Below are positions 1 through 64,000 of a stretch of DNA of 64,000 nt, one piece after another. The notes under the pieces were generated by a model that was not told the origin of the DNA, did not search any database, and was given only the letters and a program-made list of their open reading frames with translations. This stretch comes from Paraglaciecola sp. T6c (GTDB lineage: Bacteria; Pseudomonadota; Gammaproteobacteria; Enterobacterales; Alteromonadaceae). The translations under genes and the position numbers were made by a program. The DNA lies in assembly GCF_000014225.1 (NCBI RefSeq), contig NC_008228.1, positions 868,001 to 932,000 of the forward strand, in the 5' to 3' direction. Position 1 is the first letter of the stretch. Every line of letters starts with the position of its first letter.

Positions 1-1055
1 CCGGCTATGGGGGCGTACTTGAGCACACGTTTAGCGTCTAAGGCGCTAGCTGAGTGATGTATCAATAAGGCTAACGTGTCATGAGTCTGAGATGCTTCTA
101 ACGCCAGTACTATTTTATTATGTAGCTGTTTTTGTTTGCTAATAGCAATAGAAGCGACGGTGCTTAGGCGAGCGAGCTCGTGGCGAAAACGGAAATTACC
201 CACATCATCCACTGTTAGCAGTTTTCGAGCGACACAAGCGATAGCGTGAGTTTCCCCCTCGATACCGCATAGTGCCAAGATGAGTGACAGCGGCACACTG
301 TTGGGGATAAGGCTAATGGTTTCGAGAAAGTGACGTATTGCTTGGGGCAATTGATTTAAACGAAAAACAATCGCTTCTTTCACTGACACAGGAATGTGAT
401 TTTTATCAGCACTATCAACCGCTAATAGCTCTGTAATGTAGAAGGGGTTGCCTGCGGTAATGTTAAGCAAGGTTGTGCTATCGTGATGACTGTCTTTCGC
501 CAGTTGTGCAATGCCTGTCTGTGTTAAGGGCAGAATAGGAATGCGCGATGTGTGCGAAGAGGGAAGAACATCTAATACGGTTCTAAACGGATGTGTTTCG
601 CTGACCTCATCATCTCGATAGCTAATAACCAATAAGCATTTTACAAAAGCGATTCGCCGAACCAGAAACTTAAATAAATCAAGTGTAGCGTGATCTGCCC
701 AGTGAACATCTTCAAAAATCAGAATGACCGGCTCACTTGACGATTCAAGTGCCTGATAGAAAGCAAAATAAATACTGGTAGTAGAAGCCCCGTTTTCTAA
801 CAGTTTTAACAAGGATGTAGACAGTTCAGCGACTATGTCATGTACAGGACCGAACGGCCTTGGGGTGAGTAGGGGATCACATCCACTCCAATAAAATCTC
901 GCTCTGGTTTGATAGCTACGGCGCATTTGTTCAAGAAATGTGGTTTTTCCTATTCCTGCTTCACCACTGATCAGTGCCACATGACCGGTACCGCTCGCGA
1001 GTTTTTTAACACACAAGCCAAACTGTGAAATAGCACTTTCTCGTTCAACCAGCAT
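1..1055 (-). CDS. AAA-type ATPase regulator, LuxR/MalT-like (partial, 3' end outside window)
   Basis: Open reading frame on the minus strand running off the left edge of the window; only about the first 351 residues are visible. Residues 31-39 form a Walker A loop (GEAGIGKTT), and a Walker B-like stretch (VILIFEDVHWAD) follows about 80 residues later, as in the STAND/AAA_16 ATPase domains of MalT-like and other large signalling regulators. The ATG at 1055 is the first possible start, since an in-frame TAG lies two codons upstream. The C-terminal effector (LuxR HTH, kinase or cyclase) is not in the window, so the exact class cannot be decided. It is divergent from the DUF4405 gene, with a 262-bp gap that holds a long inverted repeat. 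The ATPase identification is firm; the regulator role is inferred from family. Confidence 0.75.
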   Translation of the reverse strand, partial: MLVERESAISQFGLCVKKLASGTGHVALISGEAGIGKTTFLEQMRRSYQTRARFYWSGCDPLLTPRPFGPVHDIVAELSTSLLKLLENGASTTSIYFAFYQALESSSEPVILIFEDVHWADHATLDLFKFLVRRIAFVKCLLVISYRDDEVSETHPFRTVLDVLPSSHTSRIPILPLTQTGIAQLAKDSHHDSTTLLNITAGNPFYITELLAVDSADKNHIPVSVKEAIVFRLNQLPQAIRHFLETISLIPNSVPLSLILALCGIEGETHAIACVARKLLTVDDVGNFRFRHELARLSTVASIAISKQKQLHNKIVLALEASQTHDTLALLIHHSASALDAKRVLKYAPIA

Positions 1056-1185
1056 TGGCTATCAACTTAAACCTATTTCTCGAAGTGACGGTTACTTCTA
1101 CCTTAATAGAGCACGGTTAGAAAATCTATTTTGCTTGAAGATGATTGCTTAGACCGTCGGGAGGTATAAGGCACGAATAGGGATG

Positions 1186-1232
1186 TAGTTGATAAAGTCA
1201 TCCAATTGTATGAGAGTAGACTTTATCAACTA
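1186..1232. repeat. 14-bp perfect inverted repeat between divergent genes
   Basis: Two 14-bp arms (TAGTTGATAAAGTC at 1186-1199 and its exact complement at 1219-1232) are separated by 19 bases. It lies between the start codons of two divergent genes (1055 minus, 1318 plus), so it is not downstream of either gene and is an unlikely terminator. It could be an operator or a small relic of a mobile element. No T-run follows on either strand. Confidence 0.6.
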
Positions 1233-1317
1233 AATGCATTTTTCGATCAGCGGGTGATGATATGGCGATAATCCGCGTGATTATCAAAACGCAGACTAAA
1301 ACAGGTTCGACTATTTA

Positions 1318-1788
1318 ATGTCAGATTGGAAACAAAATATACACAAAACCCGTTACGTAATGGGCGTGTTGCTGCTGGTAAGCTTTATGATTGTTTCAGC
1401 TCCGCAGGCGACGGGTGTACCAGGACATGAGTGGTTGAGTGTGTTGTTTGTGGTGCCCTTTGCCGTGCATGTGTTGTTGCACTGGGACTGGATAAAACAA
1501 AGTGCAAAACGCTTTACTGAGCATATATCCGCCAAAGAACGCATTAGTTTGGTGTGGAATTACCTGCTGTACCTAACGATGTTGCTTGCTACTGTCAGTG
1601 GTTTTTTGGTCTCCGTGGCGCTGTTACCAACGCTTGATATTGAATTACACATTCAAGATTTTTGGTCGAAGATCCACCACGATTCAGCAACGTTGATCAT
1701 GCCGATTATAGGTGTGCATCTGGCCCTACATTGGCGCTGGATAGTGAATTTGACTAAGCGTATGTGCCTGAAGCGGGCGAAAGCATGA
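1318..1788 (+). CDS. DUF4405-type membrane protein (cytochrome b561-like)
   Basis: A 156-residue integral membrane protein with four predicted hydrophobic segments (about residues 13-30, 40-54, 82-103 and 125-141). Histidines recur at helix ends (HEW, HVLLHW, IHHD, GVHLALHW). This is the pattern of DUF4405 and related di-haem cytochrome b-like membrane proteins, thought to pass electrons in the membrane; the haem role here is inference. Its stop codon overlaps the ATG of the next small gene (ATGA at 1785-1788), so the two are probably translationally coupled. The upstream region contains the 14-bp inverted repeat. Substrate and redox partner are unknown. Confidence 0.7.
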   Translation: MSDWKQNIHKTRYVMGVLLLVSFMIVSAPQATGVPGHEWLSVLFVVPFAVHVLLHWDWIKQSAKRFTEHISAKERISLVWNYLLYLTMLLATVSGFLVSVALLPTLDIELHIQDFWSKIHHDSATLIMPIIGVHLALHWRWIVNLTKRMCLKRAKA

Positions 1789-2072
1789 AGTACCTGCAAT
1801 ACCATTGGAGGTCGCGTACTTTTGTCGTTTTATTGATCTCTGTTGTGATCAGTGTGCTACTGATCTCTTTGGAGTTGTCTGATTGGGCCGCACAGATAAA
1901 CCAACAAGGGTATTCACACGGTGGGGAAGGCGGAGAAGGTAATAAAATGCCGAGCTTTTTGAGATACATTCTACCTTTTGTCAAAGAGTTGGTGTTGATT
2001 GATGTGCCCATGTTGCTGACGTTATTGGTGCTCAAATTATCAAATATCACAAAGCGAAAGATGCAAAAATAG
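1785..2072 (+). CDS. Small two-helix membrane protein coupled to DUF4405 gene
   Basis: A 95-residue protein starting at the ATG that overlaps the preceding stop (ATGA). An alternative in-frame ATG at 1764 lies inside the previous gene and is less likely. It has two hydrophobic segments (about residues 10-28 and 58-78) separated by a glycine- and histidine-containing loop (SHGGEGGEG), and a basic C-terminus. I do not recognise a family. Because it is coupled to the DUF4405 gene it may be a subunit or assembly partner of that cytochrome-like protein; this rests on context only. Confidence 0.6.
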   Translation: MKYLQYHWRSRTFVVLLISVVISVLLISLELSDWAAQINQQGYSHGGEGGEGNKMPSFLRYILPFVKELVLIDVPMLLTLLVLKLSNITKRKMQK

Positions 2073-2146
2073 CGTTTGCTTAGCGAATCAGGGAACATTT
2101 GACCCTTCCTGGTTCATCCTGAGCAGGATGCTTGGCAAGCACTGCT

Positions 2147-2563
2147 TTAGATATCAGTTTGTGCGCCAGCCATTTCTGTCAAAAACGTAAATGCTTGCTC
2201 TGGAGTCATATTATCGGGTGAAAACTCTGTTTGACCTAGTGCTTTTAACAATGCAGAAAACTTTGCTGAGCTGGCTGCATAGCCCATTTGCCATTGCGGG
2301 AATACGTGTTCGTTCACTTCGTTATAGCTGATAATGACGACATCGTCGTGCCGAGGATCATCAGCGATATCTAAATAAAGCTCATTGACTGTTTCTCTAT
2401 CTCCCTCAAGGGCCTGAAGGAAATACTGCTGGTCGTAACAGAGCATGCCGCAAACGTCGATACTATTATTATTGTCTCGTGCAGTGCCCAAAATATCCTT
2501 TAAATCAGACAACGACATTTCTCTTGATGCACGACTGTAGTAGAGCAATCTGACTAATTTCAT
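2147..2563 (-). CDS. BLUF-domain blue-light photoreceptor (FAD-binding)
   Basis: A 138-residue stand-alone BLUF protein. BLUF domains bind FAD and signal blue light by rearranging hydrogen bonds around the flavin. All diagnostic residues are present with the spacing seen in AppA: Tyr8, Asn32, Gln50 (in FLQALEG), Trp91 and Met93 (in WQMGY). After the BLUF fold there are about 40 residues (SSAKFSALLKAL and beyond) that may form the usual C-terminal helices. A longer reading frame begins at 2593, but an AAGGA ribosome site 7-8 bases before the ATG at 2563 supports this start. The gene is divergent from a sensor histidine kinase, with about 115 bp between the chosen start codons. No output domain is fused, so it presumably acts through a partner protein. 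Confidence 0.9.
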   Translation of the reverse strand: MKLVRLLYYSRASREMSLSDLKDILGTARDNNNSIDVCGMLCYDQQYFLQALEGDRETVNELYLDIADDPRHDDVVIISYNEVNEHVFPQWQMGYAASSAKFSALLKALGQTEFSPDNMTPEQAFTFLTEMAGAQTDI

Positions 2564-2679
2564 AAAGATTTCCTTCTTTTTCTTTAATAACAAAAATAGT
2601 GCAAAGTTGGCGGCTTGCTGAATACGTTATTCAACTCTATGATTTTTATACTAGCAGATTTTTAATGGAAAGCTCCACG

Positions 2680-4470
2680 ATGCAAATCCCGAGTATTTCA
2701 CTGCCAATTTTCACCATTGGTAGTGCTGAGATTCAATTAACTGAATTGAGTGGATGGCGAGAACTTGTACATATAAATAATTTACGAGGAATGAAAAAAC
2801 AGTTTCGGCATGACAAGCCTGCTCTCATAGTGGCCTGTATCGCTAGCGCTGAAGATGAGCAATTGAGCGAACAAGTGACACAGTTTGTAAGACAAGGGTT
2901 AATGAATAATGATACCCGCATAATATTGCTTCATCAGCCAGAATACGATTTAGATCAGGTCAGCTGGTTGGGTACCATGCAAGTCAATGGTTGCTTACTG
3001 GCAGAGCAAAGTAAGCGAGCATTTAACCTTTCTATTCTTAATCGAGAAATTGATACCTTCATACATATTGAAAACAATCGTCGACAACACGATGCTGAAA
3101 CAAACATGCTTATGTGCATAAGTCAGTTTTCACGAAGTTCGGAATCCGTAGCCGAATTATTAAAAGTTTTCTCGTCGACGCTTTCCGCTTTATGTTACTC
3201 GTCATGTTGTTTACACATCAAAATACTTGAGCATGATAGGGGCAGCATCGAATACTGTGATGCTGAAAACCCCGCTGTAATAGATGCTTTTAATCGTGCG
3301 CTACATTTACCCGTACTACCGGGTTTTTTGAATAAAACACTCGATGAAAAACAACCCCAGATCAATTTGATACCCGAAGAGATCGAACTAGCCGAAGTAG
3401 AAGAAAAACTCAGTGTCTCAATAGGCAGCTACCTAACATTTCCGATTGTTGCTTACAGTAAGGCACTTTATTTATTAATGTTTTTTGTTTCGGATGAGCA
3501 GATGGATAAAGTGTCCATGAAGCAAATTAACGTGATCAACAAAGCATCTGAACAATTGACCTTATTATTAGAAAGACGGCAAGCAGAGCATAGTTTAAAG
3601 CGTCAGTATAAGCGTCTTAAGGAGACACTTGTTGATCTAAAAACGGCTAAACAAGAATTACAGCATAAGGAAAAGATGGCCAGTATTGGCCAAATGGCAG
3701 CGGGTATTGCGCATGAAATTAATAACCCTTTGGCCTATGTGATGACGAATTTTTCATGCATGGATGATTACCTAAAAAGTATTATGCAGCTGCAATCGCT
3801 GCAGTCAGAGTTTTTAGCATCGATCGACATAGGGCGAGATCATAAAATTACCGAGTTGAGAAATAATATCGCTAAATTTGAACAAGACGAAGGTATGGAA
3901 TTTATTCTAGAGGATATCCGTAGTGTGATATCAGAATCTCATAGTGGACTTAAACGGGTGAAAGACATTATCACAGATCTAAAATCCTTCACTTATAGTC
4001 AGTCTAGTGAATTAGAAGTATGCGATTTAACCCAAGTTCTCGATGATACATTGAAAGTCTTGTCTTACGACTTAAACGGAAAAATCACAGTTGAAAAAGA
4101 CCTAGTAGACCTTCCCAGTTTCATGGCTCACAATGGGTTGATGCAACAAGTCTTTACGAATTTGATTAAAAACGCAGCCCAAGCGCTGACGCAAACACAG
4201 GTTCAAAACCCGAAGATCTGTATCAAAACGAAGCGCTGTGAAGACGTTATACAGATAAGCGTTAAAGATAATGGCCCCGGAATTCCTATTGAGGCGCAGG
4301 AGAAAATCTTTGAGCCGTTCTACACCACAAAATCGGTCGGAGAAGGCACAGGCTTGGGCTTATCAGTGACGTTTAATATCATCAAAAAATTAGCTGGCAC
4401 TATCTCGATTAATAGCGAGCTTAATCAATTCACCGAATTTACGATGCTATTTCCCGTCGCCAAAGAATAA
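2680..4470 (+). CDS. Sensor histidine kinase with N-terminal receiver-like and GAF-like regions
   Basis: Cytoplasmic-type histidine kinase. The N-terminal 150 residues resemble a degenerate response-regulator fold, then comes a GAF-like region (about 155-315) and a coiled coil (about 315-335). The H-box (GIAHEINNPLAY) places the phospho-acceptor at His345, followed by the N-box (LIKNAAQAL) and G-boxes (DNGPGIP, GEGTGLGLSV) of the HATPase domain. No transmembrane segment is evident. The reading frame is open from a GTG at 2599. I prefer ATG 2680 because GGAAAG lies 7-8 bases upstream and because the longer form would leave only 35 bp for two divergent promoters; ATG 2665 is also possible. No response regulator is adjacent; the divergent BLUF gene is a candidate partner. 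Confidence 0.85.
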   Translation: MQIPSISLPIFTIGSAEIQLTELSGWRELVHINNLRGMKKQFRHDKPALIVACIASAEDEQLSEQVTQFVRQGLMNNDTRIILLHQPEYDLDQVSWLGTMQVNGCLLAEQSKRAFNLSILNREIDTFIHIENNRRQHDAETNMLMCISQFSRSSESVAELLKVFSSTLSALCYSSCCLHIKILEHDRGSIEYCDAENPAVIDAFNRALHLPVLPGFLNKTLDEKQPQINLIPEEIELAEVEEKLSVSIGSYLTFPIVAYSKALYLLMFFVSDEQMDKVSMKQINVINKASEQLTLLLERRQAEHSLKRQYKRLKETLVDLKTAKQELQHKEKMASIGQMAAGIAHEINNPLAYVMTNFSCMDDYLKSIMQLQSLQSEFLASIDIGRDHKITELRNNIAKFEQDEGMEFILEDIRSVISESHSGLKRVKDIITDLKSFTYSQSSELEVCDLTQVLDDTLKVLSYDLNGKITVEKDLVDLPSFMAHNGLMQQVFTNLIKNAAQALTQTQVQNPKICIKTKRCEDVIQISVKDNGPGIPIEAQEKIFEPFYTTKSVGEGTGLGLSVTFNIIKKLAGTISINSELNQFTEFTMLFPVAKE

Positions 4471-4900
4471 GTGTGTTTGAGCGCGTTATTTTATTATGCT
4501 AGCAAACTGTTGCGACCAGCAAATGCACTGGATGGTGCGTCTTGCTGCTGTTGATTTTACCCTATCAACCTGATGCCACCACTGCTATGTTTACGCTTTA
4601 TTTATCCGCTATCTTGTCTTCTACTAAGGTCCTTGATTCACCATCCTGAAGTTAATCACGTCGGCGCAATATAAGGGGGCTTCAAGTGTAGAAAATTTAC
4701 ATTCTTTAGTGTAATTGCTTTCTCATTATTCCAACGAAGTGACGAGCGCGTGATGGGGAAATGCCCTACGCCCCATGTCTTTCCTGAACTTAATTTATAC
4801 ATGATGTAAATGGCCTTTCTTTTGCAGTTGCTCTTCGGCGGGCGTCTCATAACGCTCTGGGCGTGCTGACGCAACTTTCCCCAATTATGAAGGACTAGCC
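4471..4900 (+). promoter_or_regulatory. katE upstream region with GTGTA boxes and sigma-54-type promoter
   Basis: This 430-bp gene-free stretch carries three half-sites: GTGTA 4686-4690, TACAT 4698-4702 (7 bases later) and GTGTA 4709-4713. About 100 bp downstream, at 4811-4826, lies TGGCCTTTCTTTTGCA, which fits the sigma-54 -24/-12 consensus (GG-N10-GC). The GC is 75 bases before the catalase ATG. The box arrangement closely resembles that upstream of the PEP-CTERM gene at 39936-40778. This suggests an enhancer-binding activator plus RpoN; it is inferred from sequence only. Confidence 0.55.
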
Positions 4901-6967
4901 ATGACTGAATCATTTAAATATGCAGGCAATAAAGGCAAAGGCGGTGAATTACACCAACCGGCCTCAGATACTCATCCCACCATGACCACAGCTCAAGGTT
5001 GCCCGGTGAGTGATGACCAAAATTCCCTTAAGGTCGGCACGCGTGGGCCGGGCTTGCTAGAGGATCAAGTATTACGAGAAAAGCTCTTTCACTTCGATCA
5101 TGAGCGCATCCCTGAGCGAGTTGTACACGCCAGAGGTTATGGTGCCCATGGCTTTTTCGAAACATATGACGCACTCGATGACCTAACCTGCGCTGACATT
5201 TTTCAGCGCAAGGGCGAGAAAACACCCGTATTTGCACGTTTTTCAACGGTAGCGGGTAACAAAGGATCGCCTGACTTGGCCCGCGACGTTCGCGGCTTTG
5301 CAGTCAAATTCTATACCCAAGAAGGCAATTGGGATTTAGTAGGTAATAATATTCCGGTGTTCTTTATTCAAGACGCTATGAAGTTTCCAGACCTTATTCA
5401 TTCAGCCAAAGCCGAGCCAGACCGGGGTTTTCCTCAAGCGCAAACTGCTCATGACAACTTCTGGGATTTCATCAGCTTAACACCTGAATCTATGCACATG
5501 GCTATGTGGGCGATGTCGGACAGAGCCATACCTCGATCTTTACGCTTCATGGAAGGTTTCGGCGTGCATACGTTCAAATTCATTAACGCCAAAGGGGATG
5601 AGAAGTTTGTTAAGTTCCACTGGAAACCAAAAGGTGGTATGCAGTCGGTGGTATGGAACGAAGCGCTCAAATTAAATGGGGCTGATCCCGATTTTCATCG
5701 CCGAGACATGTGGCAAGCAATTGGACAAGGGGATTACCCAGAGTGGGAATTGGGCGTACAGGTTTTTGACCAAAAATTTGCGGACGAGTTCGAGTTTGAT
5801 GTCCTTGATGCTACTAAGCTCATCCCCGAAGAACAGGTGCCAGTTAAAATGATTGGACGTATGGTGTTAGACCGCGTAGTAGATAATTTTTTCGCCGAAA
5901 CTGAACAAGTCGCTTTCTGTACCCAAAATATCGTACCTGGCATGGATTTCACAGCAGATCCTCTGCTTCAAGGTCGTAACTTTTCCTACCTCGATACCCA
6001 AGTTAAACGTCTCGGCGGTCCTAACTTCACGCACATTCCTGTGAACGCGCCTAAGTGCCCTATGCGGCATTTCCAACAAGATGGCCACATGGCAATGACG
6101 AATCCCAAAGGTCGGGTCAATTATGAGCCAAATTCGTGGGATGGAGGAGAAAACAACCCCAGAGCTTGCCCAGCCCACGGTTTCAAAAGTTCGTCTGAGC
6201 CAACAAGTGGTGACAAATTACGTTACCGTTCAGAGACGTTTTCTGACCATTACAGCCAAGCTAGGCAGTTCTATATGAGTCAAACCGAGGTTGAGAAAGA
6301 GCATATTCAAAGTGCCTTGATATTCGAATTGTCTAAAGTTGAGCACCTGCCCATTCGCGAACGAATGGTGTCGCATTTACTCAACATCGACGAGACTCTG
6401 GCTCAAAAGGCCGCGGATGGTCTAGGTATTAAAACAATGCCTGAGCCTGCTGAGGCAGCGATGAAAACACGTCAAGACCTCCCTGTGTCTGATGCACTGA
6501 GTATATTGAAAAATCCACCCAAAACATTCAAAGGGCGCAAGCTGGGTATATTAATGAGCGATGGCGCTGATGCCGACATTTTTGCATCCATCACAACGGC
6601 GCTTAAGAAAGAAGGTGCCAATTATGAAGTGATTGCTCCGCAAGTAGGTGGGGTTACTTGTAGCAAGGGAAAACACATCGCAGCTCAACAAGTCATCGAT
6701 GGCGGCCCTTCTGTGTTGTATGACGCCGTTTTGATTTTAGTGTCAAAAGAAGGAGCTGAACAACTAGCCACAATCCCAGAAGCGAAAGACTTCGTTACAG
6801 ACGCCTATGCCCATATGAAGTTCATAGGACATACCGCTGATGCTTCAGCATTGATTAAGGCGACAGGGTTAAATGACAAGCAAGATGATGGGTGGATAGA
6901 CCTTCACAGCGTGTCAGCTTCCGAGTTTATTCAATCATTGCGAGACTTACGTTTTTGGCAGCGTTAA
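4901..6967 (+). CDS. katE: Clade 2 (large-subunit) haem catalase, HPII type
   Basis: A 688-residue monofunctional catalase that converts hydrogen peroxide to water and oxygen. Catalytic His76 ([11 protein letters not shown]), Asn149 ([10 protein letters not shown]) and the proximal haem ligand Tyr363 with Arg359 (RNFSY) are all visible. The last ~150 residues (from about 530, [14 protein letters not shown]) form the flavodoxin/class I GATase-like C-terminal domain that marks the large-subunit clade. It is shorter than E. coli HPII (753 residues), mainly at the N-terminus. AAGGA lies about 8 bases before the ATG. The gene is monocistronic: it is followed by a strong terminator at 7041-7066. 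A sigma-54-type promoter and upstream boxes precede it, which would be unusual for katE. Confidence 0.96.
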
Positions 6968-7035
6968 AAGAGCAACGTCTAGTCAAATCTTGTAGATGAC
7001 CTTTACTGGCGCGCCAGCAAAGGCATGAAAAAATC

Positions 7036-7067
7036 AAAAAAAAGGCCGGATAGTCCGGCCTTTTTTC
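7036..7067 (+). terminator. Rho-independent terminator after katE
   Basis: Ten-base-pair stem AAAGGCCGGA / TCCGGCCTTT (7041-7050 and 7054-7063) with a 3-base loop, followed by a T-run. It is A-rich on the other side, so it may also work in reverse. It sits 75 bases after the katE stop. Confidence 0.9.
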
Positions 7068-7473
7068 TGCCAGTTATATGCGCTGATAATCCCACCGCAT
7101 TGACACTGGCAAGCGACTTTTTAATTAAGTTTTCTATTCATCGAGGGTTGATTTTCGCTCTAAAAATGTACTGTTTAGACTGTATATTCAGTAGTGGTGA
7201 AATAATTCGTTTACGAAGCAAATAGCTGATATTGCATCAGTTAGCAATCAATCCTGTTGTTTTGACTGTTTTAAATCACTAATCATAAAGGAATTGTACA
7301 AATATCTGCCGACGCAGACTCGAATTCTTCCCTCATTATATTGGTTCGTGTTGAACTTATTTTTGCGCTTTGCTGTAATTTCTTTAAAATCATACTGTAG
7401 AATAAAAATTAAACAGCTTTAAACGTAAAAAAATACCCGACTAGCAACACCTAAACTAGACCACACAAGGCCA
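7068..7473. other. Gene-free region upstream of TonB receptor
   Basis: About 400 bp, AT-rich, between the katE terminator and the TonB-dependent receptor. A 66-codon frame that spans the terminator is not credible. I see no clear promoter, operator or RNA structure, although the promoter of the receptor gene must lie here. Confidence 0.5.
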
Positions 7474-10125
7474 ATGAGAATGAAAATATCCAAGTTAAGC
7501 TGCGCGGTCGTTGCCGCACTTGCTACTACGCCCGTCTATGCTCAGCAAGAAGCCGCAAAAACAGGCAAAGCGAGTATTGAGACTATTGAAGTAACTGCAA
7601 CAAAACGCTCAGAGTCGATTCAAGACATTCCCGTGTCAGTGACCGCACTAAACGGTGAAGCATTAGAGAACCTTGGGGTTGATAATTTTCAAGAATACGT
7701 CGAGTTCTTGCCTAATGTGACCTTTCAGGGTACAGGCCCTGGACAAAACGAAATTTACATTCGTGGCGCAGCAACGACCCAAAGTAATATCTCTGTTTCA
7801 TCTGTGCAGGCACTTCAGCCTTCTGTCGCGTTTTACCTGGACGAACAACCGGTTTCAATGCAGGGCCGTAATCTAGATATTTACGCTACCGATATGCAGC
7901 GCATTGAGGTACTACCTGGGCCACAAGGGACCTTGTTTGGTGCCAGCTCACAATCAGGCACCGTAAGATTGATCACCAAAAAACCTGATCACACTGGATT
8001 TGCTGCAGGGGTTGATACCAGCACCAGTTTCACTAAAGGTGGTGAAATGAGTAATTCTGTAGAAGGGTTTATAAACTTCGCAGTATCAGACGACCTTGCC
8101 TTTCGCGTAGCGGCCTACACTGATAACCAAGGCGGTTGGATTGATAACATCCGCAACGATCCAGCGAATGGCGGATACATCGGTAGCGCAGTGGTTATCG
8201 ACAGAATCTCTGGCGGTGTGCTTAGCGACCCTGAAAATACTCCGGTGATTTCACCTGAAAACGATGCGTTAGTGGAAGATGACTTTAACGATGCGGTTTA
8301 TTCAGGTGCGCGTTTTGGTCTGTCTTACATTATTAATGAAGATTGGGACTTATTGGTTCAACACACTCAGCAAACATTGAGCACTGAAGGCGTGTTTGCA
8401 TACGATCCTAATTTAGAAAGGGAAACCTCAACTAACCGCTTTGTACCTGAAGACAATGATGACGAGTTTGGTTTGACTACTTGGACCTTAGAAGGGCGTT
8501 TAGACAAACTAGACATCGTTTACACTGGGGGATACTTAGACCGCTCAATCGACTCAACCATTGATTACACGGGTTATACCAACGGCGGTTTATTCTCTGC
8601 TTATTATGTGTGTAATTATGGTGGAGATGTTGCGCCAGAAGATGAGATTTGCTTAGACCCAACTAAGTATTACAAGGAAAAAACCGACAGCACGCGTATG
8701 ACCCACGAGTTGCGCTTTAATACGCCAACAGACAATGTATGGCGTCTAACTGCTGGTGTATTTTACGATGAGCAAGACCTCAATTCAGTGGGTAAGTTTA
8801 ATATCGCTAATACGGACAAGTTCGACGATTTAGCCCGAACTTTGGTAGGCTCTGAGGGGGTTAACTCAACGAGTCAACCCTTTGAGCCGAGCATCAGTTT
8901 CGTAAACGATATTCAGCATGCAATTGACCAAATCGCAGTGTTTGGCCAAATAGAATACGACCTGACCGACGACATTACCGCAACGTTTGGTGCTCGCTGG
9001 TATGAAATTCAAGATACGTATAAAGGCTCCACCACCACTGTTGATGTGAGTCGCCGTTTGCGTGCGTTCGGTACGCAAGATCCAGCTGAATTGGCGGCAT
9101 CTGGTTTAGATGATGGTGTGATAGCCGCGATAGAAAGCGGGCAACTTGAAGTTGATTTACTCGATGGTGATGGCACATTGACCGTAGACGATGTGATTTT
9201 GAAAGCGTCAGTTGACTGGAAGGTAAACGAAGATATTCTGGTATTCGCCACCTATTCTGAAGGCTTCCGTCCGCCTGTAACCAACCGCGTAGGTGGTGGT
9301 TTAGCGACCAATCAAACAGGGGCGTTTGAAGATTTCCGTATTCCAGTATATTCAACAACGGATGAGTTAGATAACTATGAGTTCGGTATCAAAGGTGACT
9401 TCCTAGACGGTATTTTACGTGTTAATGCTACGGCGTACTATTCTGAAATCAGTGACCTACAAACCTCACGTTATGACCCAACCAACATCAGCTTCTTGGT
9501 ATTCACTGACAATGTTGGTGACGCTGAAATTCGCGGTCTTGATGCTGACTTAACCTGGTTGGCCACTGACAACCTTGTTATCAACGCGGCGTTTAGTGTG
9601 TTAGACACTGAGTTGACGAGCATTAACGCTGCACTAGATGGAATAGCGCCACCTGTGGGCAGTAAACTACCGTATTCTGCTGATTTCTCGGGCAATATCC
9701 GTGCACAATACTTTTATGAGTTAGACAATGGCTTTACTGGATATATCAACGGCTCAATTAGCTACACAGGTGATCGCTTAGCGAGCATGTCGATGGACGC
9801 CTATGCTCTTGAAGATGCTGCACAGCTCGTTTATGGCGCAGGGACAGGCCTAAGCATTGAGCGTGAAGCCGCTGTGTACGAAGGCGTAACGTTTGCTGAT
9901 TCAAACGGTGAGACCATTCAAGGTGGGCGTTACATCCAAGACAGCTACATACTTGCTAACCTTGCATTTGGTATTACTAACGATGAATGGAAAGCTGAGA
10001 TCTTTATTGATAACCTAACGGATGAGAGTGCTATCTTGTATATTGATGCCCAGCAATACACGCCTAAAATAGTGTCTAACAGACCACGTACCGTAGGGTT
10101 AAGATTGTCTTACGACTTCTTCTGA
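7474..10125 (+). CDS. TonB-dependent outer membrane receptor
   Basis: An 883-residue outer membrane receptor that imports an unknown ligand using TonB energy. It has a signal peptide (about residues 1-23, ending VYAQQ), a TonB box-like segment (ETIEVTATKR), a plug domain (QDIPVSVTALNG to about 165, with the IRGA and GPQGTLFGASSQSGTVRLIT motifs) and a beta-barrel ending in an aromatic C-terminus (LRLSYDFF). No STN domain is present. ATG 7474 has AAGG close upstream; ATG 7480 gives the same signal peptide with better spacing. It is followed by a terminator and then a TPR-sulfotransferase gene, a pairing seen repeatedly in marine Proteobacteria. The substrate cannot be read from sequence. Confidence 0.93.
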   Translation: MRMKISKLSCAVVAALATTPVYAQQEAAKTGKASIETIEVTATKRSESIQDIPVSVTALNGEALENLGVDNFQEYVEFLPNVTFQGTGPGQNEIYIRGAATTQSNISVSSVQALQPSVAFYLDEQPVSMQGRNLDIYATDMQRIEVLPGPQGTLFGASSQSGTVRLITKKPDHTGFAAGVDTSTSFTKGGEMSNSVEGFINFAVSDDLAFRVAAYTDNQGGWIDNIRNDPANGGYIGSAVVIDRISGGVLSDPENTPVISPENDALVEDDFNDAVYSGARFGLSYIINEDWDLLVQHTQQTLSTEGVFAYDPNLERETSTNRFVPEDNDDEFGLTTWTLEGRLDKLDIVYTGGYLDRSIDSTIDYTGYTNGGLFSAYYVCNYGGDVAPEDEICLDPTKYYKEKTDSTRMTHELRFNTPTDNVWRLTAGVFYDEQDLNSVGKFNIANTDKFDDLARTLVGSEGVNSTSQPFEPSISFVNDIQHAIDQIAVFGQIEYDLTDDITATFGARWYEIQDTYKGSTTTVDVSRRLRAFGTQDPAELAASGLDDGVIAAIESGQLEVDLLDGDGTLTVDDVILKASVDWKVNEDILVFATYSEGFRPPVTNRVGGGLATNQTGAFEDFRIPVYSTTDELDNYEFGIKGDFLDGILRVNATAYYSEISDLQTSRYDPTNISFLVFTDNVGDAEIRGLDADLTWLATDNLVINAAFSVLDTELTSINAALDGIAPPVGSKLPYSADFSGNIRAQYFYELDNGFTGYINGSISYTGDRLASMSMDAYALEDAAQLVYGAGTGLSIEREAAVYEGVTFADSNGETIQGGRYIQDSYILANLAFGITNDEWKAEIFIDNLTDESAILYIDAQQYTPKIVSNRPRTVGLRLSYDFF

Positions 10126-10167
10126 TCTTACTGATGTGCTTAAGCTTTTAAGCGCAATACGCATATG

Positions 10168-10198
10168 AAGGCAAGCCTACCTAGGCTTGCCTTTTTTA
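10168..10198 (+). terminator. Terminator after TonB receptor gene
   Basis: Twelve-base stem AAGGCAAGCCTA / TAGGCTTGCCTT with a two-base CC centre (10168-10179, 10182-10193), followed by TTTT. It lies 43 bases after the stop of the receptor gene and would separate it from, or attenuate into, the downstream sulfotransferase gene. Confidence 0.85.
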
Positions 10199-10244
10199 TG
10201 TACGGGCAGGACATATTACCATTCAGTTTTTCGGAGTCGCTACA

Positions 10245-12236
10245 TTGAGTACCAAGCATACATCCCAAGCCAAACCATCGTTTAATGAAGCGTGTAACGG
10301 GATAAAACAACTTATTCAACAGGCGAAATTTAGTCAGGCCATTGCGTTGTGTGATCAGCAATTAGCGAGTCATTTATCAAATAATAATAGAGTTGAAATA
10401 CTGTATTTATTGGTCGTAGCTCAGCGGTTAAATGGTGATTTAAGTGAGGCACTCGAGTCAAATAAAATCTTGCTGGAGGCAAATGCTAAGCACGCACGAG
10501 CTTGGCAAGAAAACGGTTATTTGTATCTCGCATTGCGTGAGCCACAACAGGCCGCTCAGTCTTTCTACCAAGCTACGCAGTTAAACCCCGCACTACTGGC
10601 CAGCTGGCGCGCATTACTGCCGCTTTATCAACAGCAAGAAAATGCCAAAGCGGTGACAATCAGCCAAGCACAAATAGACTATTTATCCGGGCTACCTAAT
10701 GCGGTGCTAGGTGCTAAAGATTTAATGTACGAAGGGAATTTATACGCAGCTGACAAAGTTTGTCGTCAGTTCTTACAAGCTAACAAACACAACAGCGAGG
10801 CGATGTTATTGCTCGCTGAAATCGGTATTCAGCTTAAAGTATATGGCGAGGCTGAATTTATTTTAAGCAGTTGTTTAGCGCTTTACCCTGAACACAAAGC
10901 GGCCGGCATCGCGTACCTTCAGCTGTTAGCCAAAATGGCTAAATTTGCCGAAGCAAAAGCCTTGGCTGATAAGCTGCTGGCAGCCTCTGGCGATAACGTC
11001 GTCCTGTTAAGTGCTAAGGCCAGTGCTATGGTCGGGCTGGGGGAAGTGGAAGCAGCCATCTCAATTTACCAAGAGTTGTTGCTAAGAAACCAAAACCAGC
11101 CGGGCATACAACTATTGTTGGGACATGCGTTAAAAGCGTTAGGGGATTTGCCAGGGGCAATCAACGCTTACCAACAGGCATATCGATACAAAGCTGAATT
11201 TGGTGACGCATACTGGAGTTTAGCCAACACCAAAACCTATCGCTTTAGCGATACTGAGCTTGCTGCAATGGAGCAACTTGTTGTTCAACAGAATATTGCG
11301 GTAGATGACAGGGTACATCTGCATTTCGCCTTAGGTAAGTCATTGGAAGACAGGGGCTCTTTTGATGCTGCATTTTCACATTATGCCAAAGGTAATCAGC
11401 TTAAACAGCAACAGATTAACTACAGTCCTGATGTGTTCGAGCGCCAAGTAGCCAAGCAAATCGACACCTGCCAACCAGAACTATTTGCACGTTTAAAAGA
11501 AGCTGGCGAGCAAAGTCCTGATCCTATTTTCATTGTTGGTTTACCCAGAGCGGGCTCGACGTTACTCGAGCAGATACTCGCATCGCACTCTCAAGTTGAT
11601 GGCACTATGGAGCTGCACGATATTCTTGGGCTGGCATCAAAATTACAGGGTCAAAAAAATCAATATCCTCAGATGTTGGCCGATTTGGATGAAAGCTATT
11701 TTGCTCGTTTTGGGCAGAAGTATTTGCAAGACACACAAGTGTACAGAGCCGGCGCGCCGTTTTTTATCGATAAAATGCCGAACAACTTTTTGCACATAGG
11801 CCTAATCAAATTAATCTTGCCTAACGCCAAAATAATCGACGCAAGACGCGATCCTATGGCGTGCTGTTTTAGCGGCTTCAAGCAGTTATTTGGTGACGGG
11901 CAGGAGTTCTCATACGGGCTAGAAGAGATAGGCCGTTATTACCGCGCTTATGAACAACTTATGACCCATTGGGACACAGTGTTGCCAGGCTTCGTATTAA
12001 CAGTGCAGCACGAAACACTGATTGATGACTTGCATGGTCAAGTGGAGCGGATTTTGGATTTTTGCGGATTACCGTTTGAGCAACAGTGTATCGATTTTCA
12101 TAAGACTGAGCGGGCGATAAAAACCCCCAGTTCAGAACAAGTCAGGCAGCCTATATACCGCTCAGGCATGGAGCAATGGAAGCACTTCGATGCTCATTTA
12201 GGACCGTTGAAAAAGGTCTTGAACCATGACATGTAG
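10245..12236 (+). CDS. TPR-repeat sulfotransferase family protein
   Basis: A 663-residue fusion of an N-terminal tetratricopeptide array (about residues 15-400) and a C-terminal PAPS-dependent sulfotransferase domain. The 5'-phosphosulfate loop is visible near residue 428 (IFIVGLPRAGSTLLEQ), and the 3'-phosphate-binding region is KIIDARRDPMACCFSGFKQ. The family transfers sulfate from PAPS to hydroxyls or tyrosines; the acceptor is unknown. Translation starts at TTG 10245, supported by GGAG 8 bases upstream; no better start exists. No signal peptide is seen, so it is cytoplasmic. Such genes commonly sit beside TonB-dependent receptors, as here, but the functional link is not established. A broken second sulfotransferase gene lies immediately downstream on the opposite strand. 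Confidence 0.9.
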   Translation: MSTKHTSQAKPSFNEACNGIKQLIQQAKFSQAIALCDQQLASHLSNNNRVEILYLLVVAQRLNGDLSEALESNKILLEANAKHARAWQENGYLYLALREPQQAAQSFYQATQLNPALLASWRALLPLYQQQENAKAVTISQAQIDYLSGLPNAVLGAKDLMYEGNLYAADKVCRQFLQANKHNSEAMLLLAEIGIQLKVYGEAEFILSSCLALYPEHKAAGIAYLQLLAKMAKFAEAKALADKLLAASGDNVVLLSAKASAMVGLGEVEAAISIYQELLLRNQNQPGIQLLLGHALKALGDLPGAINAYQQAYRYKAEFGDAYWSLANTKTYRFSDTELAAMEQLVVQQNIAVDDRVHLHFALGKSLEDRGSFDAAFSHYAKGNQLKQQQINYSPDVFERQVAKQIDTCQPELFARLKEAGEQSPDPIFIVGLPRAGSTLLEQILASHSQVDGTMELHDILGLASKLQGQKNQYPQMLADLDESYFARFGQKYLQDTQVYRAGAPFFIDKMPNNFLHIGLIKLILPNAKIIDARRDPMACCFSGFKQLFGDGQEFSYGLEEIGRYYRAYEQLMTHWDTVLPGFVLTVQHETLIDDLHGQVERILDFCGLPFEQQCIDFHKTERAIKTPSSEQVRQPIYRSGMEQWKHFDAHLGPLKKVLNHDM

Positions 12237-12264
12237 CACGGGATAACAAAGTGTGAAACCAGCG

Positions 12265-12619
12265 TTGAAGATCCCAAGGGTTACGTACAAAGGCAAATTT
12301 GAAGAGTTGATTGAAAAAAGCATCTGACAGCATCTCTTTCGCTGTAATGGCACCGCAGTGGCGAGGAAATTTGCTCTGCCTTCTCACTATTTTAAAGGGA
12401 ACAACCATTACTACATAGCGACGCCTTAATCAAAAACCGCTGGACGCATTCTGAGGCGGGCACTTAATTAATGCGGATTGGTATTGATTTGTGACAAGGG
12501 AACATAAGGTAGTACGTAGGGTCGTGCCAATGTAACTTGTTAAGCACTGAGCGAATGCTGGAACCACCTGTTTTCGCAATGTGGATGTATAAGAAGCTGT
12601 AGCGCTGGTTTAGCAGCAT
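12265..12619 (-). pseudogene. Sulfotransferase (Sulfotransfer_2-like) pseudogene interrupted by repeat element
   Basis: Reading the minus strand from ATG 12619 gives about 41 codons with a clear sulfotransferase N-terminus (FLYIHIAKTGGSSIRSVLN, the PAPS loop). The frame then enters a repeat element (12484 to 12373), and on its far side, 12372-12265, the sulfotransferase resumes (TAKEMLSDAFFNQLFKFAFV followed by RNPWD), then ends in unrelated sequence by the convergent TPR-sulfotransferase gene. The segment normally lying between the KTGGSS loop and the RNPWD motif, and everything after RNPWD, are missing. A repeat insertion followed by deletion explains this best. No functional protein is expected. 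Confidence 0.8.
12373..12484 (-). repeat. Partial copy (left end) of MITE-like element
   Basis: Read on the minus strand, this 112-bp segment begins ATACCAATCCGCATTAA and is almost identical to the left 112 bp of the complete element at 53972-54237 (differences include one extra base near the end and a few substitutions). The right part of the element is missing. It splits a sulfotransferase coding sequence. Confidence 0.85.
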
Positions 12620-12885
12620 GTTTCAATGCATTTCAAGGTCGCTCTAGCAAAACTGCCAGAAAGAAAATCACTGAATTGACACTACCAAACGGCTAAGCGA
12701 AATCGAATAGCGTGACATGATAACGCTGAACATCTCCACGTTTGTGTAAAGGAATCTCAGCGTTTTACTTTGAATGAGCCGAGATAGTGCTGACAAAGAA
12801 AAGTCAGTGCCGATGAAAGGCTAAGCATTGTTGACTAACAAGCGATAGCCTGTAGGAGGGCATTTTATATTTACGTCGCTTGAGC
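12620..12885. other. Gene-free stretch upstream of the pseudogene
   Basis: About 265 bp with no convincing reading frame on either strand. It would have held the promoter of the broken sulfotransferase and is downstream of the SDR gene. No clear terminator hairpin was found. Confidence 0.4.
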
Positions 12886-13620
12886 CTAGACGATACCGCC
12901 ATTTGCTCTGAGTACTTGGCCATTTATCCATGCGCCGTCTGGGCTAACTAGAAATGCCACCGCACGGGCAATATCCTCCGGTGTGCCTAATCTTTCTAAC
13001 GGACTCATTTTAGCCAAGCGGTCGATCAGTTCTTGCGATTTTCCATCCAAAAATAAGTCTGTCGCTGTGGGGCCTGGTGCTATCGCATTCACCGTGATGT
13101 CCTTGCCGCGCAGCTCTTTGCTTAAAATTGCACTCATGGTTTCAACTGCTGACTTTGTCGCTGCGTAGATACCGTACTGTTCCAGTTTTAAACCGACAAC
13201 ACTGGTAGATAGGTTCACAATTCTGCCCCCATTTGGCATTCTGTTAGCCGCCTGCTTTAGGGTATTAAATGTGCCTTTTAAATTGACTGCGATTTGCTGG
13301 TCAAAATCCGTCTCTTCACTTTGTGCCACGGGCGCATTTTTCATGATCCCTGCATTATTGATTAGTACATTCACAGGACCCAGTTCGCTTTCTATTTTGT
13401 CGAACATTTGGCTAACACCATCGCTATTCGCTACATCACAACAAACCGCTAACGCCGCGTATCCCGCATCTTTTAGTTCCTTCACCAAGTCGTCTGCGGG
13501 CGCCGGGTTTTTGGAATAATTGACTGCGACAGCAAAGCCATCGGTCGATAGTCTACGTACTATTGCGGCCCCGATCCCTTTAGAACCACCTGTGACTAGC
13601 GCGACTTGAGGTACAGACAT
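12886..13620 (-). CDS. Short-chain dehydrogenase/reductase (classical SDR)
   Basis: A 244-residue classical SDR using NAD(P)H. It shows the cofactor motif TGGSKGIG (about residues 9-16), NNAG (about 87-90) and the catalytic Ser / Tyr-x-x-x-Lys set (NLSTSV ... YAATK), plus the conserved PG motif (NAIAPGPTATDLF). The basic residues after the first strand (NYSKNP) hint at NADP preference. ATG 13620 is preferred over ATG 13623 because GGAG then has 6-base spacing. It stands alone, convergent with nothing functional, and its substrate cannot be inferred; 3-oxoacyl-ACP reductase-like annotation would be over-precise. Confidence 0.9.
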   Translation of the reverse strand: MSVPQVALVTGGSKGIGAAIVRRLSTDGFAVAVNYSKNPAPADDLVKELKDAGYAALAVCCDVANSDGVSQMFDKIESELGPVNVLINNAGIMKNAPVAQSEETDFDQQIAVNLKGTFNTLKQAANRMPNGGRIVNLSTSVVGLKLEQYGIYAATKSAVETMSAILSKELRGKDITVNAIAPGPTATDLFLDGKSQELIDRLAKMSPLERLGTPEDIARAVAFLVSPDGAWINGQVLRANGGIV

Positions 13621-13623
13621 CAT

Positions 13624-14027
13624 TATCTCCTGAGTTTGAAAATGAGCGATTGAATCAGCTTACAAGGTTTGGTTTCGAATAGGGGCGATAGAAAATTAAT
13701 CTTACAATTGCGCTAGCCCAATGAGCACTAACACCTGCTCTGGTGAGCTGACATTCTGCGCCGCTTGGGTTAATTGGGTTAATTGGATAAAGGGGCTTTA
13801 TTACCTCAGCGAACTAGCGCTGCATTGATGCTCCGTTTGCACTGTGTTTTGTCGTTATGATCACCACTCTGCGTATTTCAAATTCCTCAGTAACGGCCAT
13901 AAAAACTGTATTTGAGAGCGGCTAATCTGAAATACTCGGCAAGCAAACGTGCCTAACTATTTTTGCAACTTGCTAACATTTGTCTTATTATTGTTAACAA
14001 TTAACCAGTTGAGTTGTTTGACAGTCG
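13624..14027. other. Gene-free region between SDR and TRAP genes
   Basis: About 400 bp between divergent genes. It contains a 10-bp palindrome TTGTTAACAA (about 13991-14000) near the TRAP start, and a short direct repeat of GGGTTAATT. Neither is strong enough to name an operator. No ORF is convincing. Confidence 0.4.
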
Positions 14028-15005
14028 ATGCGTAGCTTTCTATTTTTTGTCTTAGGGGTTTTTACATCCGTTGATGTATTTGCCTCACCACAAACGCTAT
14101 TTTGGGGGCACGTCTACGAGGTTAGCGAGCCCTTGCATAAACAGGCCGTGTGGGCCGCTGAGCAAATAAAACTGCGCACTAAAGGGCGCTACGACATTCA
14201 GGTCTTCCCAGTGTCTATGCTGGGTAAAGAAGCGGCGCTTAATGAAAGCCTACGTTTAGGCAGTGTCGACATTATTTATACTGGAACCAGTTTTGTTGCT
14301 CAGCTATTTCCCCCTTTTGCCCTAACCGATTTACCTTATATCTATGCTAGCTATGAACATTGGCAACGCTTCAACGAAAGTGATTTGTTTGATGAGCTGG
14401 CCAAAGGCTATGCAGACATCACGCAGGGCAATCAAATTCTGGCCAATAACTATTACGGCGCAAGACACGTGACGTCTCACGCGGCCGTGCTTGGCCTAAC
14501 TGACAGCAAAAACTTGAAAATACGCGTGCCCAACGCGGCTATTTTTAAAATGTTCCCTACGGCCATAGGCGCCAACCCAACACCAATTGCATTTTCTGAG
14601 GTGTATATGGCACTGCAACAGGGTGTGGTTGATGCACAAGAGAATCCCCTACCAACGATAAAGGCCAAAAAGCTGTACGAAGTGCAGCCACATATTAGTC
14701 TCACTGGGCATATGTTGGGCTCAAATTTAAGCATTATTAGTCAACGTAGATGGGCAATGCTAAGCGCAGAAGATAAAGATATTTTTAGTACGGTATTAAG
14801 ACAAGCCGCTGCCCGTGTATCTGATGAAACCCGCACCATCGAACTTGAGTTGGTGGCATGGTTTGAGACCCAAGGGATACAGGTTCATCAAATTGATACG
14901 CATGCCTTTCGCCAAGCTACCTTGGCCCTTCATGAGCCCTATTTGCCTATCGTAGGGCGAGAAAATTATCAACGTTTGTTGCAGCTAAATAGTGAAGGTA
15001 AATGA
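14028..15005 (+). CDS. dctP: TRAP transporter substrate-binding protein, DctP family
   Basis: A 325-residue periplasmic solute-binding protein with a signal peptide (about residues 1-19, ending VFAS). The DctP fold is recognisable from the N-terminal strand region, LGSVDIIYTGTSF, the conserved arginine segment (LKIRVPNAAIFK) and the substrate-helix region (ALQQGVVDAQENPLPTI). TRAP systems take up carboxylates and related acids with an ion gradient. The stop overlaps the next gene (ATGA), giving a dctP-dctQ-dctM operon. The ligand is unknown. Confidence 0.93.
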   Translation: MRSFLFFVLGVFTSVDVFASPQTLFWGHVYEVSEPLHKQAVWAAEQIKLRTKGRYDIQVFPVSMLGKEAALNESLRLGSVDIIYTGTSFVAQLFPPFALTDLPYIYASYEHWQRFNESDLFDELAKGYADITQGNQILANNYYGARHVTSHAAVLGLTDSKNLKIRVPNAAIFKMFPTAIGANPTPIAFSEVYMALQQGVVDAQENPLPTIKAKKLYEVQPHISLTGHMLGSNLSIISQRRWAMLSAEDKDIFSTVLRQAAARVSDETRTIELELVAWFETQGIQVHQIDTHAFRQATLALHEPYLPIVGRENYQRLLQLNSEGK

Positions 15006-15532
15006 GTATGTCCTTATCAGAAGTCGATATAAACCATAGTGAACAGCCAGTTGTTGATTTGCCGATCCGTTTAGAGGAGGTGATTAGCTTAGTTATATTT
15101 TGGGGACTCGCCATTTTATTGTTTGCACAATTTTTCAGTCGTTACGCTCTCGATGCTTCCCTAGGATGGTCGGAAGAATTGGCCCGTTACTTACTTATTT
15201 TGCTGGCGTTTTCAGGGGCGAGTATTGCCACCAAAAACGATGCGCATATTGGCGTCACCCTGTTGCATAGATACTTGCCCGTCAAAATGCTTAGTGTGCT
15301 GCAACTGTGCATCGCTTCGCTCAATTTAGCTGTGGTGCTGCTGTTAATGGTATATGCCAGCCAAATTGGCTTTGCCTTGTCGCTTTACACACTGGCTTCG
15401 CTGCCCATATCAATGAGTTGGTTTTATGCCCTCATCACGCTGTTTTTACTCTTAATGGCTGGTAGAAGTGTTTTAGTGATAAAGCACCGTTGGTGCTCAA
15501 TGCGTCAGGCACATATGACTGAGGTGGCGTAA
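15002..15532 (+). CDS. dctQ: TRAP transporter small permease subunit, DctQ family
   Basis: A 176-residue membrane protein with four hydrophobic helices (about residues 28-48, 60-80, 97-118 and 132-155) and the typical DctQ signature around W(S)EELARYLLI. It forms the membrane complex with DctM. The ATG at 15002 overlaps the dctP stop by 4 bases; ATG 15008 is an alternative. It ends 2 bases before dctM. Confidence 0.92.
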   Translation: MSMSLSEVDINHSEQPVVDLPIRLEEVISLVIFWGLAILLFAQFFSRYALDASLGWSEELARYLLILLAFSGASIATKNDAHIGVTLLHRYLPVKMLSVLQLCIASLNLAVVLLLMVYASQIGFALSLYTLASLPISMSWFYALITLFLLLMAGRSVLVIKHRWCSMRQAHMTEVA

Positions 15533-15534
15533 GT

Positions 15535-16815
15535 ATGGTGATCGCGGTGTTATTGATTTCTTTGCTGCTGTTAATTGCTAGCGGCACACCTGTGGCGTTT
15601 GCTTTATTGCTCGCATCAATGTTGGCGATTGTGGTGGATGGCAGCGTACCAAGTCTTGTTGTGCTGCACAGTATGCTAGGAGGCATGAATAGCTTCCCGC
15701 TGCTGTCGATCCCTTTTTTCGTCTTCGCTGGTGCTTTGATGAATAGTGCAGGAATAACCCAACGTATTTTCGATTTTACCAATGCGCTGGTGGGCTGGTT
15801 ACGCGGTGGTTTAGGCCATGTGAATGTGGGGGCATCTATATTCTTTGCCGGTATGTCTGGTGCTGCGGTCGCTGACGCGGGGGGGTTAGGTGCCATTGAA
15901 GTCAAAGCAATGCGAGACCAAGGTTATGACGCTGGATTCGCTGTGGGGTTAACGGCGGCATCTTCTACAATAGGACCAATTATTCCCCCTAGTTTGCCTT
16001 TGATTATTTATGCGGTTATGTCTTCGTCTTCAATCGGAAAGCTATTTGCCGCAGGGGTAATTCCTGGGTTGGTGATGGCATTAAGTTTAATGTTGATGGT
16101 GGCTTGGTATGCCAAAAAACGTCAATACCCAAAAGACCATGGTTTTTCAGTGGTGCGCTGCGCAAGCACCTTTAAACGGGCGTTTCTTTCCCTGATGACC
16201 CCAGTATTGATTATTGGTGGCATTTTATTTGGACTCTTTACTGCGACTGAAGCGGCTATTGCCGCCAGCGCATATGCTCTGTGTTTGGGAGGGCTGGTGT
16301 ATAGAACTCTGAACCTCAAAACCTTATTGAGAGTCAGCATAGAAACCATAGAAACGACCAGTATTATCATGCTGATTATTGGGGCTGCGGCTGTTTTTTC
16401 ATGGGTGTTAACCACACAGCATATCACCACTGATTTCACCCAGTGGATGTTGGCGTTTACCGATAATAAAGTCACGATATTATTATTGATGACGCTCATT
16501 TTGTTCATAGTCGGATGCTTTATGGAGACAATTGCCGCCATCACCATTTTGACGCCAGTGCTGCTGCCCATTGCTGTCAGTTTAGGGGTTGATCCCTTGC
16601 ATTTCGGGGTGATGATGGTGCTCAATCTAATGATCGGGTTACTGACGCCTCCTGTAGGCATGGTGTTGTATGTGCTATCTCGGGTCACCGACGTTCCTTT
16701 TGAAACATGCGCCCGAGCAACCTTGCCCTTTTTGGTACCCTTACTCATCGTATTGATGCTGGTCACCTTTATACCGGGACTGACAACGTGGCTTCCTTCG
16801 GTGTTATACCCATAG
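15535..16815 (+). CDS. dctM: TRAP transporter large permease subunit, DctM family
   Basis: A 426-residue, roughly 12-helix permease that carries the substrate path of the TRAP transporter. Family landmarks are GGMNSFPLLSIPFFVFAG, SGAAVADAGGLGAIEVKAM, STIGPIIPPSLPLIIY and the C-terminal LLTPPVGMVLYV. It is of normal length. It is the last gene of the dctPQM operon; an AraC-type regulator starts 85 bases downstream on the same strand and probably governs this transporter. Confidence 0.94.
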   Translation: MVIAVLLISLLLLIASGTPVAFALLLASMLAIVVDGSVPSLVVLHSMLGGMNSFPLLSIPFFVFAGALMNSAGITQRIFDFTNALVGWLRGGLGHVNVGASIFFAGMSGAAVADAGGLGAIEVKAMRDQGYDAGFAVGLTAASSTIGPIIPPSLPLIIYAVMSSSSIGKLFAAGVIPGLVMALSLMLMVAWYAKKRQYPKDHGFSVVRCASTFKRAFLSLMTPVLIIGGILFGLFTATEAAIAASAYALCLGGLVYRTLNLKTLLRVSIETIETTSIIMLIIGAAAVFSWVLTTQHITTDFTQWMLAFTDNKVTILLLMTLILFIVGCFMETIAAITILTPVLLPIAVSLGVDPLHFGVMMVLNLMIGLLTPPVGMVLYVLSRVTDVPFETCARATLPFLVPLLIVLMLVTFIPGLTTWLPSVLYP

Positions 16816-16900
16816 CGGCAACCTTATCCAAATGGCACGCTTTCAAACTCTAAGAAACTAACGTTATACTGTTTTTCCGTTTTTACGATGCATTGCCGTT

Positions 16901-17614
16901 ATGAACAACAGCCTGAGTATCCGTGCTTACACCAAGCAACTTCAAAGCCATGTACACCACAACCACCATCAGCTGGTGCTGCCCGTTCAGGGCAGCATAG
17001 TGATTGATATGGTCAGCTACACAGGCAAAGTGACCGTGGGGGAATGTGTGGTTGTGCCTAGTGGCACAGAACATGGTTTCAAAGCGGATGAAGCTGCACG
17101 TTTTATGGTGGCCGACTTAGCCACATTACCCGCCCACTTACTTGAAAGCGGACTGGCTGTATTTTCTATTTCCCCGCCTTTGATGAGTTTTTTATTGTTT
17201 GTTGAAAAACAATTACAGCACCAGATCGATAGCGGTATTGAGCATTCTATTCTCGATGTTTTTAGTATGTTGCTGAGTCAGCAACGGGCAATGCATACCC
17301 TTGATAAACAAATGCGTATAGTACAAGGCTGGATCAATGAACATCTTGAACAGCCTATGAGCATTGATACGCTATCCGCGCTGGCTTGCTTAAGCCCAAC
17401 GCAATTCAAAAAGCGCTTTAAAGCCAGCTTTTCCATGAGTGCTCAGCAGTACATTACTGGACTTCGAATGGAAAAGGCCAAAGCCTTGTTAGCGCATACT
17501 GACTTGCCAGTGCAGCTTGTGGCTGAAAAAGTGGGCTATGGCGACCTTTCGGCCTTTAGTCGGCGTTTCTCTGTGTACACTGGGTTATCGCCTCGGGCAT
17601 TTGCACAAACCTAA
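16901..17614 (+). CDS. AraC-family transcriptional regulator with cupin sensor domain
   Basis: A 237-residue regulator. The N-terminal half (to about residue 90) is a cupin-like sensor (HHNHHQLVLPVQGSIVIDM, VVVPSGTEHGF). The C-terminal ~100 residues contain the double helix-turn-helix of AraC proteins (LSPTQFKKRFKASFSMSAQQ ... VAEKVGYGDLSAFSRRFSVY). Cupin-type AraC proteins sense small molecules. Its position behind dctPQM and before a DMT permease suggests it controls one or both; no operator was identified. Confidence 0.9.
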   Translation: MNNSLSIRAYTKQLQSHVHHNHHQLVLPVQGSIVIDMVSYTGKVTVGECVVVPSGTEHGFKADEAARFMVADLATLPAHLLESGLAVFSISPPLMSFLLFVEKQLQHQIDSGIEHSILDVFSMLLSQQRAMHTLDKQMRIVQGWINEHLEQPMSIDTLSALACLSPTQFKKRFKASFSMSAQQYITGLRMEKAKALLAHTDLPVQLVAEKVGYGDLSAFSRRFSVYTGLSPRAFAQT

Positions 17615-17716
17615 TAATCACGTCTTTTTAAACAAGCCTTGCGTCTTTTTGGCAAAGTAATCAGTTTGCCAATTGTTTATGCTTCTCTCACGATTTGCTC
17701 AAAACGGAATAGGAAA

Positions 17717-18691
17717 ATGTTGGCGATGCGCGGAGGCTTTACTCAATATCAATACGGAGTAATGGCAATTTTATTTGCTTCTGTGCTCTGGGGCACAACA
17801 GGCGTGGCAGCAAGCTTCGCACCCGGTATCAGCCCATTAGGGATAGGGGCTTTTGCGATGGGTGTGGGGGGAATGATGCTAGCTATATTAGCCCGTCGTA
17901 AACTAAAAGCTAATGTAGCCAACCTGTTGCAACAAAAAACACTACTGCTCTTGAGTGCATTGGCTTTGGCGATTTATCCATTGGCATTTTATAGTTCCAT
18001 GCGCATGGCGGGTGTGGCGGTAGGTACGGTTGTTTCCATTGCTAGTGCGCCTTTATTTGCTGCCTTGTTGGAGTGTCTTTTTAGCAAAGCGTTTCATCTA
18101 ACGAAGCGCTGGTTGATCAGTGTTCTGATTGGCTTGATTGGGATCGCGTTACTTGCTTATGGCGAACCGCACGCGACTGAAATAGCGGCTAGTGGGGTGT
18201 CAGAAGAGCAAGTAGCCCAGCAGCGACAAGTATGGGGGATTGCATTAGGATTATTAGCCGGCCTAACGTATGCGTTTTACTCTTGGGCCGCGCGCACCAT
18301 GATCGACAATGGCGTGCATTCACAAGCTGCCATGGGAAGCATTTTTGGCTTAGGCGCTATGGTGTTGTTACCGTCGTTATTCTTCACTGGGGATAACTTG
18401 TTTAGCTCTCCAGGTAATGCCCTTGTATCATTGTATATGGCGTTGATCCCCATGACGTTAGGCTATATCGCCTTTGGGTATGGCTTGCGCCATATTAAAG
18501 CGAGTAGCGCCTCGTTGCTTACCTTAATGGAGCCAGTGGTAGCAGCAATACTGGCCGTACTGATTGTCGGTGAGGTGATTTCACCGCTGGGCTGGTTTGG
18601 TATGTTATTGATTATGCTGTGCTTACTCATTCAAGCAACCGAGAAACAACCGGTCGCTACTGTTGCTATGAAGAGCAGTGCTACAGCTTGA
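17717..18691 (+). CDS. EamA/DMT-superfamily permease
   Basis: About 324 residues from ATG 17717, with ten hydrophobic helices and the two EamA repeats of the drug/metabolite transporter superfamily (WGTTGVAASFAPGISPLGIG in the first; MTLGYIAFGYGLRHI and LTLMEPVVAAILAVLIVGE in the second). The frame is open from a TTG at 17639, but that extension is hydrophilic and poorly supported; AGGA lies just before ATG 17717, and ATG 17726 is also possible. It is probably an exporter of a small metabolite; substrate unknown. It lies 100 bp after the AraC regulator on the same strand. Confidence 0.85.
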   Translation: MLAMRGGFTQYQYGVMAILFASVLWGTTGVAASFAPGISPLGIGAFAMGVGGMMLAILARRKLKANVANLLQQKTLLLLSALALAIYPLAFYSSMRMAGVAVGTVVSIASAPLFAALLECLFSKAFHLTKRWLISVLIGLIGIALLAYGEPHATEIAASGVSEEQVAQQRQVWGIALGLLAGLTYAFYSWAARTMIDNGVHSQAAMGSIFGLGAMVLLPSLFFTGDNLFSSPGNALVSLYMALIPMTLGYIAFGYGLRHIKASSASLLTLMEPVVAAILAVLIVGEVISPLGWFGMLLIMLCLLIQATEKQPVATVAMKSSATA

Positions 18692-18737
18692 GTCTGACGC
18701 GCTTACATCTAGTTCTAAATGGACTTTCTAGAATTAA

Positions 18738-18769
18738 ATTTGAAATTTAATATATATGAAATTTCAAAT
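18738..18769. repeat. 11-bp perfect inverted repeat
   Basis: Arms ATTTGAAATTT (18738-18748) and AAATTTCAAAT (18759-18769) flank a 10-base AT-rich centre. It lies 47 bases after the DMT permease stop. There is no T-run, so it is a poor terminator; it could be a binding site for a regulator of the downstream PEP-CTERM gene. Confidence 0.5.
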
Positions 18770-19135
18770 GTGATGCGATACTGTTCACTGAAAATCACAG
18801 TGTCTTAACTGCAGTGAAAATATAACCAAAACGCCATCAACCTATGTAATCAATTGTCAGAAGCAGGAAAGCCATCCCTATGGTGGTTGTATGTCACAGC
18901 ATCACATAAGGCTCGTCACGCCATATCAGGTAATCTTTTGAAGAGCATTTAATATGCAGTCGAGGCATCCAAGAAACGATAGTTTGGAATTTAATATTCC
19001 TAACTTTAGATTGGTCATAGTAAATAGCTTCATATGATAAATACCGATAATAATCATTTATTTAACTTGTCGGACTTCTTTACACTACATAATGGGGGTT
19101 TGTCTAAATTATTGATTTACCAATATTTTATTTAT

Positions 19136-19151
19136 TGGCTGGTTTATTGCT
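19136..19151 (+). promoter_or_regulatory. Sigma-54-type promoter of PEP-CTERM gene
   Basis: TGGCTGGTTTATTGCT fits the -24/-12 sigma-54 pattern (GG-N10-GC, with TTGCT at -12). The GC is 66 bases before ATG 19217. A TTTACAC half-site at 19079-19085 lies upstream. Its location inside the longer open frame argues that translation really begins at 19217. Confidence 0.55.
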
Positions 19152-19216
19152 TAGGGCCGTCGCGTCAAATTATCCCGATGCACTTAAAAGTACTTATAAT
19201 TCATATGGAAGCAGTA

Positions 19217-20035
19217 ATGAAATTGATATCTTTAAATAAAATATTCCTAGTTCTTGGTCTCACTTTACCTAGCGTTCATGCTAATGCCACACTGATCGAT
19301 GATGTGGATAACCTGAACGGTATTTATTTTACCGAAACGTTTGAGCCAAGTTCTGAGGTAAATTCTGAGGCAAGTACCGCGCTAAACTCTGAGCGAAGTA
19401 CTACTGTGCAACGTCTTGACTCGCCAACTTTAGGGATAATTTGTGATGATACTATTCTTTCCTCAATACCTTGCGGTGGCGGTGATGATGGTGACATCGA
19501 ACCTGATTATGCAGGTAAAGGGGTTGGAACATACACAGTGACCAATAATCTAGAGAACAGTACATTAGTGGGTTTTGGTATAACCAATGTGGACACCGTC
19601 GCATGGATTGATGAAGAACTTGATGCTTGGGTTGGAAATCAATACGTCAGCTACAATGCGATGACGATCGATGCCTCTAATTGGCAAACACAAAAATTAT
19701 ACGGTTATGAAGATGAAGTGAATACCGCTCAAGATTTGTACGGGGATATTGATGACTTCTTTGAGGACGGAGAAAATACGTTGAATTGGTATAGCTACTT
19801 TGATGGTGCATTAGAATATGGTCAAAGCTGGGGGGGATTCAAATTCTACGGCGATGGACCTCGCTCATCTTTGTATGGGATATTAGACGTTGAAGGCTCA
19901 GCTACCGTTTTTGCCAATGGCATTACACCAACTAACGTAACCACAACTCCTGACGCAACCAACGTACCTGCTCCTGGCTCGTTAGCTTTGCTAGCGCTAG
20001 GTTTATTCGGCATTGCGTTACGTCGTCGTAAATAG
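19217..20035 (+). CDS. PEP-CTERM sorting-domain protein
   Basis: A 272-residue exported protein. It has an N-terminal signal peptide (about residues 1-24, ending VHANA) and a C-terminal sorting signal: the motif VPAPG, a hydrophobic helix (LALLALGLFGIAL) and a basic tail (RRRK). Exosortase recognises this tripartite end and processes the protein at the inner membrane on its way to the surface or matrix. The mature region is acidic and I do not recognise a domain. The open frame extends upstream to 19034, but GGAAG 5 bases before ATG 19217 and the sigma-54-type site at 19136 favour this start. No exosortase gene is in the window. Confidence 0.85.
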   Translation: MKLISLNKIFLVLGLTLPSVHANATLIDDVDNLNGIYFTETFEPSSEVNSEASTALNSERSTTVQRLDSPTLGIICDDTILSSIPCGGGDDGDIEPDYAGKGVGTYTVTNNLENSTLVGFGITNVDTVAWIDEELDAWVGNQYVSYNAMTIDASNWQTQKLYGYEDEVNTAQDLYGDIDDFFEDGENTLNWYSYFDGALEYGQSWGGFKFYGDGPRSSLYGILDVEGSATVFANGITPTNVTTTPDATNVPAPGSLALLALGLFGIALRRRK

Positions 20036-20097
20036 TCATAATTCTGTGATTAACATTTGCGGATTGCTATTTTGCGGCATCTGCAAAACATAAGAAA

Positions 20098-20130
20098 CCG
20101 CTAGCGTCACTATGCGCTAGCGGCTTTTAT
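20098..20130. terminator. Bidirectional terminator between PEP-CTERM gene and topB
   Basis: Nine-base stem CCGCTAGCG / CGCTAGCGG (20098-20106, 20115-20123) with an 8-base loop. It is followed by CTTTTAT on the plus strand and preceded by AAA, and sits between two convergent genes. Confidence 0.75.
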
Positions 20131-20141
20131 AGAGAAGCATA

Positions 20142-22079
20142 CTAACTGGCCTTTTTCTTCTTACGCCACTTCTTTTTGTACGCAGGTTTGGTTGAGGCAA
20201 GGCCTGCAAACTGACTGGTATCGATGCGCTGACTGGCGTTAATTAACTCGCCAATGGTGTGCGTAAGAGGTTGCATAAAATCTTGATAACGCATTTTACG
20301 TTGGGAAATTTTATCCAAATTGGCCTCCCATATAGCGGTCATATCGGGTTGGGTTGATTCGCTGGGCAGGGCATATATCAGCGCCTTGCCCGTGGGTGTG
20401 GCGTGTATTTCCTTGCCACTTTTTTGCATAAACTGTCGTTTAAACAATAAATCAATAATCGAGGCTCTGGTTGCCTCTGTGCCTAAACCGTCTGTGTCTT
20501 TAAGAATTTTCTTGATGTTAGCGTCCTGCACATAGCGGGCGATGCCTGTCATGGCGGCAAGTAAGGTCGCTTCGGTGAAGTGTTTAGGGGGCGAGGTTTG
20601 CTTTTCCACTAGCTGAGAGTCAACACAATCGAGCGCTTGGCCTTTCACCAGGGTTGGTAATGCAGGTTCGTTTTTTGTTTGGCCGTTCTCTGGGATCGCT
20701 ACGCCGTTTTGCTTGGTTAATACCAACCAGCCCTTATCTGTGGTGGCTTTTGCTTTGGCTACAAAGGTCCCCCCAGCGATCGTCACCACGGCTACTTGTT
20801 CTTGATACTTATGGGGGCCATAAAACTGCATGATGTACTGGGTAGCAATCAATTGATAAATTTTCGCCTCATCGCCACTTAAGCTTGATATGGCCTTGTT
20901 GCGAGAGGTGGGAATAATCGCATGGTGAGCATCTACTTTGCTATCGTTCCATGCTTTTGATTTCAATTTACTATTCGCATTCTCCACGGCACTTTGCTGC
21001 TCTGGTGCATTGGCTTTAATGGCGCTTAATACTTTTGTCGCTTCGCTGAAATGCTCCATGGGTAAATAACGCGAATCAGAGCGGGGGTAGGTGATTAACT
21101 GGTGACGCTCGTACAAAGACTGGCACACAGTCAACACTGCCTTAGGTGACAAGTTAAAGCGTTTCGACGCATCAATTTGCAGCGCCGACAGGTTATAGGG
21201 CAGGGGGGGCGGACTTTGTTTATCCTTCACCGTATAAGACTCAACGACACCCGGTTGGCCCCGCGTTTTATTGACCACGGTTTCTGCGAGTTTCTTAACA
21301 ATCACGCGACCTTCTTCATCCTGATAAGGCTCGCAAGCTGAACTTGGCTGCCATTTTGCTGTGAACGTTTGGGATGGTTGCTCGGTTTGAGTGGCGAGCG
21401 TCGCCATGACTTCATAGAAGGGTTTCGATTTAAACTGGGCTATTTCTGCATCCCGCCTGACCACTAAACCCAGTACTGGGGTTTGTACTCTGCCGACCGA
21501 CAGCACACCTGAGTAGCCGCCGCGCTGGCCGAGCAGAGTGTAAGCACGGGTTAAGTTAAGCCCATATAACCAATCCGCTCTTGAGCGTGCAAGGGCAGAG
21601 ATGGACAAGCCAGTAAATTCACGATTGGGGCGAATATTAGTTAAGGATTTTTTAACTGCGTTTAGGTTTAAATCATTGATCAGTAAACGCCCAGCGTTAT
21701 CGATAATATCGCGCTTAACTTTGCAGTAGGTGATGACTTCGTCCACTAAAAGCTGACCTTCACGGTCTGGATCCCCCGCGTTGACCACCTGAGATGCTGT
21801 TTTCAATAAACGTTTTATGACCGATAACTGTTTGCTGGTGCCTTTTTTGGGTACCAATATCCAATCTTGCGGCACGATAGGCAGGTGCTGCAAAGCCCAT
21901 TTTGCGTAAGCAGGGTCGTATTTATCAGGCTCAGCTTGTTCCAGCAAATGACCTATACACCAAGTGACGCAATCGCCATTTCCTAGGGTGATATAGCCAT
22001 CATGCTTTTGTTGCTGACCGCTGAAGCCTTGCGCAATTGCACGGCCTAAACTGGGCTTCTCCGCTATATATAGGATCAT
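20142..22079 (-). CDS. topB: DNA topoisomerase III
   Basis: A 645-residue type IA topoisomerase that relaxes and decatenates DNA by single-strand passage. The N-terminal Toprim domain is clear (MILYIAEKPSLGRAIAQG; acidic triad DPDRE at residues 103-107), and the active-site tyrosine is Tyr331 in ITYPRSDSRYL. The C-terminus is a short basic tail (KKWRKKKKAS) rather than zinc fingers. The frame stays open upstream to 22340, but MILYIAEKPS at 22079 is the family's universal N-terminus. It is divergent from the Tat-exported phosphatase gene. Confidence 0.96.
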   Translation of the reverse strand: MILYIAEKPSLGRAIAQGFSGQQQKHDGYITLGNGDCVTWCIGHLLEQAEPDKYDPAYAKWALQHLPIVPQDWILVPKKGTSKQLSVIKRLLKTASQVVNAGDPDREGQLLVDEVITYCKVKRDIIDNAGRLLINDLNLNAVKKSLTNIRPNREFTGLSISALARSRADWLYGLNLTRAYTLLGQRGGYSGVLSVGRVQTPVLGLVVRRDAEIAQFKSKPFYEVMATLATQTEQPSQTFTAKWQPSSACEPYQDEEGRVIVKKLAETVVNKTRGQPGVVESYTVKDKQSPPPLPYNLSALQIDASKRFNLSPKAVLTVCQSLYERHQLITYPRSDSRYLPMEHFSEATKVLSAIKANAPEQQSAVENANSKLKSKAWNDSKVDAHHAIIPTSRNKAISSLSGDEAKIYQLIATQYIMQFYGPHKYQEQVAVVTIAGGTFVAKAKATTDKGWLVLTKQNGVAIPENGQTKNEPALPTLVKGQALDCVDSQLVEKQTSPPKHFTEATLLAAMTGIARYVQDANIKKILKDTDGLGTEATRASIIDLLFKRQFMQKSGKEIHATPTGKALIYALPSESTQPDMTAIWEANLDKISQRKMRYQDFMQPLTHTIGELINASQRIDTSQFAGLASTKPAYKKKWRKKKKAS

Positions 22080-22326
22080 TGAAATGGTGCTTAAGGTAAT
22101 GTGACTGTATGTAAAGACAGTAGTGTAGCAATTAATTTTACTTGGGTGTAGCCAGAGCGATTTGTTTTTGAATGTTACCTTGCTTTTACAATGTTGGAAT
22201 ATCCCCTTTGGGGACAGAGCACGTGAGAGGGAAACCGTATTCATAAAAGTCAAAAAAGTAGTGGTTTTTTGTTTTCTACTTTGTATAATTAATGTTAACA
22301 ATAAACAATTTTCAAAGTGATCCCAG

Positions 22327-24759
22327 ATGAAAAGTAGCAATGATAACTGTACGCAACCAGAAATTATGTCGCGCCGGGCCGCACTTAAATTCGTAGGAGC
22401 AGGGGTAGGAGCCGGAGTGCTTGCAGCCAGTGCAGGCTGTGCTCGCTCGTTGCAGAATCAAAAAGCGGATACCACACTAGCAAAATCAGCGGTAAATGCT
22501 GACGCTGAGCGCGTTACTCAAATGCAGGATAATTGGCAGCAAACCCATGATCGTGTTTGGCTTGGGGGCGAGTTTTGGGCTAACCCGATGGAAGATTGGC
22601 AAGTAAAAGAAGGTCATGCTCATTGCATTAACCCTGGTGGCAATCGCAGTGTTCATTCGCTAACGCATCAGTTAAAACATCAACAAGGTGACTTTGAAAT
22701 ACGTGTATGTTTACAAAATCTAGCGCCAAATGAAAACGACGGTGGTGGCGGTGTGCGCCTAGGCGCGCGCAGTGAGCTGAATGAATACCGCAGTAATTGT
22801 TTTGTGCGCGAAGGATATGATGTTGGGGTGATTAAAAACACCTTAATTGTTGGCAGCGAGCGAATACCTCTGAAAATTGATATTGCTGATAAACCAGTGG
22901 ATTTAATCATTTCGGGTAAGCCGCAAGTCGGCGCGATGTTACTCAATGTGGAGGTGCATCTAGCAGAAGATCAACGTTTGCTTGTGGGGCATTCATTGCT
23001 GGTGTCAGCAGATGAAGTGCTCGGCAACGTAGCCCTTGTGAGTAATTTTGCGTTGCCAGCAACTGATTTTCAAACTGATGCCAAAGAGCATAATGGTAGC
23101 CGCTACCGTTTTAGTGACTGGCGTATGGCGGGAAGCGCATTCGAGTACTTACCAGAGCAGCGCTTCGGCCCCATTTTGTGGACTATGTATACCTTGAGCG
23201 ATTCACAAAGCGAAAAGGGATTTGTGCTCAAACTCAGTGCATTACTTGGGCCCCTAGGGGCAAAAGACAATCAGAGCGTAGAGCTTCAAGTTAAGCGCCG
23301 TGGTCAGTGGAATTCATTAGGGCATAGCCAGATTGATCCAGCTGCATCATTAGCGACCTTCACCCATGAAAACTGGGACGAGAGCCAAAGCACAGAGTTT
23401 CGGGTGATATACAATCAATTACGCAAAGATGGCTCACACACACCAGACATATACTCAGGGACCATTCAAGCAAATCCCAAAGACAGGCCTTTGCGTATGG
23501 CATCTTTGACCTGCCAAAACGACTACGCATTTCCATATGCTCCAGTGGCTGAAAACCTACAAAAGCTTAACCCAGACTTAGTGTTTTTCTCTGGTGATCA
23601 GCTATACGAACATCACGGTGGTTTTGGTTATGTTAGGGCGCCAGCGCAGCGCGCAACACTGAATTATTTACGCATGTACTATCAATTTGGTTGGTCATTT
23701 AAAGAGGTGATGCGCGACCGTCCGACGGTATGTTTACCGGATGATCACGATGTACTACAAGGTAACTTATGGGGAGAGGGCGGTGCACCCATGCAACACA
23801 TTGAACGTGACCCGTCTGCGAGCATTCTAGGGGGATACATTCAACCTATTTCTATGATTAACGTTGTGCACAAAACCAATACGTCACACCATCCTCAAGG
23901 ATTTGATACAACGCCCAATCCAAGTGGTATTAGTAGCTACTATGGCAGCTTGATCTACGGTGATGTGGGATTTGCTATATTAGCTGACCGCCAATGGAAG
24001 AGTGCGCCTGAGGGAATTGGCGTTGTAGTGGGGGCAACGGGTCAAGATGAGGCGCCAGGTTATATAAACCCCGATTTTGATGGTCCGGACTTAGCCTTGT
24101 TAGGTCAACGTCAAGAGGCATATTTAAAGCAATGGGGACAAGATTGGCGTGGTCATAAACTCAAAGCGGTGCTTAGCCAAACGGTATTTGCAGGCATTGC
24201 GACCCATCAACCACGGCCTGACCGATATTTGAAGTACGATTTTGATAGCAGTGGTTGGCCAGCAACGGCAAGAAACAATGCCATCGATATTATGCGCGAG
24301 TCTGCAGCGCTGCATATATGTGGCGATACGCATTTAGGTACGCTGTCGCAATATGGTGTGCATAAACAGCGCGACAGTAATTGGGCATTTTGTAGCCCAG
24401 CGATTGCTGCAGGTTGGCCGCGCTGGTGGAAGCCCGATGCGGTAGGTTTCGATGTGATAAATCGCCCTGAGCATGGATTAGCTAATACCGGCGAATATCT
24501 GGATGCCTTTGGCAATAAGATGTACGTTTACGCCGTCGCGAACCCGTTAGTGGGGAAATCGGCTAACCGGTATGTGCAAGCGCACGAAAAGGGCAGTGGC
24601 TTTGGCATGATCACGTTTGATATCGAAAAACAAACATATACCTTAGAAGCCTATAAATTCTTGATTGATGTAGCTGACAATAAAGTGTCAAACCAATATG
24701 ACGGTTGGCCGGTAACGATTCACAAAGATGAAAACCGTGGAATGAATCAGCTGCGCTAA
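22327..24759 (+). CDS. Tat-exported PhoD-like metallophosphatase with extra N-terminal domain
   Basis: An 810-residue protein with a twin-arginine signal (SRRAALKFVGAGVGAGVLAA, followed by a lipobox-like SAGC), so it is exported folded and perhaps lipid-anchored. Residues ~60-280 look like a beta-sandwich (laminin-G/concanavalin-like) domain. The C-terminal half carries metallophosphatase motifs of the PhoD type: FFSGDQLYEHHGG, PDDHDVLQGNLWG, and HICGDTHLG with downstream histidines. PhoD enzymes are phosphomonoesterases or diesterases that use metals. Substrate unknown; the added sandwich domain suggests attachment to a polymer. It is followed directly by a strong terminator. Confidence 0.82.
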   Translation: MKSSNDNCTQPEIMSRRAALKFVGAGVGAGVLAASAGCARSLQNQKADTTLAKSAVNADAERVTQMQDNWQQTHDRVWLGGEFWANPMEDWQVKEGHAHCINPGGNRSVHSLTHQLKHQQGDFEIRVCLQNLAPNENDGGGGVRLGARSELNEYRSNCFVREGYDVGVIKNTLIVGSERIPLKIDIADKPVDLIISGKPQVGAMLLNVEVHLAEDQRLLVGHSLLVSADEVLGNVALVSNFALPATDFQTDAKEHNGSRYRFSDWRMAGSAFEYLPEQRFGPILWTMYTLSDSQSEKGFVLKLSALLGPLGAKDNQSVELQVKRRGQWNSLGHSQIDPAASLATFTHENWDESQSTEFRVIYNQLRKDGSHTPDIYSGTIQANPKDRPLRMASLTCQNDYAFPYAPVAENLQKLNPDLVFFSGDQLYEHHGGFGYVRAPAQRATLNYLRMYYQFGWSFKEVMRDRPTVCLPDDHDVLQGNLWGEGGAPMQHIERDPSASILGGYIQPISMINVVHKTNTSHHPQGFDTTPNPSGISSYYGSLIYGDVGFAILADRQWKSAPEGIGVVVGATGQDEAPGYINPDFDGPDLALLGQRQEAYLKQWGQDWRGHKLKAVLSQTVFAGIATHQPRPDRYLKYDFDSSGWPATARNNAIDIMRESAALHICGDTHLGTLSQYGVHKQRDSNWAFCSPAIAAGWPRWWKPDAVGFDVINRPEHGLANTGEYLDAFGNKMYVYAVANPLVGKSANRYVQAHEKGSGFGMITFDIEKQTYTLEAYKFLIDVADNKVSNQYDGWPVTIHKDENRGMNQLR

Positions 24760-24770
24760 GCAAAATTGTC

Positions 24771-24801
24771 GTCGTGTCTTTTGAAAAGGCACGACTCTTT
24801 T
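24771..24801 (+). terminator. Terminator after PhoD-like gene
   Basis: Nearly perfect hairpin GTCGTGTCTTTT / AAAAGGCACGAC (24771-24795) around a single-base centre, then TCTTTT. It begins 11 bases after the stop codon. Confidence 0.85.
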
Positions 24802-25268
24802 GCGTCTTCAATCGTTAACTTTTATTCACCTTTGCTATTTTTTGTTAGAACTTTTTGTACATAAATACATCATTTACCAACTTTATTTATTTACAAAATG
24901 TTTACTTTATTGCTCGTCCTGGTGCTATTCAACTCTGAATTACCACAGCCATCTTCATGAAAAATATAGTTATTTTCTTTGCTTGCGATCGATCTTTCGT
25001 GGCATTGGGATGTGCGTCGTTTAATAATTGTCCGATATTTAACTGTACTCACGTCATTAACAAAGAGTTGACAAGTGTTACTCGTTTTTGGGAATATGCC
25101 CTCCATTGGGGCATATGCCCAAATAAGATATCTTGTACTTGTTATTGCCTGAGTGCGTTCGAGGCTTTTATTCGAATTTTATGACGCCTAGGCCTGAGTA
25201 CTTATTAACGCTCTACTCGCTATTTGAGTTTCGCGTGGCATAAATTGACAGCAGGTTGGATAAACAAT
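24802..25268. other. Gene-free region upstream of the permease/mannitol operon
   Basis: About 465 bp, AT-rich in its first half. Two short overlapping frames (24800-25024 and 24957-25184) have no ribosome site or protein-like composition and are not called. The only clear structure is the pair of palindromes at 25090-25120. Confidence 0.45.
25090..25120. promoter_or_regulatory. Paired 12-bp palindromes, candidate operator
   Basis: GGGAATATGCCC (25090-25101) and GGGCATATGCCC (25109-25120), centres 19 bases apart. The second is a perfect palindrome and the first differs by one base; together they could also fold as a hairpin. They lie about 150 bases before the permease ATG. No T-run follows. 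A dimeric repressor site is plausible. Confidence 0.45.
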
Positions 25269-26993
25269 ATGACGTCTCAAACGCATAACAGCAGTATCGG
25301 GAATATTAGCGAAGAACAGCTACCTATTCCCAAGCATAAATTAAAGGGTTGGACCCATTTTTTAGGTCTGTACGCTGGTGAGCATGTTGCCGCGACGGAA
25401 TTCGTCTTCGGCGCAACGTTTGTGGCACTTGGCGCCACCATGACCGACATCTTACTAGGCTTGTTAATTGGTAATATTTTAGCGGTACTAAGCTGGACCT
25501 TCATTACTACGCCCATCGCGGTTGAAACTCGATTAAGCCTATACACTTACCTGCAAAAAATTGCTGGTGACTCGATGACTAAGCTCTACAATTGGGCGAA
25601 TGTTATTATTTTTACTGTTATATCCGCTGCCATGATTACGGTCTCGGCGACGGCAGTGCGCTTCGCCTTTGATATTCCAGCTCAGCTCAATTGGTATCCC
25701 ACCAATGCTTGGTTTGTGGCTATCGTCTTAGCGGTGGGGATTATCGTGGTGCTGGTGGCTATGTATGGCTTTACCGCAGTATCCAATTTCTCTGGCATTT
25801 GTGCGCCATGGTTGCTTGTCATGTTTGTGAGTGGCCCATTGATTTTGATGCCCGCTTTGGCAGACTCTGTTATTGGCCAAACCGGACTCAGTAGTTGGTC
25901 TGATTTCATGCACATAGGTAGTATTTCCGTTTGGACGGGCCTAGACGCCAACGGTGAGCCTGGTATTGGTCTGTTAGAAGTCATTGGCTTTTCTTGGGCT
26001 GCCAACACAATCACCCACTTCGGCTTGATTGATATGGCTATTTTACGCTACGCCCGCAAGCGCTCGTACGGTGTGTGCACCTCGGCCGGCATGTTATTTG
26101 GTCACTATATCGCGTGGATTTCTGCTGGTATCATGGGTGCAGGCACAGCGGTTATCGTGCAAAAATCGATTGTGGAATTAGACCCAGGTGACGTGGCATA
26201 CCAAGCACTAGGTTTATCCGGTTTGGTGATTGTTATTGTCGCGGGGTGGACCACAGCGAACGCGAACCTGTATCGTGCTGGCTTGGCTGCTCAAGCCATT
26301 TTCAAAAACCATTCACGTACCAAAACGACCTTAACCGTAGGTCTGGTCACTGTGTGTGTGGCATGTTTTCCTTTCGTGTTTACCAAGCTTTTGCCTTTAT
26401 TAACCTATGCCGGTTTATTGGTGGTGCCAGTAGGTGCCATCGTATTTGCTGAGCACTTTATCTTCCCGCGTATTGGTTATACGCGTTACTGGGTGGCATA
26501 TCGTCAGCTTACGCATAGCAGACCAGCTGTTGTGGCTTGGGGCTTAGGTTTAGCGTTTGGTTTTGGCTTAAATGCGTTGGATGTTTTGTCTTTTTATTAC
26601 CTGTTTATACCAACGTGGTTCTTCACCATCTTTGTGTATACCGTGATGGCAAAACGTCATGGTGCGGCTGAAGCGTACCCAGAAGAGCAAGCACAAATGG
26701 AAGCATTCAACCAACGTGTTGAGCTTCATCAAGAAGAGCAGGCTCGAAACGAACCTGACCCTGTTATACATATATCAAAATTAACCCAGTCACTGCGTGT
26801 GATATCGATTGCCAGCTTAATTGTTACGTTTGCGTTGGCGTGTAACACCATGTTTTTCAGTGCCGACATTTCTGGCTACGAAGTGAACAGAGACATGTTT
26901 TTCAATGTCGGTTTTGCTTGCACACTTATTTACTTTTTCACCGCTTATTGGGCCATGCAGCGTAAAAAAATAGCTGTCGGCGCCAACGTTTAG
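25269..26993 (+). CDS. NCS1-type (purine/cytosine permease-like) transporter
   Basis: A membrane protein of 574 residues from ATG 25269 with about 12 hydrophobic helices and the look of the NCS1 / CodB-like family (GLYAGEHVAATEFVFGATFV; WGLGLAFGFGLNAL). NCS1 proteins are cation symporters, usually for nucleobases or related compounds. A ~70-residue hydrophilic loop (EEQAQMEAFNQRVELHQEEQ onward) precedes two C-terminal helices, making it longer than typical CodB. The next gene, 9 bases downstream on the same strand, is mannitol 2-dehydrogenase, so polyol uptake is a real possibility. The open frame extends to 25224 but ATG 25269 is preferred. Confidence 0.8.
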   Translation: MTSQTHNSSIGNISEEQLPIPKHKLKGWTHFLGLYAGEHVAATEFVFGATFVALGATMTDILLGLLIGNILAVLSWTFITTPIAVETRLSLYTYLQKIAGDSMTKLYNWANVIIFTVISAAMITVSATAVRFAFDIPAQLNWYPTNAWFVAIVLAVGIIVVLVAMYGFTAVSNFSGICAPWLLVMFVSGPLILMPALADSVIGQTGLSSWSDFMHIGSISVWTGLDANGEPGIGLLEVIGFSWAANTITHFGLIDMAILRYARKRSYGVCTSAGMLFGHYIAWISAGIMGAGTAVIVQKSIVELDPGDVAYQALGLSGLVIVIVAGWTTANANLYRAGLAAQAIFKNHSRTKTTLTVGLVTVCVACFPFVFTKLLPLLTYAGLLVVPVGAIVFAEHFIFPRIGYTRYWVAYRQLTHSRPAVVAWGLGLAFGFGLNALDVLSFYYLFIPTWFFTIFVYTVMAKRHGAAEAYPEEQAQMEAFNQRVELHQEEQARNEPDPVIHISKLTQSLRVISIASLIVTFALACNTMFFSADISGYEVNRDMFFNVGFACTLIYFFTAYWAMQRKKIAVGANV

Positions 26994-27002
26994 GACATCA
27001 TT

Positions 27003-28505
27003 ATGACTATCGAAAACAGTATTGTATTAAATCAAGCAAATTTACCGTCATTGCCTAAGAGTGTTACCGTTCCAAATTACGACCGTAGCAAAGTGACATC
27101 AGGCATCGTGCATATTGGTGTTGGGGGCTTTCATCGTTCCCATGAAGCGTTTTATACAGATGAATATATGCAGCAAAGCGGTGATTTATCTTGGGGAATT
27201 TGCGGCGTTGGGTTGCGCGAAGGCGACCGTAAAATGCAGGCAATTCTTAAAGATCAAGATTACCTATACACCTTGATAGTAAGGCACCCAAATGGCCAAG
27301 TTGAAAATCGTGTGATTGGTTGTTTGACGGACTTTTTACTTAGCTGCGATGCACCGCAAAAAGTGGTGGATAAGATGGCCAGCGACGAAACTAAAATCGT
27401 GTCTTTGACCATCACCGAAGGGGGATACAACTTCAATCCCGTGACAGACGAGTTTGATTTCACCCACCCTGATGTGGTGCATGACTTAGCGAATCCTGGT
27501 TCGCCTCGATTAGTCTTTGGTTATCTAGCGGCGGCGCTAAAAGCACGCAAAGACGCAGGTAAAAAACCATTTACAGTGCAATCTTGTGACAACATTCAGC
27601 ACAACGGTAATATGACTCGCAAGATGCTTTTGGCTTACGTAGGGCAGTTTGACCAAGACTTGGCTGAATGGATTTCACAAAACGTGCATTTTCCAAATGC
27701 CATGGTTGACCGCATTACACCGGCTACCACCCCTGCTGATATGGCTTACTTGGCCGACGAAGTTGGCGTGAAAGACAACTGGCCTGTAGTGTGTGAACCT
27801 TTTATTCAGTGGATTATTGAAGATAAATTCAGCGATGCCCGCCCATTGTGGGAACAAGTCGGTGCGCAGTTTGTAACGGATGTGACCCCATATGAGAAAA
27901 TGAAGATACGCCTTCTTAATGCGGGCCATTCAGTGCTAGGTATTCTTGGCTCGATTGAAGAGCAGGAAACGATTGATGGTGCAGTGCAAGAGCCTCTTTT
28001 TACGCGCTATTTACGGTTATTTATGGACTCTGAAGTCACGCCTATTCTTGACCCAGTGGATGGCATTGATTTAACCGAATACAAGGATGTGTTGTTTGAA
28101 CGTTTTGCTAACCCGAACATCAAGGATAACTTGTCGCGTATTTGCTTAGAAAGCTCGTCAAAAGTATCTACCTTTTTGTTACCGACATTACTGCAAAATC
28201 TTGCGAGCGGCGGCGAAATTAAGTGCGCAACACTGGTGATTGCCGCTTGGTGTTACTACAGCGATAAACGGGTGAATAAAAACGGTAAAGCGCTGGATAT
28301 TAACGACGTAATGTCAGCTGATTTGCATAAAGCAGCAGAGCAAACCGCCAATGATCCCTTAGCGTTTTTGCAGCTTGATAGTATTTTCGCTGAAGTGAAA
28401 CAACAGCCTAGATTTGTAGCAGAATACCAGAAGCAAATTGAAGCGCTTTACGCGCAAGGTGATATTAAGGCACAGATGCAAGACGTTGTGGCCCAAGCCC
28501 TGTAA
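27003..28505 (+). CDS. Mannitol 2-dehydrogenase, long-chain polyol dehydrogenase family
   Basis: A 500-residue NAD-dependent polyol dehydrogenase that oxidises mannitol (or D-arabinitol) to the ketose. The Rossmann start is HIGVGGFHRSHEAF (about residues 35-48), and the catalytic Lys301, Asn306 and His309 lie in KMKIRLLNAGHS with the family spacing. Similarity in VSLTITEGGYNF, FPNAMVDRITP and VVCEPFIQWIIEDKF points to mannitol 2-dehydrogenase rather than the tagaturonate or fructuronate reductases of the same superfamily. It is the second gene of an operon with the NCS1-type permease. A strong terminator follows at 28586. Confidence 0.88.
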   Translation: MTIENSIVLNQANLPSLPKSVTVPNYDRSKVTSGIVHIGVGGFHRSHEAFYTDEYMQQSGDLSWGICGVGLREGDRKMQAILKDQDYLYTLIVRHPNGQVENRVIGCLTDFLLSCDAPQKVVDKMASDETKIVSLTITEGGYNFNPVTDEFDFTHPDVVHDLANPGSPRLVFGYLAAALKARKDAGKKPFTVQSCDNIQHNGNMTRKMLLAYVGQFDQDLAEWISQNVHFPNAMVDRITPATTPADMAYLADEVGVKDNWPVVCEPFIQWIIEDKFSDARPLWEQVGAQFVTDVTPYEKMKIRLLNAGHSVLGILGSIEEQETIDGAVQEPLFTRYLRLFMDSEVTPILDPVDGIDLTEYKDVLFERFANPNIKDNLSRICLESSSKVSTFLLPTLLQNLASGGEIKCATLVIAAWCYYSDKRVNKNGKALDINDVMSADLHKAAEQTANDPLAFLQLDSIFAEVKQQPRFVAEYQKQIEALYAQGDIKAQMQDVVAQAL

Positions 28506-28585
28506 AGCGTAAGTATATCTCTCGATTTTCGTTGCTTCACGAAGAAGCCCGTAAGGCTTTAAAAACACAGATGAGCATTAACGCG

Positions 28586-28630
28586 CGGATGAGAGCACAG
28601 TGAACCACTGAGCTCTCATCCGTATTTTTT
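28586..28630. terminator. Terminator between mannitol operon and yegD-like gene
   Basis: Eleven-base stem CGGATGAGAGC / GCTCTCATCCG (28586-28596, 28612-28622), with an inner CAGTG/CACTG stem, followed by ATTTTTT. It lies between convergent genes. Confidence 0.85.
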
Positions 28631-28648
28631 ATGGGCCTACTAAATATA

Positions 28649-30076
28649 TTACCCGGTGAAGATGCGCTTCGCATGGGTTGTCAGCCCTGAGGTAACACTG
28701 CCAAAATGATCACCAATCACAATGTCTAGCTCGGGAAAGACCAAGTTTATCCATTGCTGTACCACAGGGGACATCGCCGTACCACCGGTGACGTAAAGCA
28801 CGTCTGGCGTAGCACCCGCTTGGGTAATGGCCTCTTTCATTAAGCGCTCAAACTTACTTAGCTCATCGGCAATAGCATCGCTTAGCTGTGCGCGGCTAAC
28901 AGGTATGTCCAAGCCAGCTTCAATATAATGCAGGGGCAACTGAATCTCTTGCTGATCAGATAGCAAGATTTTTGCTTTTTCTGCACTGCGGCTAACACGT
29001 AAACCATATTTACCATCACGCAGGGCTTTCAAGCGATTCAATTTTGGGTTGGGGCTGATGCGGCAATACTCTTCAATATCTTTGCCCGTTAGGCGCCCAT
29101 TAAACTCTTGCTGAGCCGCTACATCGTTAACGCTCACCGCTTGTTTAAACAAATGGTTGGGCACGGGTAAGCCATTATTCAGTACCGTATTTTTACCAAA
29201 TTCCGGCATCAGGGCCATCAGCGCCAGTTTATTGTCTAAATCGATACCCCCGATGCGTTTACCTGTGTGACTCAAAATACAATCTTGTCTGTCGATTAAG
29301 TGCACGTAACTTGGGCCGACCTTGATCATGGAGCAGTCCGTGGTGCCCCCACCTAAATCTAGGATCAGCACCAGCTTGTCTTCGTTTAATTGGCGCTCAT
29401 AATCATATGCGGCGGCCACAGGCTCCATCAAAAATTGCACGTCTTTAAAGCCAACTTTTGCCGCTGCGCTATCAATAATGCTCAGGGCTTGTTTGTTGCC
29501 GTCCTTACCGAGTAGCCCGTGAAAGTTAACCGGGCGACCAATCATGATTTGGCTGAACTCTTGCTGCTTAATGCATTCTGCTTCTTGCTTAATGAAGGCC
29601 AACATTTTTTCGACTATGGTGGTGAACACGGCTCTTTGCGTAGCGTTGATGTCTGCCCCTAAAAACGACTTGGGAGATTTAATATAAAAGCCACTTTCAG
29701 GATGAGAGACATGGGTTAGCTCAGCCTCCTCCCCGAAAATAACGTCACCATTGGCTGCAAGTGCTTGCACTATACTTTGTGCTCGCTGATCGTTAGCTGT
29801 GTTTAAGCGATGCGCTTTACGCAGCTGTTTGCGTGCAATATTCACCAGTTGCTCATGATTGAGTGAAGTAGATACTTGTGGATCTTCTTTTAAAGCAGAG
29901 ATCTGCTTAGCAATCATATCCGTAGTCAAATCGGCAGGTGTGCTATTGCTGTGTTCAATAAACAGCGATGAAGGTAAACGAGATTTTCCATCTTCAAGGG
30001 GAATAAGTACTGGAGTATTGTTTTCGATAACGGCGATAGAACAGTTTGACGTGCCAAAGTCGAGGCCTGCGAACAT
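28649..30076 (-). CDS. yegD: Hsp70-family protein, YegD-like
   Basis: A 475-residue actin-fold ATPase related to DnaK but lacking the substrate-binding domain, as in E. coli YegD. Phosphate motif 1 (GLDFGTSNCSIAVIE) is at the N-terminus, phosphate motif 2 (LILDLGGGTTDCSM) near residue 245, and the adenosine motif (LYVTGGTAMSPVV) near residue 430. Function is unproven; a chaperone role is family inference. GGATC lies near the start codon. It stands alone, divergent from the unknown gene at 30288. Confidence 0.9.
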   Translation of the reverse strand: MFAGLDFGTSNCSIAVIENNTPVLIPLEDGKSRLPSSLFIEHSNSTPADLTTDMIAKQISALKEDPQVSTSLNHEQLVNIARKQLRKAHRLNTANDQRAQSIVQALAANGDVIFGEEAELTHVSHPESGFYIKSPKSFLGADINATQRAVFTTIVEKMLAFIKQEAECIKQQEFSQIMIGRPVNFHGLLGKDGNKQALSIIDSAAAKVGFKDVQFLMEPVAAAYDYERQLNEDKLVLILDLGGGTTDCSMIKVGPSYVHLIDRQDCILSHTGKRIGGIDLDNKLALMALMPEFGKNTVLNNGLPVPNHLFKQAVSVNDVAAQQEFNGRLTGKDIEEYCRISPNPKLNRLKALRDGKYGLRVSRSAEKAKILLSDQQEIQLPLHYIEAGLDIPVSRAQLSDAIADELSKFERLMKEAITQAGATPDVLYVTGGTAMSPVVQQWINLVFPELDIVIGDHFGSVTSGLTTHAKRIFTG

Positions 30077-30287
30077 TCAGGAGATCCTTTAGGAACTGAG
30101 ATAATGTCCGACATTTTAATATAAAGCGTCGCCATAAATTGTTATTTAAATGTTGTTAGTAACGTGAGTGAGCAACGAATGAACAGTGAAGCGATATAAA
30201 GTCTCGGTAAATTTCATTGCAATAAGTGTATCGGATTGTTATCAATAGCCCAATTAATAAACCCAAAATGAACAGTAGAGTGTAAAT

Positions 30288-31181
30288 ATGGATATGAAAA
30301 AAATAGTGTTAGTCGGGGCCGTTTTTTTAGCGGTTGTTTATTTTGGTGGCTCAATGTTGGCGACGCAAAAAGCGGAAGAGGCCATGCAAGCGGTAGTCAA
30401 TGAAACTCGCGGATTTGGGGCTCAGATGAGTTACGATGACTTATCAGCCTCTGTATTTGGCAGCGTCACAATCGACGACCTGGTGATTGATACGCGTATC
30501 GGTAAGGTGTTTATCGATGAATTGTATATTGAAGAGTTTGAGCAAGAACAGAATATGCTGTCTGAAATAGCAATGGAGGCAGACGATATTCGAGTGACTG
30601 GGTTTCCCATTAACAACTCCCCTAGGGATTTATTTGAAGCATTCATCTATTTGCTCCAGCAAGAGGGCAATGAAATTGATCTCGCGCTGGCGCTAGAAAT
30701 AGATATTGATGATGATGAAGCTGAGCTCGAAGCACTCAGTATTGATGGCGACAATATTGGTGAGTTGTATGCCTCTATGAAGCTGCGTGGCCTTAAAAAG
30801 CTGCAAGATCTACAAAACCAAAGCCCGTTGTTGATGGGCACGGTTATGTTACAGGAGTTGGTGGTGCATGAAGCGTCTTTGTCTTTAGAAGATGATGGTA
30901 TTTTAGACGCGTTACTTAATAGCGAAGCTAAGCAAAAAGGCGTCAGTGCTGATTCTTTGCGTGAGTCTGCTATCGAGCGCGGCAAAAAAGCCAAAGACAG
31001 AGCAACGGATAAAACTGAGAAGCAACTAGCCGAAGCCGGTATTGCGTTATTAAAGGGGGATGGCATTACCCTCACGCTGAATGAAGATACCCCTGTTAAG
31101 CTTGAGCAATTGTTTCTAACGGGCAAGCAGGGCATGCAGCGAGAGTTGCAAAAAGCGAAGTTTGATTTAGATATCGATTAA
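30288..31181 (+). CDS. Membrane-anchored protein of unknown function
   Basis: A 297-residue protein. Residues 5-22 form a single N-terminal hydrophobic anchor or uncleaved signal (IVLVGAVFLAVVYFGGSML), so the rest is probably periplasmic. The body is acidic, and it repeats short beta-type phrases (VTIDDLVIDTRIGKVFIDEL, DIDDDEAELEALSIDG) somewhat like AsmA/DUF945 lipid-handling proteins; this likeness is weak. A lysine-rich amphipathic helix lies near residue 230-250. I do not recognise the family. A hairpin terminator at 31192-31230 follows. Confidence 0.7.
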   Translation: MDMKKIVLVGAVFLAVVYFGGSMLATQKAEEAMQAVVNETRGFGAQMSYDDLSASVFGSVTIDDLVIDTRIGKVFIDELYIEEFEQEQNMLSEIAMEADDIRVTGFPINNSPRDLFEAFIYLLQQEGNEIDLALALEIDIDDDEAELEALSIDGDNIGELYASMKLRGLKKLQDLQNQSPLLMGTVMLQELVVHEASLSLEDDGILDALLNSEAKQKGVSADSLRESAIERGKKAKDRATDKTEKQLAEAGIALLKGDGITLTLNEDTPVKLEQLFLTGKQGMQRELQKAKFDLDID

Positions 31182-31191
31182 CGCCCAGTTT

Positions 31192-31231
31192 AGCCAACAA
31201 GCACACCTAATGGTGGGCATGTTGGCTTTTA
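31192..31231 (+). terminator. Terminator after unknown gene
   Basis: Stem AGCCAACA (31192-31199) / TGTTGGCT (31220-31227), followed by TTTAAT. It overlaps the last codons of the convergent gene at 31207. Confidence 0.6.
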
Positions 31232-31818
31232 ATCTGCTCAGCGTTCGATTCTTTAGGCTGTGAGGTGGCTTTTATGGGCTGTGAGGTAAAATAGTGCAAG
31301 ACTATGTTTTGCTTAGATAAATCGAGAAAAACCGAACTGACGATATTGTGATCCCCAGACATCCAGTTCTCATGCTTATGACTATTTAAAGATACCGCAA
31401 CTTGGTTAACGCCCTCTTTCAGCCAAGATTGCGGTATGTGCACATCTTTACCGTACAGCCTTTGGCGTTTAATCCCGTTTACGAAAACATGGGCATGGCC
31501 TTGTAGCACGCCGTCGACTTTATCGTCAGCAGTTATCGTTGCTAAATCAGGGACGTTCAGTAGGTAATTGTCCACTTCCAGGTGAATATTCACCCCGTCA
31601 ATGGGATCGCGAAATGCGCTCAGCTGGATTTTCGGAACGGGCGTGGTTCTGCCAATATCCCGCGCTTTATGCTCATGTATTTCGGTTGATGCTAAGGCCA
31701 TATTGCCAGTCACGTTAAAAAGCGTCACGGCCACAATGAAAAGCGTGATTATCACAAAATCTTTGTGACGAACAATATCAAGAAGCTTGCGAGGTAAAAG
31801 ATGCTGACGTATTGACAT
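31207..31818 (-). CDS. Membrane-anchored periplasmic protein of unknown function
   Basis: A 203-residue protein from ATG 31818, which has AGGAG 6 bases upstream and lies directly after the stop of the YHYH gene (TAATATG), so the two are co-transcribed. One hydrophobic segment (about residues 17-37) anchors it. The rest looks like a beta-sandwich (VNIHLEVDNYLLNVPDL, GHAHVFVNGIKRQRLYG, VNQVAVSLNSHKHENW) and ends in a histidine-containing tail (QHAHH). Histidine placement suggests metal contact, but I do not recognise the family. The frame extends upstream into the YHYH gene; that longer start is unlikely. Confidence 0.7.
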   Translation of the reverse strand: MSIRQHLLPRKLLDIVRHKDFVIITLFIVAVTLFNVTGNMALASTEIHEHKARDIGRTTPVPKIQLSAFRDPIDGVNIHLEVDNYLLNVPDLATITADDKVDGVLQGHAHVFVNGIKRQRLYGKDVHIPQSWLKEGVNQVAVSLNSHKHENWMSGDHNIVSSVFLDLSKQNIVLHYFTSQPIKATSQPKESNAEQIKSQHAHH

Positions 31819-31819
31819 A

Positions 31820-33406
31820 TTAAGCTCCTGGGGGCGGGCCCATCGTCGCCCCTGTACTGCATGATGCAACTGCGTTGTCTTGTAATTGGCCAGCAAAGCG
31901 GGTGCCAATAATGTACGGGAACGCCGGTACGTAGGAGCCGTTTTCCTGAATGATGGTGATGTGATAATGGTAACCGCGAACGCTATCGGTATGGCCGTTG
32001 TATTGATCTAAGTAGACTCCACCTTGCTCGGTTAACGCGCTGTTCCAATAGTAATCTTCGTAGTAGTAGCCGTTATCTGCAACCAATTCGTTACCCGATA
32101 ACGTAGTCACCACATCTTCAAATTCCGGCCCTTGAGTGGCGGCCTCGGTTCCTAAAGATGCATCGTATTGGTCAATCAAGGTACAGCTACGAGCGTTGTC
32201 AGAGCAACCCGTTGCTGAGCTTGACGTATAATCCCGTACTTCCCATGCGCTCACGGCTAACTGACCATCTTCTTGCCAAGGGCCATATATGGGATAACCG
32301 TCGGCTGCGTAACCATAAATAGGTGAATGTTGGTCGCCGGTATCACCGACCAAGTCGGCTAAACAGCGGGTATAAAAGTGGTGATGATAGTCGCCATTTG
32401 CCGAGTGCCCGCCACAAATATCCACGTCATATTGTTCAGCAACAGGGGCAAGGTTTAGCCATGAGCCATCGCTGTTGTAACTCATTCCATCTCCCCAGTT
32501 ATACACAGATGAGCCATTAACGAATAAGCCGACTTTGCCTAAACCGTTTTCACATTCTTGTGTCGTGGCTTGGGGATTTTTCGGGAAATACACTTCTCGC
32601 TCATCTTCAATAGGGCAAGCAGGGCCTGGGGGCCAATATCCGTAACCGGCATTGCTATCGCAATTTTGTCCTGTGCTGACGTAACCTACGTCTTCACCGA
32701 ACTCAACCACATCACCCACAGATGCGGTTGTTTGCCCAGTGACTAAATCTGAACTGGCTTTTGGGCGGTTATTGATGCTGTCTATAATCTCTTGGGTCAT
32801 GGTGACATCGTATTTTGGGATCCCTTGGCTTGTAACAAGGGTATAATCTGTGTCATCAATGGTTTCATCACTTACCGATTGCACATTTACCAGCACGCCA
32901 ATACCTGTGACTGAGTCCAAAATTCGGCTGGAAACCTCGTTAGTGGTATTGATGATCCACACATTGTCATTTTCATCGCCAGAGTCGTCTTCACTATCAT
33001 CATTAACAGCACTGACAGTAACAGACACTGTATCGGTGACCGCATCATTGACACCATCATCTACAGATACTTGAAATTGCAGTGTTTCTTCATTGGCTAC
33101 AGCTGGTGCGGAAAAACGGGGGCTAGGCGAGTTAGCATCGCTAAGGGGGACGTCGGTTCCTGATAGTTGAGCCCAGTTAATGTCATAATTTGTGTCATCG
33201 TCTGAAATGTTGGCATTCAGGGTAACTGAGTCGCCCGCTACCACAGTTTGAGCCTCTCCTGCCTCTACTACAGGGGACGTGTTCACTGTTTCACCCGTTG
33301 CGCTATCTTCGCTATTTGATGACTCAGCGCCACAGCCGTTGAGTAACGCGCATAGAAACAATGCGCTAGACCATGTGTTGATTGAGGTGAATCGTTTTTT
33401 AGCCAT
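31820..33406 (-). CDS. YHYH-domain lipoprotein with PKD/cadherin-like domain
   Basis: A 528-residue lipoprotein: the signal ends in the lipobox LLNGC (Cys about 25). Residues ~40-135 form an Ig-like domain of the PKD/REJ sort (VVAGDSVTLNANISDDDTN, FQVSVDDGVNDAVTD), followed by an acidic linker and the YHYH domain. The name-giving motif is at residues 479-482 (GYHYHITI), with a second histidine cluster (GDYHHHFYTRCLADL) and several paired cysteines. The family is found in aquatic bacteria and its activity is unknown. It precedes, and is probably co-transcribed with, the small anchored protein, and follows the phosphoesterase gene by 165 bp. Confidence 0.85.
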   Translation of the reverse strand: MAKKRFTSINTWSSALFLCALLNGCGAESSNSEDSATGETVNTSPVVEAGEAQTVVAGDSVTLNANISDDDTNYDINWAQLSGTDVPLSDANSPSPRFSAPAVANEETLQFQVSVDDGVNDAVTDTVSVTVSAVNDDSEDDSGDENDNVWIINTTNEVSSRILDSVTGIGVLVNVQSVSDETIDDTDYTLVTSQGIPKYDVTMTQEIIDSINNRPKASSDLVTGQTTASVGDVVEFGEDVGYVSTGQNCDSNAGYGYWPPGPACPIEDEREVYFPKNPQATTQECENGLGKVGLFVNGSSVYNWGDGMSYNSDGSWLNLAPVAEQYDVDICGGHSANGDYHHHFYTRCLADLVGDTGDQHSPIYGYAADGYPIYGPWQEDGQLAVSAWEVRDYTSSSATGCSDNARSCTLIDQYDASLGTEAATQGPEFEDVVTTLSGNELVADNGYYYEDYYWNSALTEQGGVYLDQYNGHTDSVRGYHYHITIIQENGSYVPAFPYIIGTRFAGQLQDNAVASCSTGATMGPPPGA

Positions 33407-33571
33407 TGCTAGACCTTTGAGGGCAGAAATTCAGGCGATTAATATATCGACATAGTGTGGAGGTAGCGTGCAGAAACTGTGCAGTTCGCGGGGATTTATT
33501 GGAGGGGCAAGTGTTAAGACAATGCAGGAAGTAACGTTGACTCCCTGCATGCCCATATGGAGGTAGCCTTA

Positions 33572-35071
33572 TTACTCAGCTAAATCGTGATGAGTTTTGT
33601 ATAAACCGGTATTTTTAAATGTGCGCTGGGGGGGTAACTCCTTAGCGACGCTTAACGTTTTATTTCCTTGATTGTCTTTACGTAAAGTGAATTCATCGTA
33701 AATCTGCCCATCAGAGGTGAAAGACTGGTAAATGAGATTATCCTGGGTTTTCTTGATGATTTGGTAGGTTGGGGTGTTCTCGCCAATGCGCTCTAGTGTG
33801 ACATCGTAGTCACCGTATTCATCCCAGCGCGTCGATTTAATCGGGTAGGTCTTAGGTCCTGCTACAGAGGTGACAAATACGATTTTAACTTGCTTCGTTG
33901 AGGAAGGTGTGGCCATTTTATGAATGTCGCTTTGAATGCCGATGCTGCCCCGCGCGTAGGCGTGATCGTGGCCTTGCAGCACCAAATCAACCTTGTGCTT
34001 TAACATAATGGGCAAAAATGCTGCGCGTATTTCGGGTTCATCTTGCCCTGGGGTATTTAACGGCATACCGCATGACGAGAAGATAGGGTGGTGCATCGTC
34101 ACGATACGCCATTTCGCTGTGCTAGTTTGTAGCGCTTGGTCTAACCAATGCGCTTGAGCTTGCAATAAATTGATGTCACCACGGGCTTCGGAGTCAAGTA
34201 CAAAAACATCCATCTCTGGGTAATGGGTAACGTAGGCTGTTTCTTGCAGTGCGCTAGGTAAAGAAGGGGTCAAGGGCAGGGTAAATTGGCTTTGCCACAA
34301 TGTGGATAGTGCCCAGCTTTTTTGCGCGTTTTCTTGTACTTGCCAATCATATTCATGGTTACCGGCCACGAGCACCGCTGGCAATGTACGATGAATGAAT
34401 TGCCCTGCGTTCAGCCAGTTTGACCATTGTTGATCGCTTGCTCCTTCATTGACTAAATCCCCCGCATAAATAGCAAATTTAGCATTCGGTGCATGTTGCC
34501 AAGCGCGGCGAAGTACTAATGGCCAATGTGAATAAATACCATTTTGGGCGTCACCGAAGTACAAGAAGGAAAAGTCTTGATGGGTATCAACAGGGGCAGT
34601 TTTAATTTGTTGCCACGGGGACCACATACCCGTTGCGCCCGCAACACGGTAGTTGTAATACGTATCGGCGTGTAAATCTTTGAAGGTTAGTGAATGGTAA
34701 TGAACATTGGGCAAACCATCATTGGCTGGATAGCGAAAGTGACCAGAGTCGCCGATTCCATTGGCCAGTGCAGCGCTGTGCGTTTTCGCTACAAACTGAG
34801 CCGCGTTTGTATCATAGCGTGCATCAGGTTGTGCTTGAACAATTTGCCCGTAGGCTCTGTTGACTGAATTATCGGTACGCCATGTCACCGAAAAGCTGTC
34901 TGCTGGGGAGACCGTTGGAGTGGCAATGATACGATCCGGCCATTGGGTGGCAACTGGGTGTGGGGTTAACGCTTTAACTGAAACCGCTTCGCCATTGGCC
35001 ACACTCACGTACAGCAAAAGCGGTAGGAGCAGAGCCAGGCTTAAAGGCTGCGAGAAAAGACGGGCTGTCAT
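33572..35071 (-). CDS. Secreted metallophosphoesterase, purple acid phosphatase-like
   Basis: A 499-residue exported phosphoesterase. ATG 35071 has AAGG 7 bases upstream and opens a proper signal peptide (LALLLPLLLYVSVANGEAV); the frame is open further up but without a signal. An N-terminal fibronectin-like domain (about 40-150; SFSVTWRTD, YYNYRVAG) precedes the catalytic domain: YFGDAQNG, YAGDLVNEGASD, LVAGNHEYDW, TMHHPIFSS and LQGHDHAYARG are the five metal-binding blocks. The family hydrolyses phosphomonoesters. It lies 139 bp downstream of the STN-type TonB receptor in the same direction, suggesting the pair handles a phosphorylated ligand. Confidence 0.9.
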   Translation of the reverse strand: MTARLFSQPLSLALLLPLLLYVSVANGEAVSVKALTPHPVATQWPDRIIATPTVSPADSFSVTWRTDNSVNRAYGQIVQAQPDARYDTNAAQFVAKTHSAALANGIGDSGHFRYPANDGLPNVHYHSLTFKDLHADTYYNYRVAGATGMWSPWQQIKTAPVDTHQDFSFLYFGDAQNGIYSHWPLVLRRAWQHAPNAKFAIYAGDLVNEGASDQQWSNWLNAGQFIHRTLPAVLVAGNHEYDWQVQENAQKSWALSTLWQSQFTLPLTPSLPSALQETAYVTHYPEMDVFVLDSEARGDINLLQAQAHWLDQALQTSTAKWRIVTMHHPIFSSCGMPLNTPGQDEPEIRAAFLPIMLKHKVDLVLQGHDHAYARGSIGIQSDIHKMATPSSTKQVKIVFVTSVAGPKTYPIKSTRWDEYGDYDVTLERIGENTPTYQIIKKTQDNLIYQSFTSDGQIYDEFTLRKDNQGNKTLSVAKELPPQRTFKNTGLYKTHHDLAE

Positions 35072-35210
35072 GAGTAAACCTTTTTCCAAATAAATTAACG
35101 GTAAAAACACGCGACTGAAAAACGGTGGCGCGTTTGAAGGGATATGCTCATGGCGAGCGTTCGTACTCGCCATGATAGTGAGGTAAACAATGTGAATGAA
35201 TAATGTGAGG

Positions 35211-37700
35211 CTAAAAGGCGTAGCTAACACCACCGCCGTATGTGGCCGGTGCGCCGACTAAACGCGCCCCACCGTTTAACTCAAGAAAATACACTTCATC
35301 TGTGATGTTGCGACCGTAAGCGTAAACATTTAACCCGTTTGCAAACGTTACATCTAGGCGTACACCGAGCAAATCATACGAGGGAGCTGTATTGCCATCG
35401 CCAGCGTTTAAGCGGTTCGACTCTTCACCGTGGTAACTGTAATTCAAACGGGCGTTGAGTTGGGTATTGTTAGCCAGTGATGTTTGGTAATTTAGTACCG
35501 CCGTTTGACTCCATTCAGGAGAGCCAGGCAATGGGTCGCCGATGGTACTGACCACATCGTTCACCCGATTAGAGCTAAATTCTGTGATTTCCGTATCCAA
35601 ATAAGTACCGGCAGTATTGAAGGTGATTTTGTGATCATTGGCTTCATATAACGTGACTGCTATTGAGGCTTCTGCACCGCGCACGGTGGCTTCACCCACG
35701 TTAGTTCTACCATTGGTGTCGTTTGATAGCCGCGCCGTTGCTTGCAGCTCTTCAAAATCATACGAGAACAGGTCAAAGGTGAAGTTGATGTTGTCTGTTA
35801 CATACCGTGCCCCTGCTTCATACGCGAGTACTTCTTCTGATTCGAAGGGCTGGGTCTCTTCTTCAGAGAATATCGATGTGCCGTCGAAACCGCCACCACG
35901 ATAGGCTGTGCTCACGGAGGCGAAAACGTTGAGATTGTCATTGATAAAATATTGAATAGCCAGTTTGCCTGAGACATTGCTGTCGTCAAACTCGCGGTCC
36001 CATGAGAAGTTGGCGTCTGTTTTAAAGGTTTCTTCGAAAACTGATAATCCCCATGGATCGGCATCAATATTTTCACCGCGGAATTTCGCATTGTCTTTGG
36101 TGTAGCGCAGGCCACCGCTTATCACTAAGTCGTTTGAAATGTTCCAGTCGATGTTTCCGAAGGTCGCAAAGCTATTACGGCGCTGATTGTAGGGCGAGCT
36201 GTATTGAGATAGCACCGCGTAGCTGGTCCAGTTACTGGTGAAATCAACAGAGTCATTCATAAAGAAGGCTCCTGCTATCCAGTCAAATTCGCCGCCGGTT
36301 GCGTCACTCAAGCGAATTTCTAATGATGTTTGGTCAAGATCATCGTCGAAGTTGTATTGGTAGCGAGGAAATGACGTGCCGTCTCCGTTACCACTGACAT
36401 TGCGCTCACTGCTTTGCAATGCAAATAGTATGTCGAGGTTTAAGCCTGATTGTAATTGGCGGTTAAGGTCTCCTGAAAATCCGCTCACATCGATTTCATG
36501 AGAATAATATTCGCTGGTGTAAAAATCGTAAGGGTCGTTACCTTCCCCTGCGTTAAGTGAAGGGTTGTCATCTTCAAATGCAATACGGTCATACTGGCGG
36601 GTATCACCTCGGTCTTGGCTGGTAAAGTAATGCAGCGTAAGAGACGTCACCTCATCAAAGTCGTATACGGCTGTGCCACGAAAGGCGAATAAATCTGCAT
36701 CGCCAAATCCGTCGCGCTCACCTGGGTCAGCCACTGGGGGCACAATACCTTGGGTGCCTTGGGGTACAAAGCCTGCGAAGTTGCCTGCACCTTTACCGTC
36801 CATAAAGCCTCCACCTTGCTCCATAAGAACCGCAACGCGAACGCCTAACTTGTCAGAGACCTTGCCGCCAACCGCTGCTGTGCCTGAAACAAAGTCGTAC
36901 GAGCCGTATTCGATATCGGCGTAGCCGTTCAACTCCTCACCTGGGGCACGAGTGATAGCATTAATTGCCCCGGCCGTAGTATTGCGCCCGTAGAGGGTGC
37001 CTTGGGGTCCTTTGAGTACTTCGATGCGCTCTAAATCAAAAAGAGGCATGCTCAAATAAGCGTTGGAGGTTTGATAAATTCCATCAACGTGTAAGGCTAC
37101 GGACGGGTTACCGTTAGGCTTATAGTCATCAGCGCCGCCTATACCACGTATGGTGATAAAGCTGTTTTCAGGGCCACCAAAAGCAGAGTTAATGGAAATG
37201 CCTGAGAGGCTATCAATTAAGTCAGTGAAGTCAGTTACGCCTTGGGCTTTTAACTCGTCTGCGCCCAACACTGAAATGGCCACAGGAGTATCTTGTAAGC
37301 TGCTATCGCGCTTTAACGCAGTCACAACAACTTCGTCCATCGGGGCTTGATAGCTTGCGGCACGTTTATTTTGATATTTATTTTTTTGTGACGCTTTTTT
37401 GATAACAATCGCGCCGCTGGGCTGTTCGTACGCTTGTAAGCCGCTGCCATCTAACAATTTTTCTACGGCATTGAGAACGCTAAGTTCACCTGAGATGGCA
37501 ATAGCCTGTTTGCCGCTGACAAGGCGACTTGGAGCAATAATAACCGTGCCGGTTTGTTGCGATAACAAGTTCAATGCTTGCCCAAGTGGTTGCACTGAAA
37601 TATTAACTTGGGTTTGCTGAGCTAACACGTAGGCGGGTGTCAAAGCCGCGAGGGCAGTACCAAACAAAGCGAATTTAATTGAACGTGTAAGTGTATTCAT
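35211..37700 (-). CDS. TonB-dependent transducer with STN signalling domain
   Basis: An 829-residue outer membrane receptor. After the signal peptide (ending YVLAQQ) comes an STN domain (about 30-105; VQPLGQALNLLSQQTGTVII), which contacts a FecR-type anti-sigma factor, then a plug (VVVTALKRDSSLQDTPVAIS; IRGIGGADDY; GPQGTLYGRNTTAGAINAIT) and a beta-barrel ending GGVSYAF. Together with the upstream sigma factor and FecR it forms a cell-surface signalling system: ligand binding outside leads to sigma factor activation inside. The ligand is unknown; the downstream phosphatase suggests an organophosphate or a phosphorylated carrier, while Fe-siderophore is the textbook alternative. Confidence 0.93.
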   Translation of the reverse strand: MNTLTRSIKFALFGTALAALTPAYVLAQQTQVNISVQPLGQALNLLSQQTGTVIIAPSRLVSGKQAIAISGELSVLNAVEKLLDGSGLQAYEQPSGAIVIKKASQKNKYQNKRAASYQAPMDEVVVTALKRDSSLQDTPVAISVLGADELKAQGVTDFTDLIDSLSGISINSAFGGPENSFITIRGIGGADDYKPNGNPSVALHVDGIYQTSNAYLSMPLFDLERIEVLKGPQGTLYGRNTTAGAINAITRAPGEELNGYADIEYGSYDFVSGTAAVGGKVSDKLGVRVAVLMEQGGGFMDGKGAGNFAGFVPQGTQGIVPPVADPGERDGFGDADLFAFRGTAVYDFDEVTSLTLHYFTSQDRGDTRQYDRIAFEDDNPSLNAGEGNDPYDFYTSEYYSHEIDVSGFSGDLNRQLQSGLNLDILFALQSSERNVSGNGDGTSFPRYQYNFDDDLDQTSLEIRLSDATGGEFDWIAGAFFMNDSVDFTSNWTSYAVLSQYSSPYNQRRNSFATFGNIDWNISNDLVISGGLRYTKDNAKFRGENIDADPWGLSVFEETFKTDANFSWDREFDDSNVSGKLAIQYFINDNLNVFASVSTAYRGGGFDGTSIFSEEETQPFESEEVLAYEAGARYVTDNINFTFDLFSYDFEELQATARLSNDTNGRTNVGEATVRGAEASIAVTLYEANDHKITFNTAGTYLDTEITEFSSNRVNDVVSTIGDPLPGSPEWSQTAVLNYQTSLANNTQLNARLNYSYHGEESNRLNAGDGNTAPSYDLLGVRLDVTFANGLNVYAYGRNITDEVYFLELNGGARLVGAPATYGGGVSYAF

Positions 37701-37870
37701 GATGTTACTTCCAGTTAGTTAATATAGGTTTCGCTAGAAGAGTCGTCAGCGCGATATTTTTTTCAGCATAAGTGCTTGTTTCATAAAAACTTCACATAGT
37801 GAGTCGTTATTTATCCGATGGGAGAGGTAAAGGTGTGCCAGCAAGGTTTGGCTCTTGCTGGCGTTGCACA

Positions 37871-39022
37871 TTATTCTTCGGTTAACACGCTTCGAGTGGC
37901 TTCATGGGTGAGTGTTATGGGGTAGGCCGAGGCTAATCCCTCTAACATGGGCTCGATTTGCTCGAAGGTAAATGATGCCGTGATAGGCAGTTCGTTAATG
38001 CTGTTATCTAAAATAATCACTGGTTTTTTCACGTAGCGATTAATATCCATGATGACATTTTTGAGGGGAACGTTATCGTAAATCAGCCGCTGCTCTAACC
38101 AAGCAAATTCAGTCTCAGGCTGAAAAACAGTAATAGGTGAGAGAAACCTCCCTTGGATATCAGTATGCAGTTGTTCGTTTGGTCTTAGCTGTAATACTTG
38201 CTCCCTTTGCCCTGCTGTTTCTGGTAGGTCAGCCACATCAACCAAACCCCGTTGAACTGAAATTTTCAAACTATTGTTTGGGCTGTATTTTACCTCAAAC
38301 GCGGTACCACGTACCCGTACTTGAGTTTGCTGAGCCGTAACGGAAAATACGCGACTAGGGTCATGAGTCACATCAAAGTAGGCGCTTCCTTTACGTAAGG
38401 TTATACGCCTTTCATCCTCACTGAACGCGACTAAAATACTTGAATTGCCAGCAAGCGTCACGTCACTGCCATCACTTAAGGTGATTTGGCGATTTTGCCC
38501 CACAGGCGAGGTGAACGCGGTTTGCGGTTGAGGAATTTCAAGATGAGCGGTTGTGTTAAATACCCCATTGAACGCAAGTAAAGCCACACTGGCGGCCATT
38601 GCACATAACGCCAAAAACGATTTTGCGAATATACGTTTGGGCTTTACTTGATGCACTGTGGTCGTTTGCTGATCTGCATGTTGCTGTATCCATTCTGCCG
38701 CAGAATCTGTCATGCCGATGGTTTGCCAGATCTTTTGACTGTGGTTAAAAGCCTGCTTGTTATCGTCACTGCTATTGAGCCACAAAACAAACTCTTCGCG
38801 TTTGTCTGCGCTGGTATGTCCGCAATATAAGTACGTTAACCATTCTCTGGCTCTGGCTCTGGCTTTGGCTCTGGCTTGAGGCGAGGATGAGCTGGAAGCC
38901 TGCTCGTATTCACTGCTTTCATTCACTTCATGATTTGCGCAGCGCTTATTGCTTTTTTTAACACTTGGTCGATTGCTATTGTTTAGTCCGTTGTCGCTAG
39001 AATTGCTCTTTGTATGGGTCAT
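37871..39022 (-). CDS. FecR-family anti-sigma factor / signal relay
   Basis: A 383-residue inner membrane protein. The N-terminal cytoplasmic region has the DUF4880-like sigma-binding part (REWLTYLYCGHTSADKREEF ... FNHSQKIWQ), then one transmembrane helix (about 133-152), the periplasmic FecR domain (SPVGQNRQITLSDGSDVTLA) and a C-terminal STN-like/DUF4974 part. It relays the signal from the STN-type TonB receptor to the ECF sigma factor. It overlaps the sigma factor stop by 4 bases (ATGA). The N-terminus contains an in-frame hexanucleotide repeat encoding Ala-Arg/Ala-Lys pairs (38845-38876). Confidence 0.92.
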   Translation of the reverse strand: MTHTKSNSSDNGLNNSNRPSVKKSNKRCANHEVNESSEYEQASSSSSPQARAKARARAREWLTYLYCGHTSADKREEFVLWLNSSDDNKQAFNHSQKIWQTIGMTDSAAEWIQQHADQQTTTVHQVKPKRIFAKSFLALCAMAASVALLAFNGVFNTTAHLEIPQPQTAFTSPVGQNRQITLSDGSDVTLAGNSSILVAFSEDERRITLRKGSAYFDVTHDPSRVFSVTAQQTQVRVRGTAFEVKYSPNNSLKISVQRGLVDVADLPETAGQREQVLQLRPNEQLHTDIQGRFLSPITVFQPETEFAWLEQRLIYDNVPLKNVIMDINRYVKKPVIILDNSINELPITASFTFEQIEPMLEGLASAYPITLTHEATRSVLTEE

Positions 39023-39693
39023 GACGTTGGCTCTGTTGAGATATTGCGGGGCGACATATGCGATGAGAAAGCTTGGTCGTTGGCGTTATTCTCCTGCTCA
39101 TCAATGCGCTCTAAAATTGCCATTATCGCGTTTAGTTGGCGGCAGATATCTGCAACACTCCAGCCGGTATCTGAGGATATTTCAGAATACGTTTGGCCTT
39201 TGATCCGGGCGCGCATCAAAATGTCGCGTTGCTTCTCAGTTAGCTGTTCTGTGCCTTTTTGTATTGCAGCAATACGTTGCTCACCCTGCAAAATAGTTTC
39301 GGGGCAAACGTCATCACACTGATCTTCTGGGAGTTGAGTATGCTGTGCAATGAGCTCACGAGTTTTACACAAACGCCCTATCGATTTGAGGGTAATATTC
39401 ATCGCTATTTTGATGATATAGGCTTTGGGGTCTTCTATTTGTTCAAAATCACGTATTTGGGCAATACGGCTAAACGCTTCTTGGGCCACGTCTTCTGGCT
39501 CTGGTGGACCTGAGCCGTAACATTTGTGCAGTATGCAGCACACATCGCGCCAATGATCTCTGAACAGCTTATCGATTGCGTTAGGCGCTTGTATCTTCTT
39601 TGGTTTAGACGCAGGGGACGTTATTTCTAAAGCTTGGGGTTTTACATGGGAGTTTAGAAAAAACAGCGAAGCCTTTTGTAGCGTTTTGCTCAT
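39019..39693 (-). CDS. ECF-type RNA polymerase sigma factor, FecI-like
   Basis: A 224-residue ECF sigma factor. Region 2 is seen around residues 45-105 (LFRDHWRDVCCILHKCYG ... PEDVAQEAFSRIAQI ... DPKAYIIKIAMN) and region 4 around 145-195 (LTEKQRDILMRARIKGQTYS ... WSVADICRQLNA). It directs transcription of the TonB receptor set when released by FecR. It is the first gene of the sigma-fecR unit. The N-terminal ~30 residues and C-terminal ~25 residues extend beyond the core family. Confidence 0.92.
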   Translation of the reverse strand: MSKTLQKASLFFLNSHVKPQALEITSPASKPKKIQAPNAIDKLFRDHWRDVCCILHKCYGSGPPEPEDVAQEAFSRIAQIRDFEQIEDPKAYIIKIAMNITLKSIGRLCKTRELIAQHTQLPEDQCDDVCPETILQGEQRIAAIQKGTEQLTEKQRDILMRARIKGQTYSEISSDTGWSVADICRQLNAIMAILERIDEQENNANDQAFSSHMSPRNISTEPTS

Positions 39694-39892
39694 TGTGTTT
39701 ACTCTTACACACTAAAAACGGACGGATAGTAATCGCGGAGTAAAACAGAAACATGACAGCTGGTGGCTTTGGGCTAATATTCATAAAAACTTCATATTTT
39801 TCATGACGGACTTCACAGGCTGTGCACTTGCTTTTCTGCATAGGCTCGTTGCACAAAGTGTTCAAGGGTGAAAGAAAAATAAACAAATGGAT

Positions 39893-39918
39893 ATAAAAAA
39901 AGCCGGCAAGCCGGCTTT
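39893..39918 (-). terminator. Terminator after PEP-CTERM gene (minus strand)
   Basis: Stem AAAGCCGG / CCGGCTTT (39899-39906, 39911-39918) with a 4-base loop. Read on the minus strand it is followed by a T-run (complement of the A-run at 39893-39901). It ends transcription of the PEP-CTERM gene before the sigma factor gene. Confidence 0.85.
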
Positions 39919-39935
39919 GATGTAAAGTGTATTCA

Positions 39936-40778
39936 TTATTTCTTGAGGCGCTTTCCAACGCCAAGACCTAATAGCCCTAAACCGACGATAGCAAGGCTGG
40001 TTGGCGCGGGCACGTCTCGCTTGTCTAATCCAACAACGATGTTGTCAAACTCACCTGCAACACCAGAAGAGATAACTCGAAGTCTGTTAAAAGCTTCGTT
40101 TGCATCAAAGGCTATGTTGACATAGACATTTGATGAATCCGCGACTTGGTTACCAGCGGTGCCGTTTAGTTGGGCCAAAAGCTCAGCGCCAGTTATTTTG
40201 CCCACGAGTGCATCGTCAGAGTAAAACTCAAAAGAGTTATAGGTGTCTACCGAGCCCCAATAAAAGCCTAGATAATTAACGCGAGAATCAGCAAGTGACG
40301 ACACGGTTGTTCCTATACTGTCTAGAAAGCTTGTGTAATCGATATCTACAAAACTATCCACACCCACGGTGGAAGGCGTTGTGTAAGCATAACAAGTGTT
40401 ATCGCCAGCAGGTGCCGCGGCAACATTCCTAGTTGACCCCTCACGAACGTTAAGCACGGACGAACCACTGGCTGTAACGGCTAGTGGTGAGTTGATGGCA
40501 CATCCGTTTGATGAGCCTGCAACGTTGTAGCTTTCATCTTGGGTCAAGGGCAGCGCATCGATAGCGGTGGCTTTGTCAAACGTTTCTACGAAGTAGCCGT
40601 CGGACAAAGAATTGATCGTGTTGTCAGCGTTGATTTTTAGACTCGTCTTGCCCGAGCCGTCAGTGGCGGCTTGGCCCCCGAAGGAAATAACCGCCGCATG
40701 CGCAGACTGGCTAACTGCCAAAGCGATTAAGGTCGTTTTAAATAACTTTATACTGTTTTTAGTCATTGAATTTTTCAT
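39936..40778 (-). CDS. PEP-CTERM protein, paralogue B
   Basis: A 280-residue exported protein with a signal peptide (SQSAHAAVI, cleavage about residue 29) and a PEP-CTERM end: VPAPTS, hydrophobic helix (LAIVGLGLLGLG) and basic tail (KRLKK). GGAG lies 6 bases before the ATG. The mature domain includes TDGSGKTS, RNVAAAPAGD, FVDIDYTSFLD, YLGFYWGSVDTYNSFEFYS and SSGVAGEFDNIVVGL, a fold resembling the beta-sandwich PEP-CTERM proteins with a 'YWGS.D.YN..E' motif. It is a close paralogue of the gene at 41153. It has its own sigma-54-type promoter and terminator. Confidence 0.88.
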   Translation of the reverse strand: MKNSMTKNSIKLFKTTLIALAVSQSAHAAVISFGGQAATDGSGKTSLKINADNTINSLSDGYFVETFDKATAIDALPLTQDESYNVAGSSNGCAINSPLAVTASGSSVLNVREGSTRNVAAAPAGDNTCYAYTTPSTVGVDSFVDIDYTSFLDSIGTTVSSLADSRVNYLGFYWGSVDTYNSFEFYSDDALVGKITGAELLAQLNGTAGNQVADSSNVYVNIAFDANEAFNRLRVISSGVAGEFDNIVVGLDKRDVPAPTSLAIVGLGLLGLGVGKRLKK

Positions 40779-40822
40779 GTGTAACTCCGTTATGCAGCTA
40801 CAGTTACTGCTACTAAAGTATT

Positions 40823-40838
40823 AGCATAAGCCGTGCCA
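40823..40838 (-). promoter_or_regulatory. Sigma-54-type promoter of PEP-CTERM paralogue B
   Basis: Minus-strand sequence TGGCACGGCTTATGCT matches TGGCACG-N4-TTGCW with one mismatch in the -12 element. The GC is 45 bases before the ATG at 40778. Confidence 0.65.
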
Positions 40839-40920
40839 GAACAAATTATTGAGCATTATCATGGTATTGCATTCTGAGCGGTAAATATCTATACCGAAAG
40901 CGTAAAAATAGGTGACTAAT

Positions 40921-40949
40921 GTGTACGAAATTTACACGCTTAGTGTAAA
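40921..40949. promoter_or_regulatory. GTGTA-box cluster upstream of PEP-CTERM paralogue B
   Basis: GTGTA (40921-40925), TACAC (40933-40937) and GTGTAAA (40943-40949): two overlapping inverted pairs, GTGTA-N7-TACAC and TTTACAC-N5-GTGTAAA. It lies about 85-110 bases upstream of the sigma-54 site, a usual distance for enhancer-binding proteins. The rest of the 40779-41152 intergenic region shows nothing else apart from the next gene's terminator. Confidence 0.55.
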
Positions 40950-41111
40950 GTTTTCTAAGGGGGGAATCGCTACTAAGAACACGTTAAATAAGGGATTGAA
41001 GCTTTGCGTAAAGCAAAAACTTGTCAGCCCATTATTAACAACTTAATAGGACTGAATAGAGGACTTTTTAACTGTTGGCGTTTGTCTTTAATGCGGCTTA
41101 TTTTCAGGCAT

Positions 41112-41138
41112 AAAAAAAGTCGGCGAACCGACTTTTTT
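41112..41138 (-). terminator. Terminator after PEP-CTERM paralogue C
   Basis: Stem AAAAAAGTCGG / CCGACTTTTTT with loop CGAA, T-run on both strands, 15-40 bases beyond the stop of the minus-strand gene. Confidence 0.85.
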
Positions 41139-41152
41139 ATGAATTGTTAATA

Positions 41153-41995
41153 TTACTTCTGCAGTTTTTTACGCAATACGAAGCCGATTAGACCTAGACC
41201 TAAGAAAGCCAAACCAGCTGGTGCAGGTACATTACGATTTGATAAACCAACCACGATGTTGTCGAACTCACCGGCTACGCCAGATGAAACAACACGTAAG
41301 CGGGTGAAAGCTTCAGCAACGCTGAAGTTTATGTTCACGTAAACATTGGACTTATCAGATAATCTGTCACCTTCAACACCACCAACAAGATCTAATATTT
41401 CTTGACCAGCAATGCTTTTCACTAATTGGTCAGTATCAGAGTAAAACTCAAAGGTGTTATAGGTATCGATTGATCCCCAATAAAAGCCTAGGTAGTCAAT
41501 GCTTGAACCAGCTAAAGACGCATCTATTGTACCGATGTTGGCTAAGAAATTGGTGTAATCGATGTCTACGTAACTATCAGTTCCAACCGTTTCAGGTGTG
41601 GTATAAGCATAACAAGTCGTGTCACCAGCAGGTGCAGCTGCTACATTTCTCACTGAACCTGTACGTACATTTAACACGTTAGTGGAGCTAGGTTGAACAA
41701 GTAATGGTGAGTTGATTGCACAACCAGTAGAACTGCCTGCCACATTATAAGTTGTGTCATTTGCAGTCGGTAGCCCTGGAATTGCGGTGGCGCTATCGAA
41801 CGTTTCTACAAAGAAACCGTCGCTGATGGCATTGATAGTATTGTTCGAGTTAACATTGGCGCTTGTTTTACCAGAACCGTCTGTGGCTGCTTGACCACCT
41901 AAGGTAATAGTAGCGGCGCTAATGTTTTGCGATGCAGTTAGCGCTAGTAAAGCGGCTGCTGATATGAATTTTGCTTTCTTAAATAAACGTGTCAT
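41153..41995 (-). CDS. PEP-CTERM protein, paralogue C
   Basis: A 280-residue exported protein, same length and layout as the gene at 39936. It has a signal peptide (about residues 1-27, ending NISAA), the shared domain (TDGSGKTS, RNVAAAPAGDTTCYAYTTPE, YLGFYWGSIDTYNTFEFYS, SSGVAGEFDNIVVGL) and a C-terminal VPAPAG, helix (LAFLGLGLIGFVL) and RKKLQK tail. AGGAG lies 6 bases before the ATG. Divergence from paralogue B is spread along the whole protein, so the duplication is not recent. It has its own sigma-54-type promoter. Confidence 0.88.
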   Translation of the reverse strand: MTRLFKKAKFISAAALLALTASQNISAATITLGGQAATDGSGKTSANVNSNNTINAISDGFFVETFDSATAIPGLPTANDTTYNVAGSSTGCAINSPLLVQPSSTNVLNVRTGSVRNVAAAPAGDTTCYAYTTPETVGTDSYVDIDYTNFLANIGTIDASLAGSSIDYLGFYWGSIDTYNTFEFYSDTDQLVKSIAGQEILDLVGGVEGDRLSDKSNVYVNINFSVAEAFTRLRVVSSGVAGEFDNIVVGLSNRNVPAPAGLAFLGLGLIGFVLRKKLQK

Positions 41996-42048
41996 AGGTT
42001 ACTCCTGTACGACGACCTAACTGCAACTGTGATATGTATTGTCGATAA

Positions 42049-42064
42049 AGCACAAACTGAGCCA
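42049..42064 (-). promoter_or_regulatory. Sigma-54-type promoter of PEP-CTERM paralogue C
   Basis: Minus-strand TGGCTCAGTTTGTGCT keeps the GG-N10-GC core; the -12 element is GTGCT. The GC is 54 bases before ATG 41995. A GTGTA-N7-TAGAC box lies at 42127-42143, about 63-80 bases further upstream. Confidence 0.5.
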
Positions 42065-42273
42065 CTTCTAATTAATCCTTTTAATTCAACATCTTAGGCT
42101 TTTGGCTAATTGACGCTCAACAGTCAGTGTAAAAAAAGTAGACAGGCTTTAATTTGTAGCGTTTCTAACTAGATACGCTTCGAAACTCGGCACATTATAA
42201 CGGTGGTTGATTTTTAATCAATGCTGTTGTGTGCAAATATTTTCTTTATCAGGCATCAGGGCTAACGAGGTTT

Positions 42274-42672
42274 TTACTGCTCAAATGCAAAGGGTAAAAT
42301 TTCATTCATGGAAAGCGTTTTAATTTCACCTTCGCTGGTGGCCATATGAACTAAAGTGTCTTTGCTGGCGAACTCAAAAATACGCTGACGACACCCGCCA
42401 CACGGTGAGCAAAAGTGTTCATTTGGGCTGGCAATTAAAATTTCACGGACTTGCCTCGCACCACCTGCCACCATTGCTGCTAAGGCGTTTCCTTCGGCAC
42501 ACTGACCTAGCGGAAATGACACGTTTTCTACGTTGCAGCCAGTATACGTTTTACCGTCTTCTGCCACTAGGGCAGAGCCCACTCTGTAATCAGAATAAGG
42601 AGCGTGTGCTTTGGCTTGTACATCCAAAGCGGCATTAAAGAGGCTTTGTAAATCAGTTTGTTGCTTATTCAA
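42274..42672 (-). CDS. cdd: Cytidine deaminase (homotetrameric type)
   Basis: A 132-residue zinc enzyme that converts cytidine and deoxycytidine to uridine forms in pyrimidine salvage. The catalytic Cys58-Ala-Glu60 and the second zinc motif PCGGC (Cys91, Cys94) are visible, as is NVENVSFPLG for nucleoside binding. Length matches the short tetrameric class, not the ~295-residue E. coli dimer. It is divergent from nlpI. Confidence 0.95.
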   Translation of the reverse strand: MNKQQTDLQSLFNAALDVQAKAHAPYSDYRVGSALVAEDGKTYTGCNVENVSFPLGQCAEGNALAAMVAGGARQVREILIASPNEHFCSPCGGCRQRIFEFASKDTLVHMATSEGEIKTLSMNEILPFAFEQ

Positions 42673-42884
42673 AATGGTATCGCTTTTTTTCTCAATAGCC
42701 GGCTAGTGTGCATTATTTTTACAACTTGATACAGTAGATTGCAATTTTCGCCTTCTCGTTGTCTTTACATTTATGGGTAAATACGCCACCCTGCCTGTTT
42801 ACTAAGCTTCATTTCCTGGCCGATTCCGCATTTTATCGCCATCACATTTTAGACCGAGCGTTGCCTACTCTTATGCTAATTACA

Positions 42885-43784
42885 ATGCAAAATAAATTTT
42901 TCTCACTGGTATTCTTAGGATTGATATTAAGTGGTTGCGCTAGTAGCAATCAAGCTCAGCAAAGCCAAGCACAGATGAGTAACTTATTACTCGCGGAACC
43001 TGCGCCCATGAGCGTGCGTTCGCAAATGGCGATTGCTAGGTATAACCAAATTCTTGAGAAAGCACCGTTAGAAGATCAAGAAAGGGCAGAGTTACTCCAT
43101 CAACGTGGCATGTTGTATGACAGCGTTGGGCTTGCTGGTTTAGCCCAATACGATTTTGATCATGCAATACGTCTTAAACCAGATATGGCGGAGGCGTATA
43201 ATTCTTTGGGGGTACATTACACCCAGCAAATGAATTTTATACAAGCCTATGAAGCGTTTGATGCCACATTAGACATCAATCCTGATTATGAATTTGCATT
43301 TTTGAATCGTGGGATTGCGCTTTATTACGGTGGCCGTGCCGATTTAGCCGTGAATGATTTTAGTGAATTCTACCGAAATGATGAATCCGATCCATATCGT
43401 GCACTTTGGTCCTTTATTGCCCATAGCGAACTTGACCAAGCAGATGCATTAATTACGTTAAGCAATAATCGTGAAAACTTAGACGAAGACAACTGGGCGA
43501 CACATTTAGTCGACCTATATCTAGGACGTATAGATGAACAGGCATTATTAAACGCCCTAATTCAAGGGGTAAAAAGTCAGCAAGAGTTGACGGATCGCCT
43601 TTGTGAAGCGTATTTCTATCTGGGAAAATATAACTCAGCTTTGGGTAACCGCGGTGTGGCGTCGAATTACTTCAAGTTAGCTCTGAGCACCAACGTATTT
43701 GAATATGTTGAACACAGATATGCGCGACTTGAGCTTGATATGCTGCGCGATAAAGCCGTTGCTGAAAGTGAAGGGCCACAATAG
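42885..43784 (+). CDS. nlpI: Lipoprotein NlpI
   Basis: A 299-residue TPR lipoprotein from ATG 42885, with the lipobox LSGC at Cys18. The TPR array (AELLHQRGMLYDSVGLAGLA ... PDMAEAYNSLGVHYTQQMN ... PDYEFAFLNRGIALYYGG) matches NlpI, an adaptor that brings peptidoglycan hydrolases to the Prc protease in the outer membrane. E. coli NlpI is 294 residues. The frame is open to 42759, but only 42885 gives the lipoprotein signal. The next gene begins 6 bases after its stop. Confidence 0.92.
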   Translation: MQNKFFSLVFLGLILSGCASSNQAQQSQAQMSNLLLAEPAPMSVRSQMAIARYNQILEKAPLEDQERAELLHQRGMLYDSVGLAGLAQYDFDHAIRLKPDMAEAYNSLGVHYTQQMNFIQAYEAFDATLDINPDYEFAFLNRGIALYYGGRADLAVNDFSEFYRNDESDPYRALWSFIAHSELDQADALITLSNNRENLDEDNWATHLVDLYLGRIDEQALLNALIQGVKSQQELTDRLCEAYFYLGKYNSALGNRGVASNYFKLALSTNVFEYVEHRYARLELDMLRDKAVAESEGPQ

Positions 43785-43790
43785 CAGCCT

Positions 43791-45152
43791 GTGCTTAAGA
43801 GACGACAAGTGCTAAAGGTAGGCTTGTTGCTTTGTTGTGTGGTTTGGCTGCTTGCTGGGCGTAGTGATTCAACTTACTACTTAGCCTTTCTAAATGCGCA
43901 AGCGGCCGTTCAATCGAATCCATTCCATTTTTTATACAAAGCTCATCAATATGGTGACCCAACAGCGTTATCTAGAATAAGCCAAGTAGCCATCGAATCT
44001 GACAATGGATATTGGTTACACTTCTCAAAATTAGCTGGCTCACCCCAAATTCAGGAGTATTTTTCTCACTTACAAGCAAGTAGAAAACGCAGTCGCGCTT
44101 CTGAAAAGGCATTTATCTACGTCGCATCACAAGGTGATGTAGATGCTCAGGTAGCGCTTTATCATCATTTTATCGTCAAGAATCAACGGCAAAAAGCGCA
44201 ATATTGGTTGGCAAAAGCTGCGCAGCAAGATGCAGGCAGTGCGGTGTACTATGCTGAATGGTTATCCCTGCTTGGCGAAGAAGAAAACGCTGTTGTTGCG
44301 TTGAGACAAGCTAGGAAAATCGGTAGTCGTCGTGCAACTGCTTTACTTAACATGATACGTTCTGAGGACAATTTCGCCTCCTCTGGGCGTAATTCGTCGC
44401 AAGAATGTGCCCTGCAGCTGCAAATGGTGGCTGGCACACTTCATTCTGTTTTACAGGGAGAGCGTTTTAAAACTCGTTTTGAAAAAGACACTCGATTAAA
44501 AGAGCTGCCTATCTGTATTAATCAACCTATTTGGCTCACATCACACGAACTCACTTGCTCAGCTAACTGGCGGGGTGCTCAGCGCTTAGGATGCGATATT
44601 ACCGCATTAAGTGTTCCTCTTATTAAGCAGAGTTTTACCCATATAGTGGTGCTTGCGGATAAGGGCAAAGCGAATGTACACAATGGGATTATGTTTTTAG
44701 ATAGCAAAGATGATTACAACGTTTTTGTACATGAACTCGCGCATTTTGCTGGTTTTGTAGATGAATATCCCTTGTCATCAGGATTAGCGAACAGCATTTG
44801 TAATTCGAATGATGCACCAAATCTAATCGTGAGCAAGGCGGCGAAAAAACCGAATATAAAGCAATGGCAAACTTTAGGGATGACTGCGCCCACGACAATG
44901 AGTGAATCTCGCACTTGTGATAATCACACAGCGCAAGGCTACAAACCAAGTAGAAAAATGACGTTTATGGAGTTTTACGACATCGCTTATATCCCACCTT
45001 ATTACCTAAAAGTATGGGCCGAACGTTTATTGGAAAAGCCCTTATTAACGCCTGCTTACATTAATTTATATCAAGGCTATGAGGCTAAAGGCGAGCCTGC
45101 GCGTGGCAAGTATTGGCGCGATCGTTACCAGCAGTACTTGCAAGCAGATTAA
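43791..45152 (+). CDS. Putative zincin metallopeptidase with SEL1/TPR-like repeats
   Basis: A 453-residue protein starting at GTG 43791. An N-terminal hydrophobic segment (about 9-23) looks like a signal or anchor. Residues ~45-195 contain helical pairs like SEL1/TPR repeats (GDVDAQVALYHHFIVKNQRQ, AQYWLAKAAQQDAG). Residues 313-326 read VHELAHFAGFVDEY: an HExxH zinc site (His314, Glu315, His318) followed by GFxDEY, the form seen in M64-like peptidases. Two flanking cysteine-rich stretches are present. I do not recognise the full family. Tight linkage to nlpI (6-bp gap) suggests cell envelope work. Confidence 0.7.
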   Translation: MLKRRQVLKVGLLLCCVVWLLAGRSDSTYYLAFLNAQAAVQSNPFHFLYKAHQYGDPTALSRISQVAIESDNGYWLHFSKLAGSPQIQEYFSHLQASRKRSRASEKAFIYVASQGDVDAQVALYHHFIVKNQRQKAQYWLAKAAQQDAGSAVYYAEWLSLLGEEENAVVALRQARKIGSRRATALLNMIRSEDNFASSGRNSSQECALQLQMVAGTLHSVLQGERFKTRFEKDTRLKELPICINQPIWLTSHELTCSANWRGAQRLGCDITALSVPLIKQSFTHIVVLADKGKANVHNGIMFLDSKDDYNVFVHELAHFAGFVDEYPLSSGLANSICNSNDAPNLIVSKAAKKPNIKQWQTLGMTAPTTMSESRTCDNHTAQGYKPSRKMTFMEFYDIAYIPPYYLKVWAERLLEKPLLTPAYINLYQGYEAKGEPARGKYWRDRYQQYLQAD

Positions 45153-45251
45153 GTCGGTGCGATTGAATATAACGGGAAGTGTGATTTTTGCTCACACTAT
45201 CGGTATACTACTCGGATTAATTATGATGTTTGTGGTAACCAAATAAGCACT

Positions 45252-46310
45252 ATGAATCAGGCACTTTCTATCGGTACGGTGGATTATCCGTTCCCGGCAA
45301 AACCAGCGCGATTAACTTCTGCTCAGCAACAAGATTACATCGACAAAATTAAACAATTGCTCATCGAGAAGAATGCCACGTTAGTTGCGCATTACTATAC
45401 TGATCATGAAATCCAAGCGCTAGCTGAAGAAACGGGTGGGTGCATTTCTGACTCCTTAGAAATGGCGCGCTTTGGCCGTGATTGCGATGCGCAAACACTT
45501 ATTGTTGCAGGTGTTCGCTTTATGGGTGAAACAGCAAAGATACTCAGCCCAGACAAAACCGTAATCATGCCGACCCTTGATGCCACTTGTTCATTGGATA
45601 TCGGCTGCCCAGAAGCCGAGTTTTCGGCGTTTTGTGATGCACATCCTGAGCATACCGTTGTGGTGTATGCCAATACATCTGCTGCGGTAAAAGCGCGTGC
45701 AGATTGGGTGGTAACATCAAGCATAGCCCTTGAAATCGTTGAACATTTAGACGCCCAAGGTAAAAAGATTATTTGGGCGCCTGATCGTCACTTAGGGTCA
45801 TACATAGCTAAAGAAACCGGTGCTGACATGCTAATGTGGCAGGGCGAATGTATCGTGCACGACGAGTTCTCAGCTAAAGCCCTGCGCGACATGAAGCACC
45901 TATACCCGGACGCTGCTGTGCTTGTACATCCAGAGTCACCCGCCAGTGTAGTGGAGTTAGCCGACGCTGTAGGGTCTACGACCCAGCTTATTAATGCTTC
46001 TCGCACGTTACCCAATGACACCTTTATCGTCGCCACTGACCGAGGCATCTTTTATAAGATGCAACAGTTAGAGCCGAACAAAACCTTTTTAGAAGCACCC
46101 ACTGCAGGCAATGGTGCAACGTGCAAAAGCTGTGCGCATTGCCCGTGGATGGCAATGAATGGATTAGAAGCGATTTACAAAGCGCTGACCGAGACGACAG
46201 GTCACGAAATATTCGTAGAGGATGAACTACGTAAAAAGGCCTTAGTACCGCTTGATCGAATGCTTGATTTTTCCGCTGAGCTGAAAATGAAGGTCACAGG
46301 CAACGCCTAG
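45252..46310 (+). CDS. nadA: Quinolinate synthase
   Basis: A 352-residue [4Fe-4S] enzyme that condenses iminoaspartate and dihydroxyacetone phosphate to quinolinate for NAD synthesis. The three cluster cysteines sit in [22 protein letters not shown] and [14 protein letters not shown]; other family signatures are HYYTDHEIQ and [12 protein letters not shown]. It is followed by a terminator at 46338. Length matches E. coli NadA (347). Confidence 0.97.
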
Positions 46311-46337
46311 TTCATTTCTCGTTAGTAATCCTGATTG

Positions 46338-46363
46338 AAAGCCAGCGAATGCTGGCTTTTTCA
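46338..46363 (+). terminator. Terminator after nadA
   Basis: Stem AAAGCCAGC / GCTGGCTTT with loop GAAT, followed by TTC and a second T-rich run. Confidence 0.88.
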
Positions 46364-46422
46364 TTTTTCGTCCACATAAACAGTATAGTGTTATGTTTTA
46401 ATTCGACTATTTAGGAGCAATC

Positions 46423-47016
46423 ATGCCAGATTTAAGCCGTTACAAAGGGATCGTTTTTGATATGGACGGTACGTTAATCGACTCAATGGGCTCCCACGCG
46501 GTTGCATGGCAACAAACCTGTGAACGTTTTGGTTATCCATACGATGCTCAATATATTCATGACTTAGGGGGAGTCCCCACGCGTCAAATAGCGCAGTTAC
46601 TGAATAAAAAGCACGGCATGGATCACAACTTAGATGAAGTTGCCGAGGTTAAGCGCCAAGCTTGGCTAGCGCTAGATGAAAACCTAACCGTGATCCAAGA
46701 TACGTTTGATGTAATGCAGCGTTACAAAGGCATCCTGAAAATGGGCGTTGGCACTGGCTCAGAGCGGGAAAACGCCATTCGAATGTTGACCGAAACCGGC
46801 CTGCTTGAAAGGGTTGAAACGGTCGTCACGGCGTCAGATGTTACCCATGGTAAACCCCATGGTGAAACATTCTTAACCGTCGCTAAAAACATGGGCCTGA
46901 ATGCTGACGAGTGTGTCGTGTTTGAAGACACTGAAATTGGCCGCCAAGCCGCACAACATGCAGGAATGGATTGCATCATGGTCATCAATGGCAAGATAGA
47001 GCTGCCTGTTGCTTAA
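46423..47016 (+). CDS. HAD-family sugar phosphatase, YqaB-like
   Basis: A 197-residue HAD-IA hydrolase. Motif I is VFDMDGTLIDS (nucleophile Asp13, acid/base Asp15), motif II is GVGTGSE, and the C-terminal motifs are KPHGETF and VVFEDTEIGRQAA. It resembles E. coli YqaB, which dephosphorylates fructose-1-phosphate and 6-phosphogluconate, and beta-phosphoglucomutase-like enzymes. AGGAGC lies upstream of the ATG. Monocistronic. Confidence 0.88.
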   Translation: MPDLSRYKGIVFDMDGTLIDSMGSHAVAWQQTCERFGYPYDAQYIHDLGGVPTRQIAQLLNKKHGMDHNLDEVAEVKRQAWLALDENLTVIQDTFDVMQRYKGILKMGVGTGSERENAIRMLTETGLLERVETVVTASDVTHGKPHGETFLTVAKNMGLNADECVVFEDTEIGRQAAQHAGMDCIMVINGKIELPVA

Positions 47017-47213
47017 ACACTAGTTAACCCGGTTTATGACGCTTATTTAGTATTAATCGTTTAGATAATGAGCGTCTTAACCGCCTAATCAAACTAAACA
47101 CTTGCGCAGGCCAAAGGTTTTCCCTAACATACGCGCCTGCTGAAAAGCTTGTTAGACATTACTAGTAAGACGCAATGCGCTGTTATTGCAGGTTGGCAAG
47201 CACAGACTGAAAA

Positions 47214-47627
47214 GTTTTGGAGAGGTGGGTGAAGCCGGCCTCTTTAGGTGCGTAGCACCGCCCGGCTGAACGGCCGGACATGGATGTACGGACTGGGTGC
47301 CGATCATCATGGACGTGTTAACTTCGATAATTTTTCGAAGAGTAAATTATAGTTTTGGAGAGGTGGGTGAAGCCGGCCTCTTTAGGTGCGTAGCACCGCC
47401 CGGCTGAACGGCCGGACATGGATGTTCGGACTGGGTGCTGATCATCATGGACGTGTTAACTTCGATAATTTTTCGAAGAGCAAATAAAAGTTTTGGAGAG
47501 GTGGGTGAAGCCGGCCTCTTTAGGTGCGAAGCACCGCCCGGCTGAACGGCCGGACATGGATGTACGGACTGGGTGCCGATCATCATGGACGTGTTAACTT
47601 CGATAATTTTTCGAAGAGTAAATTAGA
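47214..47627 (+). repeat. Three 138-bp tandem repeats carrying the 5' end of tRNA-Ser
   Basis: Units start at 47214, 47352 and 47490, exactly 138 bp apart, and the next phase position (47628) is the tRNA leader itself. Each unit opens GTTTTGGAGAGGTGG, which contains the first ten bases of the adjacent tRNA-Ser, then diverges from the tRNA. Each contains a hairpin GGTGC-GTA-GCACC inside AGCCGG/CCGGCT arms, and a second hairpin CTTCGA/TCGAAG near its end. Differences between units are few: GTA to GAA in the hairpin loop of unit 3, two changes in unit 2, and the last 7 bases. Probably transcribed with the tRNA. Confidence 0.92.
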
Positions 47628-47632
47628 GTTTT

Positions 47633-47722
47633 GGAGAGGTGGCTGAGTGGCTGAAGGCGCACGCCTGGAAAGTGTGTTTAGGGTTAAACCTAACGAGGGT
47701 TCGAATCCCTCTCTCTCCGCCA
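47633..47722 (+). tRNA. tRNA-Ser (GGA anticodon)
   Basis: Ninety-base class II tRNA with encoded CCA. Acceptor GGAGAGG pairs with TCTCTCC, discriminator G. The anticodon stem-loop contains CTGGAAA (anticodon GGA), there is a long variable arm as expected for serine, and the T-arm is GAGGGTTCGAATCCCTC. Preceded in phase by three 138-bp repeats and followed by a terminator. Confidence 0.96.
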
Positions 47723-47727
47723 AATAA

Positions 47728-47763
47728 TAAAAAAGCCCCTACGTTTTTCGTAGGGGCTTTTTT
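47728..47763 (+). terminator. Terminator after tRNA-Ser
   Basis: Stem AAAAAGCCCCTACG / CGTAGGGGCTTTTT with loop TTTTT. Typical tRNA operon terminator. Confidence 0.92.
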
Positions 47764-47920
47764 ATTGTCTCGAATTTACGAGGATTTGATGTTGCCCTTT
47801 CAAGTTTGACGTTTTTGTGGGCAAAAAACGCACTGCTTTCGCTACCCAAAGGCGAGCCTGTGAGTGAGCCTGAGGACATCCCTTAATGTCACTAACTTTT
47901 CCATCGTGCTTATTTAGTTG

Positions 47921-49570
47921 CTAATCGTTCCAATGTCTGTCGATAATTCTCTGTATGTGCGGGTATTTAGCGTCTGTTTCGCCGTACATGGCTCTTTGTT
48001 CTTGTAACTCTGACTTCAGAGAAGCTATCACGCTGCTATAACGGGGATCGTAATAAACATTATTTTGTTCTGAAGGATCGTTCTTCAGGTCGTATAGTTC
48101 CCATGCAACGGGTGTGTCGATGGTATTGTTCGAACGTCCTGTTTTATTCAGCCATGCTTTATCGTAAAACGGGTAGGGGGAGTCCATGTGGTTCGTCCCA
48201 TAGTAAAAAACCAATTTATACTCTTTACTTCTCACGCCAAAGTGGGCGGGTACGTCGTGATACGCTCTGTGAGTCCAGTAGCGATAGTAACTCGCCGTGC
48301 GCCATTGTTCGGGGGGTTGTGAAAATAACGCTGTTTTAAAGCTTTTTCCGTGCATATATTTTGGGGTGCTGATATTCGCAAGGTCTAAAATAAAAGGGGC
48401 GAAGTCAGTGTTGTTAATCAACAAGTCGCTTTGTATGCCCGTTTCACTGGCATCAGGATGCTTAACAATAAGCGGCATTCTGATAGATTCATCAAATATC
48501 CAACGTTTATCTTGTAAGTCATGCTCACCGAGCATCATGCCTTGGTCAGACGTATATATAATGATGGTGTTCTTGTATTGGCCGGTATCTCTGAGAGTCT
48601 GAATTAACCGCGCTACGTTATCGTCAACTCCTTTTACGCAGCGAAGATATGCCTTCAAATATTTTTGATACGCTTGGCGGGTAAATTCTTCTTCACTTAA
48701 ATTTGGGTCAACGCCTAAGTCTATTCCCATGCTTCGCCGATTGTTTCTGCGTGACACTGAGGTGCCAATATCGGCTCTTAGGGTATCGTTTTTACCTCTT
48801 GTCGCAATAGAACCGAATGTTTTGGCTACAGCGTATAAATCATCTGGCTCAGGGATAGTTTCAGCAGCGAGGAAGTCTTCATAGCGCGGCGCGTACTTAA
48901 ACATATCGTGAGGGGCTTTAAATTGATGCATCAAGAAAAACGGCTTATTGGCCACTCGGTTTTCTAACCATTCGATCGATAAATCAGTTACAACATCTGA
49001 AGAATGCCCAGTGTATTGCGTTTCGTTTTCAGGCCAAGGCTTGGGGCCTCTTGTTCTAAACTCAGGGTCAAAGTACGTGCCTTGAGACTCAAGTACCTGA
49101 TAGTAATCAAATGCACCTGGTTCTGCTTTTAAATGCCACTTTCCAATGATGGCAGTCTCGTAGCCCGCCTCTTTCATTAATCGCGGTAAGTGCTGCTGGG
49201 ATGTCGCGATTTTCCCCCTGAGATCGAGTACGCCGTTCGTTTGACTGTATTGACCGGTTAATATCGTTGCACGGCTCGGTGTGCAAATCGAATTAGTCAC
49301 GAATACGTTGGTAAAGGTCATGCCTTCATTTGCCAAGGCATCTAGATTTGGAGTGGGGTTAAGTTCAGCTAAGCGCCCCTGATATGCGCCTACTGCGTGA
49401 GCCGCATGATCATCCGTCATGATGTATAGAATATTGTATTGCTGGGTTTCGTTGCTTGTACTGGAAGCGCTAGAAGTCGTCGAGTTAGTGGAAGAAGACT
49501 CAGCCGATACACATCCCCCGAGCGCAAAAACAGTTGCCAACGTGAGTAGCACTTTTAATTTTAACGTCAT
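47921..49570 (-). CDS. Type I (formylglycine) sulfatase, lipoprotein
   Basis: A 549-residue sulfatase. The signal ends in lipobox LGGC (Cys20), so it is lipid-anchored in the envelope. The active-site signature is ICTPSRATILTG with Cys96 as the residue matured to formylglycine. Calcium-binding DD (53-54), GKWHLK, HQFKAPHDMF and TSDQGMMLGEHD follow in order. The phrase FFLMHQFKAPHDMF is reminiscent of the SulfAtlas S1_11-type exo-sulfatases, but I cannot assign a subfamily with certainty. It is divergent from the IclR gene and at the edge of the galactose-acid locus, so a sulfated algal galactan fragment is a likely substrate. Confidence 0.93.
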   Translation of the reverse strand: MTLKLKVLLTLATVFALGGCVSAESSSTNSTTSSASSTSNETQQYNILYIMTDDHAAHAVGAYQGRLAELNPTPNLDALANEGMTFTNVFVTNSICTPSRATILTGQYSQTNGVLDLRGKIATSQQHLPRLMKEAGYETAIIGKWHLKAEPGAFDYYQVLESQGTYFDPEFRTRGPKPWPENETQYTGHSSDVVTDLSIEWLENRVANKPFFLMHQFKAPHDMFKYAPRYEDFLAAETIPEPDDLYAVAKTFGSIATRGKNDTLRADIGTSVSRRNNRRSMGIDLGVDPNLSEEEFTRQAYQKYLKAYLRCVKGVDDNVARLIQTLRDTGQYKNTIIIYTSDQGMMLGEHDLQDKRWIFDESIRMPLIVKHPDASETGIQSDLLINNTDFAPFILDLANISTPKYMHGKSFKTALFSQPPEQWRTASYYRYWTHRAYHDVPAHFGVRSKEYKLVFYYGTNHMDSPYPFYDKAWLNKTGRSNNTIDTPVAWELYDLKNDPSEQNNVYYDPRYSSVIASLKSELQEQRAMYGETDAKYPHIQRIIDRHWND

Positions 49571-49822
49571 GGTGTCACCTTAAATAAATTGTATTTGATA
49601 ATCTAAAATTAAATATAAAAAATATCAATCGGTAATGTGACTTGTTTCCCCGTTTGGTCAGAAAGATACCTCGTTTCAGTTGGTTATTTTTTGAGTTAAC
49701 CTATCGACATCCACTCAAAAGGCTCTAAAATTGATATATGCTTTTTGAAATTTTGTATTTGAAAAAGAAAGATCAACGCCACTCTGCTTGCAAGGGCAAA
49801 CTAAACGAATAAGGTTTTAAAT

Positions 49823-50581
49823 ATGGAAGCGACATCATCGAAGAAGTACTCAGCGCCTGCCCTAGAAAAGGGATTAGATATTCTCGAGCTATTATCCAAA
49901 GACGCCACCCCTTTGAGTACTTCCACCATAGCGGAGAAGCTGGGTCGTTCAAATGCAGAAATTTACCGAATGATTTTAGTATTGGAACAACGAGGATATA
50001 TTGAAAAAAGTGAGGATATCGACGGATATCAAGTCACTCGCCGATTGTTGCAGTTGGGTACTGAGCACGAGCCAATCAAAGATATTCTAGAATATGCGCA
50101 ACCTATCATGCGTTCTCTAGCAGAAAAAACCAGTATGTCGTGTCATATTGCTGTGGAATCACAAGAACAGATTGTGGTTATTTCTCGGGTAGAAACACCA
50201 AGTAACTTGTCGTACTCGGTGAGAGTAGGCTATCGCCGCCCCATCGTTTTTGCCGCATCCGGGCGAATTTTGTTTGTTAATCAGTCGGCCGAGAAGAAAG
50301 AGTCAATGATTAACTTACTTAAAAAGCACCACAGTGAAGATGAAGTTAAGCAATTTATGGCGGATTGCAAAAAGGTCTCTAAGCAAGGCTACTTGAAAGC
50401 CCCCAGTGCATTTGTGCACGGAGTGACTGATTTGTCTTACCCAATCATTGATTCAGACCACGCCGTTGCTACGCTCACAATCCCTTATATCATGGGCATT
50501 GATGACGTACTTAAAGAGCTAAAAGTGGCAGCTGAAGAAATTTCTAAAGCGGTCTCTTATGGGATTGTACGAAAACTTTAG
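49823..50581 (+). CDS. IclR-family transcriptional regulator
   Basis: A 252-residue regulator with an N-terminal winged helix (about 12-75; LDILELLSKDATPLSTSTIA, SNAEIYRMILVLEQRGYIEK) and a C-terminal GAF-like effector domain (RVGYRRPIVFAASGRILF). IclR proteins in sugar-acid loci (KdgR and relatives) respond to pathway intermediates. It is divergent from the sulfatase and precedes the oxidation genes, so it most likely controls this locus. A weak stem-loop terminator (GAGCGA/TCGCTC, 50608-50632) follows. Confidence 0.9.
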   Translation: MEATSSKKYSAPALEKGLDILELLSKDATPLSTSTIAEKLGRSNAEIYRMILVLEQRGYIEKSEDIDGYQVTRRLLQLGTEHEPIKDILEYAQPIMRSLAEKTSMSCHIAVESQEQIVVISRVETPSNLSYSVRVGYRRPIVFAASGRILFVNQSAEKKESMINLLKKHHSEDEVKQFMADCKKVSKQGYLKAPSAFVHGVTDLSYPIIDSDHAVATLTIPYIMGIDDVLKELKVAAEEISKAVSYGIVRKL

Positions 50582-50607
50582 GCCTCATTAGTTTACATTA
50601 ACGTTTT

Positions 50608-50640
50608 GAGCGATTGCGCCACGCTTTCGCTCTTTTATTC
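50608..50640 (+). terminator. Possible terminator after iclR gene
   Basis: Six-base stem GAGCGA / TCGCTC with a 13-base loop, then TTTTATT. Modest strength. Confidence 0.5.
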
Positions 50641-51172
50641 CGCTCTACTATTCCTGCTCTTCACGCCTCTAATTAAATTTCTCTTTCTCCTTTCAAATCT
50701 ACTGTTTACCTCTGGCTTTTTGCTTCGTCTAACTCTGCTACGCGCCATCACGAAGCGCAATTATACTAGCGTGGTGAAGTAAGAGCTTAGTGCCGCACTC
50801 ACAGGCGTCCCCCTTCTCGTTATTCTTAGTGCTTTATGCGCATCTACGCGCTTAGAAGAAGCGATATTATTTTATTTATCCAAATGTTTATTTATAGATA
50901 AATACAATATGTTTCTGTATGTAACGGGACATATCATTATTTCGGTATGTTTTAAGTCATACTGAAGCCAAGGTTTTAGGGCATTTTGCAGCGTGTTTAT
51001 GGCACGTCAGCTACTATTCTAAAATTGCAGAAGTGATGTTTTTGGGTTGGTTTAATTTATTAAATATAAATAAATATATTCATATACAAAAATAAAGTTA
51101 GAAATTTATATCCTAAGTGTTATGATTTTCACATGATTAAGTGAACCAGAAGACCGTTTAGGATCCCCTTTG
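50641..51172. other. Gene-free region upstream of the L-galactonate dehydrogenase-like gene
   Basis: About 530 bp, very AT-rich in the last 290 bp. It contains AAATACA (50900-50906), also found in three other places in this locus, and AT-rich partial palindromes (TTTATTTATAGATAAATA). No convincing ORF or RNA was seen. It must hold the promoter of the catabolic genes. Confidence 0.45.
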
Positions 51173-52189
51173 ATGAAAACTATCGTATGTATTGAGCCCG
51201 GTATTTTAGAAAAACGAGATGTCGAAAAACCATCACCTAGCGCAGGCGAAGTGCTAGTTAAGATTAAATCTATTGGTATTTGCGGTACTGATATTCACGC
51301 CTACGCAGGGAACCAACCTTTTTTTGAATACCCCCGAGTTCTAGGTCACGAATTGTCAGGTACAATTGTTAGCCTTGGTGAGGGCGTTGAGCTCCCAGTG
51401 GGCTCATCGGTTTACATCATTCCTTATTTGCATTGCGGTGATTGCATTGCGTGCAACAATGGTAAGCCGAACTGCTGCACTAATATTGAAGTATTAGGAG
51501 TGCACCGAGATGGTGGCATGTGTGAGTACCTAAGTGTGCCAGCGTCAGCAGTCGTGATATCTGATGGACTTTCATTTAACGACATGGCAATAATCGAATG
51601 TCTTGCTATTGGTGCTCATGCCGTTAGGCGAGCACAGCTGACCAAAGATGACACTGTTCTGGTTCAAGGTGCAGGGCCTATAGGATTAAGCACTGCGCAG
51701 TTTGCGAAAGTAGCGGGCGCAAAAGTCTTTGTCTCAGATATCAAACAAGACAAACTCACTTTCTGTAAAGAAGAATATAACTTAGACGCAGTGGTGGATG
51801 CATCAGGTGATGTAAATGCGCAATTAGCCGCACTGACCGACGGCCAATATCCAACTGTGATAATGGATTGCACTGGTAATGTGAACGCTATGCAGTCGAC
51901 ATTCACTAACTTGGCCCATGGCGGAAAAATCGTATTTATTAGTGTCATTAAAAAAGACATTTGCTTTAATGATCCTGAGTTTCATAAGCGTGAAACAACC
52001 TTATTAGGTAGTAGAAACGCAACGTTAGAGGATTTTGAATTTGTCGTTAACTGTTTGAAAGATGGCTCAGTGGTAAGTCGATCTTTAGTGACCCATACGG
52101 GGAAATTTAGTGAAGTGATGGATACGTTCGAAAGCTGGACAAAACCAGAAACCGGTGTGATTAAAGCCGTGGTAGAAATGGACGAGTAA
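51173..52189 (+). CDS. lgoD: L-galactonate 5-dehydrogenase-like zinc alcohol dehydrogenase
   Basis: A 338-residue medium-chain dehydrogenase. Catalytic zinc ligands Cys37, His59 and Glu60 ([11 protein letters not shown]), four structural-zinc cysteines ([16 protein letters not shown]) and a Rossmann motif (GAGPIGLS) are all present. Stretches [30 protein letters not shown] and [18 protein letters not shown] closely recall E. coli YjjN/LgoD, which oxidises L-galactonate to D-tagaturonate. ATG 51173 is chosen over a TTG three bases before. Its stop overlaps the next start (TAATG). The reaction is assigned by resemblance and context; L-fuconate or L-idonate oxidation are alternatives. Confidence 0.8.
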
Positions 52190-53019
52190 TGAGAATTGAT
52201 GCACACCAACATTTTTGGGCGTACAACCCTGAAGAGTTTGATTGGATAGGCGAAGATGAGGGTGTTTTAAAGCGCGATTATTTTCCTCCGGCACTAGAAG
52301 CAGAAGCTGGGGCCAATGGGGTTGATGGCACTGTGGTTGTTCAAGCCCGTCAATCTATTGAGGAAACGCAGTGGTTGCTGTCTCTCGCTCAACAGTTTCC
52401 ACTAATCAAGGGCGTTGTTGGTTGGGTTGACTTAATGAACCCGAGCTTAGAGCAACAGCTTTTAAGCTGGCAAAACGAGCAGGTCCTGAAGGGGTTTCGG
52501 CATGTGCTTCAAGGTGAGCCCGATCCGAACTTTATGCTACAACCTCGCTTTGTCGAAGGTTTGAAATTGTTGCATCAATTTGACTATACCTATGACTTAC
52601 TGATTTTCGCCGCTCAGTTACCCCAAGCGCGTCAGCTTTTAGATACCTTACCCCAGCACAGGATCGTTATCGATCACATTGCCAAACCTGATATTGCTTC
52701 AGGTGAAGGTTTCGCCCAGTGGAAAGCGCACATGCAGGCCATTGCTGAACACCAAAATGTGTATTGTAAGATTTCCGGCATGGTCACCGAGGCTAGCCAC
52801 AAAGACTGGCAAGAAGCTGATTTCATCCCCTATATGGATGTGGTGTTTTCCGCCTTTGGCCCTGAAAGAGTCATGTTCGGTTCAGACTGGCCAGTGTGCC
52901 AACTCGCAGCGACGTACCCAGAAGTAATACAGATCGTTGAACGATATGTCACCCGTCTGTACCCAGAATTTTCGCAGCATGTATTTGGCTTAAATGCCGA
53001 ACGATTCTACCGATTGTAG
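52189..53019 (+). CDS. COG3618 amidohydrolase-fold sugar lactonase
   Basis: A 276-residue TIM-barrel hydrolase of the L-fuconolactonase group. Metal and catalytic residues are in the N-terminal HQHFW motif, IDHIAKPD and FGSDWPVC. These enzymes open L-fucono- or L-galactono-1,5-lactone, the product of the sugar 1-dehydrogenase. The start overlaps the dehydrogenase stop by one base and the next gene starts 10 bases later, so the three are one operon. Between L-fucono- and L-galactonolactone the sequence alone cannot decide; the neighbours favour galactonolactone. Confidence 0.85.
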
Positions 53020-53029
53020 TGAGGTTATT

Positions 53030-53968
53030 ATGAATTATAGGCAATTAGGCAAGACAGATCTTAAGCTATCACAAGTTAGTTACGGTGCGTCACCGCTAGG
53101 CAGTGTTTTTAGAAATATCAGCGAGCAAGAAGGCATAAAGACAGTCCACACCGCGTTAGACTTAGGAATAAACTACCTTGATGTATCACCTTATTACGGT
53201 GACACAGTAGCGGAAACAGTACTGGGTAAAGCATTAAAAGGCATTCCTCGAGATCAGTATATTTTGTCGACTAAAGCAGGGCGTTACGGGGCGGATTTTG
53301 CTGATTTTGATTTTTCTGCGAAGCGAATTGAAGCAAGCCTTGATGAAAGCTGTTCCCGCTTAGGCGTTAACGAAGTTGATATCTTGTTTTTACATGATAT
53401 TGAGTTTGCTGATATGCGCCAAGTGCTGCAAGAGAGTATTCCTTGTCTATTAGCCCTCAAGAAGGCAGGTAAAATACGTTACGCAGGGGTGACCGGATAT
53501 CCATTAAAGGTATTCAGTGAGGTCATCAGCCAATATGAGATTGATTGTATTTTGACCTACTGTCGCTATGCCTTGTACGACAACTCATTGGCAGAGATTA
53601 TCCCAACATTAGATGAAGCGTCGGTTGGTATTATCAACGCCTCACCTACTGGTATGGGATTGCTGACCGAACGGGGCGCGCCTCAGTGGCACCCTGGAAG
53701 TGAGCAGCTCAAACAAGCGAGTCTAAAAGCGGTCAGTCTTTGTCAGTCTAAAGGAATAGACATTACTGCCTTGGCTTTGCAATTTGCGATTGACCACCCA
53801 TCTATTGCCTCCACTTTGGTTGGCACAGCGAACCCCGCAAATATCGTAAAAAATGTAGAATGGGCTTCAGCTCAACCTGATGCATCTTTGGTGAGTGAAA
53901 TTCAACAGATTTTTGCCAATGTTCCATGTACATGGCCATCAGGCTACGAGCAAAATCAAGACAAATAG
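53030..53968 (+). CDS. Aldo/keto reductase, L-galactose (L-fucose) 1-dehydrogenase-like
   Basis: A 312-residue aldo-keto reductase, with MNYRQLGKTDLKLSQVSYGA at the N-terminus, catalytic Tyr in DVSPYYGDTVAE and Lys in STKAGRYG. It resembles plant and bacterial L-galactose dehydrogenases and D-threo-aldose dehydrogenases that oxidise the sugar to its lactone. ATG 53030 has GAGG 5 bases upstream; the frame is open a little further. It is the last gene of the operon; the repeat element follows 3 bases after the stop. Confidence 0.85.
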   Translation: MNYRQLGKTDLKLSQVSYGASPLGSVFRNISEQEGIKTVHTALDLGINYLDVSPYYGDTVAETVLGKALKGIPRDQYILSTKAGRYGADFADFDFSAKRIEASLDESCSRLGVNEVDILFLHDIEFADMRQVLQESIPCLLALKKAGKIRYAGVTGYPLKVFSEVISQYEIDCILTYCRYALYDNSLAEIIPTLDEASVGIINASPTGMGLLTERGAPQWHPGSEQLKQASLKAVSLCQSKGIDITALALQFAIDHPSIASTLVGTANPANIVKNVEWASAQPDASLVSEIQQIFANVPCTWPSGYEQNQDK

Positions 53969-53971
53969 ATA

Positions 53972-54237
53972 ATACCAATCCGCATTAATAAGTGCCCGCC
54001 TCAGAATGCGTCCAGCGGTTTTTGATTAAGGCGTCGCTATGTAGTAATGGTTGTTCCCTTTCAAATAGTGAGAACGCAGAGCAAAAGCTGCTGGGGCATT
54101 CCTTTCAGGCGAATTTTAAAAGGGCTTACACTGCGTTGCATGACTTCGAAAGAGAACAACTATTCATTCAGTCATGCGCCTTGTTTAAGCCCTTTTAAAC
54201 TCTCGCTGAGTGATCACTTATTAACGTGGAATGGTAT
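53972..54237 (+). mobile_element. Complete 266-bp MITE-like element with 23-bp terminal inverted repeats
   Basis: Ends ATACCAATCCGCATTAATAAGTG (shown in two parts: left arm 53972-53994) and its imperfect complement at 54215-54237, 20 of 23 positions matching. Internally it has further mirrored pieces: GTTGTTCCCTTTC versus GAAAGAGAACAAC, and TTTTAAAAGGGCTTA versus TTAAGCCCTTTTAAA, so the whole RNA or single strand can fold on itself. It has no transposase. A partial copy is at 12373-12484. Target duplication cannot be fixed by eye; TA-rich sequence flanks both ends. Confidence 0.8.
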
Positions 54238-54494
54238 AACCCATAAGATTAGGGCCGGCGTCACAACGTCAGCTAGCCCTTTATCAACTCGATTTTTGCA
54301 ACTCGCCCTTTTAAAAAAGAGCTAACAAGCAGGGAATAAGAACCCGACAGCCAGAAGGTCGGGGTCATCACAAAGACGCTGAGTAGTGTCGCTACGTCAG
54401 CCCTTGTGAATAACATGCTGTTTTAACCTTTCAGTTTTGAGCCTTTGAGTTCAAAAGCCCTTAGTTTTAACGGATAGCCTTTCACGTGTCGGCT
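54238..54494. other. Intergenic region between MITE and uxaA
   Basis: About 255 bp without a credible gene. A hairpin CCCGAC / GTCGGG (54343-54363) may help stop transcription of the convergent genes, but lacks a T-run. Short frames here arise from the repeat. Confidence 0.4.
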
Positions 54495-56033
54495 TTATAA
54501 GGTAACGCCATTTTTCCATATGGCCATTTCGCGGTTTTCATTTTCTTCATTTCTGGTTTTTTGCCCTGATGCCACGGCTAGAATACAGTCAAAGAGTGCA
54601 TCGGCGCATTGGTCTATATCAATATTCTCATCCAATATTTTGCCCGCATTAAAATCAATCCAGTGTTTCTTGCGTAGGGCTAAATCTGAATTAGAAGCGA
54701 TTTTGACTGTGGGCACGGGAAACCCAAGAGGGGTACCTCGTCCGGTGGTAAACAGCACGATATTCGCTCCTGCTGCTGCCAACGCAGTGGACGACACCGC
54801 ATCGTTCCCCGGGCTCTGTAATAGCGTCATACCTTGGCCTGTGGATGCACGCTGACCATAATCTATCACTTCATTGATGATGGCTTTTCCGCCCTTTTGG
54901 ATTGCTCCAAGGGACTTTTCTTCTAAGGTGGTCAAGCCGCCAGCTTTATTGCCTGGCGATGGGTTTTCATAGATAGGCTGGTTTTGGGCGATAAAATACT
55001 GTTTAAAATCGTTAACCAATTTTACGATGTTGTCGAAGGTTGCCTTGCTGTTTGCTCTGTTTAGCAACACTTGCTCGGCGCCGAACATCTCCGGTGTTTC
55101 TGTGAGTATGACTCTGCCACCAAAGCGGGTTAATTTATCTGATACTCTGCCCACGATGGCATTGGCGGTTAGTCCGCTAAAACCGTCTGAACCACCACAC
55201 TTCATGCCCAAGGTTAAAGACGAAACAGGTACCTCTTCTCGCTGATCCTCAGCCATCACATCTAAAAGCTCTTCCACCAGGGCTAAGCCAACTTGCACTT
55301 CATCTTCGACTTCTTGTGAATTGAAATAGCGTAAGCGACTAGGGTCAATATTAGGTGTTGCGCGGATCAGTGCATCAAGTTGATTGTTTTCACAGCCTAA
55401 ACCAATAACGAGCACCCCACCTGCATTCGGGTTTTGCATTAAACTGGCGAGTATATTTCGCGTATTGTTTAAATCGTCACCCAACTGTGAGCAACCAAAA
55501 GGATGGGTGTTGGCAATAAAGTCATCCGCCCGAGATGAAAATTGCCTTTTCGCTAATTCCGCAATGCGATTTGCTGCTTGATTAACACAACCAACTGTAT
55601 TGATTATCCATACTTCGTTTCTGACCCCCACATGACCAGACCGACGCTTATAACCGTTAAACGTGGGTATGGCGGTTATTGCCTGAGCGGGTGTTATCGA
55701 GGGGGCATAATGATAGGTTTCTGAGCCATCTAGATCCGTCGCCAGATTATGGCTATGAATGTGCGCACCTTTATTCACGGCCTGAGTAGTACTGCCAATC
55801 CCATAACCATATTTGACCACAGCCTCACCTTTCGCAAAGTCGCGCATCGCAATTTTGTGCCCGGCTTTGATATTTTCTTGTAATGTTAGCTTTGTGTCAC
55901 TGTAACTGACTTGCTGACCGTCAAGTAAGTCTTTAAGGGCGATTAGAACATTGTCTTGTTCATGTACTTGAAGCACAGCACGCTGTCCTTGCTCGGCATT
56001 CTCTAACAGTTCTTTATTGATTAATTCCTGCAT
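54495..56033 (-). CDS. uxaA: Altronate dehydratase (UxaA family)
   Basis: A 512-residue dehydratase combining the N-terminal SAF domain (about 1-100; GHKIAMRDFAKGEAVVKYGY) and the large GD_AH C-terminal domain (GHVGVRNEVWIINTVGCVNQ; NTHPFGCSQLGDD; LGMKCGGSDGFSG). It dehydrates D-altronate to 2-keto-3-deoxy-D-gluconate, the step after tagaturonate reduction. E. coli UxaA is 495 residues; the N-terminus QDNVLIALKDL and GAHIHSHN resemble it more than GarD. It is divergent from the FucP-type gene. Confidence 0.88.
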   Translation of the reverse strand: MQELINKELLENAEQGQRAVLQVHEQDNVLIALKDLLDGQQVSYSDTKLTLQENIKAGHKIAMRDFAKGEAVVKYGYGIGSTTQAVNKGAHIHSHNLATDLDGSETYHYAPSITPAQAITAIPTFNGYKRRSGHVGVRNEVWIINTVGCVNQAANRIAELAKRQFSSRADDFIANTHPFGCSQLGDDLNNTRNILASLMQNPNAGGVLVIGLGCENNQLDALIRATPNIDPSRLRYFNSQEVEDEVQVGLALVEELLDVMAEDQREEVPVSSLTLGMKCGGSDGFSGLTANAIVGRVSDKLTRFGGRVILTETPEMFGAEQVLLNRANSKATFDNIVKLVNDFKQYFIAQNQPIYENPSPGNKAGGLTTLEEKSLGAIQKGGKAIINEVIDYGQRASTGQGMTLLQSPGNDAVSSTALAAAGANIVLFTTGRGTPLGFPVPTVKIASNSDLALRKKHWIDFNAGKILDENIDIDQCADALFDCILAVASGQKTRNEENENREMAIWKNGVTL

Positions 56034-56262
56034 ATCCCACCTCGAAATATATTTTTATATAAAATACACTATTTATATGTGAAAAATCTACCAATTGGTG
56101 TAGGTTTGAATTTAATAATGGATTTCGAGCACAGATATGTCGACATGATAGGGATTTAAGTTTAAAGTAATTGAAATGTAAATTTTAGTTAAACCAATTG
56201 TTGCGGTATTTTTGTTTGCATATAAAAAAAGAATACTACTTATAAAAAGAAAGGGGGATGGA

Positions 56263-57687
56263 ATGTCAAGCGGGATGGAGCAGACAGCCGAAGCGGTATC
56301 AGTACAGAAAAACCAGGGGAGCAAACCCCAAATATTAGAAGCAAAATATATTGTCCCATTCCTGTTGGTTGCCTCGCTATTTCCGTTATGGGGCTTTGCA
56401 AATGACGTGACTAACCCATTAGTAAAAGCGTTCAAAGATATTTTCATGATTTCTAACGCGCAAAGTAGTTTGGTGCAATTTGCCTTCTACTTGGGCTACG
56501 GAGTGATGGCAATACCTGCGGCAATTTTTATTCGTCGATTCTCATATAAATCCGGTATTTTGCTCGGCTTAGGGTTATACGCCATTGGCGCTAGTCTCTT
56601 TATACCCGCATCGATATACATGGAGTTTTCTTACTTTTTAGCGGCATTGTGGATCTTAACATGCGGTTTGGCGTTACTAGAAACAACGGCCAATCCTTAC
56701 GTGTTGTCTATGGGACATCCCGATACATCGACTCAGCGTTTGAACTTGGCTCAAGCGTTTAATCCTATCGGCTCATTAACAGGTATGTTCGTCGCCAGTA
56801 GCTATATTCTTAGTGAGCTACGGGTTGAAGCTTTTAGAGAGCAAGAAAAAGCCGCTCACCCAGAGTATGCGCAAATGTTGCCATCAGAGGTCGACGGCAA
56901 GTTAACCAATGCATTATATGACTTTGCGCAAAACAATCCGGTAGAGCATCAGGCGATGCAAGCGGCTGATCTCATTACTGTTCGTGGGCCGTATGTGGCT
57001 ATTGCAGTTGTGGTTGCGATTGTGTTCTTTGTATTTCTACTAAGTAAATTGCCTAAAACCATGGCGCATGCGACGCCCTTAACCACGTCTGAATTAAAGA
57101 ACACATTTCAGCGCTTATTTGCCAACAAATGTTATTTAGAGGGCGTGATCGCGCAAGCTTTCTATGTTGGGGCACAAATCATGTGCTGGACGTTCGTTAT
57201 TCATTACGGCATGACATCAGTAGGGCTAAGTGCCTCTGAAGCACAAAGCTATAACATGGTGGCCATGGGAATATTTTTGGCTAGCCGCTTTATATGTACA
57301 TTTTTACTCGGTTTCTTTAGGCCCGGGCAGCTGTTGATGTTGCTTGCTTTAGGTGGGTTTGTTTTGTCCCTAGGGACTATCTTCGTCGGAGGGTACACAG
57401 GGTTGTACTGCTTAATTGCTACCTCAGCGTGCATGTCGTTAATGTTCCCAACCATTTACGGTATTGCGCTCAAAGGAATGGGCGAAGATGCTAGCCTAGC
57501 GTCGGCTGGTTTAGTGATGGCAATAGTCGGTGGGGCGCTTATGCCTCCCATCCAAGGCTCTATGATTGATGGCGCTGCGCTTATCGACGGCATCCCGTCA
57601 GTGCAAACGTCATTCGTGCTGCCGCTCATTTGCTTTGCAATGATATGCCTGTACGGATATCGCGCTCACTATAAGTATGGTCGATAA
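56263..57687 (+). CDS. FucP-type sugar:proton symporter (MFS)
   Basis: A 474-residue, 12-helix major facilitator of the fucose permease family. GFANDVTNPLVKAF (containing the family's key acidic residue in helix 1), GLALLETTANPYV (helix 4 Glu) and NLAQAFNPIGSLTG are diagnostic. E. coli FucP carries L-fucose and also L-galactose, which suits this locus. An insertion (SELRVEAFREQEKAAHPEYA onward) extends the loop between helices 5 and 6-7. GGGGG lies 6 bases before ATG 56263; the frame is open to 56212 from a TTG. Confidence 0.88.
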   Translation: MSSGMEQTAEAVSVQKNQGSKPQILEAKYIVPFLLVASLFPLWGFANDVTNPLVKAFKDIFMISNAQSSLVQFAFYLGYGVMAIPAAIFIRRFSYKSGILLGLGLYAIGASLFIPASIYMEFSYFLAALWILTCGLALLETTANPYVLSMGHPDTSTQRLNLAQAFNPIGSLTGMFVASSYILSELRVEAFREQEKAAHPEYAQMLPSEVDGKLTNALYDFAQNNPVEHQAMQAADLITVRGPYVAIAVVVAIVFFVFLLSKLPKTMAHATPLTTSELKNTFQRLFANKCYLEGVIAQAFYVGAQIMCWTFVIHYGMTSVGLSASEAQSYNMVAMGIFLASRFICTFLLGFFRPGQLLMLLALGGFVLSLGTIFVGGYTGLYCLIATSACMSLMFPTIYGIALKGMGEDASLASAGLVMAIVGGALMPPIQGSMIDGAALIDGIPSVQTSFVLPLICFAMICLYGYRAHYKYGR

Positions 57688-58027
57688 ACCAAAAGCATAT
57701 ATGAATACCTTAGCGCAGTTGTGCAGTGTGGCGCTGTGCGCAATAGGAGCTTGCTTGACGCGAGTGCTGTGAACGTTTAATAGCTGCAGCATTGGCAGTT
57801 GAAACAGGCACTCGTGTACACTGATTATTAAATATGAGAATCTTAATTTATATGTAATTTGTTATCTTATTGGGTTTTGCGTTGAATTCAGTATTAATTT
57901 TAACGCTAATTTCAGCGCTAGTTTCTAAGCTAGATTATCAATTCAATAAGGAAATGATGATATGCCTAACGTTAGATATGAAAACAAAAATCAATACGAA
58001 AAGACGAGATTAAGGATATAAAAACCC
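57688..58027. other. Gene-free region upstream of halogenase-like genes
   Basis: About 340 bp, AT-rich in the middle. No clear terminator after the symporter gene and no recognised operator. It presumably contains the promoter for the halogenase-like pair. Confidence 0.4.
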
Positions 58028-59530
58028 GTGTTACCCATCCCCCAGAACATTACCATTGTAGGGTTAAACGTTCATGGTTTACTCACCGCGCTAATGCTGC
58101 GTAAAGCCTATAACCCAGCTGTCACCAAGATTACCTTAGTGGGGCAGATAGAAGAAAATCAGCCCCCTAAAGTCATGTTAGCTGGTAGTGCCCTTAATAC
58201 GCTTTTGGCGCATTTTGGTCAGTCAGAAGCACATTGGATGCAGCAAACAGACGCAACATTCAAATTGAGTAACCGTTATGTTGGCTTTAGCGAGACGCCT
58301 TTTAGTGTGGCCAATACATCCGAAGTTGATATCTTGCATCAGCCACTCATGCTTGAGCTGACAAAATTAAAACGCCAACATTATCAGCTCGATTTATCCT
58401 TAGATGATTTCTTTTTTAGCGCTGCGCTAGCGAAAAGGAATTTGTCCCCCAAGGCACAAGACTTTCCGTTTGAAACCCATTACCAATATCAGGTTGATAC
58501 CGATAGTTTACTCATTTTACTGCAGAAAATAGCGGCGACAAACAGTATTGATATGCTGCAAAAATCACTGGAAACCTTGCAGCTTGACCCGCAAGGAAGG
58601 TTGAAACATGTTGAATGCGAAGGCCAGATACTAAGTGGAGATTACTTCTTCGATTGCACTGGTAGCGCGAAGTTGCTGATCGGAAACATGCCTGAGTTTC
58701 GTGAGGAAACCTTGCCTGAAGTAAGAATAAATGATCGGGTGTTAACCTTTACCGCATCGGCTAGAACCTGTGCCAGTGAGGTGATAACGACGGCGTTAGA
58801 CTGCGGTTTTGTGCAACAATACTCCCTTCGAGGCTCAGTACATTTTCAGTATCATTACAGCAGTAAGTTCATTCAAGACGAGCAAGCGGTGCAAGTGCTG
58901 GGGCGACATATGTATCTGCAAGGGTATGACAATGTGTTGCAGCGCAATCTTAGTGCAAACCAGGCATGCTTAGTCTTTCAGCCGTGGAGCAAAAACTGTA
59001 TCGCAATAGGCCCAGCTTGCGGCTTAACCCAAGGAACAGAAGATCATGAACTTGCCCATACATTCGCGATGCTGGAGCGTTTTGTCTCCAGTATTCAAAG
59101 CCCAGATGACGTGTCGGCGGTCGTGCAAGACTATAATGACAGAATTAAAAGTCGCTTTATATACATTCACTCGTTCCACAGCACGCTGCTACTGTTAAAC
59201 GCCAGACGAAATTCGCCTTATTGGCAAACTCCTCAAGATCCCAACGCACTTACTCCCATAGGTAAAACGCTGTTTAGCCAATGGTTAAATGGTCAAGATC
59301 TTGAAGTGGAGCCTATTTGGGACATCAATGGAGCCAATGCTTGGTACGCGTTGTTTTCTGGCTTGGGGCACTACCCTAAAGATGATACTAAGCCCCATCC
59401 TCAAGCGGCGAGTATCCAAGATAACATTCAAGACATGGGTAGAAAGTTAAACGGTTGCTGCTTAAATTTTCAATCACACGAAAGCCAATTAGATGAAGGC
59501 CAATGCCATGCGAACGTCACTGCCGTTTAA
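58028..59530 (+). CDS. Degenerate flavin-dependent halogenase-like protein
   Basis: A 500-residue member of the tryptophan halogenase family by overall alignment with its neighbour, but lacking the hallmark residues. The FAD motif GxGxxG is replaced by VGLNVHG; the WxWxIP block is replaced by FVQQYSLRGSVHF; and the catalytic-glutamate segment (EPLEAT in the partner) reads GLTQGTEDHELAHTF. FDCTGSAKLL is still recognisable. It starts at GTG 58028 and its end overlaps the canonical partner. Flavin binding and halogenation are unlikely; a structural or regulatory partner role is possible. Confidence 0.75.
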   Translation: MLPIPQNITIVGLNVHGLLTALMLRKAYNPAVTKITLVGQIEENQPPKVMLAGSALNTLLAHFGQSEAHWMQQTDATFKLSNRYVGFSETPFSVANTSEVDILHQPLMLELTKLKRQHYQLDLSLDDFFFSAALAKRNLSPKAQDFPFETHYQYQVDTDSLLILLQKIAATNSIDMLQKSLETLQLDPQGRLKHVECEGQILSGDYFFDCTGSAKLLIGNMPEFREETLPEVRINDRVLTFTASARTCASEVITTALDCGFVQQYSLRGSVHFQYHYSSKFIQDEQAVQVLGRHMYLQGYDNVLQRNLSANQACLVFQPWSKNCIAIGPACGLTQGTEDHELAHTFAMLERFVSSIQSPDDVSAVVQDYNDRIKSRFIYIHSFHSTLLLLNARRNSPYWQTPQDPNALTPIGKTLFSQWLNGQDLEVEPIWDINGANAWYALFSGLGHYPKDDTKPHPQAASIQDNIQDMGRKLNGCCLNFQSHESQLDEGQCHANVTAV

Positions 59531-61028
59531 AAAGATAATTATTATTGGCGGTGGAACCGCAGGGTGGATGAGTGCTTGTTACTTAGCCAAAATGTGGCAC
59601 CAGCATGACGTAGAGATAAAGATCATTGAATCTGATGCCATAGGAACCATAGGCGTGGGGGAGGGAACAACCCCGTCGATTAAAGGCTTCTTTGAGCAAC
59701 TCGGCATTGCCGCCAAAGAATGGATGCCGGCGTGTAATGCTACGTATAAAACGGGCATTCGATTCGTCAATTGGTCGTCTGATCCAAACTACAAGAGCTA
59801 CTTTCACCCGTTTTATTCGCAGTTAGATGAATATTTTCAACATGAGTTTTTCCAAAACATTCAATTGAAGCATCGTGGATTTGATGTGCATGCCCACCCT
59901 GACCAATACCTACTAGCCAGTGAATTAGCGACCCAGCGCAAAGCGCCCATTGAGCCTGAACATTACCCATTTGATATGGCTTATGCCTATCACTTCGACG
60001 CAACCTTATTGGCGCAGTTTCTAAAGAAAAAGGCCCTAGAGTGGAATGTGACGCATCAGGTGGCAACCATCAGCGAGGTAAAGCAGAAGGATGATGGCAG
60101 CATCGCTAGCGTGGCAACAGAAGCCGGAGAAGAGTTCGAAGCTGATTTTTTTGTGGATTGCTCTGGTTTTCGTTCGCTGCTTTTAGGCAAGACCTTAAAC
60201 GTACCCTACAACAGTTTTGCAGACAGTTTGTTAAATGACTCAGCGGTGACCATAGTAACTGACCGTGAAGACACGACGCCTTCGATGACCCTTTCAACTG
60301 CTCTTTCGTCAGGTTGGGCGTGGCGCATCCCTCTGACCAATCGTTTTGGCAACGGCTACGTGTTTAGTAGTCGTTTTCAGTCCCCAGAAGAGGCTGAAGA
60401 AGAATTCAGGCAGCATTTAGGGTTGCCTGAAGGTACCCAGTTTAACCATCTGAAAATGCGCGTTGGGCACTTCGCCAAAGGTTGGGATAAAAACGTGCTA
60501 GCCGTGGGGTTGTCTCAAGGTTTTATAGAGCCCTTAGAGGCAACCGCACTGCACTTTGCCACCCAGTCGGTTGTGGATTTCGTCAGCGCAATCGACAACA
60601 GCACAGACCACGATGGTTGTTCCAATCAAGCTGCCTATAACAATAAGTTAATGGATAGGTTTAGCTGCGTTCGTGATTATATTGAGTTGCATTATTTGGC
60701 GAATAGTCGCAACGACACCGCCTACTGGAAAGCCGCACGTAGTCATACACCGTCGCCGCGATTACAACGCATATTACAAACCTGGCACCAAGGGCAAAGT
60801 GTTCCGCGGGTATTAGATGAAGAATCAGTGAGTTTGCAACTTTTCGGCCATGAATCATGGTTGTGCTTACTTGCTGGGAAAGGCGTGTTTCCTAAAAGTG
60901 AACAGCCCCTAGAGGCTTTGCCCGCACCAATGCGTATTGATATGCAAAAAATTAAACACTTTGTTGAAACCAGTGCAAAACATTACCCACCCCATGACGA
61001 CGCTCTGGCTGAGTTAACGCTAGGCTAA
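59508..61028 (+). CDS. Flavin-dependent halogenase family protein (PF04820-like), canonical motifs
   Basis: A 506-residue flavoprotein. FAD motif GGGTAGW at residues 14-20; Lys81 (ATYKTGIRFVNW) aligns with the catalytic Lys79 of PrnA; WAWRIP at 270-275 is the halogenase signature; Glu344 in EPLEAT aligns with the second catalytic residue. Classical members chlorinate tryptophan, but many marine members of unknown substrate sit in TonB-receptor or polysaccharide loci, as here. ATG 59508 has AAGG 8 bases upstream; ATG 59493 is an alternative. It overlaps the degenerate partner by 23 bp, so the pair is translationally linked. Confidence 0.87.
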   Translation: MRTSLPFKKIIIIGGGTAGWMSACYLAKMWHQHDVEIKIIESDAIGTIGVGEGTTPSIKGFFEQLGIAAKEWMPACNATYKTGIRFVNWSSDPNYKSYFHPFYSQLDEYFQHEFFQNIQLKHRGFDVHAHPDQYLLASELATQRKAPIEPEHYPFDMAYAYHFDATLLAQFLKKKALEWNVTHQVATISEVKQKDDGSIASVATEAGEEFEADFFVDCSGFRSLLLGKTLNVPYNSFADSLLNDSAVTIVTDREDTTPSMTLSTALSSGWAWRIPLTNRFGNGYVFSSRFQSPEEAEEEFRQHLGLPEGTQFNHLKMRVGHFAKGWDKNVLAVGLSQGFIEPLEATALHFATQSVVDFVSAIDNSTDHDGCSNQAAYNNKLMDRFSCVRDYIELHYLANSRNDTAYWKAARSHTPSPRLQRILQTWHQGQSVPRVLDEESVSLQLFGHESWLCLLAGKGVFPKSEQPLEALPAPMRIDMQKIKHFVETSAKHYPPHDDALAELTLG

Positions 61029-61065
61029 CGATGGGCGCAACAGCGACACGACTGCGCGCGTAAGC

Positions 61066-61125
61066 CATGCGCCCGTATCTTATGCGGCCGTAACTTATGC
61101 GCCCGTAACCTATGCGGCCATCAGG
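61066..61125. repeat. Four 15-bp tandem repeats
   Basis: Units at 61066, 61081, 61096 and 61111 with consensus TATGCGSCCGTAACY; units 1 and 4 are less exact. Located 37 bases after the halogenase stop. Confidence 0.75.
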
Positions 61126-61276
61126 TAAAAGACATAATTCTGATATTTCTCGTCGCAACGACTGTACTTTCCCTGATGTAGCTTGATTAGGATGTAACCA
61201 ACAATATGTTGCAGGTTTATTTGTGACGCTTTAAGTCATTCTGTTGTTCACGTTTCACGATATTTATTTCTTTAAA

Positions 61277-61333
61277 AGAATAACGGTATTTCAGAAGAAT
61301 AACGGTACTTCACAAGAAAGACGGCACCTCAGA
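61277..61333. repeat. Three 19-bp direct repeats upstream of the GH2 gene
   Basis: Units 61277-61295, 61296-61314 and 61315-61333, consensus AGAATAACGGTAYTTCASA; the third unit has several changes. They end 36 bases before the GH2 start codon, where the promoter and leader must lie. The remainder of 61029-61369 shows nothing else. Confidence 0.75.
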
Positions 61334-61369
61334 AAATAGCTTCGTCTGCTACTCGTTAAGGGACAAAAA

Positions 61370-63946
61370 ATGAAAAAATGGTCATTCATCGTATTGCTAT
61401 ATGGCTGCCTGAGCAGCTGCGTTTTAGCCGATACCGAAGCAAGAAAAACGATAGATTTCAATTTTGACTGGCAGTTCCATCTTGGTGAAGTAGAAGGAGC
61501 CTTTATCCCTGATAACGCTGAAGGCGTTGAGTGGGAGCGAGTAAGGTTACCTCATGATTGGTCGGTCGATTTACCCTATTCACAAGAAAAAAGCGCATCA
61601 AGCACCGGCTTTAAAGCAGGTGGAATAGGCTGGTATCGAAAGCCATTTTCGCTGTCTCAAAGTGACATGAACAAAGCCATGTGGTTCGAATTTGACGGCA
61701 TTTATAACAATGCTGAAATTTGGATAAACGGCCACTTTGCAGGGCGACGTCCCAGCGGCTACAGCAGCTTTGCTATCGATCTGTCAGCACATGCGTTAGC
61801 GGGCAAAAACATGGTCACCGTCAAAGTGAATCGCACTGCCTACAATGACGCAAGATGGTATACCGGCTCTGGCATATACCGTGACGTTCGATTGGTGAAA
61901 GCCAATCAAAATCATATTGAACATTGGGGAGTTCAAGTCTTAACGCCTAAGGTCAGCGCCGATAAAGCAAGTGTTTCTGTCCGTGCTGAGTTGGCACTCA
62001 CTGACCTTGCACTCTCTGGTATAAATGAAGCTAAAGAGTCTAATAGCTCGAACTTATATCTAGATGTCCAAATCTTAGACCCAGATGGTAAGCAAGTTGC
62101 TGCATCAAAAACTAAGCTCAAACAAGGCCAGGCAACTGTAATAAACAGTGAACTGCAGTTGCAGCGTCCCCAGCTGTGGACGCTTGAACAACCGAACTTG
62201 TACACCGCTAAGGTGGCGCTGCGCAGTAAACTGGGAGTTGTCGATTCAACCGAAACGCAATTTGGCGTAAGAAGCCTTGCTTTCGATCCAGACCAAGGCT
62301 TTTTACTTAATGGCAAAAGCACTGAGTTTAAAGGTGTCAATTTGCATCATGATGCAGGGGCCGTGGGGGCAGCCGTGCCAAAAGAAATTTGGCGTTACCG
62401 CCTAGAAAAGCTTCAATCTGTTGGAGTGAATGCCCTGCGATTGGCACACAACCCCCACTCGACAGATCTGCTCGATTTAGCTGACGAGATGGGCTTTTTA
62501 GTCATCGCTGAAATGTTTGATGATTGGTTGCGCCCGAAAGACAAGAGCGTGGTATTTTTAAGCGATAACGCCGGCAAGGGAGATGCGGTTAAATCCTACA
62601 CTGAGCATTTCCCCCAATGGGCCGAGCGCGACCTAAGCGATTTGATCCGTCGTGATTTTAATCATCCCTCCGTCATCATGTGGAGTATCGGTAATGAAAT
62701 CGAGTGGACATACCCTTACTACAATGCGTCTCAACAATGGGATGGTGACAAAAAAGATTATCACGGCAAAAACCCACCTGTTTACGACCCTATCAGGGTA
62801 CGCAAAGAATTTGATAACAACAAAGGTCAAGAAGTCGACCATCTTGCGCGAACGGCCAAATACCTAGCAAACATCGTTAAAAAGCTCGATGTATCACGAC
62901 CCGTTACCGCTGGCATGGTCACCCCATCAGTGAACTTTGTAAGCGGCTATGCCGATGCTCTTGACGTAGCGGGCTTTAATTATCGCTCGCAAGAGTACGA
63001 CGCAGCCCACGAGATGTACCCAGATAAACCAATTTATGGCTCGGAAAACTGGGGCACGTGGCCAGAATGGAAAGCAGCCAAAGATCGTGCATTCGTGCCG
63101 GGCATTTTTATTTGGACAGGCTTCGCATACAAAGGCGAGGCAGGGCCTTGGCCGCGCAAAGGATTAGAGATTTCCTTGTTCGACTATGCGGGCAATAAAA
63201 CCCCTCGTGGTCATCAGTTTGAAGGGTTTTGGGTTGACGAACCTAAGGTTTATTTGGCGACCATAGAGGCCGCTGAATCTGAGTACCAGTTTAATGAACA
63301 AGAAGGTTGGGTGTTTACCGAACGTGCTCACCCTATTGAAAAAATGCAGTGGCTTAGAGCATGGGAATGGTATGACGTTGACGATAGCTGGAACTATCAA
63401 CCGCAACAAGACGTTATCGTTCACGTTTATTCAAACACCGAGCAAAGTGAATTACTGTTAAACGGGGTTTCACTGGGCAAGCAATCTATCAGTGACGACA
63501 ATAACCGTATTTTATTTTGGCAGTTACCGTTCACAGCAGGCGAGCTAAAGGTCGTTGGTTACAATGATGGGCAGCCTGTTGCAGAGTACGCATTACATAC
63601 CCACCAAACTATCGCATCCATAGAACTCACGTCGACTAAAACCCAAATGCAAGCGGATCAGTACGATGTTGCTCATGTGCATGTCAGGTTGGTGGATAAA
63701 AACGGCAACACCGTCCTTAACCATGATGACAGCGTACGCTTTAGTGTGTCTGGTCCTGGCACCTTACTGGCTGTGGACAACGGTTGGGAGAACAGCGTAC
63801 AAGACGAACGTGCAGATAATATTTTACCTCACCAAGGGCGAGCCTTAGCCATTATTCAGTCTACTGACCTAGCGGGAGACATTACCTTACGGGTGGATAC
63901 CCAAGGTGCTGAGCCTGTTTTTATAACCTTGAACAGCAGTAAATAA
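61370..63946 (+). CDS. Secreted glycoside hydrolase family 2 enzyme, beta-galactosidase-like
   Basis: An 858-residue exported GH2 enzyme. The signal could be type I (cleavage after VLA) or lipoprotein (LSSC at Cys17). Order: jelly-roll sugar-binding domain (about 25-185), Ig-like domain (185-305), TIM barrel (305-610), then beta-sandwich domains of the DUF4982 and Big type. Acid/base Glu443 lies in WSIGNEIEW and nucleophile Glu559 in YGSENWG. The family removes terminal beta-galactosyl (or related) residues. Its place in an L-galactose/sulfatase locus suggests action on red-algal galactan oligosaccharides. Confidence 0.92.
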   Translation: MKKWSFIVLLYGCLSSCVLADTEARKTIDFNFDWQFHLGEVEGAFIPDNAEGVEWERVRLPHDWSVDLPYSQEKSASSTGFKAGGIGWYRKPFSLSQSDMNKAMWFEFDGIYNNAEIWINGHFAGRRPSGYSSFAIDLSAHALAGKNMVTVKVNRTAYNDARWYTGSGIYRDVRLVKANQNHIEHWGVQVLTPKVSADKASVSVRAELALTDLALSGINEAKESNSSNLYLDVQILDPDGKQVAASKTKLKQGQATVINSELQLQRPQLWTLEQPNLYTAKVALRSKLGVVDSTETQFGVRSLAFDPDQGFLLNGKSTEFKGVNLHHDAGAVGAAVPKEIWRYRLEKLQSVGVNALRLAHNPHSTDLLDLADEMGFLVIAEMFDDWLRPKDKSVVFLSDNAGKGDAVKSYTEHFPQWAERDLSDLIRRDFNHPSVIMWSIGNEIEWTYPYYNASQQWDGDKKDYHGKNPPVYDPIRVRKEFDNNKGQEVDHLARTAKYLANIVKKLDVSRPVTAGMVTPSVNFVSGYADALDVAGFNYRSQEYDAAHEMYPDKPIYGSENWGTWPEWKAAKDRAFVPGIFIWTGFAYKGEAGPWPRKGLEISLFDYAGNKTPRGHQFEGFWVDEPKVYLATIEAAESEYQFNEQEGWVFTERAHPIEKMQWLRAWEWYDVDDSWNYQPQQDVIVHVYSNTEQSELLLNGVSLGKQSISDDNNRILFWQLPFTAGELKVVGYNDGQPVAEYALHTHQTIASIELTSTKTQMQADQYDVAHVHVRLVDKNGNTVLNHDDSVRFSVSGPGTLLAVDNGWENSVQDERADNILPHQGRALAIIQSTDLAGDITLRVDTQGAEPVFITLNSSK

Positions 63947-63958
63947 GGCGTTTTGAGC

Positions 63959-64000
63959 ATGAAACTAATATTAAAAGCGACAATGAAGGCGATGGTCAGC
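63959..64000 (+). CDS. Start of a further gene (partial)
   Basis: ATG 63959 begins 14 codons (MKLILKATMKAMVS) that run off the window, 12 bases after the GH2 stop. The basic, hydrophobic beginning fits a signal peptide or membrane protein. No family can be named from this. Confidence 0.4.
   Translation, partial: MKLILKATMKAMVS

Follow-up and report, generated by a model that had tools for sequence, protein, structure and literature searches.

Stable-RNA operons of Escherichia coli contain short repeats that copy an end of the RNA beside them. In the excerpts of PMC8144298 on which we draw, strain K-12 has 22 of these tRNA-linked repeats (TLRs), which copy 18-19 bp from the 3′ end of the tRNA or rRNA lying immediately upstream. 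The rRNA operons contain three of them (RrA, RrB and RrF), which are made as sRNAs from the rRNA transcript; RrB binds CsrA in vitro via GGA motifs; the 19 TLRs located in tRNA operons scored <0.01 as CsrA regulators. By the same account, TLRs have been known since 1978, but no function had been assigned to them until that paper, published in 2021, linked the three in rRNA operons, and no others, to CsrA. CsrA/RsmA recognises A(N)GGA, or a GGA within a hairpin loop, according to the excerpted parts of PMC5864184 and PMC8144298. The former also describes, in Alteromonas macleodii, three similar CsrB-like sRNAs (Aln1a-c) with many A(N)GGA motifs, encoded in a 404-nt intergenic region and having three transcription starts of their own (PMC5864184).

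The array analysed here lies in a 64,000-nt stretch of the genome of Paraglaciecola sp. T6c (NC_008228.1, positions 868,001 to 932,000 of the forward strand; hereafter the window), in front of the gene for tRNA-Ser(GGA), the single tRNA that ARAGORN found within the window. The original prediction, made from the sequence alone, described three 138-bp units in phase with the tRNA leader and carrying the first ten tRNA bases. Inspection of the sequence and the TRF analysis both confirmed this: GTTTTGGAGAGGTGG starts at positions 47214, 47352 and 47490, and again at 47628 before the real gene, giving three spacings of exactly 138. The restated part comprises 5 nt of the leader plus the first 10 tRNA bases in every unit. 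TRF delimited the array to 47211-47646 (period 138, 3.2 copies, 95% matches, score 816), the remaining five rows of the window having scores of 57 to 79. Short tandem repeats of 15 and 19 bp were reported by TRF at 61053-61116 and 61276-61324. The features of the locus are collected in Table 1.

Table 1. Features of the array before tRNA-Ser(GGA) (window positions) and of the element clusters at the rRNA operons of the same genome (contig positions)
Feature	Position	Strand	Basis
Unit 1 (138 bp)	47214-47351	+	sequence, TRF
Unit 2 (138 bp)	47352-47489	+	sequence, TRF
Unit 3 (138 bp)	47490-47627	+	sequence, TRF
Restated leader and tRNA 5′ end	47214-47228, 47352-47366, 47490-47504; original 47628-47642	+	sequence
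Structured module, unit 1 (stems P1, P2, P3, two A(N)GGA sites)	47225-47323	+	model R1, 113.1 bits
Structured module, unit 2	47363-47461	+	model R1, 113.6 bits
Structured module, unit 3	47501-47599	+	model R1, 113.1 bits
A(N)GGA site 1, P3 loop	47280-47284, 47418-47422, 47556-47560	+	sequence, fold, column conservation
A(N)GGA site 2, 29 nt after site 1	47309-47313, 47447-47451, 47585-47589	+	sequence, fold
tRNA-Ser(GGA)	47633-47722	+	ARAGORN, Rfam
Predicted tRNA-Ser promoter (TTGCGC, 17 bp, TAACAT)	47102-47130	+	sequence; like box in relatives
Putative GC-rich discriminator ACGCGCC, of the stable-RNA promoter kind	47131-47137	+	sequence, leader comparison
Symmetrical terminator hairpin 3′ of the tRNA	47730-47764	+	sequence; 12-bp stem in fold
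Five rRNA-operon element clusters	G000:C1 41540-41967, 464516-465075, 1207748-1207860, 1614911-1615472, 4832470-4832987	opposite to operon	

Folding gave z = -3.4 for a single unit and -6.9 for the whole stretch including the tRNA and the terminator. In the predicted fold of a unit, the restated GGAGAGG pairs with a CCTCTTT of the same unit, and is thus part of that fold. The loop of unit 3 had been noted to change from GTA to GAA while its GGTGC/GCACC stem stays intact, which was read as a sign of conserved structure. The change is real, and in 29 distinct relatives 97.2% of the cells of this stem are paired, with both-side changes at three of its five pairs; the pairing is kept across relatives, so the structural reading of the loop change was right. 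The segment following the restated end had further been called structured and unrelated. Structured it is, but not unrelated, since it proved to be a conserved module dispersed in this and other genomes.

A DNA search with unit 1 found matches in 21 of 60 genomes, its own included. A covariance model (R1) was built from 30 copies; at E<=0.001 it finds 30 copies in the T6c genome, the array among them, and it finds copies in all 22 Paraglaciecola genomes searched (1 to 46 per genome). In an even sample of the family with strict filters, R1 matched 37 of 147 genomes and 18 of 49 genera. The original prediction had proposed searching Alteromonadales with such a model; in an even sample of the order, again with strict filters, it matched eight of 197 genomes, two of which lie outside the family. 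In the building alignment 96.7% of the cells are paired and both-side changes occur at 13 of 21 pairs. The covariation score (0.486) was reached by none of 500 shuffles, slid controls scoring 0.03-0.08; the signal sits in the three main stems, the fourth stem hardly varying and therefore saying little. A wobble-pair strand test over P1 to P3 and a short outer helix was weak (35 G-U vs 20 A-C). The copies in the genome and the genus, and their covariation, support the small-RNA family suggested in the original prediction, as a family of structured RNAs; the CsrA-type A(N)GGA sites, which suggest a specific function for it, did not figure in that prediction. Rfam scans of the window, at the gathering threshold and at E<=10, returned the tRNA and sub-threshold look-alikes over the tRNA and the terminator only, and cmscan of 16 element loci returned tRNA, rRNA and sub-threshold matches only. 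At six loci (L041, L048, L172, L176, L196 and L202) the copies, compared by eye, lie in similar stretches of ∼300 bp with further A(N)GGA motifs, which are perhaps whole sRNA genes. Regulation of neighbouring genes in cis was considered and set aside, the downstream ORF being on the same strand in 10 of the 36 copies checked (crude ORF calling).

Two features expected of an RNA that titrates CsrA, conserved A(N)GGA motifs in hairpin loops and a CsrA protein encoded in the genome, were both found. Site 1 lies in the loop of P3, which reads CA-N-GGA-N-G, and site 2 may or may not be in a loop; across 93 distinct copies (81 to 91 letters per column) the columns of site 1 are A in 96%, N free, G in 98%, G in 98% and A in 100%. 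The genome has one csrA gene, whose product keeps L4 and R44, which we take to be important residues of CsrA. Among the 30 copies of the T6c genome, which were found without any GGA pattern, site 1 is kept in 29 and both sites in 27; in the 93-copy alignment the conservation of site 2, unlike that of site 1, is partly circular, because loci were picked by a pattern containing site 2. A site or a part of the module has been lost in unit 2 of G002 and in the units of G006 and G012. In single-sequence folds of the window's units, the probability that GGA is unpaired is ∼0.3 at site 1 and ∼0.4-0.7 at site 2, so that its predicted accessibility there is moderate. In relatives the means are 0.84 at site 1 (n=76) and 0.56 at site 2 (n=80), vs 0.39 elsewhere.

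The array lies between a predicted promoter of the stable-RNA type and the tRNA, and should therefore be transcribed as the leader of the tRNA precursor. The discriminator ACGCGCC of this promoter is of a kind that we take to be linked to stringent control. A like promoter box is found upstream of tRNA-Ser(GGA) in Paraglaciecola genomes both with and without units. By regular expression, 83 of 119 tRNA-Ser(GGA) leaders, among the matches listed, contain a -35/-10 pattern, and its spacer is 17 bp in all 83, 16 to 18 being permitted. The pattern fits 26 of the 28 unit-bearing leaders (one duplicate locus counted), and in all 26 the -10 box is upstream of the first unit. The two outside the pattern are L117 and L310; L310 has a promoter-like TTGACT-17-TAGTAT between unit and tRNA, so its unit may be outside the tRNA transcript. 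A promoter scan inside the T6c array gave one weak internal match, with 0.8 expected. The hairpin assigned as terminator (Table 1) is not among the matches of the pattern scan.

We consider it probable, with some room for doubt, that the array consists of three CsrA-titrating RNA modules in the 5′ leader of the tRNA-Ser(GGA) precursor. The transcription, processing, CsrA binding and physiological effect that we infer for it would proceed as follows. RNA polymerase would start at the tRNA promoter, near position 47138, and transcribe the three modules and then the tRNA. Processing would release the tRNA and leave a leader RNA holding six A(N)GGA sites, room for about three CsrA dimers, and this RNA would compete with mRNAs for CsrA. 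As for the restated tRNA 5′ end, it would be the junction left by a tandem tRNA-Ser duplicate whose 3′ part gave way to a GGA-hairpin module. It would now act as a homology tract by which units can be gained, lost and kept matched to the tRNA, the tRNA gene itself remaining unharmed.

Restated ends were then compared over 119 loci, namely 20 Paraglaciecola and 87 of 88 family tRNA-Ser(GGA) loci taken by their tRNA alone, plus 12 fetched for the element (L236, L239-L241, L070, L072, L082, L104, L111, L116, L117 and L119). L309 was dropped since it has no tRNA-Ser(GGA) call; L104 and L116 are duplicates, leaving 117 distinct loci. A restated end was scored when at least 13 of the first 16 tRNA bases matched within the 600 nt upstream. 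Among the matches listed, 27 of the 117 distinct loci have one, spanning at least 15 genera (one of them, that of L245, by a pseudo-tRNA only); shuffles predict ∼0.1 such loci for all 119. The 12 element-fetched loci were left out of both figures based on the tRNA alone: 16 of 105 loci in list order, among the matches listed, and 18 of 107 when the out-of-order L334 and L335 are added (L334 is G032, a known element holder). The family loci L245-L333, from the matches listed, lean towards genomes with a query-like tRNA-Ser. The restated 16 nt follow the tRNA of the respective lineage, agreeing at all 16 positions in 20 of the 28 loci, among the matches listed: the copy reads GGAGAGATGGCTGAGTGG in Alteromonas and GGTGACGTGTCCGAGTGG in Thalassotalea, and in G032 a copy GGTGAGATGGCTGAGTGG precedes tRNA-Ser(TGA). 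Leader bases are restated as well, beyond the tRNA bases. In several loci the restated end has decayed, to GCAGAGG, ACAGAGG or TCAGAG.

At least two module designs follow the restated ends: one is the R1 type, the other has AGGA loops. A strict hairpin count over the 119 leaders (stem of at least 5 pairs) gave 66 GGA loops vs 17.9 in shuffles; it was also high for GAA (63) and AAG (62), and the cross-table was modest (at least two GGA hairpins in seven of 28 restated loci vs five of 91 others), for which reason a looser per-unit test was used (stem of at least 4, loop of 4-8). By this test a GGA hairpin loop is present in 35 of 41 restated units, among the matches listed, while the TCC control gave 5 of 41 and 50 shuffles, which keep base composition only, gave a mean of 13.4 and a maximum of 21. 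In the list-order, tRNA-only set the hairpin is present in 20 of 21 units, among the matches listed, and in 23 of 24 with L334 and L335 added. Five of the six restated units without it are the second unit type of L239-L241. This second restated unit, in tRNA-Ser leaders of Thalassotalea (L240) and of genus g45, closes with TCACC, possibly a mini acceptor stem.

The T6c genome has 62 tRNA genes, ten of them in rRNA spacers; among the other 52, restated 5′ ends at the same threshold were found at Ser(GGA), Arg(CCG) and Val(TAC). The element is also present at tRNA-Arg(CCG), and none was seen at tRNA-Val(TAC). The tRNA-Val(TAC) cluster (G000:C1:3538109-3539455, L352) has partial tRNA-Val 5′ copies between its genes and, after the last gene, repeats that close with the 3′ end of tRNA-Val, a layout very similar to that of the E. 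coli TLRs. Contigs C4 and C6 of G173 contain several near-identical partial tRNA-Ser 3′ copies (query 17-90, 19-90 and 28-90).

Five genomes, each assembled into one or two contigs (G000, which is T6c, G001, G004, G006 and G012), were used to place the family copies; together they contain 60 element clusters. Twenty-five clusters lie <=500 bp from a tRNA or rRNA gene and 35 have no such neighbour, so that the link is frequent and not universal. The original prediction had named, as evidence that would count against it, homologous units having neither a tRNA link nor conserved structure; here the outcome is mixed, since the 35 clusters lack the link, yet structure is conserved. In the T6c genome, nine of 17 clusters are by stable-RNA genes. 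A cluster lies 108-116 bp after the 5S gene at each of the five rRNA operons, which were deduced from five Ile/Ala-type spacer tRNA pairs; it comprises one to three elements per operon, on the opposite strand and pointing at the 5S gene. DNA near stable-RNA genes makes up ∼1.3% of the genome, and P for the enrichment is ∼2e-7 even after a generous intergenic correction, a value for which the limits of the rRNA operons were approximated and 12% of the genome was assumed to be non-coding. Nineteen of the 25 linked clusters are on the strand opposite to the stable RNA, and 18 of these read towards its 3′ end; G004:5044451, one of the 19, overlaps a tRNA gene, which makes its direction uninformative. 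The other six, on the same strand, are located before tRNA-Ser or tRNA-Arg or after tRNA-Phe.

Such a distribution could also arise if the module were a REP-like or mobile DNA repeat, small and non-autonomous, which spreads through intergenic DNA and came to lie by the tRNA by chance, its hairpins serving mobility and not RNA regulation. Many dispersed copies, flanks that look alike by eye at several of them, and polymorphic copy number and presence would all fit, and the preference for stable-RNA 3′ ends could reflect target choice. We nevertheless regard this as unlikely: what is conserved in the loop is A(N)GGA with a free N, the tRNA 5′ end and the GGA hairpins recur in other genera in units of a different build, and these hairpins are far above the TCC strand control.

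The loci of the genus bear on how the array arose. The original prediction had suggested comparing copy number across related genomes, and over the 20 Paraglaciecola tRNA-Ser(GGA) loci it varies from three to none. Three units are present in T6c and G002, two in G003, at least one in G007 (at a contig end) and one in each of G006, G012, G016 and G021; G018 has a degenerate one, and the remaining 11 loci gave no unit or module match. An empty tRNA-Ser site (G015) and a filled one (G012) have near-identical leaders: G015 reads ...caacaattt followed directly by GGAGAGG, vs ...caacaatttGCAGAGGCGGGTGAAG...agttttGGAGAGG in G012. L245 holds a decaying tRNA-Ser copy (a pseudo-tRNA), and in L310 a tRNA-Ser copy is kept up to the T loop and is then followed by GGA hairpins; these two loci look like intermediates. 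We infer that on more than one occasion a GGA-hairpin module replaced the 3′ part of a tandem tRNA duplicate. Recombination within the tract of leader and tRNA 5′ end that the copies share would since then change the number of units and keep the copy matched to the tRNA. The restated end is thus most likely, in the main, what tandem duplication of the tRNA and recombination left behind. The original prediction had offered, among other explanations, that the array records repeated recombination where the tRNA begins; the empty site, the variation in copy number and loci L245 and L310 support this as the origin of the restated 5′ end.

The same history would leave room for the units to be neutral debris of tandem tRNA duplication, with folds and GGA loops inherited from one ancestral module and put to no use. 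The decay at several loci, the pseudo-tRNA of L245 and the 11 of 20 congeners devoid of a unit speak for this, but the compensatory changes at 13 of 21 pairs (mostly in dispersed copies) and the presence of restated ends in at least 15 genera, among the matches listed, with at least two module types, make it quite improbable. Least credible of all is that the restated ends are themselves functional, as RNase P/E decoys, as processing sites or as a source of tRNA-like 5′ fragments: their match to each lineage's own tRNA, the restated leader bases and the predicted pairing of GGAGAGG within the window's units would suit such a role, but a 3′ acceptor end like that of a tRNA is missing from these units, the first two bases are gone from some units that stand alone or first (which argues against a strict need for an exact tRNA 5′ end), and matching to the tRNA is expected anyway from recombination between repeats. 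The decoy or processing signal of the original prediction therefore finds little support in an end that decays, is paired within the unit and comes without an acceptor end. A part in RNase E cleavage is conceivable, given that the E. coli authors, in the excerpts of PMC8144298, tie the restated 3′ end to processing.

Taking the array as CsrA-titrating modules in a tRNA leader, a wider proposal can be made, tentatively and at slightly less than even confidence: across the family, stable-RNA operons, above all that of tRNA-Ser(GGA), would repeatedly have captured CsrA-binding modules via tandem tRNA duplication, coupling the synthesis of tRNA precursors to the titration of a global regulator, and the units would be the 5′ equivalent of the E. 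coli TLRs, with a function proposed for them. In bacteria only distantly related to E. coli, tRNA-linked repeats of the reverse polarity and of different sequence carry CsrA-type hairpins time after time. If the units bind CsrA, growth-coupled transcription of stable RNA would act directly on the Csr system, and cells making tRNA would at the same time adjust a master regulator. The restated ends would show how a sponge can join or leave a tRNA leader without damage to the tRNA, and the purpose of tRNA-linked repeats would become testable in culturable marine bacteria.

A literature search, made mostly outside subscription journals, returned no report of a tRNA-leader CsrA sponge or of 5′ tRNA-linked repeats. 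Like CsrB/CsrC and RsmX/Y/Z, the array would put more than one GGA hairpin into a single RNA, from which titration of CsrA is expected; unlike CsrB and the Rsm RNAs, each the product of one dedicated gene, the modules occur dispersed or as repeats in front of a tRNA. In Rfam scans of the window and of 19 further element loci in the genome, no CsrB/Rsm family reached its gathering score. The TwoAYGGAY RNA (RF01731), listed in the source table, as excerpted, as a probable RNA that is probably not cis-regulatory (PMC2864571), looks related, its name denoting two AYGGAY motifs as in the two-site module, and in a control scan with E. coli csrB it shared Rfam clan CL00106 with CsrB. RF01731 has four matches elsewhere in the T6c genome, three above the cut-off, and occurs at E<=0.001 in 19 of 60 relatives, but it does not match the array at the gathering score or at E<=10. 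Its highest number of matches among the 60 genomes searched was ten, in G010. The Aln1a-c RNAs of the related genus Alteromonas, compared by description only from the excerpts of PMC5864184, likewise are several A(N)GGA-bearing RNAs.

There is a close likeness to the TLRs as described in the excerpts of PMC8144298, in that both are short repeats in stable-RNA operons restating an end of the neighbouring stable RNA. TLRs lie inside the stable-RNA transcript; the array, with a predicted promoter upstream and the tRNA and a terminator downstream, may do so, L310 being a counter-example among the relatives. TLRs, however, restate the 3′ end and lie downstream, whereas the Paraglaciecola units restate the 5′ end and lie upstream of the tRNA, so they fall outside the TLR definition and are likened to TLRs by design without being filed among them. 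Further, the TLRs tied to CsrA are those of rRNA operons, whereas the GGA-bearing units described here are linked to a tRNA.
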